Source: Arctopsyche grandis (lineage: Eukaryota; Arthropoda; Insecta; Trichoptera; Hydropsychidae). Taken from it: DNA of 64,000 bases. The translations under genes were made by a program, and so were the position numbers. The stretch is taken from contig NC_135366.1 of assembly GCF_051622035.1 (NCBI RefSeq), positions 2,387,001 through 2,451,000 on the forward strand. Reading direction: 5' to 3'. This document shows, in pieces, positions 1 through 64,000 of this stretch (position 1 is the first letter of the stretch; each line of letters starts with the position of its first letter). The notes beneath the pieces are model-generated. The model was given only the letters and a program-made list of their open reading frames with translations. It made no database searches and had not been told where the DNA came from.

Positions 1-131
1 AGAGTGTATAGACTTGAAAACAACATAATTATTACGAAAAACGTAAAAATTGGGGCACCTGCATACCCCACTTCGGTGAGGGAGAATTAAGCTGTTTATA
101 TTACAAATACCGAGCGAAGCCGGGTAACTAG
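1..131 (+). mobile_element. Helitron 3' end fragment, cut by window start
   Basis: The segment ends with a GAGCGAAGCCGGGT motif followed by CTAG at 128-131 and then T, the usual Helitron 3' terminus (CTRR with T after it). Its body, including the GGGGCACCTGCATACCCC stretch, matches the reverse complement of 13768-13890, so this is another copy of that family. The 5' part lies outside the window. Confidence 0.6.
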
Positions 132-1528
132 TATATTTACATATATAAACTACGTGTCTATGGTAGAGAACAGTTGCACCGATTTTAAATCAAACATTCA
201 AACTGAAGCACTTCAATTTAAATGAACGTGAATTCTGCAAAATTCTTACAATCCTTTTTATTTTATTTTAAAAATATTCGAAGACAGTCAAAGTTTCATA
301 ATACATACATATATAATCCAACGTTAAATTTATATTTGAATCAACACAAGTTTTCGACTATAATCATGCTTGACCAAAACAAACATAATACATTTTCCTC
401 AATCGTTAAATTCAAACTTTCAACGGCTAATCTTAGATAAATCATATAAATGTAGCCGCCGGTAAACTTTTTTTAAAATTTATTCTATTGTGAAATTCAC
501 CTTTGAACTGTGACTTATCTGATAGTTATTATACAATAAAATGTACCACGCATTGTTAAAATGCCATATTGGAATAAAAAAATAACAACAATACTGTATG
601 TACGTACATATGTATATTACACAATAGCGATGATTGTTTTCTTTTGTATTAATATTCTATTATTTTTTAAATATACTATTGAAATTGTATTATACAGAAT
701 GAAATTTCCGAATCGTTTCACATTACGTTAATGCGACATGACTTATTCATCGAGTATTTTAATGTAAACGAATTGAAACGTCTAAATGGATCGCTGAATT
801 ATTATTCTAATTAAATCGTGTTGATTTTCCCTTTATCGATGTGCCTACATATATTATTGTATTTAAATGTATGTACATTAAATCCCAGCCAATACGTAAT
901 TGAGGATGGCTTCTGTATTTTTTTCGTCTGCATGTATGTAAATATAGAATAAATATTTAAAAAAAATTTAAATTTGTATCTCAACCCAAAATGGGACTAT
1001 ATATTTTCTTTTAAGGCTGAGATGAAATTTAAAAATATAGATATTTATTATGTATGCACTCCCAACATAAACAATGAGCCTTTCGCCTGGAGACTTTAAT
1101 TTTTTTTAAATCTTTTGGCAATATGAAAACCTCTGTAATGCATTACATTTTCCTCTCGAAAAGTGGGCCAAATTACTACTGGTATTTTTACGTTTGCTAA
1201 CGAAATTAAATGGCATAAATTGGCGAACTGGCAGTTAGTAATAATCACGTGTCAATTTTGTGTTATATTAGCACTCGTTTACTTTGACACCGAAAATTCA
1301 AATAAAACCGGAAATTTTTCGAGATAAGTAAGAGAATTTCAATAAGACATTATAAAATTGTTATTAAAAATATATATATGTAACTTTATATCGAAATTGA
1401 TGCAACGTCTCTCTATTGAATGAAACTATTTCATTATCTGTTACATCCAAGCTGATATTTAAAACCCTCAACAAAAAAAATCAAAAGTTTAAAATGCCCT
1501 TATTTTATTTATTTTATTTTTTCATCTA
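132..1528. other. AT-rich intergenic DNA, no gene seen
   Basis: Low-complexity AT-rich sequence with short TACATATGTA-type motifs. The longest open frame (72 codons) is AT-rich, has no recognisable domain and is treated as chance. Confidence 0.5.
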
Positions 1529-1690
1529 ACCAGCGCCGTGAATTAGTGGTTAGCATATTATGCTTTCGATCGGAGTGGTCACGGTTCGATTCCCACTAGT
1601 AGCTGTTGGCCAGACCTTGGATTGTGACTCCAAGTCGATCGTTTCCTTTCAGAGTTTGCCAATTTTTCTGATGTTAATATTTCAAAATAT
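1529..1690 (+). mobile_element. tRNA-headed SINE, partial
   Basis: Starts with a CCAGC head, has a tRNA-like A box (TTAGTGGTTAGC), a B box (GGTTCGATTCC), then the family body with the block about TGTGACTCCAAGTCGATCG and the AGAGTTTGCCAATTT block. The 3' tail is missing. Confidence 0.7.
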
Positions 1691-1815
1691 GAAACACGAA
1701 CTCAAAACTAACAAAAAATAAAAATTAAATTCTACCGACAACTATACGCTCGAACAATGTTGTATTTCTTGACCAAAATACAATGCGAAACTGAAACGAA
1801 GTGTAATGTAAGTAA

Positions 1816-2090
1816 CCAGAGCGTGGCCTAGTTGTGAGTGTTGTTTTCTTTCGTCACGAGTTCGATTCCCACTAGAGTCTCGTTGTCGGCCAGACCTTGG
1901 TTTGACGAGGTCGATCATTTCTTATCAGAATTCGCCAAATTTTCTGAATTTCATTGAAACGGTTCCTATAAAATTGGCTTACCTCTCCAATTTTCTATTG
2001 CAAATCTTGAGTTATTGTTATATCTCAGGTTTCGCCAGATTTCTCGCCATAGATGTCTCTGTGGATGATTATTGAATGTAAAAAAAATCG
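1816..2090 (+). mobile_element. tRNA-headed SINE, diverged copy
   Basis: B box GAGTTCGATTCCC near 1858, then the CCAGACCTTGG block, the cell of homology AATTCGCCAAATTTTCTG, the GAAACGGTTCC block and the ATAGATGTCTCTGTGG block, in the same order as in the longer copies. More diverged than the copies at 3905 and 37253. Confidence 0.65.
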
Positions 2091-2224
2091 TATTGTTACA
2101 TGAGAAATGTTATTGATCTAATTATTTACGATGTTTGTAATAATTTATATGGTGCTATACCCAGATAAATGCTATAATAATAGAAGTGGCTTTAGGCGTC
2201 ATATTGTTGTCAAGTGAGGAATGT

Positions 2225-2440
2225 TCACAGACCTTTTCAAATAATTTTAGCGTCAGTCGTATTTTATGCTTGGTGCTTGACGTATGTCACATTTTTTATA
2301 TCCCTTATCTCTCATCCGATCGTTTTCATACTTTGCCATATTGCTCATTTTGGTCATCAATATAAATTAAGGTATCATCCGCAAATACGATGGTGAAAAA
2401 ATATCGTATTAGACACGTTTGAAAATACTGCATCGTATTA
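2225..2440 (+). repeat. Interspersed repeat, CCGATCGTTTTCATAC family, diverged
   Basis: Shares the CCGATCGTTTTCATACTTTG and CATATTGCTCATTTTGGTC blocks with copies at 28500, 46974 and 58728. The 60-codon open frame here lies inside the repeat and is not a gene. Confidence 0.6.
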
Positions 2441-3724
2441 CACGGTGACGTTTATCTGTCACATTCATCATTCACATCGGTAGTTTCATTGCTTTTCGCC
2501 CTGCCATCTTGCTGTCAAATTTTAATTATTTAAACGCCTATAACATTTTCTTTTTTCACGTTATCTCTAATATATAAATATTTATAGTTTTGTGGAGGCT
2601 TGCTGAGCCAACGGTCTTGGGTGTTGCCACACCGGCCTTTATGCAGGGTGGCAACACTGTTCAGTGAATCTGACAGAATGACGTTTAACCCATAACCTCA
2701 AATCAAAACAAACTTTCTAACCAATACAGGCTTAATATATGTACACAAATCAAACAGTGATAGTTTTATTTTTAGTTATTAGTTATCAGCTGATTTAAAA
2801 GTTTTACTCCGGTTATATAACTAGTAAACTAAAAATTTTAAAATAAAAACCCGGTTAAAAAGCTTTTTTAAATACTAACCTTTTAGTTTTGTATATAATA
2901 TTAAGACATATAAAATTATAAAATAAAAAAAAACTCAAGTAAAAAATAAATGTATTTATTATAAGTAAATTGATCAGACTGTATTCCGTGCGTTGTAGCG
3001 TAGTTATCGAGACGTACCGCGTACTATTGACACAATTTATTTATTCGTAAGGAGCCTTCTATTATTATAAAATTTCTCTTGGCTATACCCATAAGGAGAA
3101 GTGGGTAGATTGTAGATGCTATTTTCATAATCTATAATATGTAGTGTTGTATAATATGATTTTGAATGTTTTAACGAATGCTACTACTTGAGAAACGTTG
3201 AATTTTTCGTAAGCATGTGTTGTGACTCTTCACATATGTACTCGTATTCCCAATAGCCGCAAGCCGTCGATGACTTCTTAATTGCCGAACGTCTTATTGT
3301 TTGCTGTCAGGGAGTTGGAGAGGTTTTTCAAGGTACAGAAGACGACTTGTGACGCAATTCTTCGTTTTCTTCTAAAAAAGTGAAAGAGACAAGTGTGTGC
3401 GTGTGACCATGCGTCCGCTTTCACCCTAGTGGTTCTTCTGGTTCTTCACCAAAAATTCTAAAATTCGTCGCCTACTTATTCTACTACTACGATGCGATCA
3501 CGACTTCAAATGTAAACACATTTACACATTGACGCCGCACTACCATGCTGCACACATAAAGCATTGGATTATTGTTCGGAAACTATTGTTCGACATTGCT
3601 TTGCAACATTAATAGTTGAGGTTTCAAATTTTGGAGCTTAAAATTCATATTGAAAATATATGTATAGTGTAGCGGCTGAGAGGATTCAGGTTAGACCACG
3701 ATTGAGAAGAATCATTCGTATTTT
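2441..3724. other. Intergenic DNA, no gene seen
   Basis: Mixed AT-rich sequence. 3190-3560 has more balanced composition and matches no repeat seen elsewhere in the window, so it could hold a regulatory element or distant exon, but no coding signal was found. Confidence 0.4.
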
Positions 3725-4727
3725 ATTTTACATAGATATATACCAGGAAGGCTTGACAGGAAGACCCCAATGCGCCTTCCTGGACAATTAATTACAAACA
3801 ATGCAGCATTTTATTATTACATAAATCACTGTATTTCCATAAGTTGTAGAACACGAAATAGCAATTAATTAATTACAGAATTAATCTATTGAGACATACA
3901 TATAAGCCAGCAGTTTGACTTGAATGGTAGCGTATATAATTAGCACCATTTGATTCGAACTTGAGAACCCAGGTTCGAATCCTCAAACTGCTAGTTAGAT
4001 TTGGGGATTTTGTGACTCCGAATCGATCGTTTCTATATCAGAGTTTGCCAATTTTATCTGATCATTGCTGAAACGGTTCCTGAAAATTGGCATTAGATCT
4101 ATTCCTGTACAAAAATCTCAAAAATCTACAGTCACAAAAATCTGCCTGTGTATAATTTGTAATAATTATGCACAGTAATCTGAAATCTATAGATATCTTT
4201 ATAGACATCTCTATAAAAAAAAAAAATCGTATTTATTATATAATCTAAAAAATAATCCATATGATAATCATAATCCATCTCTATGATTATTATTTCTGAT
4301 TAATTGTTATATGCTATATATTCTGATTGTATATGTATTACTGTATTTCTGATTTCTGATTGTTTTATGTATTCTGTATTTCGTTAACGTATACCCGTCG
4401 CATTGGAGCAAATCTGTAATGACGAGTGTATATTGATTTGTAAAAATAAAAATAAAAATAAAATATACGCATTTAGATTTTGTACATAATTTTTACAAAT
4501 TAAACATACAATAAATACAAAAGATTTGTGACAACAGGAAAGATGATTTTTTGCCAATTATGAGGAAACATTTCAACAATGATCAGATAAAATTGGTAAA
4601 GTCTGATAAGAAATGATCGATTTGGAGTCACAAATAAACCCAAATCTAACCAGCAGTATGGCGGATCGAACCCACTGATCACTTGGTGCTAAACATATAC
4701 ACTACCATTAAGCCATAATGCTGGTAT
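3725..4727 (-). mobile_element. Minus-strand SINE split by another SINE
   Basis: The 3' tail (reverse complement of CAGGAAGGCTTGACAGGAAG) and body lie at 3725-3904. The rest of the body and the tRNA-like head lie at 4468-4727. Joined, the halves match the unbroken minus-strand copy at 4728-5161. The break falls inside the GAGACATA-TTTAGATTTTG block and is filled by a plus-strand SINE. Confidence 0.8.
3905..4464 (+). mobile_element. Full-length tRNA-headed SINE, inserted in an older SINE
   Basis: Begins AGCCAGCAG and carries A-box-like and B-box (GGTTCGAATCC) promoter elements of RNA polymerase III. It then has the family body, a GTAATGACGAGTGTATATTG block and an A-rich (AAAAT)n tail. Short ATATA direct repeats flank it at 3900-3904 and 4463-4467. 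At about 560 bp it is the long subtype, also seen at 37253 (plus) and 10030 (minus). Confidence 0.8.
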
Positions 4728-5161
4728 TTTTACATAGATGTATACCAGGAAGGCTTGACAAGAAGACCCCAATGCGCCTTTCTGGACAATTAATTACAAA
4801 CAATGCAGCATTTTATTATTACATAAATCGCTGTATTTCCAAAAGTTGAAGAACACAAAATAACAATTAATTAATTACAGAATTAATCCATTGAGACATA
4901 TTTGGATTTAGATTTTGTACATAATTTTTACAAATTAAACATATAATAAATACAAAAGATTTTTGACAACAGGAAAGATGATTTTTTGTCAATTATGAGG
5001 AAACATTTCAACAATTATCAGATAAAATTGGCAAACTCTGATAAGAAACGATCGATTTGGAATCACAAATACCCCCAAATCAATCCAGCAGTATGGCGGA
5101 TCGAACCCACTGATCACTTGGTGCTAAACATACACGCTACCATTAAGCCATACTGCTGATA
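4728..5161 (-). mobile_element. Minus-strand tRNA-headed SINE, unbroken copy
   Basis: Reading on the minus strand: tRNA-like head with CCAGCAG near 5095 and B box GGGTTCGATCC, then body, ending in the tail CAAGCCTTCCTGGTATACAT at the left. It serves as reference for reconstructing the neighbouring split copy. Confidence 0.75.
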
Positions 5162-6092
5162 TTTCTGCGGTGATGCTGGTCATATTTGAATACTCTAAAT
5201 CGTCTCCAAGTCGATCAGAGTGTTGACCGTGCGCGGTTTTATCAGCGCGGCATTGTCGTATACAGCTTTGTCGCGATGCCATATTATAATATTACCATTA
5301 CAGGTTATCCCAAATCAATCCCTATGACCGAACTTGTACTTATATATGGACTGTATATTATATATAAAAATTTACATTGTAATTTAATTTTGTTACGCGT
5401 GGCTATGTCGGCGTAGCATTACCGTGCGCGGCTTTGTCGGGCAACCTGCTAACTTATCAAAGTAACTAGTATATATGCATGTATAAGTAATTAAGCCCAT
5501 ACAATAGGCTACTGGTCTTTCAAGGATTCAAAATTTCTAAACAATAGATCAGATGCTTAAGCTTTATTGCGGTCAATTCTAAATCTTTTGTCAACCGGTT
5601 TCTATTTATTTCACTTGTCAATATTTTCTTAAAATTTCCGACAAAAACTTCTAGTGCACCAAAATAAATTACACACAAAATAATATTATATGTAACTGGC
5701 GAAGTAAAATCACTAGCCACGATACTAATACATACATATGTATGTAGCAAATAGTGATTTCTACGACAGAAAAATCATTTCGTCTATAGGCCACATTTCA
5801 ACGAGAATCTAACTAGCTTTTAACCTATGTCGCGCTGTTTTTACTAACCTCTTCTTATTACAAGACCTCTTTAATCCAGTTTTGCGACGTGAAGGACCCT
5901 GTTCGACGTGGAGTTCTCCTTTAAGTACATTTACCAAGCAACGACATGATATTCTACAACTTTGCTATGACCAGAAATCGGCGGTCACATTTATTGACGA
6001 GTAGTAGTAGTAGTAATTTATATCATATTTTAATAAATTCATGTCGACAAAATCCAACAGCGAGTCCCAAACGCGTTAAAATTTATATATTA
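5162..6092. other. Intergenic DNA, no gene seen
   Basis: AT-rich with a repeated GTGCGCGGYTTTRTC motif near 5229 and 5423. The 76-codon open frames have no recognisable domain. Confidence 0.4.
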
Positions 6093-6465
6093 CTAGCCGA
6101 ACCCGGCATGCGTTGCAATGACACAATAACGCATGAAATTCCCTTTCCCGTTGAGTTCCTATTCCCGTTATTGTACTCGTTCCCGTTCCCATTTGTCGGA
6201 AAAATGCAGGCAGCCAACACATTTGAAATTATTCAATTGTTTGTTTATTTTACCCTAACAACGCAGGTCGCGACGCGAAAACATTTGAAATTATTGCGTT
6301 GCAATGCCACTAATTTCCGGTTTTGGGCGATTTTTTTTCACATTAAGCTTCCCGGATATGCATACAACAAATACTGAAAGTTACATCGTAATCGGTTGAG
6401 TGGTTTAGGAGCCTATACAAGACAGACAGACAAACAGCCATTCATTTTTATATATATGTATAGTA
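6093..6465 (-). mobile_element. Short non-autonomous Helitron
   Basis: On the minus strand it opens TACTATACATATATATAAAA, runs through the block with GGCTCCTAAACCACTC and ends GCATGCCGGGTTCGGCTAG with T after it, a Helitron-type terminus. About 370 bp with no Rep/helicase coding, so mobilised in trans if at all. The 143-codon plus-strand open frame across it is a by-product. A second 3' end of the same family is at 45769. Confidence 0.65.
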
Positions 6466-6579
6466 AATTTCTCGCTTTTATCCATTTTTTTTCATTATAT
6501 ACATTTTGACATGGAGTACATTTAGACGAATGAATATTGATGATGTTATTTTTAAATCAAAAATGCCACGAAGAAAAAG

Positions 6580-6912
6580 ATCTTCGATCAATGCGTTCTG
6601 CCAGTGATGACGTATGGATGTGAAACTTGGACATTGAACGCCAAGATGCTTCTCAAAGAAGTATGGAACGGTGTATGCTCACAATAACAAGGAAAGACAG
6701 GAAGCGGAATACGTCGGTGAGAAGTATGACATGGGTTGTGGATATAGTGGTTAGAGTGAAGAGATTGAAATGGCAATGGGTGGGCCACGTGGCTAGAAGA
6801 ATGGACGAAAGGTGGATAAAAGAAGTGCTAGAATGGTACCCGACAGAGTGAAAAAGAGTAAAAGGAAGACTACAGGGAAGATGGGTAGACGAAAGTCTGT
6901 CTGAACAAAAAG
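6580..6912 (+). mobile_element. RTE-like LINE 3' fragment, copy 1
   Basis: Broken frames encode the C-terminal end of a non-LTR reverse transcriptase: YGCETWTL near 6610, then SMERCMLTITRKDRKR, KWQWVGHVARRMDERW and LQGRWVDE. Several frame changes show it is dead. It abuts a second copy of the same segment. Confidence 0.75.
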
Positions 6913-7365
6913 ATCTTCGAGCAATGCGTTTTGCTAGAGGTGACGTAAGGATGTTAAATTTGGACATTAAACGCCAAGATGCTACACAAAGTCCAATGCA
7001 CTCAAATAAGTATGAAACGCTGTATGCTCGGCATAACGAGGAAATACATGGAGTGAAACACGTGGGTGAGAAGTATGACATGGGTTGTGAATATAGTGGT
7101 TAGAGTGAAGAGATTGAAATGGCAATGGGTGGGCCACGTGGCTAGAAGAATGGATGAAAGGTGGATAAAAGAAGTGCTAGAATGATACCCGACAGAGTGA
7201 AAAAGGGTAAAAGGAAGACCACAGGGACGATGGGTAGACGAAATTAGGAAAATGTGTCGAGTTTTATGGATGAGAGTTGTGCAAAACAGAGTCGAGTAGA
7301 AGCGTGTTGGAGAGGTCTTCATCCAGCAGTGGATGGTGAGTGTCTGTAGCTGATGATGATGGTGA
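6913..7365 (+). mobile_element. RTE-like LINE 3' fragment, copy 2
   Basis: Repeats the previous fragment and extends to the LINE 3' end: GRWVDEIRKMC, WMRVVQNR-like segment, then CATCCAGCAGTGGATGG and a GATGATGATGG microsatellite tail near 7350, typical of RTE-type 3' ends. Not intact. Copies 1 and 2 lie head-to-tail. Confidence 0.75.
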
Positions 7366-8450
<1,085 letters not shown>

Positions 8451-8612
8451 ATTTTTTTTTAATTAATTAATCTTATTTTATATTCAAATATTCTTCAAAT
8501 ATCAATATTTGTGTACATATATACACAATGTTTTAATTAAATTTCTAAATATTGTAATTTATTTTTAAATTAAATTAACTCTTACAATTTTAATTTTATT
8601 ATAAATAAATAA

Positions 8613-8616
<4 letters not shown>

Positions 8617-8657
<41 letters not shown>
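8617..8657. repeat. (TA)n microsatellite, short
   Basis: About 20 TA units, following an AT-rich stretch about 180 bp after the longer array. Confidence 0.95.
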
Positions 8658-8659
<2 letters not shown>

Positions 8660-8669
<10 letters not shown>

Positions 8670-9711
8670 CATTTTTTTAACAACATTTAATAACGTTGCA
8701 TCTGTCGACGAGTTGTCCCCGCGATGAAATATGGTCGTGCGATCAAATGTCCTAGAGTCATATATTTGACAAATTGAAAATTAAAAAAAAAATGCATTTA
8801 ATAACTGGTGTGAGTACAGCCATAATCACCGCAACGTATATATACATATATTCATTATGAGATGTGACAGGCTTTTTTGAAATCCCATTTCACGTTCTAC
8901 ACTCAATTTCATATAATAAATAGCAATAAGCAGCTTATATACTTTTCTGAATAGGCCCCCATATGTCACATGAAAAGATTACGAATTATGTACACATTTT
9001 TTTTTTTCATTTTGTATAATTTCGAATTGAGATTTTCGCGTCCTACAGTTTTGGGTCACTGGGTCATAAGTCCTCGACCTTTTTTATAATAATTTTCGCG
9101 CACCATAAACACTCGCCACACGTGCGTACAACCTTTGCCATTTTATTTGCAATGCAACCTTCACAATTATGGTCGATAAAAGTGTGCAAGTATGAACACT
9201 TTGCCATTGTGATGCTTGAGCGTGGTTTAAGTTTCACTTTCTACTATTATGTATGGAAGTTGTCATGAGATGAAGAAAAACACGGCAGAAATACGCACAC
9301 ATGTGATTTGCATTCGCAATAGATACGTCATTAGCAAGTTCTTCTGTGAAATATTAAACGATCGTTTTGATGTACCGCGGTTTAAACTTTTTTTTTTTTT
9401 TGCTTAGAATTAGTATGCGTGCAATTGCGCTACTAAAAAGTGCAAAGTACGTGTAAACAATCTGATATATAAAGCTGAGATCACCGAAGAATAAATAAAA
9501 GCTTTTGAAAAGCAGTGAAGCGACGCGACTCGACGCCACTAATTTTCATCTACATACGTATATGAGCTTTCGACATCTAAGTCATATGTTTATGTGTACA
9601 CGCACTATGCTGGGTTTGAAAATGAAATTCGACATATTTATGTGTATGGTAAAATGCGAGTGGGTTTCTTTAGTCTTCTAGATCATAATTAATCGATCAT
9701 GAACGAAAGAA
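8660..9711. other. Intergenic DNA, no gene seen
   Basis: AT-rich sequence with no domain-bearing frame and no repeat recognised elsewhere in the window. Confidence 0.4.
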
Positions 9712-9945
9712 GAAGAAATAAATGAAAGAAGTGATAGAATTGTACCAGAGAGAATGTAAAAAGGTGTACAGAAGGCTGCAGGGGAAATGGGTGAATGAAA
9801 TCAGAAAAATTTGTGGGATGAGATGGATGAGAGTGGCGCAAAATAAAGAAGAATGGAAACATGTTGGAGTATTGGAGAGGCCTTCTTCCAGCAGTGGATG
9901 GCGAATGGCTGTGAATAATAATGATGATGATGATGATGGAATCAT
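9712..9945 (+). mobile_element. RTE-like LINE 3' fragment, copy 3
   Basis: Encodes KEVIELYQRECKKVYRRLQ, then GKWVNEIRKICGMRWMRVAQ, followed by CCAGCAGTGGATGGCGAATG and a (GAT)n tail at 9923-9940. Same family as 6580-7365 but an independent 5'-truncated insertion. Confidence 0.8.
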
Positions 9946-10029
9946 AAATCTTCCCCTCATTTCAACTGCTGAAACTAGGAAGAAAAATACAAGATTTCTA
10001 TTGATAAGCTGATATGTTCTGACTGATAT

Positions 10030-10548
10030 TTATTTATTTATTTTTATTTTTATTGTTACAAATCAATATACACTCGTCATTACAGATTTGCTCCAATGCG
10101 ATGGGTGTACGTTAACGAAATACAGAATACATAAACAATCAGAAATACAGTAATACATATACAATCAGAATATATAGCATATAACAATTAATCAGAAATA
10201 ATAATCATAGAGACATCTATGGATTATTTTTTTTTGTGTACAATTTTTATACATATAATAAATACGAAATTATAGAGATGTCTATAGAGACATCTATATA
10301 TTTCAGATTACTGTGCATAATTATTACAAATTATACACAGGCAGATTTTTGTGACAACAGGAATAGATCTAATGCCAATTTTCAGGAACCGTTTTAGCAA
10401 CGATCAGATAAAATTGGCAAACTCTGATAGATAAACGATCGATTTGGAGTCACAAAACCCCCAAATCTAACCAGCAGATGGCGAGTACTCGAACCTTTGA
10501 CCTCAGTGGTGCTAAATATATACGCTACCACTAAGCCAAACTGCTGGC
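10030..10548 (-). mobile_element. Full-length minus-strand SINE with target duplication
   Basis: Minus-strand head CCAGCAGTTTGGCTTAGTGG at the right end, body, and an (AAAT)n tail at the left end. TGATAT occurs at both flanks (10024-10029 and 10549-10554), a plausible short target-site duplication. Same long subtype as 3905 and 37253. Confidence 0.8.
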
Positions 10549-11086
10549 TGATATGAATCGGTAAACCGATGCAATCCCCATCTTCCATATAAATAATATA
10601 TAGATAATACAAATGAATGAAAAAAAAAAATGTAATATAAATATAATAATAATATATGTACAAAGTTAATTTAAATACATGCCTACCTTTACGTATAAAA
10701 ATAAAGTAATATTTATAATAATAATAACAACAATTATCGTAATCAGAATCGGAATAAAAAAATACATTTTTTACTAACCTCCTTTACGTTTCACATGGTC
10801 TTCGTTTAAGAAGTCATTTTTTTCTATAACGTTAACGTAAACGTCAAAGTTACAAACTTTACGAGGTCTCTTTCGAATTTACTTTTGTCCCGCGCGCTAT
10901 TTTCGTGTCGTCAAATTTGAAACCCTTTACAATAAAATTTGGACGAATTATTAATGTCATAAAAAGCAAGAATAGTATTTATGAGAAAATATTAATGTTC
11001 ATACATATATAAGAGTCTTCGGAATATTTCTCCGTACGCAACAAAAAGTTTCAAGACCAGTGAAATAGCGTTCGTGGAATATGTTT

Positions 11087-12008
11087 ACTTTATCTATGTA
11101 CGTAGTAGCAATAGATGAAATTTTGTGATCATGCGAAAATTCGAAATCGAGATTTTGACTGATTTGAACTCAGAATCGATCACTGATCAAGTTTTCATGA
11201 TCTAGAAAAAATGTGTGTGTGTGTCTGTGTATTTTAGGGATTTTTTGAACACCGTTAGTCCTATTGAACTGAAACTTAGTGTCTGTTACTAAAATTCTTA
11301 TCGACACGACATAAATATTTTTCAAATTTTTAAGTTGACCGGAAATGGTACCTTCCCTTATAGGTGCCCCTTTTTTTAAGTTTTTGAATTCAATTATCTT
11401 CCAAACCGCTAAATGAATCGGACTGAATTTTTTTTACATGTAATATAAATAATAATCTTTAAAATCTAATATTTTTTAAATATTTTTATCTGAACCGGAA
11501 GTATTACTTTTACTCTAGAGAATCGAGTTTTTTTATGTTTTTCTCAGTAACTATAAAAAAAATTGTCAACACTTCTCTGTCCACACCCCTGAACGTATCA
11601 ATCTGTAAATTTATATTTGTTTTCTTTATGTACCAACTTAGAGCTGATAAGGTTTTGGTTAGAATTCGTAAACCGGAAGTAGTATTTTTTTTTAAAACAA
11701 TATTTCATTATTTTATTTAGACCTTTTAAATTATTTTAATCTTCTATTTATTTATTTTTTATAATACTGATAGTGATTTTAAGTAATAAAAAGAAATTGA
11801 ACAAAATCTGACAACTGAAAGTAGAACTTTTGTCTTGTGCAAGTTTCCATACATTTGCACGCGCAATTTGTATCAAAATTAGTATTTCATAATACTGTCG
11901 GTATGTGTGAATGTGTCTGTACGGTTCAATATCAAATTTTGTTTTGTGACCTTCTTATATTCCTCAAATTCGTAGATAAAGTCATGGGTTGGTCACATCC
12001 AAATTTTT
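11087..12008 (+). repeat. Interspersed repeat, CTATGTACGTAGTA family, longest copy
   Basis: Starts near ACTTTATCTATGTACGTAGT and contains the blocks TTTTCATGATCTAGAAAAAA, a (GT)n run, GAACCGGAAGTA and GGTTGGTCACATCC. Partial copies occur at 29150-29430 (minus), 31813-33330 (plus, split by a LINE) and 43970-44215 (plus). No coding capacity recognised; likely a non-autonomous DNA transposon or an old LINE untranslated region. Confidence 0.6.
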
Positions 12009-12405
12009 GGGTTTGGTGCATCCGCTCTAAAATCGCCAGACAAACGAACGACAGATTAACAGAACGGCAGCTTTAAACGTAATTCTCGTTTTCTCGAATG
12101 ATAGATTGCACATCAGACGACGAGTAACCTTTCGATATGCACATATGCAATTATTAAAATTGAGTTGGATCTTTCTGGCGAGTTTAATAAGGCAAGATTC
12201 GGAACTTATCGAATCGTGCCTTATTTAGCTCGCCTGAAAGATTCAACTCAATTTTAATAATTGCATCTGTGCACATCGAAAGGTTACCCGTCATCTGATG
12301 TGCAATCTATCACTCGAGAAGACGAGAATTGCATTTAAAGCAGCCGTCCGTTAATCTGTCGTTCAATTTGTCTGGCGATTTTAGAGCGGGTGCATTCAAA
12401 TTTTT
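12002..12405. mobile_element. Foldback element, about 200-bp inverted arms
   Basis: The left arm (12002-12203) and right arm (about 12212-12405) are near-exact reverse complements with almost no loop. Matching pairs include CTCTAAAATCGCCAGACAAA / TTTGTCTGGCGATTTTAGAG and TTCGATATGCACAT / ATGTGCACATCGAA. It has no coding capacity. As RNA it would form a long hairpin. Confidence 0.85.
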
Positions 12406-13164
12406 ACTTTATTTTACAGTGTGATCATTTTTTCATTTTAAGCAATTCGTATTATACAGGGCTAATACGGTAAGCGGAGTCGTGAAGTCGTAGAGTCGTG
12501 GTATAATGTGTATAAAAATACTCTAAAAACTATTGAGACACACCTTTACAACAGAATTACATATACATACATATGTATATTATACAAATACCATCAACCA
12601 ATTGATACAAGAACCAAACGAATCCAAAATGAATAGATATTACATAACATATTTGACACTGTCCCTTGATCACAACGATTTCGAGGCCTCTCAAAGGTTG
12701 TTTCGATTTCGAATTTTATACTTGCGGTATTTTTCTAATGTCGTTTTGGCGACTATGACGATGGGTGGGTCGCAGAATCTGCGGTCGACTTAAGCAAAGA
12801 CATCGTCTTCAAACCGTACACACATGTTAGAAAGAGAAAGCCATTTTTGTGTATAAATTGGTCGAACGCGTGCCGTATGATAAATATTTTCTCGTCAAGA
12901 AGAATAACAAGAATATTTCAATATTTATCGTCTCGCCGTGCGGTTCACTGGCTCAACAAACAATAAGCTTTTCTTCTCGTTTCTAGCTCACAATTTCAAG
13001 TGCAAGTTAACACGTTTCGCTCCGGAAATTACCTCGCTCAACTTCTGGATGTGATTTTGTGCGCCAATTATAATATTATACCAACGAGTTTGTTTGATTT
13101 GCTGTCACGTTTGACAGTGTAAAATATAACACACAGGAACACATCGTTTGATATCGGAATATTG
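12406..13164. other. Intergenic DNA, no gene seen
   Basis: Not matched elsewhere in the window. The 86-codon frame at 12533-12793 carries no recognisable domain. Confidence 0.4.
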
Positions 13165-13535
13165 AACCCTCCTTCACAAAAGTGGTGTATGCAAGTGCCC
13201 CAATTTTTACGTTTTTCGTAATAACTATGTGGTTTTCAAAGCTATACACCCTATATTTCTTGTATTCCTAGAATGAACTACAAGAAATTTATTTTAATAG
13301 ATTTTGTATGATTTAGAAAGGGGTTAAATCGTAAAAAAATACATTTATACATTTCTACGTTCCAAAATATGGTTTAAAGGCGGTAGCGATAAGTCATGTT
13401 TTTGACTGTTCGCTTGCATATTCTTGTTGATCGATGAATCAATGCGAGAGAAAGAGACAGCTATATTTTTGTAAGCTATTGTATTCGTCGCTTTTGGCGG
13501 GTGGCTATTGAGTCATGCAGTCGCCTGTTGGCCTT
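13165..13535 (-). repeat. 371-bp direct repeat, copy 1 (Helitron-derived)
   Basis: From AACCCTCC to CTGTTGGCCTT. It is nearly identical to 13805-14175 and equal in length, with a handful of substitutions mostly near the left end. It lacks the Helitron terminal block that adjoins copy 2. Confidence 0.9.
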
Positions 13536-13765
13536 GCGGATTTGACTGACTATTAATGCGGATTTTAATTGAAAATACATTCCAGGTAATTAGAATGTTC
13601 GGCTATATTTTTATCGGAAACAATACTAATTATTATACATATAATATTTCAAAATATAAATATATAAACATAATAATATACAATGAGAATAACGGCTGAT
13701 CCAACAACGGTTATGTTGATATAGACAAACGTAATTTATATAATACATATACTATGTTAGTGTTT

Positions 13766-14175
13766 TGACCCGACTTCGCTCGGTATTTGTAATATAAACA
13801 GCTTAACCCTCCCTCACTGAAGTGGGGTATGCAAGTGCCCCAATTTTTACGTTTTTCGTAATAACTATGTGGTTTTCAAAGCTATACACCCTATATTTCT
13901 TGTATTCCTAGAATGAACTACAAGAAATTTATTTTAATAGATTTTGTATGATTTAGAAAGGGGTTAAATCGTAAAAAAATACATTTATACATTTCTACGT
14001 TCCAAAATATGGTTTAAAGGCGGTAGCGATAAGTCATGTTTTTGACTGTTCGCTTACATATTCTTGTTGATCGATGAATCAATGCGAGAGAAAGAGACAG
14101 CTATATTTTTGTAAGCTATTGTATTCGTCGCTTTTGGCGGGTGGCTATTGAGTCATGCAGTTGCCTGTTGGCCTT
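13766..14175 (-). mobile_element. Minus-strand Helitron fragment with direct-repeat copy 2
   Basis: On the minus strand the repeat body (13805-14175) runs into ATACCGAGCGAAGTCGGGTC and an ACACTAA terminus near 13768, resembling the Helitron 3' end at 1-131. The 5' end was not identified. A copy of the body alone lies 270 bp to the left. Confidence 0.6.
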
Positions 14176-14576
14176 ACCTATGTGCGTTTGCGTTTTGATG
14201 CTTGACGTTATTTTTAGTACAAAATAGTCAAAAACATGCTATAGGACTAAATCTATTTTATGTTGATGTATAAAATGATTAATAAGATATATATTGAACC
14301 CATTCGTATTGAGAAAAGCTGTATTTTGATTAAAAAATACTGGGGTCTTACTCGACCCCGGTTCGGGACATTCGTTCGATCTCGACGCTCCGTCCTTCAA
14401 AGGTTAAACTACGGCTCGTGGACCAAAGTGTGGCCCGCAGACAAATTGCAATAATCTATTAGAATCATTAATATTAAAAAATCTAGAATTTTAAAAAATG
14501 TAGGATCTGATACAGCCTGGTATCTAAATTGTGAAAATTTTCAGAATTTTCATACTTTTAAAAATACATATACAGT

Positions 14577-15524
14577 AAACGGATCACTGATGAGATTCCT
14601 ATAGAACGGGGCGTCAGGCAAGGATGCATCCTATCACCTACTCTTTTTAACACCTACACCGAATCCATCTTCCACGATGCTCTCCAAGAGGCGGAGGGCA
14701 TCAAGGTGGGCGGCGAGACGATCACCAATATAAGATATGCTGATGACACGGCACTAGTCGCTGAAAATTTAGCAGACCTGCAAACATCTCTAGACCGTGT
14801 ACATCAAGAAAGCAATCGAAGAGGTCTGCGCATAAATCTAAAGAAAACAAAATTTATGATAGTAGATAGAATGCAAACAGACACCGGGAATCTAACCTTG
14901 GATGGAGAGGTGATAGAAAGAGTAAAAAGATTCAAATACCTGGGTACCTGGCTGAATGAAGAGATGGACCCAGATGAAGATCTAAAAATCCGCATCGAGA
15001 TGGCTAGAACAGCATTTGTAAAAATGAAGGCGGCCCTTACAAACAAGCATCTCAATCTTCATACGCGGTTGAGATTCGCGAAGAGCTACGTCTGGACAGT
15101 ATTACTACACGGATGTGAGACGTGGACTCTGAAAACCAAGATGATCAGCCGCATTGAAGCTTTTGAGATGTGGGTCTATAGGCGTATGCTGAAGATTCCG
15201 TGGACCAAAAAGATATCAAACGAAGCTGTCCTCGGCATGATGGGGAGAGGCAGGGAACTTGTTTCTGTCATCAAGCGGAGAAAGATGGAGTACCTCGGAC
15301 ACATGATACGGGGTCCAAAATACGAATTTCTCCGTTTGATAACCATGGGGAAAATAGAAGGAAAAAAATGGATTGGCAGGAAAAAGTTATCTTGGCTTCG
15401 AAACATGCGCATGTGGACCGATATGAGCGCCGAAGAGCTGTTCCGAGCCGCTGAAGACCGATGCGGATATATTCAAATAATCGACGAGGTGGTCGCCAAC
15501 GTCCGGATGCGGACAAGGCATTAA
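14577..15524 (+). pseudogene. 5'-truncated LINE reverse transcriptase
   Basis: An open frame of about 315 codons ending at TAA 15522-15524 encodes the C-terminal half of a non-LTR retrotransposon polymerase. RGVRQGCILSPTLFN begins near 14610 (RT motif), IRYADDTALVAE near 14733 is the catalytic YADD box, FKYLGTWL follows, then LLHGCETWTL and a tail with RRMLKIPW. The endonuclease domain and first RT motifs are missing: sequence 5' of 14577 is unrelated AT-rich DNA, the usual result of incomplete reverse transcription. An AAGAAGAAG tail follows the stop. The frame is unbroken, so the insertion is probably young. It is not a functional gene. Confidence 0.88.
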
Positions 15525-15564
15525 CAAGAAGAAGAAACGGATTATTGCGTAAATTGCGCAAAAC

Positions 15565-15695
15565 CTCGAGTTCTCGTTAGTACAGTATTTCGCGTGACTA
15601 AGTTTCGATTGATGAAGTTTGATTGAAGGGCGCCAGATGTTCCATGATCGAGATTTTAATGACGTGCGCGAGAATAATCACCGAACCAGTATATG
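15565..15695 (+). repeat. Interspersed repeat with TCGAGTTCTCGTTAGTA
   Basis: Shares TCGAGTTCTCGTTAGTA and AATAATCACCGAACC blocks with 39645-39775. Origin unknown. Confidence 0.5.
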
Positions 15696-15745
15696 TAAAT
15701 GTACATTATTTTCTCAAGTAAACACTACTTTTATACCTATATATA

Positions 15746-15890
15746 ACCAGCAGTATGGCGCAGTGGTAGCGTGTATGTTTAGCACCAAGTGATTATTGGG
15801 TTCGATCCGGCTATACTGTTGGTTAGACTTGGATATTTGATCGACTCCAAGTCGATCGTTTCTTATAACAGTTTGCACAATAAAATCGTC
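15746..15890 (+). mobile_element. tRNA-headed SINE, 3'-truncated
   Basis: ACCAGCAGTATGGCGCAGTG gives a clear A box and GGGTTCGATCC the B box, followed by the CTCCAAGTCGATCGTTTCTT block. It breaks off at about 15890. Confidence 0.8.
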
Positions 15891-16090
15891 GTGTACCTCT
15901 ATGTCTGTCTGCGCCTTAAAGATAAGAACACACTCAAAAGTGCGGCGCGAGATACACTCGTAGTTTCCAGCTGTAATGAGCGTGTCTTCATGTCATTGTG
16001 AATTTGTACGAAGTTCCTCCTACATTTATTCAAATATGGGAATCACCGTTATCGATCAATGTCAAGCTTGTGTCAATACAATGATTACAT

Positions 16091-16305
16091 AGCCAGCAGT
16101 ATAGCTCAGTGGTTGCGTTTATGTTTAGCACCAAGAGATTATTGGGTTCGATCCCCGGCTAATCTGTAATATACTGCTGGTTAGACTTGGGTGTTTCTGA
16201 CTCCAATTTGATCGTTTCTTATCGGAGTTTGCCAATTTTATCTGATCATTGTTGAAACGGTTCCTCAAAATTGGCAAAAAAATCATCCTACCTGCTGTCT
16301 CAGAT
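16091..16305 (+). mobile_element. tRNA-headed SINE, 3'-truncated
   Basis: AGCCAGCAGTATAGCTCAGT contains the consensus A-box core TAGCTCAGTGG. GGGTTCGATCCCCGGCT is the B box. The body runs to GAAACGGTTCCTCAAAATTG and a short remnant. Confidence 0.85.
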
Positions 16306-17126
16306 CTGAGGTTTGAGAAATTGTTTGCTGATATGTATGTATGTCACAGTGAAATTATATTTCAAGTAAAAATATATTTTCACTGACATTTCAGTGAAAT
16401 CATAACCAGTGACATTTTCAGGGTTGGTTTTATTCATTTAAGATTAGATTGTTAGGGTTGGTACTATTTATGGGTTAGGATAGGTTAGGTTAAGTAAGAC
16501 TTGGCCGTATTCATTAAAGATTGTGTTGTTAGGGTTAAATTTATAGAGTTAAACGTTGAAAATTCATTGTTTGATACATTTTCACTGCTTGAATTGGTGA
16601 ATATATATTTTCACTAGTGAAAATAAATTTTCACTTGAAATATGCTTTCACTGTAAAATATTTGAAATTTCAGTGTGACTAAAGCAATAAACGTGTGTTC
16701 TGTACATTTTAAAATTTTTTTTTTTTACCACGTTAATAATAATTATTATAATTACTATTTATTCCAGACGATGAGGAGAATAGTGTAATCGCCATCGGCC
16801 ATATAAATTGACATTGATATATTTAGTGTTACTTTTGGTTGGTTTATAGAATCCATTCAGAATATTGTGTTTCCTTAATTTTTACCATGTTTTCTGATTT
16901 TCTTTTTTTTTTCATTGTTAATTTTTTCATAAGATTTCATTATATGTTTTTATTATGTAATTTACTTAAATGGATATTTTACTATATTTTCTGATTTTCT
17001 TTCATTGTTAATTTTATTTTATCGAGGTAAGCCAGTTATCAATAGAATTTTTGTTGTTAATCCACAAGAAAAGTCGAAATATGATTTTTCTAAGTGGAAT
17101 TTTATTTAATTCTCATATTTTATTTT
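16306..17126. other. AT-rich DNA with short repeated motifs, no gene seen
   Basis: The region has scattered TTTTCACT/AGTGAAAAT repeats and GGTTAG motifs (16340-16680) and two related blocks around CTGATTTTCTTTCATTG. No coding signal. Confidence 0.4.
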
Positions 17127-17495
17127 ATTATTTTATTTTACATATATACCAGGAAGGCTTTACAGGTAAATCCCAATGCGCCTTCCTGGCCAATTACAAA
17201 TACAAATGCAGCATTTTTTTATTATAAGTCGTTGAATTGCGAGACACTGAAAAAACTCGCAAATTAACGAGACATCTATGAATTGTACATACATTTTTAT
17301 TGTACATCCATCAAATTTCAAATAGTGGTGACATAGTAGGTAGGAAGGATTTTTAGCCAATTTTTTTTTTCCGGGAACCGTTTCAACAATGAAATCAGAG
17401 AAAATTGGCAAACTCTGATAGGAAACGATCAACCTGGAGTCACAAATCCAGGTCTGACCAACAGCATACTCTGAAAAATTCATTCTCATTCAGGG
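17127..17495 (-). mobile_element. Minus-strand SINE with LINE-like tail
   Basis: Tail at the left (reverse complement of TACCAGGAAGGC with CCAATGCGCCTTCCTGGCC), then the ACATCTATGAATTG block, the AAACTCTGATAGGAAACGAT block and a degenerate tRNA-like head with GGTCTGACCAACAGC at the right. Confidence 0.75.
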
Positions 17496-17529
17496 ATAGA
17501 ACCCGAATTCAGATTCAGAATTCAGATTC

Positions 17530-18313
17530 GTGTAGATACGAGTAAATACTAGTACGAGCTTTTAGCTCGCAATTTTACCGATTTAAAATTCAGCACACTT
17601 CCAATTAACCCTTTTAAACGAAAAATACTTATACTTATTTTTACGCTATACATATTCGTATTCAATAAATATATTATTAAATTCAAATCCTTCTAATTAT
17701 TTCATTACAAAATTATTTAAAAACACATTGAAAAAAGTTTGTGACCATTATATCGTTGTGTACAATGACGCACATGATGCAGCGTACAATAATGCAGCGC
17801 ACACAACACAAATTTGTGCTCTACTAAAACGAAGTTTTTGGTCACAATTTTACCGGTTTAAAATTCACCACACATCCAATTAACTCTTTTAAACGAAATC
17901 AAAAAATAGTGTGGCCAGAACACTATCCCAATAAACATGTTTCAATAGAAAATACTCAATATAAAATAGTATTAACAGCGGGGAAAAATCCCAAGTGAAA
18001 ATAAGTACTTTTGACTTTTGATTTGAACTGGACGACTATTTAGAGAGATTTGAAAGTTGAAAAGTATTACAAATGAAAGATAAAATACCCGACTATAGAT
18101 TCCAATATTCATTTTGAACAGAAATTGACAGATTTTGATACATCGACCGAACAACTCGAAGATATAGAAAAATCGAGTGATTAAAAAAACACTTATATCT
18201 CCGAATCTCGAGCCAATCAACATTTTTTTATTACCAGATTCGTATTTACTCGGCATAGATCTATAAGAAAAGTCATATCTCGTATCTGAACCATTTTTCG
18301 TGTCGAACAGTGT
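17530..18313 (-). repeat. Long-TIR repeat family, partial copy
   Basis: Matches, in reverse orientation, the element at 44223-44944: ATTCAGCACACTTCCAATTA, GACGACTATTTAGAGAGATT, CTCGAGCCAATCAACATTTT and the terminal GTCGAACAGTGT block are shared. One terminal inverted repeat is missing. Confidence 0.65.
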
Positions 18314-21100
18314 AATTTGAAAGTCAATTTAAACACGTCCTTATTTACATAGCTTAGGCTTAGGCCTGGGCCAAAATGCACTCTGGCTGACTCGAATAGT
18401 ATCCATCTCTACACATTAATTTAGGATCACATTGGTTCTGAAAGGTTAACATGCCAAAAATATCTTATTTATACTGACAGCTCATACTGCCCATGTATGT
18501 ATATGTATATATATATAAATCAAATCGTATGTATGAGTCATATTATTTATACTACATACTTGCATACTAGCGCATCGCTACAAGAAACAACGATAGCAAG
18601 AGATAGCTCAAATAAGCACAATGTCATGTCGTATGATGTCATGTCTACCCTCAAAGTGTCACTATATCCAGACATCTTTTCCGATATCGGCACTCAAATA
18701 AAACCCGCCTGTGATAAGCTATTCTTTGACGTAATTTATTGACATATTTTCGTAATTGACGTAAAATTTCCGTTCTTGCAAACATTGACGTTATGTAGTC
18801 CGTTCCGCAACTACACATAGTCGAATAATAAAATAGGATAGTCTCAAAAGAGTGTCACCGATAATTTAATTGCGCGCGAATGCCAAATCTGAAAGCGCAT
18901 ACATATATGGCAATTTTTCTATTTAAATATGCATTTTTGCGCAACGGAAATTTACAAGCGCATTTCAACCGATATTTGAAAATATTTGTACGCATTTTGA
19001 AATCTCCAATCCAAAATGGACATGGAATGTCGACACGTTTACACCTGCTTTGTTTTCGAGGACTAATTAATTTCGTGAAGCACATTGTTTTAATTAATAA
19101 TTATGGTAGTAATATTTATTTAAAAATATATTCCTGAGAAGATTTTATGATTGACAAGCAAACGAATTCATCGGTTTCGCCTTGCGATCAGGTTATTTGA
19201 ATTTGAATATTATTGTAATATTATACAAGACGGCTTTAACTCATAAAAGTTTTTTTTTCCGACAAAACAGTGGGTCAATGCTTATAATAAAAAATATAAT
19301 ATATTCGAACAGGCTCATCAATGAACAGATTAAAATTCGATCGTTTAAATGAATTAAATTACAATATATTTTATTTCGATATTGTGCGTTTGTTTCATTT
19401 GAAATTTAATTAAATTTTCGTTAATTGTTAATGTAATTATTTCTAAATGTGCAGTTGCTGCAATTTATTCATGAGAATTGTTATGAAATAACTCAATCGT
19501 TTTCCGTGTCGATATTATGGATTATTTAAATGAAAAAAATATTGTAATATTTATTATGAAAAAAATAAAAAAGTGAAAATATCATTTTGAAAATTTCTAA
19601 TTCTAGTATTTATATGAAGGGTCATATGAAAGTGTTAGATAATTATATTTATGACGTATTTTTTTTATTTCTTTCCTCGCTTTTATAACATCGTAAATTA
19701 CATATACGTTTATTTTCTTGTTGGAGTTATATATTTAAAAATAATAATTTAATCTTACTTTAAAGATGTATTTGAAAAAGGTTAACTATAAATAGTGATT
19801 TATAGTTTGTTTTACCAGGCTTCACTCAGTATTTTTAATATAAACAGCGTAAACATGGTGAATCTAATAGTAAATATTAATTTGTTTTTTTATTCAATTT
19901 ATTTGAATCGAAAAAAAAATCGACTCGTTCTCATAGAATTTTTGAATGGTTTACAAAATTCCCAACCAAAGATATATACATACTTACATACAAAGTCTCT
20001 TTCGAAATTATATATTAGATGGGTCATCCTGGCTAGTCTTTTTTTAAATCGAAACTTAAAAAGTACATAATATTAATGAAATTTATTTTTCATACACTTA
20101 GTAAATCTCATTTTTACTAACCTCTTATTGAGGATAAACATTTTCAAAAATACGTTAGTTGAATAAAACAAACAATCCTAACCTTTCGGGTCGATATTAA
20201 ATTAAAAATTATTTTTTCTTATTGTATGTTTATTCCAAATAGAGAAATATTATTTTGTTTTTTAAATCAAATTGGGTCATAGCAAAATGAACACAAATAA
20301 TATAAAACAAAACAGTACATTATAATAATAATAAACAAACATAGTATATACACACAGTAACATAGAACGCTAAACATAAATACATACACATATAGACAAA
20401 TATTTGTACACATAATTAAAAATAAATACAAAAAATAACAGAAGAAATAAGAAAGACAATCAAGAAAAATGAATATATTATATAATTAGACTTTGGAATA
20501 CAAACATCGTTTTCCCACGATGATAGGAATAAAATTAGTTTAAAGACTCAACATAGATATATAATTAGTATTATGGAACCATCCCTAGTGAATACTTTTT
20601 AGCAAATATTTGAAAAAACTAATAGAAAACATTTAAAAACACTACTCATGTGACCTAGCTCTATTACGCCAAACTACTTATGAACACATATCCGAGTATA
20701 TTATCCTATGAAACTTTTATACACATTTTATTTCTGATTTATCAACACAATGGTCCAAATTTTGTGAATAAACTGTGTGTGCCCTAAAAAAAATAAATAT
20801 ACCAAAAATATTAACATCACAAAAAATTAAATGAAAAATAATGCATCGACACCCCTAATATACGAGTCGTTAAAAAATGTCACATGCCATACATATTCAT
20901 ATTAGTTTCGCCACTGTTATCCCAATTTTGCTTAATAAAATGTAGTCTTGTTGCAATATTTTTATCGTGCATTTTGCAAGTCGTTGACAACTGACCTTTA
21001 TCGACGATATTTCTAACCGTTTTTAAAAATCCTAATTCATATATTTCCCAATTTATGTAGTTTTCCTTCGTTTCGTGGGTCCATCGAATTTGAATACATT
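18314..21100. other. Long AT-rich intergenic stretch, no gene seen
   Basis: No domain-bearing frame. 19795-19860 holds a diverged minus-strand Helitron 3'-end motif (CCAGGCTTCACTCAGTATTT). 20280-20480 is A-rich. Regulatory DNA for the Tweedle genes could lie toward the right end. Confidence 0.4.
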
Positions 21101-21105
21101 AAATG

Positions 21106-21112
21106 TATAAAA
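21106..21112 (+). promoter_or_regulatory. TATA box of Tweedle gene 1
   Basis: TATAAAA lies 91 nt before the ATG, with an initiator-like CCAGTA 25-30 nt downstream. Tweedle gene 2 has the same 91-nt spacing. Confidence 0.75.
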
Positions 21113-21196
21113 ACCACATGTTACATGCATCCAGTAGACAGTTTTTGACAAGACTCTAGTGCCATCGCTTGTCCTTTGCTGAAAACCATTTTCAGC

Positions 21197-23063
21197 ATGA
21201 AGTTCCTTGCGGTAAGAGACGTGTCATGAAAAAAAATGTGAATATTAAATACAAAAGTGCAATCAGTTGTGTGTACGTACAATCAAGTGAAAATCAATTT
21301 ACCGTCGAATTGCATTATGCAGTTTAAGACGTATATTACATTACTGCTATTAGAATGTGCTTATCTTCCTCTAATTTACATTGTTGATACATCAGTGTTT
21401 TGATGTAATCGAAGTGCAATGAAAGTGAAAGCTTACTATTGTATATATGTATATACATATATATTTTTGATTTAAAATAGTGTACTTTATAATATGCATG
21501 TCGATACTTACCTTTATAGTCCATTGTAAAGTGGATCGTTTTGATCCGTATATAATCGTTTTTGCAATCACTTTCTATATAATAATAATAACAATGCAGT
21601 ATGTATATAAGTACATAACGTTGTACATAGATAACATAAGATGTCTTATACAAAGATTAAAATTGAGATAAATCGATGAAAGTAAATACAAAAAATAAAA
21701 TAGATAGGTAGATTAATTTTATTTATAATTAGCGAAAGGGATTGGAAATGTTAAATCAAGTTAAGTTCCGGGAATTTTGATAGTATTTGATAGTTTCATA
21801 TTAAAATGTTAGTTCATTTTGATTTTTGATTACTCTAAAAACTACAACTTGGCTTCTTATGTATTTGAAGATATTATATCAGGCGAAATTAAGCCGTGCA
21901 ATCACTTTGAGCTATACTCTAAACTTTACTGTTTATATGTATCATTGCAGATTTTTTTGGTGGTGACTTTAGCTTACGCTAAACCACAATACAAATACCA
22001 AATACCCCGTTTCGAATCGTCCGGATCGTCTTTAGGCAGCACCTTTTCAATTCCAAGTGGACTATCTAATGTAAACCAATTTTCTGCCACTGGTGGTGGA
22101 CAATTGATTACCAATCCACTCCAATTTTCTGGAGGCAATGGAAATGCTGGCCTGTTATTAGGAAACGGTGGAGGTGGAAACTTCTTCGGAGCTGACAATA
22201 ATGGCTTAAACTCCTACTTTACTACCGGAAATGGCGGAAGCTCGTTCTCTGGCGGAAATGGTGGAGGTGGTGCAATATTCCTCGGCTCTGGTCCTGCTAA
22301 CAATCTCGGTTTCGGAAATGGAAATGGAAATGGAAATGGAAATAGTGGCTTATTGCAAGGAGGATCTGGAGTCAACTTCCAAGTAGGAGGAGGATTAAAC
22401 GCTGGTTCTACATCTGGTGGAGCTTTCGACACAGGATTCACAGGACATACTACCAAAGAAATCAACTTGCAAGACAGCGGTGCAGGCGGTGTAGAGAAGC
22501 ACATCTATCTCCACGTGGCACCTCCAGATGATGAAGAGTACAAAATTCTCGTTAAATCGCCACCACAACGGACTCAACACAGAGTCATCTTCATCAAAGC
22601 GCCCACTCAAGTCATCAAACCCAAGATTGTCCAATACGAGCAACAAGTTCAAGACAAGACTCTCATCTACGTCCTGGTCAAGAAACCTGACGTTTCCACG
22701 ACAGCTCAGATCATCAAGAGTCCTCCTCCCAAGCCTGAAGTTTACTTCATCAAGTACAAAGCACCCAAGGAGGGCGGTACAGAGAATGTCATTTCTGAAA
22801 CTATCAACAGTGTCAACGCTGGAGGATCTGGTCTGAAACCGGTCGTCACTATCAATAACCAACAGGACTTTATCAGCTCTGCAGGTTCTGGTTCCAGCTC
22901 AGCTATTAGTGCTGATGTCAGAGCTGATGATTCTAGTTACAACTCTGCTGGTTCTGCAGGTAGTATCAACTCTGCTGGTTCTGGTATCGTTAACTCTGCT
23001 GGTTCTGGTATCGTCAACTCCGTTATGAAACATTCAGAATATGGAGTACCCCAAAGAAATTAA
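21197..23063 (+). CDS. Tweedle (DUF243) cuticle protein 1
   Basis: Two coding exons: 21197-21211 (MKFLA, donor GTAAGAG) and 21951-23063 (after TTGCAG), joined in phase 0 across a 739-bp intron, giving about 375 residues. The intron splits the secretion signal MKFLA-IFLVVTLAYA. A glycine/asparagine-rich region follows (about residues 40-185, with GNGNGN runs), then the DUF243 domain (about 188-276) with its conserved blocks KHIYLHV, VIFIKAP, TLIYVLVKKP and EVYFIKYK, and a Ser/Ala/Gly-rich tail with NSAGSG repeats. Tweedle proteins are extracellular structural proteins of insect cuticle thought to bind chitin. The start is fixed by splice phase and by the paralogue with identical exon layout. 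An unspliced ATG at 21819 lies in the intron and would lose the signal peptide. Confidence 0.93.
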
Positions 23064-23260
23064 ATGCTGTTCACACTTCATTTGCCAAATTCTGATAGGC
23101 AAATATTTGTGAGGAAGAAGAATCTTATGTAAATATTATTATATAAAAATATACGCATGTCTATCATTTTTAATTAATTCGACGAAAGGAAAGCCGCAAT
23201 AATTTAATACGAATTTCGAAAAACGACGTCTTTTGACCAAATTTCCTATGATAATTAAGT

Positions 23261-23266
23261 AATAAA
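23261..23266 (+). terminator. Poly(A) signal of Tweedle gene 1
   Basis: AATAAA about 200 nt after the stop codon, followed by a T-rich stretch. Confidence 0.6.
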
Positions 23267-23269
23267 ACA

Positions 23270-24420
23270 TTTTTTTAATAATATTTATTTTTTTTATTTA
23301 TTTATACCCTTTTATTACACTGGATTTTCAATACCATATAAATGCCTGAAAATAATGATCTGTTTCCGTCTCCGAAAATTCAAATACATGACCATTTCGC
23401 ACGAATAATTCCTTGCGAAAATACATACATACATACATATGTACATATTTCATATTTTGCATTGAAATAAATATGAAATTTATTTCAAATTCTTACGACT
23501 CGTGTCTACAAACTACCAAACTCTCAATTGCAAATACACACATTTTTTTACGAGATCTATCCGATGAACCGGAAGTAACACTTTTCTCTTTTGCGACTGT
23601 ACGTACATATACAATATACGTGACCTTGAAAAGTATCACAAATGTCTACTGATATTCGCACTTTTAACTAAAAAAAAAATCAACAACACTCACGCATAAA
23701 ATTTTTAAACCGGATTTTTCAACATCATAGGATATCAATAATCCACGTTCAAACCACCAATACATCAAATAAACAATAAAAATAACAGAATTGCTTCAAT
23801 TGAAGATTCATTCTATTTCATAACTTTCACTATAATCTTGTACATTCGTTTAATAACGAACAGCTACAGAACTTCATTCAATTCTAACTGACTGTATATG
23901 ATAATCAAACCAATTATTAATTTTACAAAGTGACATCTTTGCTCTATTAAAAAAAATATAATATTACTAGAGATAAATCTCAAACTTTTAATGATTTTTA
24001 AAGCTCATTTTATATATTGTTAACTTAATGTATATATATGTGTATAAATGTATTTACATACATATATACCTCAACGAATAAATCTGCGTCAAAAATCAAA
24101 TAAAAATCCCTTAAAATAACGGATTACATCTAAATGATGACATAATCATTAGACGTATTTGATGTACCTAAGCGACTTCATAATGAAATGAATTTTAATA
24201 TATTCCCAAACTTTCTATGTGAGAATTTGAGTTGGCTATTATTTTTTCTGCAAAATTTAATTCTCGAGTTTCTTCGCTAATATTATAATATAATTTAGAG
24301 AGAGATAGAAATAGGTGTTAAAAAAAAAACGAAGCAACGAAATTTGCAAATCAAAGGATCCGTGTATGATTGACCGAACGCGTCGCTAAAGAAAGTGTCT
24401 CTGACGAGCATTGGTGAGTC
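23270..24420. other. Spacer between the Tweedle genes, no gene seen
   Basis: AT-rich. The open frame at 23413-23652 has no recognisable domain. Probably contains upstream control DNA of Tweedle gene 2. Confidence 0.4.
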
Positions 24421-24422
24421 GT

Positions 24423-24476
24423 TGGGGGCCCCCGGGGCCTCCCATGGGCAAGTGGCGGGGGCCCCTTCGTATAAAG
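24423..24476 (+). promoter_or_regulatory. GC-rich core promoter of Tweedle gene 2 with TATA box
   Basis: A GC block (24423-24465) with GGGGGCCCCCGGGG and GCGGGGGCCCC sits directly upstream of TATAAAG (24470-24476), in surroundings that are otherwise strongly AT-rich. The TATA box is 91 nt before the ATG. Confidence 0.75.
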
Positions 24477-24560
24477 GCTTTCGAGACCCCAGCTGAAGCA
24501 TCAATCGAAGTGTTAGAGGCCCTCGAACAAGACACAGCAAGCCGCTGATTGAAGCTTAAG

Positions 24561-26716
24561 ATGAAAGCTTTCGCGGTAAGCTCCAGTCATGATCATATGT
24601 ATAACGAATCAGTGCCAAAGTGACGTTCTGTGCGGTTCTCTGTGAAATTATGTAAAAGTGTTCAAAAGATAGCTCAAAAAAATAGATTATATCCAATGTT
24701 TAAACGGTATACAGTTCAAGTTCGTTTTTGTGACTGTTTTAAATAATCAATTTTATTCGTAGATTAGTTTCATCTTTTTTTTTTTCGCTTGAAAGAATCG
24801 CACGGTGCTGAATTTTGAAGTTTTTCATGAATAACTTTTGCTCCGATTTCATTGTAATATAATGTGGATATTTAAAGTATGGCGTTTGATGAATTCCTAC
24901 GTACATACATAAAAATATATTATATCATTTTTGGCTATAATTTATTTGGACAGTTTTCATGTCATACTTTATTATTTTATATGTAGCTTAGAATCTTTTA
25001 AAATGATTGATATAAATATTATTTTTGTCTTCGAATTGATTAAATCTTTGAATATATTTTTTTGATCAGTATTTTATGTCTTTGAAAAATTCTGACTTAA
25101 TAATGAAACATTTAATAAACTATATTTTGATATATTGTAAATGAGAAGCTTTAAAAATGATCACCATAAGGAATGCGTATTGAAATACTTTTGAATAATT
25201 TCAATAAATTTTAAATAATTCTAATAATTTCAGTAGCATATATTACATATATTTACAATACATAAAATGCAGAGTAGATTATGTAGAATGTTATTAATTT
25301 TTAGATTGATTTTTACTTTACATATTATAATAGTTCAAAATTTATTATAAATCATAATCTTTATTCAAATGGCTAAATCGGTTATTTGTAATAGATAGCC
25401 TAAGGAATTTCAACACAAAATACCAAAATGAAACTCCCTTGGAATTAATTTACATATATTGAAACTGTTCAAATCAATATTTCATCACTTAAAGAAGGTT
25501 ATCCCAAGATTTTAACCAGTTCTTTAAAATTTTCATTTTAATATGCTTGATTTTATATAAGGAATTTTATAATTATTTTAAGTCATTTTATGTTCTCATT
25601 GGATTAAAAAAAATTATATGTACGCACACTTTATCATATTTGATTTATTTTCAGGTTCTTTTGTTGGTAGCTTTGGCTAAAGCCAGACCGGAAGCTCCAG
25701 GTGGTTATCACTACCATCAACCGGCTCCAGCTATTCCTATTTTCCCAGCACCATCACAATCCTTGCCTGTGATTCCTGGCAACAACTATGGAACACCATA
25801 CTCGGGAGGCAACTTAGGAATATCTTCAGGAGGCTCTGGTCAATTCATCGGATCATCAGGAGGCTTTTCCCAAGGCAATGGAGGATTCTCAAGCATTGGA
25901 AACGGATTCGGAAGTTCAGGATCCGGTAGCGGATTCAGTTCTGGAGTAATCCAATCTAGCAACTCATTCGCATCGGGAGGATTCGGAGGTGGAAGTATTT
26001 CAAGTGGAGGATTCGGAGGTGGAATATCCAGTGGAGGATTCAATGGAGGAGGTATATCCAGCGGAGGATTCAATGGTGGAGGAATATCCAGCGGAGGATT
26101 CAATGGTGGAGGAATATCCAGCGGAGGATTCAATGGTGGAGGAATATCTAGCGGAGGATTCAATGGAGGAAGTGTATCTAGCTCAAGCGGATTCGGAATT
26201 GGAGCAGCTCAACAAGCTCCCATCGTCCAAAAACACATCTACGTCCACGTTCCACCCCCAGAACCAATTGAAGAACAACAGAGATTCATCGCAGCAGCTG
26301 CTCCAAGGACCAACTACAAGATCATCTTCATCAAGGCGCCTACCGCTCCAGCCGTATCCCAAGCCGTCATCCAACAGCAACAACAGAACACAGAGAAGAC
26401 AATCGTATACGTTTTGGTGAAGAAACCCGACGAACAAGAATCCTTGCTATTGTCTGGCCTCGCTCCTACCAAACCGACCAAACCTGAAGTTTACTTCATC
26501 AAGTACAGGTCCCAAAAGGAATCGGGCGGAGATGCCGGCCTCAGCCTCGGAAGCAACTTGGCTGGATCAGCTCAGCAAATCGGAGGTGGATCTCAGCTCG
26601 GAGGTGGACTTCAGCTGGGAGGTGGACTTCAGCTCGGAAGTAGTTCTTCCTCATCTGGGTCATCTTTGTCTTCCGAATACGGACCACCCAAGTTGGGAGG
26701 AGGTGGATACGCATAA
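24561..26716 (+). CDS. Tweedle (DUF243) cuticle protein 2
   Basis: Exon 1 is 24561-24575 (MKAFA, donor GTAAGC). Exon 2 is 25655-26716 (after TTTTCAG). Phase-0 junction, 1079-bp intron, about 358 residues. The signal peptide MKAFA-VLLLVALAKA is split by the intron as in gene 1. A His/Pro-containing stretch (PGGYHYHQP) is followed by a glycine/serine-rich region with near-identical 10-residue repeats SSGGFNGGGI, encoded by 30-nt tandem units at about 26030-26165. The DUF243 domain spans about residues 198-291, with KHIYVHV, KIIFIKAP, TIVYVLVKKP and EVYFIKYR. The tail has LGGG repeats and ends GGGGYA. Role: secreted structural cuticle protein, tandem paralogue of gene 1. Open frames on the other strand through the repeats are shadows. 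Confidence 0.93.
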
Positions 26717-26937
26717 GTGCCATACATCATTGCGTTTAGTTGATAATTGTTAATTTAAAAAGAAATACAGCACAACGTACCTGACAGCGATCGCCATGCA
26801 CTCAATCAAAATGCATTTCCTACTTCCTGAAGAAGATTATGGTACAGGAAGTTCATGCGAACGCACGTGCCCAACAACGTCCACTGTAAAAATTGTAAAT
26901 AATGTAATAATTTTTATATCGTTTTTTTTTCACAAAT

Positions 26938-26943
26938 AATAAA
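26938..26943 (+). terminator. Poly(A) signal of Tweedle gene 2
   Basis: AATAAA about 220 nt after the stop codon, after a T-run. Confidence 0.6.
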
Positions 26944-27839
26944 GCCATGAAAAATTAACAGCATTTTTTTTACTGTTTCCTCTTCCTCCAATTTTAATTA
27001 AAATACTATTCTTACACACAAACTTGTATGAATACACTTCAAATAAACTAGGCAATGACCTTCTATAAAATCATTCAATTATTTATATGCTTTATAGCAA
27101 TACGACACACTTTACATAACGCCATGATCCGATTGACATAATATTTATAGCATAGTAAAAGTACACGTGGTTAGGAGTACACTCAGCCGATTTATTAGGG
27201 TCGGAATCAATACTTACATAACCCACTATTCAATTGTGAGAGTTTTATATATGTGTATAGGAATTTTCGGTTGTGATCCAATGACCGGTTTCTCTGATGA
27301 GATGTGCGAATATACGGCTCGTTGCGATTGTGGGACATGATTTGCACATTGCCGTCATTATACGGATATAGTGCTTTAATAAAAAGAGAAACTTGTCAGA
27401 GTGTGGCATTGTTGTGTGTGACAAATGTGCATCTCGCGGTGTCAACCAGTCCACTAAAAATATTAATATGTACTTACTTACCTGGAGCTGTGAACAGCTC
27501 AGAGACGACTTTTCACCTCACAACCGTGCTAATCGCATTCACAAACCGCCGAATTTCACATTAGCATCTGTGGACGTGGAGGTTTCCATTTGTTGACTCT
27601 CCTCATTCCCAATTTCTAAGATATGTACATAAAAAAATACATCTACACACTTTTGTATACACATATATAGAAAGAAAGTCGGTCCTTTGGTCCTTTTGCT
27701 GTTGTTGCGTATAACACTTTCGTGTTTAGAAATTTGTAATACATTATTATTTTAATATAATCAATCGGAATTTCTCTGTATTATTTATGTATGATAATTT
27801 TCGTCTAAATAGTGTTTTCTTTTTTTTTTCTGTTGACAG
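26944..27839. other. Spacer or intron before the first visible kinase exon
   Basis: No exon could be supported. 27390-27600 is less AT-rich and a frame there reads ECGIVVCDKCASRG, resembling a zinc-binding CxxC...CxxC pair, but no flanking domain is visible. Confidence 0.35.
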
Positions 27840-48369
<20,530 letters not shown>

Positions 48370-48410
48370 GTCTTCAGCTTTAATTGTAAACGTTACATGA
48401 TCATATCATG

Positions 48411-48416
48411 AATAAA
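48411..48416 (+). terminator. Poly(A) signal of the receptor kinase gene
   Basis: AATAAA lies 42 nt after the kinase stop codon. Further AATAAA motifs near 48830 and 49167 could serve longer transcripts. Confidence 0.55.
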
Positions 48417-48419
48417 ACA

Positions 48420-49320
48420 CAAGGATGAGTGAACTGTGAATATAAATAATGTGTACTTAAGTTGAAACAAAACCACGACCAATCAAAAATGGTAGTTTTG
48501 AAAGGAAAACATTTATAATTTAAAACAACTATTTATATAAAAAGATGGACCAAATAGGTCGTTTACATATCAAATATAAAAAAAAAACTTTCATATATTA
48601 TTGATAAAATAGACAATGAAAACGATCATTGATATCGTCTCGGCGTGTATATTTTTGAGGCCGTTGCTGATTTTTGAGCCGGCTTTGTATATAAAATATT
48701 ATGTATTTCAATGTGTCTTATACTGTGTATGACGAGTTCAATTACATTAAGGATATGTATTAGTTTATTTAAAGACTGACAAACTTAGTGAAATTAAGTC
48801 GAAACATAACTGAACCGAAATGGAACGAAATAAATGTGATATATATGTATATTATATTAAATTATATTAAATATTTCAAAACAGAACAATATTTTGATAT
48901 GGTTAATTTGCAGCATGAACACTAATTTGTGTGGAAATTGTACAACAACGTTTCCTATTTACAGTATTAGTTTTTAATTCACAAAAAAACATGAGAAGAA
49001 GCTTTAATTCAATATAAAAATAAAGAGACTCGAGAAAATATCCAGATGAAAAAACTATAATCACAATCGGGTATGAAAATTTGTACATATTATATTTAAT
49101 TTGCTCGAAATGTGATTATAACGAGTCAAATATGCATTGTATGAATGTTCTTTTTTGTATAAAAAAATAAATAAATATACGTATTATATTTTTAAGCGAA
49201 ATATACATACATACATGTAGTGTAATTCAATACAAAATTCACAAATATTATATCTACATACATTGGAGGTTATATTATAGCTAATAAAAAATTGTATGCA
49301 CATACATATGTATATAGAAA
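48420..49320. other. AT-rich spacer after the kinase gene
   Basis: No gene seen; may include a longer kinase 3' untranslated region. Confidence 0.4.
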
Positions 49321-49585
49321 ACATTGTTTAACCGAATGCTAAACATTTGATTCTATGATAACATTATGTGCTGTTTAACATGCTATGTATGCTTATGTTA
49401 AATACTACAATATGCATTCTTTAAATAATCCCATAATTGATTGATAATTGAAAAAGTATATGAATTCATAAAAATTTTGTACGAATTAGCTGCTTTTTTT
49501 TTCAAATTATTCATCATCAAATGTTTAACTTTAATCGAATATTCATATTTAACCAAAGTTACAGAAAAAACCATACGCATCAGAT

Positions 49586-49805
49586 CGGTCTCCATGACGA
49601 ACCAGAATGTTAAATTACAGAAAACACAAATATCGGAAGACAAAGATCGAAAATCGAAAGATCTTAAGTCGAAAGATCAAAAAAAAAAGGGTGCATGGTA
49701 AACGGTATATACTCACGTACATACTCATTTAATTTGCGCGAGCAGGATACAACAGGAACAAGAGGAACAGGCTTTTCCTCCCGTATTAATGTGCGCGCGC
49801 AGAAT
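49586..49805. mobile_element. Single arm of the 28-kb foldback element
   Basis: Matches the left arm of 28088-28460, from ACCAGAATGTTAAATTACAG to TTAATGTGCGCGCGCAGAAT, without its partner arm. It occupies the place where exons 5-7 of the adjoining SDR pseudogene should be. Confidence 0.8.
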
Positions 49806-49827
49806 TTTATGAGCTGTGATGTTATAC

Positions 49828-51195
49828 CGGCAATGCCAATTTTCCCAAGGATACTAGATATATTTATAATACAGCCTTGAGATACTTTAGCTTCCACCAT
49901 AGCTTTGGCTGTGGCTTGCATCATTAAAAATGTACCCTGAAAGCAATGAAATGAGTGCACATAGTTTCAGAGCAATTATTATACATATAGGTTGTGGCTA
50001 TTTGCAGGTACTATATATGCGAATTATTGGCTATTTGCAGGTGCTATATCTGCGAATTATTGGCTATTTGCAGGTACTATATCTGCGACAGGCGCAAAGC
50101 CTTCTGCGCATGCGCGTGAACTTATAATCCGATTATAATTTCTTAAATCTAATGTTTGCTAGACTTGTTTAATCAATCGTTCATTATACATGAGGCAAAT
50201 AAATTTCGCACGTTATTATAATAGATTTATATCATTTAGCTAGTTCGTGGCTTTTACTTGTATGCAGTTATTATACGTTGTATATGTTAATAATTTTCTA
50301 ACAATTAATATTATTAACTAATTTGGATTATATTTTTTACTCTACGTAACTTTACGAGTTCGAACTAAATTCTAAGAGGTTTAAAACAATATTTTAATAG
50401 TAAACACGCTGACAGTGACAGTTCACGCGCATGCGCAGAAGGCTTTGCACCTGTCGCAAATATAGTACCTGCAAATAGCCAAAACCATTATTATACATAA
50501 ATAGAAATCCGACTAAAAGATTGATTGTAAGTGGTTGATTTGCCTGCTTTGACACCAATAGAATTAATCTAGAATTTAGGCTCACGTTTATTAACGCCGT
50601 TCACTTACGTTTTTCATAGACAAATTGGAAAAATATATTAAAATCAAAGATAAGGAATACCTTCAAGTTCACATTTATAACATAATCGAATTCCAATTCA
50701 GACATTTCTAACAACATATTATCTCGGGCTATGCCACCAGAATTGACAACTATTGTCGGGGGACGTTTGTATTTTTTCAAAATTTGCTCCAAAGCATTGT
50801 TGATGGACTGTGCTTCTGCCACATCCATAAAGACAAAGGAATGGTCTGAAAAATATATTCACCAGTAAGTGAAATCGTAAGTGAAAGAGTAAGATCTACA
50901 TATACTTGTTGAAAAAACCTAAATCTCTCGAAGAAGGGGATGTAAAATTTTGATGGTCTCTTCAGCAGCTGATAGATTCTTATCAGCGGCAATGACGGTG
51001 GCTCCTTCTCGGGATAAAATTTGACAAGTGGATCTACCGATTCCTGAACCGGCTCCTGGAATTTATCAATTAAGCAATGAAATAATTGACACTATAAAAT
51101 ATAAGAGTGATATGTTTTAGTAAAATTTAAATATTCCCAAAAAGGATACATCACCAGTAACTATGGCCAATTTTCCAGCCAGAATTCCGTTTAAT
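49828..51195 (-). pseudogene. SDR (HSD17B8-like) pseudogene, exons 1-4 only
   Basis: Homologous to the intact gene at 60110-61490. Exon 1 remnant 51155-51195: the start codon is gone, apparently by a deletion between short AAT repeats. Exon 2 is 50919-51055, 137 nt against 138 in the intact copy; the 1-nt loss near its 3' end shifts the frame. Exon 3 is 50661-50845 and exon 4 is 49828-49936; both are full length and readable (NSGGIARDN and INISSILGKIG retained). Exons 5-7, including the catalytic YxxxK, are missing and replaced by a foldback arm. The downstream flank 49320-49530 still matches 59695-59900. A DNA transposon sits in the intron between exons 3 and 4. No functional enzyme can be made. 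Confidence 0.87.
49990..50486. mobile_element. TIR DNA transposon (MITE-like) in SDR pseudogene intron
   Basis: Inverted ends: GGTTGTGGCTATTTGCAGG on the left and, inverted, GGTTTTGGCTATTTGCAGG on the right, with inner blocks such as CTTCTGCGCATGCGCGTGAA. ATTATTATACATA is repeated on both flanks (49975-49987 and 50487-50499) and present once in the intact paralogue. The left terminus is triplicated (GGCTATTTGCAGGT at 49995, 50030 and 50062). Confidence 0.8.
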
Positions 51196-51362
51196 GAAAC
51201 TCGTAAGAACTTCTCGTGAGTTAAATGGGTCCTATGATAAGACTGCGACCAGGGCTGTGGGGTTGGAGTCGGAGTCGCAGAGTCATAGCATTTCAAACGG
51301 ACACTAAGTTGGAATCAGAGTCGTAAAAAATCAACTAACTCTAGCTCCTTTTTATTTTATTA

Positions 51363-53886
51363 TCTAATCTATAATTTGGAAAGAGACTTTGTATGTATGT
51401 ATGTATCCTTGGTCGTCGTCGTCGTCTTCGTCGTCCGTAGATCGGTGACGTCATCGAACACGTGATTCGATTTTTTTTTTTTTTCGATCCATGGGCGCCG
51501 ATTTTTTTTTTCGTTTCAATGGATTCACCCCCGCGGGGGCGCAAGGCGAGTAGCTTCATGGGGCCCCGCCAGGGGCGCCACAAGGGGCGCAGCCCCGAAG
51601 GGGGCCCGGGGGGCGCAGCCCCGTGGGGCCCCAGCCTCATGGGGCGCAGCCCCATGGGGCTCAAAAGGGGGCGCCACAAGGGGCGCAGCCCCGTGGGGCC
51701 CCGAAGGGGGCCCGGGAGGCCCAGCCTCATGGGGCGCAGCCCCATGGGGCTCAAAAGGGGGCGCCACAAGGGGCACAGCCCCGTGGGGCCCCAGCCTCAT
51801 GGGGCGCAGCCCCATGGGGCTCAAAAGGGGGCGCCACAAGGGGCGCAGCCCCGTGGGGCCCCGAAGGGGGCCCGGGGGGCCCAGCCTCATGGGGCGTAGC
51901 CCCATGGGGCTCAAAAGGGGGCGCCACAAGGGGCGCAGCCCCGTGGGGCCCCGAAGGGGGCCCGGGGGGCCCAGCCTCATGGGGCGTAGCCCCATGGGGC
52001 TCAAAAGGGGGCGCCACAAGGGGCGCAGCCCCGTGGGGCCCCGAAGGGGGCCCGGGGGGCCCAGCCTCATGGGGCGCAAGCCCTAATAGGCATTAACTAA
52101 GGGGGGCGAAGCCCTAGACGACAATTAATCATGGGGGCGCGGAGGGGCGAAGCCCTAAAAGGCAACTGATCATGGGGGCGAAGCCTTAGACGGCATTTAA
52201 TCATGGGGGCGCGGAGGGGCGAAGCCCTAAAAGGCATTAACTAAGGGGGGCGAAGCCCTAAACGGCAATTAATCTTGGGGGCGCGGGGGGCGAAGCCCTA
52301 AAAGGCAACTGATCATGGGGGCGAAGCCCTAGACGGCATTTAACCATGGGGGCGCGGAGGGGCGAAGCCCTAAAAGGCATTAACTAAGGGGGGCGAAGCC
52401 CTAAACGGCAATTAATCTTGGGGTCGCGGGGGGCGAAGCCCTAAAAGGCATTAACTAAGGGGGGCGAAGCCCTAGACGGCATTTAATCATGGGGGTGCGG
52501 AGGGGCGAAGCCCTAAAAGGCATTAACTAAGGGGGGCGAAGCCCTAAACGGCAATTAATCTTGGGGGCGTGGGGGGCGAAGCCCTAAAAGGCAACTGATC
52601 ATGGGGGCGAAGCCTTGGACGGCATTTAATCATGGGGACGTGGAGGGGCGAAGCCCCAAAAGGCATTAGTTAAGGGGGGCGAAGCCCTAGACGGCAATTA
52701 ACCATGGGGAAGTGGAGGGGCGAAGCCCTTATCGGCAACTGATCATGGGGGCGAAGCCCTAGACGGCATTTAATCATGGGGGCGCGGAGGGGCGAAGCCC
52801 TAAAAGGCATTAACTAAGGGGGGCGAAGCCCTAAACGGCAATTAATCTTGGGGGCGCGGGGGGCGAAGCCCTAAAAGGCAACTGATCATGGGGGCGAAGC
52901 CCTAGACGGCATTTAACCATGGGGGCGCGGAGGGGCGAAGCCCTAAAAGGCATTAACTAAGGGGGGCGAAGCCCTAAACGGCAATTAATCTTGGGGGCGC
53001 GGGGGGCGAAGCCCTAAAAGGCATTAACTAAGGGGGGCGAAGCCCTAAACGGCAATTAACCTTTGGGGCGCGGGGGGCGAAGCCCTAAAAGGCATTAACT
53101 TAGGGGGGCGAAGCCCTAGACGGCTTTTAATCATGGGGGCGCGGAGGGGCGAAGCCCTAAAAGGCAACTGATCATGGGGGCGAAGCCTTAGACGGCATTT
53201 AATCATGGGGGCGCGGAGGGGCGAAGCCCTAAAAGGCAACTGATCATGGGGGCGAAGCCTTAGACGGCATTTAATCATGGGGGCGCGGGGGGCGAAGCCC
53301 TAAAAGGCATTAACTAAGGGGGGCGAAGCCCTAGACGGCATTTAATCATGGGGGTGCGGAGGGGCGAAGCCCTAAAAGGCATTAACTAAGGGGGGCGAAG
53401 CCCTAAACGGCAATTAATCTTTGGGGCGCGGGGGGCGAAGCCCTAAAAGGCATTAACTTAGGGGGGCGAAGCCCTAGACGGCTTTTAATCATGGGGGCGA
53501 AGCCCTAAAAGGCAACTGATCATGGGGGCGAAGCCCTAAGCGGCAATTGCTCATGGGGCGTGGAGGGGCGAAGCCCTAGAAGGCAAAGGCTCAGGGGGGC
53601 GCCGAGGGCGAAGCCCTAGAAGGCAAAAAAAAATTTTGATTTTTTTTTTTGATTTTTTAAAAATTTTTTTTTGATTTTTTTTTTATTTTTTTTTTATTTT
53701 TTTTTTTGATTTTTTTTTTATTTTTTTTTTATTTTTTTTTTTTATTTTTTTTTTATTTTTTTTTTATTTTTTTTTTTAAATTTTTAAATTTTTTTTTTAT
53801 TTTTTTTTTTTTTTAATTAAATTAGCTTAGTCATGTTTAAGCGGTTTATATTATAAACACTGAGCGAAGCCGGGTAATACAGCTAG
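51363..53886 (+). mobile_element. Helitron-like element 1 with GC-rich arrays
   Basis: Starts TCTAATCTATAATTTGG after A and ends GAGCGAAGCCGGGT...CTAG before T: the A^T insertion and TC...CTRR ends of Helitrons. No Rep/helicase frame. Contents: a GTCGTC run; array A (51535-52080, 90-bp units with AGCCTCATGGGGCGCAGCCC); array B (52081-53620, about forty GGGCGAAGCCC hairpins spaced by TAAAAGGCATTAACTAA-type linkers); a poly-T block (53626-53815); and the 3' end. Open frames through array A persist because the unit is 90 bp; they are not genes. Confidence 0.82.
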
Positions 53887-55166
53887 TACTATATATAAAA
53901 ACGGACTGTCGCTAAATATATTTGTATATTTGTATATTTGTATATTTGTATGTGACGGACGATCAACCATCAACCAGTATGGGGAACAAAATTTTTTTTT
54001 TTCATATTTTTCATTTTTTTCATATTTTTCATTTTTTTCATTTTTTCAGTTTTTTCATTTTTTTCATTTTTTCAGTTTTTTCATTTTTTTCAGTTTTTCA
54101 GTTTTTTCATTTTTTTCATTTTTTTCATTTTTTTCATTTTTTCAGTTTTTTCATTTTTTCAGTTTTTTCATTTTTTTTATTTTTTCAGTTTTTTCATTTT
54201 TTTCATTTTTTTCATTTTTTTCATTTTTTCAGTTTTTTCATTTTTTTCATTTTTTCAGTTTTTTCATTTTTTTCATTTTTTCAGTTTTTTCATTTTTTTC
54301 ATTTTTTCAGTTTTTTCATTTTTTTCATTTTTTCAGTTTTTTCATTTTTTTCATTTTTGCATCGGGGCGCTGGGGGCGAAGCCCTCGGGATGCCGAAGGC
54401 ATCGGGGGCGCTGGGGGCGAAGCCCCCAGGGTGCCGAAGGCATCCGGGGTGCTGGGGGCGCCGGAGGCGTCGGCGGCGCTGGGGGCGAAGCCCCCGGGGT
54501 GCCGAAGGCATCGGGGGCGCTGGGGGCGCCGGAGGCGTCGGCGGCGCTGGGGGCGAAGCCCCCGGGGTGCCGAAGGCATCGGGGCGCTGGGGGCGAAGCC
54601 CCCGGGGTGCCGAAGGCATCGGGGACGCTGGGGGCGAAGCCCCCGGGGTGCCGAAGGCATCGGGGGGGCTGGGGGCGCCGGAGGCGTCGGCGGCGCTGGG
54701 GGCGAAGCCCCCGGGGTGCCGAAGGCATCGGGGGTGCTGGGGGCGCCGGAGGCGTCGGCGGCGCTGGGGGCGAAGCCCCCGGGGTGCCGAAGGCGTCGGG
54801 GGCGAAGCCCCCGGGGTGCCGAAGGCGTCGGGGGCGAAGCCCCCGGGGTGCCGAAGGCGTCGGGGGCGAAGCCCCCGGGGTGCCGAAGGCGTCGGGGGCG
54901 AAGCCCCCGGGGTGCCGAAGGCGTCGGGGGCGCCGGAGGCGCCGGCGGCGCTGGGGCCGAAGGCCCCGGAGCGACGGAGGCATCGGGGGCAAAGGCGTCA
55001 GGAGGTCGGCGATGCACAAAACGTAGTTCGTAATTCGTAATCACTTCGTAATTCGTGCATCAATTTCTTTCCGAAACCAGTCGATTCAATATCTTTAACT
55101 TTATTTTTATTCGAGTTTCAATTCCTTTTCGAAACCACCCGTTGAAATCAACGGGTCCAACACTAG
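53887..55166 (+). mobile_element. Helitron-like element 2 with T-rich and GC-rich arrays
   Basis: Begins at or within a few bases of TACTATATATAAAAACGG, similar to the 5' end of the element at 6093-6465. Ends with the perfect hairpin CCCGTTGAAATCAACGGG (55138-55155), then TCCAACACTAG before T, a textbook Helitron 3' end. Inside: a TTTTTTCA/TTTTTTCAG array (53990-54357) and array C (54360-55000; core GGGGGCGAAGCCCCCGGGG, with a 32-bp unit toward the right end). Long FFSFF and GAEGIGG frames are artefacts. Confidence 0.78.
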
Positions 55167-56704
55167 TCTAATCTATAATTTGGAAAGAGACTTTGTATGT
55201 ATCCTTGGTCGTCGTCGTCGTCGTCGTCGTCCGTAGATCGGTGACGTCATCGAACACGTGATTCGATTTTTTTTTTTTCGATCCATGGGCGCCGATTTGT
55301 TTTTTTCGATTCAATGGATTCACCCCCGCGGGGGCGCAAGGCGAGTAGCTTCATGGGGTCCCGCCAGGGGCGCCACAAGGGGCGCAGCCCCGTGGGGCCC
55401 CAGCCTCATGGGGCGCAGCCCCATGGGGCTCAAAAGGGGGCGCCACAAGGGGCGCAGCCCCGTGGGGCCCAGCCTCATGGGGCGCAGCCCCATGGGGCTC
55501 AAAAGGGGGCGCCACGAGGGGCGCAGCCCCGTGGGGCCCCGGGGGGGCCCAGCCTCATGGGGCGCAGCCCCATGGGGCTCAAAAGGGGGCGCCACAAGGG
55601 GCGCAGCCCCGTGGGGCCCCGAAGGGGGCCCGGGGGGCCCAGCCTCATGGGGCGCAGCCCCATGGGGCTCAAAAGGGGGCGCCACAAGGGGCGCAGCCCC
55701 GTGGGGCCCCGAAGGGGGCCCGGGGGGCCCAGCCTCATGGGGCGCAGCCCCATGGGGCTCAAAAGGGGGCGCCACAAGGGACGCAGCCCCGTGGGGCTCA
55801 AAAGGGGGCGCCACAAGGGGCGCAGCCCCGTGGGGCCCCGAATGGGGGCCCGGGGGGCCCAGCCTCATGGGGCGCAGCCCCATGGGGCTCAAAAGGGGGC
55901 GCCACATGGGGCGCAGCCCCGTGGGGCCCCGAAGGGGGCCCGGGGGGCCCAGCCTCATGGGGCGCAAGCCCTAATAGGCATTAACTAAGGGGGGCGAAGC
56001 CCTAGACGGCAATTAATCATGGGGGCGCGGAGGGGCGAAGCCCTAAAAGGCAACTGATCATGGGGGCGAAGCCTTAGACGGCATTTAATCATGGGGGCGC
56101 GGAGGGGCGAAGCCCTAAAAGGCATTAACTAAGGGGGGCGAAGCCCTAAACGGCAATTAATCTTGGGGGCGCGGGGGGCGAAGCCCTAGACGGCATTTAA
56201 TCATGGGGGTGCGGAGGGGCGAAGCCCTAAAAGGCATTAACTAAGGGGGGCGAAGCCCGAAACGGCAATTAATCTTGGGGGCGCGGGGGGGAAGCCCTAA
56301 AAGGCATTAACTAAGGGGGGCGAAGCCCTAGACGGCTTTGAATCATGGGGGCGCGGAGGGGCGAAGCCCTAAAAGGCAACTGATCATGGGGGCGAAGCCC
56401 TAGACGGCATTTAATCATGAGGACGTGGAGGGGCGAAGCCCTAGAAGGCAAAGGCTCAGGGGGGTGCCGAGGGCGAAGCCCTAGAAGGCAAAAAAAAAAA
56501 TTTGATTTTTTTTTTGATTTTTTTAAATTTTTTTTTTGATTTTTTTTTTATTTTTTTTTGATTTTTTTTTTATTTATTTTTAATTTTTTTTTAAATTTTT
56601 TTTTTAAATTTTTAAATTTTTTTTTTTTTTTTAATTAAATTAGCTTAGTCATGTTTAAGCGGTTTATATTATAAACACTGAGCGAAGCCGGGTAATACAG
56701 CTAG
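55167..56704 (+). mobile_element. Helitron-like element 3, shorter sister of element 1
   Basis: Starts TCTAATCTATAATTTGG directly after the CTAG of element 2 and ends CTAG at 56701-56704 before T. Same order as element 1: GTCGTC run, 90-bp array A (55325-55970), array B (55970-56490, about a third the length of that in element 1), poly-T (56490-56635), 3' end. The sequence matches element 1 closely outside the copy-number differences. Confidence 0.82.
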
Positions 56705-56765
56705 TTTTCTTTAATTAATAGTATTAAGGCTCGTGTCAACTAGAGTCTCCTTTATTGAAGTAAAT

Positions 56766-57612
56766 CAGCATGTGGACTAGTGATTAGCATATATGCTTTC
56801 GACCATAGTGGTCACGGGTTCAAATCCTACTGGTCGGTGCTGGCTAGACCTTGGTCTATGATTCCAGGTCAAAGTTTACCAATTTATCTGATTTTCATTG
56901 AAACGGCTCCAAACAAATTGGCAGCCTTTACCCATTTCTCACAATTTTCAAGGTTTCAGCATCTCGAATTTCACTGATTCGTATAAAAATGTTGCAAATT
57001 TGTCCATCAATGTCTTGCAAAATTTTCAGCATCTCGAAATTTGGCGATTTATATTGCTAAAAGGAGCCGCCGGTTAAGTGCAATAGGATTAGGCCGAGGC
57101 GCATCCCTGACACTGTGCGACCGTTATAATTGGTTTCGAGGATTATCTCCAGACTAAGTACAAGTAGGCTAAACAATGGTCACTGAATTGCCGTAGTAAG
57201 GGCACCCAGTCCCTTCTCAGAAGTGACAGCGATAGCGTGGATCTGAGTGTCGTGGGAATACATATCCGGGTACATGCCTAAACAATGGAGGAAGTAACCG
57301 GACGTCAAAGATGCCCTGAGCGACCTGTCCTTTATAAGGAAGTACTTAGACCACATCAAGACATTCTGGACGGAGCACTTCCAGTGTGTGTATCTCCTTA
57401 ATCACCAATAAATGCTGTGAAATGACTTTGGCCTTTTACTTGGATCCTCCACCCACCTCTACGCAACAATATAAAAAAATGCTCCGAAAATCTAAGTTAA
57501 TCAAAAGCGTTATTCTTTTAAAATTGTTCTCAAAATTTTATATCGGTTTTTGTAATTGATGAGGAAGGCGCATTGAGGTTTTCCTATTAGGCCTTCCTGG
57601 TATGTATGTAAA
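56766..57612 (+). mobile_element. tRNA-headed SINE split by a solo LTR
   Basis: Head and body at 56766-57054 (CACGGGTTCAAATCCTAC B-box region, CTAGACCTTGG, TTTTCATTGAAACGGCTCC). It resumes at 57473 (AAATGCTCCGAAAATC) and ends GAGGAAGGCGCATTGAGG with GGCCTTCCTGGTATG and an A-rich tail. The unbroken equivalent is 61728-62360. Confidence 0.78.
57055..57468 (+). mobile_element. Solo LTR, copy 2
   Basis: Starts TGCTAAAAGG and ends CGCAACA, flanked by ATAT on both sides (57051-57054 and 57469-57472). Contains TCCTTTATAAGGAAG near 57330 and AATAAATGCTGTGA near 57408, then GGCCTTTTACTTGGATCCTC as in the copy at 31258-31576. About 95 bp longer than that copy. Confidence 0.8.
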
Positions 57613-57899
57613 AATAAAATATGTTTAATGTCCACTAATTAATTAAAATTCAATAATTATGAAAATAAATAACATTATAAATAATATTGTTTTCTTTACA
57701 TATGTATACCTACATATTCATTACCAATAATTCAATAGTTTTTTTACATTTTGAAAATCGCTATTGTTTTTATTATTAACAATTGACGTTGGCAATAAAA
57801 GTTGATCTAAAATCGGTCAAATTTGGAGTCGGTGTCAGATTCGAATCATAAGATAAAGTTGGAGTCGGAGTCATTAAATTTTGAACCGATTCGATTTGA

Positions 57900-57947
57900 A
57901 CACTTGTTGACGTGTATCACAGCCCAGTAATACACGTCAACAAGTGT
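57900..57947. repeat. 18-bp perfect inverted repeat at element border
   Basis: ACACTTGTTGACGTGTAT and ATACACGTCAACAAGTGT with a 12-bp spacer. The right arm is ancestral flank (also at 61605). The left arm is an inverted extra copy inside the element end. Confidence 0.85.
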
Positions 57948-58335
57948 AGTTAAGCAAAAATGCATGAAATTAAAATTGCATGTTTATGTAGAATCTACAT
58001 TGTAGATAATTCGAAAAATTCTGAAAATAAAACGATTCTTGGTCATAAAATTAATCTTAATTTAATATAAGTTTCTTCTTCGTACGGGTTTTTTAAAGAC
58101 TTTGACAACAATTTGTATATATCGATGGCTTTGTGCACAGATATTGTATTTCCATTTTTTAATTTTAAGTTTGTTGATAGGACCGCCCACACTATCGGTG
58201 GGAAAACATAAGAATATACATAAGTATAGCATTGACAGTCCAAACGATCGCCAAACCAACACATCTTTGATAATAAGTATGCGAGACGACACTCGTTAAC
58301 ATTTCTAAAGAAATACACATATATTAAGTCACAAT
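57948..58335. repeat. Segmental duplication, paralogous to 61610-62880
   Basis: 58080-58320 (TTTTTTAAAGACTTTGACAA, GATAGGACCGCCCACACTAT, CATTTCTAAAGAAATACACA) matches 62365-62850 with moderate divergence. This is SDR upstream flank. The 141-codon minus frame over it carries no recognised domain, so a non-coding flank is more likely. Confidence 0.6.
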
Positions 58336-58680
58336 GCCTTTTGCATAGGGTGACCATACGTTCCGTTTTGGCCGGGACAGTCCCGTTTTTTACGTACTTT
58401 GCGTTCGGCCCACCATTATCCAAAATTTGTTTGATTTGTATCGTTTTCTTCTTGTTTTTCCAAATCAATTTGTATCCCTAAAGCTAATATTATTATATAC
58501 AATATATTCATTTCAAAGCAATTTTTAAATATTTTGTGACATGATTCATTTTACACGTTTCTGAAAAAATATCGCTTTGGGCTATTACTTTTATCATATG
58601 TAATTATTTTTGAATGACTGTAAAATACAATATTATATTGTATTAAATTTTTATCTTGTTTTATTTTCTTCTTTTAAAGT

Positions 58681-58968
58681 AGGGCTGTGGAGTCGGAGTC
58701 GTAAAAAATTAACCGACTCTGACTGCTTTTTACAAACCTCCTTTACGTGTCACACGATTGTATTTCAGAGGACAATTTACCTCTTATCCGATCGTTTTCA
58801 TACTTTGCCATATTGCTCATTTTGGTCATCAATATATGTAAGTAAATTGATCTTCTGCCATTACGATAGAGATAAAATATCGTTTAAGAAGCGTTTCAAG
58901 TTCGAAAATTTTTAATCTCGGTGTCGTTTCGGTAGTCATTAATTATATACATAGATGGCGGTAGTAAA
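58681..58968 (+). repeat. CCGATCGTTTTCATAC repeat next to a TIR end
   Basis: AGGGCTGTGGAGTCGGAGTC at 58681-58700 is a copy of the 51250 element end. The repeat proper runs from TTTTTACAAACCTCC (58728) to TAGATGGCGGTAGTAAAA. Confidence 0.65.
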
Positions 58969-58969
58969 A

Positions 58970-60109
58970 TAAAATTATTGGTATTTTTATTCAAAATAAT
59001 AATTTATTATTATTATTTTTTAATTAATAGTATTACAGTACGTGTCAACTAAAGTCTCCAATTTTATTGAAGTAGATCCGCTAAAAAATTTTAGTTTAAT
59101 AATTTCTTTATAAAAAAAATCATCATTTTTTAACTACATTATAAATAAAATCGTTGAATTGCAGATATTTTGATGTTCTTTGGCCAAAAACAATCTTCTC
59201 GTCGGTCTCATGCTATTTTTTTTTATTCTCATTTTTGGCATCGATTTATTTATGTATGAAATTCATACACTTATATACACTATTAATGTACTTGCTTTTT
59301 ATTTATACCTATTTCATTACCAATAATTAAATAAATTGGGCTAAGCGTCAATTTGTAATGACTTTCTTAATTCTTTAAATTTTTATACTCAGAAAATCGC
59401 TATTATTTTTATTACTAACAATTTTATACGCTTGCAAGAAAAATCGATCTTACTAAAAATTGCAATTAAAAAGAAACCGAGAATATCTTTTTGGAAAATT
59501 TGTAGTAATTATTTTATTTGTTAATTTAACACATTTCAGAAAAAAAATAAAAATTTATATACCAGTCCATAGATGTCTCTACAGATTAATTAATTAATTA
59601 TTTAATTGCTAATTTAATCAAGGAGCATTTTGATTTACCTGTTAAGCCTTCCTGGTATATATCTAAATATGTAAAAATAAAATAAAAATAAAGAAAAGAT
59701 TGTTTAATCAAATATAAACACTTTGATTTTATGATAACTCCATTTTGTGCCGTTTAACATGTTATGTATGCTCATGTTAAATACTATATGCATTGTGTAA
59801 ATAATCTTATGATTGATTGGTAATTGAAAAAGTATGTGTATTAATAAAACTTTTGTACGAATAAGCTGCATTTTTTATTTTCAAATTATTTATCATAAAA
59901 TATTTATATTTGGGTATGTATAGCAACTACAACAACATGAAGAACCATAAAAATTAGTTAAATACAAAACAATACGATAATAATTACAAGCAATTAAGAA
60001 ACAGACACTCATATTCAGAGACTGTTTGAACTACAAGAGCTGTAACTTTCAATTAATGACTGTATATATGTAATAAGTTAACATAATCATTGTAAACAAC
60101 GGTTCAAAA
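58970..60109. other. AT-rich 3' flank of the SDR gene
   Basis: 59570-59690 is a SINE/LINE-type tail (GTTAAGCCTTCCTGGTATAT and (AAAAT)n). 59695-59900 matches the flank at 49320-49530. No gene seen. Confidence 0.5.
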
Positions 60110-61490
60110 TTACATTCCAAAACCACCGCTGACTTCAATAGAAGCACCGGTTACAAAAGAGCTTCTCTCAGAGCATAAAAATGCTATAACTTCACCAATC
60201 TCTAAAAAGAAAAATAGCATAAAACATTATATTAAACTATCAATAAAAAATAGCATGTTAATCAATCAAACCTTCTGGTTTTCCTATGCGCTGCAGCGGA
60301 GTCTGTCGAATAACCAAATCTTTGATTCCTTGAGGAACATGTGCAATTATGGGAGTATCGGTCAAACCTGGCAGAACGGCATTTACACTATAATTCAAAT
60401 TACACCCCTAAATTAAATCGCAAATCAACGAACAACTGTTGTTAAACCAATAATTGAAACATACCGGATATTATATTGACCCAACTCGCTGGCGGCCGCC
60501 TTTGTAATGCCGATCACACCAGCCTTACTTCCAGTATAGTTAATTCGGCCTGAAACATAAATAACATGTTAAAATGACGCGTTCAAAGGGAATTAGTTTG
60601 TGAACTGTGAAGATGTACCAGAGGTGCCAATTTTTCCAAGCATACTAGATATGTTTATAATACAGCCATGAGAGACTTTGGCGTCCACCATAGCTTTGGC
60701 TGTGGCTTGCATCACTAAATATGTACCCTGAAAGCAACCAAATAAGTGCAAATAGTATAAAATTGGAGCAATTATTATACATGAATAGAAATCCGACTAA
60801 AAGATTGATTGTAAGTGGTTGATTTCTCTGCTTTAACACCGATAGAATTAATCTAGAATTTAGGCTCACATTTAATTAACGCCGTGCACTTACGTTTTTC
60901 ATAGATAAGTTAGGAAAATATATTAAAATCAAAGATAAGGAATACCTTCAAGTTCACATTTATAACAGAATCGAATTCCAATTCAGACATGTCTAACAAC
61001 TTATTGTCTCGGGCTATGCCACCAGAATTGACAACTATTGTCGGGGGACGTTTGTATTTTTTCAAAATTTGCTGCAAAGCTTTGTTGATGGACTGTGCTT
61101 CTGCCACATCCATAAAGACAAAGGAATGGTCTGAAAAATATATTCACCAGTAAGTGAAATCGTAAGTGAAAGAGTAAGATCTACATATACTTGTTGAAAA
61201 AACCTAAATCTCCTGCCGAAGGGGGTGTAAAATGTTTGATGGTCTCTTCAGCAGCCGCTAGATTCTTATCCGTGGCAATAACGGTGGCTCCTTCTCGGGA
61301 TAAAATTTGACAAGTCGACCTACCTATTCCTGAACCGGCTCCTGGAATTTATCATTATACAATAAAATAATTGATATTATAAAATACAAAAGAGATATAT
61401 GTATTGGTAAAATTCAAATATTCTAAATAAGGATACGAAACCAGTAACTATGGCCAGTTTTCCTGCCAGAATTCTGTTTAATCCTGACAT
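60110..61490 (-). CDS. Short-chain dehydrogenase/reductase, HSD17B8/FabG-like
   Basis: Seven exons on the minus strand: 61442-61490 (ATG 61490-61488), 61204-61341, 60946-61130, 60619-60727, 60465-60549, 60272-60387 and 60110-60201 (stop 60112-60110). The CDS is 774 nt, 257 residues, all phases consistent. Features: TGAGSGIG coenzyme-binding turn (about 17-24); an Asp after the second strand (VIATDKN), suggesting NAD(H) rather than NADP(H) preference; NSGGIARD in place of the common NNAG; INVNLKG (Asn); catalytic Ser in INISSMLGKIG; YTGSKAG (YxxxK); VNAVLPG; and a C-terminal VTGASIEVSGGFGM. Length and motifs suit 17-beta-hydroxysteroid dehydrogenase 8 / 3-ketoacyl-ACP reductase type enzymes, which in animals act in mitochondrial fatty acid synthesis; the insect role is inferred. 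No targeting peptide is evident. Confidence 0.94.
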
Positions 61491-61559
61491 CTTGATATAA
61501 AATTAGATGATGAAATCTAAATGTACAATGAAACTCGTAAGAATGACTAGCAGTTTAAA

Positions 61560-61727
61560 TAAACTATTGTAATCATTAAATAGGTCAAATGATAAGACCA
61601 ACTAGTACACGTCAACAAGTGTAATTTTTCAAAAATGCATATAATTTAAATTAAACAATTATGTAGATAATTTTAAAGATTCTGATAATTGAACGATTCC
61701 TAGTCATAACATTAATCTTAATTTAAA
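61560..61727. other. Upstream region of the intact SDR gene
   Basis: Contains AAATAGGTCAAATGATAAGAC and TACACGTCAACAAGTGTA, the sequences found on either side of the transposon block at 51230 and 57930, so it represents the uninterrupted ancestral state. No clear TATA box. Confidence 0.5.
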
Positions 61728-62360
61728 CCAGCAGTTAAATAGATAAGCATATATGCTTTCTAACTTAGTGGTCATGGGTTCAAATCCCAATGATTTCTGC
61801 TGGCCAGACCTTGGAATTGTGACTCCAGGTCAATCGTTCCCTATCAGAATTTTCCAATTTATCTGATTTTCATTGAAATAGTTCCAAACAAATTGGCAGC
61901 CTTTACCCATTTCTCACAATTTTCAAGATTTCAGCATCTCAAATATCGCTGATTCGTATAAAAATGCCCATGAATGTCTCGAAAATTTTTCAGCATCTCG
62001 AAATTCGACAATTTATATTAAAAAACTGCTCCGAAAATGCAAGAATCAATAGATGTCTCTATGTTGTTCTGTTAAAATTATTCTAAAAATTGTATTTATC
62101 TGATTTTTATTGAAAAAGTTCCAATAAATAGGCAAACTTACCCATTTTCTCGCAAATCTCGAGCTTTTAGCAATCTCGAGTTTTGCTGAACTGTATAAAA
62201 CGCTGCAAATTTACAAATTTGACCATAGATGTCTTGATATGTATTTACTTTGTATAATTTTAGTAACACTTGTATCAAATATACAATGTTTCTGGCCAGG
62301 AAGGTGCATTGGGGTTACCTGTTAGGCCTTCCTGGTATCAATTAAAAATTAAGATAAAAA
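61728..62360 (+). mobile_element. tRNA-headed SINE, long copy with LINE-like tail
   Basis: CCAGCAGTTAAATAG head, GGGTTCAAATCCCAAT B box, then CTGGCCAGACCTTGG, two partly duplicated body segments (TTTTCATTGAAATAG and TTTTTATTGAAAAAG), ending GGCCAGGAAGGTGCATTGGG, CTGTTAGGCCTTCCTGGTAT. The tail is almost identical to the LINE end at 31916-31990. Confidence 0.78.
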
Positions 62361-62364
62361 TAAG

Positions 62365-63371
62365 TTTCTTTGCACAGGTTTTTTAAAGACTTTGACAACA
62401 TGTTGTATACATATGTATACTTGTTATAATTAAGAATATATAAATAAATAAAAACATTGTATAAATAAACTGTATATTTCCCAAATCCGTGTATAATTTT
62501 TTAAATATATAATTTGATAACAGAAAAAAGTCGTATAGAAAAATATGTAACAATAATATGTATATAATAAAAAGAAATCAAAACTACAATAAAATCATAA
62601 GTATCAGTTACAAGTACAAACAAGGCCACATACCCAAAGACAAAAATCAGTCAGGTATGCTTTAATATATACATATAGTAATGATCATATGGTTTAAGAG
62701 GTGATAGGACCGCTCACGCTGTCGGTGGGAATACATGAGAGCATACATATAGCGTTGACAGTCCAAATGATCGTCAAACCAACAAATCTTTGACAATGCT
62801 ATGTGGAACGACACTGTCGTTTACATTTCTAAAGAAATATACATATATAAAAAATCACAATGACTTCTATACAACATATTCAGTTCTACAGTTGGACCCG
62901 TGTAATATATAAAGTATAAAAAATATTATTCATTTAGATATAAAACCATCGAAAAAAAAAATTACATATACAATATCTCATCTTACAATTAAATATAAAA
63001 CATTAAACATCAACAAAGCTTAAAAATTAATCAATGTCAATCTATTTTCAATATGATTTATAAAACACCTTGGAAACCTATTGATATAACAGTGCATTTG
63101 ATAACATGTGCTTGATTTATATATGTATGTAAATATAATATATCACTAATTTAAGGCTATTCCATTTAAAAAAGCACAGTTAAAGCTTTTTATTATACAA
63201 AAAATTTTGACAAATCCCAACACTTACACATGTTCGGAGTTAGACTGATTCTAAAACTTTAGTCTAATATACTGGCAATACAAAATAAAAATATATAAGT
63301 ATTACAAAGAAATTTTATGATCCAGAATAATATACAAATAATAAATAATTTTGAACAATAATAGTTCAAAA
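62365..63371. other. Duplicated SDR flank and AT-rich spacer
   Basis: 62365-62850 is paralogous to 58080-58320 (GATAGGACCGCTCACGCTGT). The remainder is AT-rich 3' flank of the third SDR copy. No gene seen. Confidence 0.5.
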
Positions 63372-64000
63372 TTACATTCCAAATCCACCGGTGACTTCGA
63401 TAGCAGCACCCGTCACAAAAGAACTCTTCTCGGAGCACAAAAATGCTATGACTTCACCGATTTCTATAAAAAAAACCATAAAAATTACATTAAATGCATG
63501 CCTATACATATAAATATACATGTCAATAGATCAAACCTTCTGGTTTTCCCATACGCTTCATCGGAGTCTGTTTAGCGATCAATTCCTTGACTTTTTCAGG
63601 AACATTGGCCGCCATAGCAGTATCGATCATACCCGGCAAAACAGCATTCACACTAAAATTAAAATTACAATATAATCAACATACATATAATCCCACTTAA
63701 AACCAACACGCGAAACATACCGTATGTTATATTGGCCCAATTCTCTGGAGGCTGACTTTGTCATGCCGATTACACCAGCCTTACTTCCGGCATAGTTGGT
63801 TTGTCCTAAAATATTCAAAACATATTAAAAACAAATTGGTCAAATGCTTATTTACAATGAGTTTCAATCATATACCAAGATTTCCCATTTTTCCGATGAT
63901 ACTAGATATGTTTACGATAGAGCCTTGAGGTACTTTAGCTTCCACCATAGCCTTGGCTGAGGCTTGCATCATTAAAAACGTACCCTGAAAGCCAAGAAAT
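63372..64000 (-). CDS. SDR, HSD17B8/FabG-like, third copy (partial, 5' exons outside window)
   Basis: Exons visible on the minus strand: 63876-63984 (exon 4), 63721-63805 (exon 5), 63537-63652 (exon 6) and 63372-63463 (exon 7, stop 63374-63372). Exon lengths (109, 85, 116, 92) are identical to those of the intact copy at 60110-61490, and all splice sites and phases are kept. It encodes [30 protein letters not shown] (catalytic Ser), [14 protein letters not shown] (YxxxK), [18 protein letters not shown] and [10 protein letters not shown], ending GGFGM. No defect is visible, so it is probably functional. Exons 1-3 lie beyond 64000. Role as for the neighbouring copy. Confidence 0.92.

Follow-up and report, generated by a model that had tools for sequence, protein, structure and literature searches.

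The genome of Arctopsyche grandis (Trichoptera) contains a locus at which the heptamer GCGAAGC is repeated by the dozen on a single strand. What are these repeats, and what made them multiply? Single natural occurrences of the GCGAAGC mini-hairpin have been discussed in phage replication origins. An earlier note, based on the sequence of this locus, had read the repeats as amplified copies of a terminator-like hairpin. We analyzed a window of 64,000 nucleotides, the whole stretch considered here (contig NC_135366.1, positions 2,387,001 to 2,451,000 of the forward strand).

GCGAAGC occurs 72 times in the window, always on the + strand, while shuffled sequences contain 2.71 copies on average and at most 7 in 100 shuffles. 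Seventy copies are located at 51363-56704 (13.1 per kb) and the remaining 58.7 kb hold two (0.034 per kb), which confirms, within the window, the earlier description of arrays with dozens of copies in AT-rich surroundings. Arrays B and C account for 68 of the 70 (43 in B1, 13 in B3 and 12 in C); the other two, at 53864 and 56682, belong to 3' ends. Four other, GC-richer stretches of the window contain no GCGNAGC.

Three abutting elements

The repeats belong to three abutting elements on the + strand. Element 1 (E1, 51363..53886) is Helitron-like, begins with TCTAATC after a 5' flanking A, ends with CAGCTAG and contains no recognized transposase gene. Element 3 (E3, 55167..56704), flanked by T on its 3' side, is a second copy of the E1 family with a shorter array B. 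Their 5' parts agree at 220 of 223 aligned columns, not counting 16 with gaps, and their 3' ends at 71 of 71, and both have the 5' TC and 3' CTAG of the Helitron type. Element 2 (E2, 53887..55166) belongs to a different family, as judged by its 3' end, which is also CTAG. Its 5' limit is inferred from abutment only, and because the 5' end at this abutment reads TACTATAT, the 5' TC is missing in E2. Helitrons of the TC...CTRR type insert between A and T with no duplication of the target; the three elements together are bordered by A and T, whereas G followed by T stands at the inner junctions, and no empty site was seen. Jointly with the expansion mechanism proposed below, and with slightly less than even confidence, we regard E1 and E3 as recent copies of one Helitron-like, non-autonomous transposon, which abut E2, of the second family, on either side.

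No Rep-helicase was found among the five ORFs scanned. A protein search with an array A reading frame gave 816 candidates, none of which reaches E 0.001, and we therefore do not count the arrays' long ORFs as genes. Pfam gave no match for two of the array ORFs, and Rfam returned 0 matches at the gathering threshold. For a DUF243 protein, compared with 8000 scored candidates, the moth Tuta absoluta ranks first among named relatives in the 120 of 349 matches listed, below two unnamed ones and shortly ahead of beetles, other moths and flies.

Two elements of the E1 family with arrays were seen in the window; a decayed, array-less relative is located on the - strand (19808..20019). Another Helitron-like family is represented by a 3' end on the + strand, ACCGAGCGAAGCCGGGTAACTAG (87..131), that contains the GCGAAGC string; the sequence before position 1 is outside the window. 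A related 3' end on the - strand, ACCGAGCGAAGTCGGGT (13768..13806), has a mutated core and no array in the preceding ~300 bases.

Array anatomy

All arrays and their neighboring tracts are on the + strand. In E1, array A1 (51572..52070) has a unit of ~90 bp with the cores GGGGC-GCA-GCCCC (9), GTA (2) and ACA (1). It is followed by array B1 (52071..53632), a 72-bp double unit (31+41) with 43 GCGAAGC cores and a junction unit, GCGCAAGC, and by a T-rich tract (53634..53815). E3 contains array A3 (55380..55958), with GGGGC-GCA-GCCCC cores and 13 GCGCAGC, array B3 (55959..56491), with 14 units (13 intact GCGAAGC, one GGGAAGC) and the same junction unit, and a T-rich tract (56501..56641). In E2, a T-rich (TTTTTTTCA)n tract (53990..54358) precedes array C (54359..54990), whose core GGGC-GAA-GCCC, mostly GGGGGCGAAGCCCCC (12), is accompanied by TGCC-GAA-GGCA (7) and CGCC-GGA-GGCG (5).

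The coordinates that the earlier note gave for GCGAAGC arrays also take in array A; the description holds for B and C, while array A carries GCGCAGC (9 in A1, 13 in A3) and GCGTAGC (2) instead. With this sister core, it is GCGNAGC that fits the main core of every array. The unit GGG(GG)...(CC) given for both B and C was correct as to the GCGAAGC core, while the array B unit reads GGG(GG)CGAAGCCC then T. Because of this T, the perfect stem in array B is mostly 4 bp; Of the GNA hairpins in B1, 39 have a stem of at least 4 and, of these, two a stem of at least 5.

The likeness between B and C was equaled in 0 of 500 shuffles, and the two arrays look homologous by sequence. Array A may be homologous to them, with 24 and 22 of 500 shuffles scoring as high. 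In line with the array expansion proposed earlier, array B has 43 units in B1 and 14 in B3 despite the near-identity of the element copies.

GNA loops on one strand

The published mini-hairpin rule is C(GNA)G, and a GNA or GNNA loop on two or more G-C pairs gives a hairpin of extraordinary stability, with a Tm of 78 C for GCGAAGC (PMC4686876, accessible part). The arrays contain 125 triloop hairpins with stems of 4 or more. In 108 of them the loop is GNA on the top (+) strand, and the bottom-strand type (TNC) does not occur. The comparison region, positions 1-51360 of the window, has 13 GNA and 24 TNC among 378 triloop hairpins. The mean number of GNA hairpins in a shuffled array does not exceed 0.42, and the observed count was reached in 0 of 300 shuffles for each of the five arrays. 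The view of the cores as mini-hairpins is thus supported far above chance.

Hairpin sequences that occur two or more times in an array make up nine array-by-sequence entries (eight distinct), seven of which, representing six sequences, are GNA. These use four stems (GGGC, CCCC, TGCC and CGCC) and any of A, C, G or T as the middle base of the loop. A C precedes the loop in all GNA classes listed, as the mini-hairpin rule demands at the level of sequence. Array A also has a recurrent non-GNA class, GCCC-GGG-GGGC (8 copies), and its single ACA core is a mutated one.

In a prokaryote control of 118 GGGC-NNN-GCCC arrays with 354 loops, 46 loops were GNA and 64 TNC (together 31%), so the GGGC/GCCC stem does not force GNA. 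Since this share exceeds the 12.5% of even loop use, the GNA preference may be partly general. Given the apparent homology of B and C, possibly shared by A, the GNA cores may also represent one ancestral event copied many times.

The energy model used for folding gave all 64 triloops equal energy and therefore includes no GNA bonus. With this model, the array B unit, whose folding the earlier note had proposed to measure, is no better than shuffles (z +1.28), and neither are 501-base pieces of array B (z +2.4 and +2.8; 30 shuffles each). Arrays A and C fold better than shuffles, on the minus strand also, though less (z -6.4, -9.5, -3.8). G-quadruplexes were rejected as a rival structure: with loops of up to 7 nt there are 0 motifs in the five arrays on both strands, and with loops of up to 15 nt, array A has motifs on both strands, array C has them on the + strand and array B has none.

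It is possible, if somewhat doubtful, that the arrays are ordinary GC-rich central minisatellites of a Helitron/HINE-like element, in which unequal exchange and transposition propagated a palindromic seed that arose by chance, and the hairpin has no role. Central satellite-like arrays are known as modular parts of non-autonomous Helentrons (available portions of PMC7492417 and PMC4067079), the B-C homology implies that one seed can yield several arrays, and unequal crossing-over would change array length without hairpins. The folding of array B also agrees with this reading. Against it, hairpins with four different stems have the GNA loop and the strand in common, and the array B core is near-invariant while the linkers vary: among 28 distinct unit types (without a 29th, the short final unit, or the junction unit), 1 of 8 core columns is variable, compared with 18 of 20 in the linker (Fisher p 2e-4).

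The 3' ends and the proposed terminator

The earlier note regarded the arrays as a multiplied Helitron 3' termination hairpin, which might cause pausing during replication or transfer or offer many sites of termination. The GCGAAGC-type motif that it had noticed, GAGCGAAGCCGGG, is present on the + strand of both E1 (53862..53874, a weak hairpin 8 nt before CTAG) and E3 (56680..56692), and the string recurs in the 3' end of the other family at the window edge. In a reconstructed bat Helitron the 3' hairpin is a transposition terminator, as stated in the accessible part of PMC4778049.

E2, however, pairs its GCGAAGC array with a different terminal hairpin, ACCCGTTG-AAAT-CAACGGGT (55137..55156, +; 6 nt before CTAG; z -3.18), that does not contain GCGAAGC; here the array core does not track the terminal motif, an outcome the earlier note had itself named as contrary to its reading. 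The 3' end of E1 folds no better than shuffles (z 0.35, energy model without a GNA bonus). What the terminus has in common with arrays B and C is one 8-mer, GCGAAGCC, with 111 and 45 of 500 shuffles scoring as high, and nothing significant links it to array A (450/500). A scan for intrinsic, bacterial-type terminators (a GC stem with a T run immediately after it on the same strand) found 0 sites on the + strand, while the - strand has 2, for a shuffle mean of 15.7. Internal terminators would presumably stop the element's own transfer, yet two full-length copies exist. We therefore consider it quite unlikely that the arrays are multiplied terminators, and no termination role is needed for them. 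Overall, the earlier interpretation is partly supported.

Comparison with known systems

DINE-1/HINE elements, including Cg_HINE of oyster, are like E1-E3 rolling-circle-type, non-coding and modular, with a central tandem array and simple repeats (PMC4067079 and PMC7492417, in the portions available). HINE and other non-autonomous Helentrons are characterized by inverted repeats near their ends and a T-rich site of insertion. While Helentrons are described as preferring TT, E1 and E3 have TC...CTAG ends with A and T as outer flanks. Their arrays also differ from HINE in being GC-rich within an AT-rich genome and in their same-strand GNA hairpins; the term 'GC-rich' is absent from the available text of the oyster paper (PMC7492417). 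Helraiser/Helibat-type Helitrons differ in that no Rep-helicase is recognized in E1-E3 and that the 3' motif of E1 and E3 is a weak hairpin; the word 'tandem' is absent from the accessible text of PMC4778049. The array cores share the exact sequence, the GNA rule and the C-G closing pair with d(GCGAAGC), which in the accessible part of PMC4686876 is a short synthetic oligonucleotide, whereas here dozens of genomic copies are predicted, by sequence, to form the hairpin.

Bacterial REP/BIME sequences, which are linked to tyrosine (HUH-type) transposases (RAYT), likewise form clusters of GC-rich hairpins. Some REPs contain GCGNAGC; in one table, the string was counted by eye in 5 of the 27 rows for transposases, with an ambiguous stem register (PMC2817692, in part). 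By analogy, a HUH Rep-helicase, or a host factor such as single-strand binding protein, could use the array cores as single-strand binding or landing sites, and the near-invariance of the B core and the single polarity are consistent with this. With no Rep protein among the ORFs scanned, and with BIME modules that pair inverted units where the arrays of E1-E3 do not, binding is a candidate role that we think improbable. REP/BIME, which are bacterial, also have a GT(A/G)G head; the GCGNAGC cores of the arrays are on one strand only.

Viral contigs scanned for exact copies of the 3' end, array A and the 5' end gave no match. Two-unit GCGAAGC arrays matched five viral contigs, each with 2-3 nearby GGGCGAAGCCC hairpins, which by eye have no further likeness to the element and were rejected as relatives. 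The one match to the array B pattern looks by eye like coding phage DNA and was read as chance, and a Streptomyces plasmid record, identical at 64% across 9% of the query length, was read as compositional. In the literature, where subscription papers were outside the scope, no title or abstract opening among the matches listed concerned GCGAAGC or GNA arrays in Helitrons. The terms gcgaagcc and Helitron co-occur in a fungal genome paper and in the REP paper. The available portions of PMC6544945, PMC5714489 and PMC10527192 contain nothing decisive.

Proposed array growth through mini-hairpins

The best reading, which we hold at a little below an even chance, is that these are Helitron minisatellites expanding via mini-hairpins on single-stranded DNA. 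It builds on the anatomy of the elements, the GNA excess, its one-sided polarity, the near-invariant B core and the difference in array B length between copies. Each element carries a central minisatellite whose core fits the C(GNA)G mini-hairpin on the top strand, the one that in Helitrons has the 3' hairpin and CTAG at its end. Presumably this strand is single-stranded at times, in rolling-circle transfer or in lagging-strand copying; mini-hairpins would then form and could stall or misalign the polymerase, such that units are duplicated or lost through slippage. We propose that the cores with the most stable top-strand hairpin would therefore expand and persist, with GNA stability as the putative cause of expansion. 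That the hairpins face the same strand suggests that the arrays were shaped or enlarged while the DNA was single-stranded in transposition.

The arrays might be functional modules, with GCGNAGC mini-hairpins on the transferred strand only, and form a eukaryotic counterpart of the bacterial HUH-linked hairpin arrays. The action of the hairpins on single-stranded transfer DNA, in folding, nuclease protection or Rep binding, would then have led unrelated arrays to converge on the loop rule. We regard such a function as unlikely.

The accessible parts of the literature examined give no reason for the frequent central tandem arrays of Helitrons and related elements. The loop rule and strand polarity provide a direct sequence test of array growth: if the arrays grow via single-stranded intermediates, as in our preferred reading, every family should have the loops that single-strand DNA chemistry favors exclusively on its transferred strand. 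In the available portions of PMC4686876 and PMC10527192, the GCGAAGC mini-hairpin is a laboratory oligonucleotide; the arrays described here would be a genomic setting in which it occurs by the dozen.

Organization of the Helitron-like elements

Three Helitron-like elements adjoin one another at 51363-56704, all on the + strand. Elements 1 (51363-53886) and 3 (55167-56704) belong to the same family. They have a common start, TCTAATCTATAATTTGG, and a common end, GAGCGAAGCCGGGTAATACAGCTAG. In an alignment of the 5′ parts, which extends into the beginning of array A, 220/223 aligned columns match (16 further columns are gapped), and the last 71 bases agree at every position (71/71). Element 2 (53887-55166, +), whose 5′ limit is set by abutment only, does not start with TC. 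Its 3′ end has CTAG and a strong hairpin, ACCCGTTG-AAAT-CAACGGGT (z -3.18), which is not that of elements 1 and 3. The flanks outside the trio are A and T, matching a Helitron insertion site. At 53886/53887 and 55166/55167 the next element directly follows CTAG with no spacer, and the junctions are G/T rather than A/T. The abutment is thus unexplained by independent insertion at AT sites and might result from read-through or tandem copying.

A decayed relative of the element 1/3 family at 20019-19808 (-) carries no array, indicating that the family can exist without one. Two 3′ ends of another Helitron-like family, at 87-131 (+) and 13806-13768 (-), have GTTTATATTA...ACCGAGCGAAG(C/T)CGGGT in common with elements 1 and 3, with small changes, while the preceding sequence differs. 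The surrounding insect DNA is AT-rich, with 22-46% GC per kb outside the 51363-56704 region. The window contains two DUF243 genes; a moth protein is the best named relative of one of the products among the matches listed. A retroelement reverse transcriptase fragment (Pfam RVT_1) is located at 14706-15524, and an unrelated 26-bp tandem repeat (TTTCTGATTGGCTGTCGTCAAAGTCA, 3.5 copies) at 39276-39367.

The arrays are built from GNA mini-hairpins

Helitron-like elements with central minisatellites are a known kind. In the three elements on which our claim rests, the repeated unit is a same-strand mini-hairpin with a GNA triloop, of which we found no description among the records listed in our searches of open-licence literature. 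In elements 1 and 3, array A (~90-bp unit) is followed by array B (72-bp double unit) and a T-rich tract; in element 2 the T-rich tract precedes array C. Each element thus combines a GC-rich hairpin array with a long same-strand T-rich tract (53634-53815, 53990-54358 and 56501-56641).

The GCGAAGC count given in the earlier note, dozens of repeats, holds for arrays B and C: the elements contain 70 copies in 5.3 kb, versus 2 in the other 58.7 kb of the window, one of them (114-120) in another Helitron-like 3′ end. The array A cores are GCGCAGC (n=22) and GCGTAGC (n=2), apart from one copy with an ACA loop and one with a stem change. GCGNAGC fits the main cores of all arrays, N being the position where the mini-hairpin tolerates change. 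PMC4686876 describes mini-hairpins with a GNA or GNNA loop and at least 2 G-C pairs as extraordinarily stable, with a Tm of 78 °C for GCGAAGC. By eye, and with an ambiguous stem register, REP sequences with GCGNAGC (N = A, C, G or T) occur in 5/27 rows of REP-associated transposases in Table 1 of PMC2817692. Closely spaced GGGCGAAGCCC hairpins, 2-3 each, were also seen in five viral contigs (L001-L005), and GTGGCGAAGCCAC is repeated in L004.

Among perfect triloop hairpins whose stem is 4 bp or longer, GNA accounts for 16/23 in A1, 39/40 in B1, 25/26 in C, 16/24 in A3 and 12/12 in B3. This gives 108/125 for all arrays, with 0 of the reverse-strand type TNC, although copies inside one array are not independent of one another. 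The 378 triloop hairpins at 1-51360 include 13 GNA and 24 TNC. Dinucleotide shuffles yielded a mean of at most 0.42 GNA hairpins per array, and the observed number was reached in 0/300 for each array. Nine array-by-sequence entries recur at least twice; 7/9 (6/8 distinct sequences) are GNA, on four different stems. The exceptions are GCCC-GGG-GGGC (8 copies) and CGCC-AGG-GGCG (2 copies). If A, B and C arose from one seed, the loop rule of the cores counts as a single event, plus three extra GNA classes: CCCC-GAA-GGGG, TGCC-GAA-GGCA and CGCC-GGA-GGCG.

As an outside control, we used three-unit arrays with the stem GGGC-NNN-GCCC in prokaryote genomes (at least 118 loci, one array per locus). Among the matches listed, 46/354 loops are GNA and 64/354 TNC. 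A stem of this sequence is thus not enough to dictate the loop. Together the two types reach 31%, versus 12.5% for even use, and some of the GNA preference may therefore be general.

Array A folds better than shuffles (z -14.2, -11.8), as does array C (z -7.7), and so, less strongly, do their minus strands (z -6.4, -9.5 and -3.8). The 501-base pieces of array B fold no better than shuffles (z +2.4, +2.8). These folding results count against the hairpin mechanism proposed below, as would a single seed for all three arrays. The DNA folding parameters assign one energy to all 64 triloops, making these scores blind to a GNA effect.

Origin and length change of the arrays

The earlier note proposed that the arrays are amplified copies of a terminator-like hairpin. 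Against this, elements 1 and 3 have a 3′ motif whose overlap with B and C is limited to the 8-mer GCGAAGCC; equally high scores arise in 111 (B) and 45 (C) of 500 shuffles, and the likeness to array A is not significant (450/500). Nor does the terminus track the array: element 2 carries a GCGAAGC array, yet its terminus lacks GCGAAGC. A terminator scan of the + strand returned 0 sites, and a termination role for the arrays is unlikely. Arrays B and C align across 27 columns around GGGGGCGC..GGGGCGAAGCCC (score 35; 0/500 shuffles), which suggests that one array module was transferred between two element families.

Across 28 distinct unit types of array B, 1/8 columns are variable in the core versus 18/20 in the linker (Fisher p 2e-4), which is indicative only, as unit types are related and the linker count includes columns separating two unit subtypes. 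Omitted were the short unit that closes the array and the unit located where A meets B (core GCGCAAGC). Units were anchored on the core; spacing in B1 never exceeds 41 bp, so no core-less unit was skipped, and a search allowing two mismatches again returned the same 43 units.

B1 consists of 43 units and B3 of 14, compared with 12 and 14 in the two copies of array A. The first units of B1 and B3 differ by one base and are followed in both by an identical series of four unit types. The last units are identical, and the interiors differ. Of the 23 and 12 unit types, 6 are common to both arrays. The length of array B has thus altered since the copies split. On single-stranded top-strand DNA, the hairpins would promote gain and loss of array units, which we consider the likeliest mechanism.
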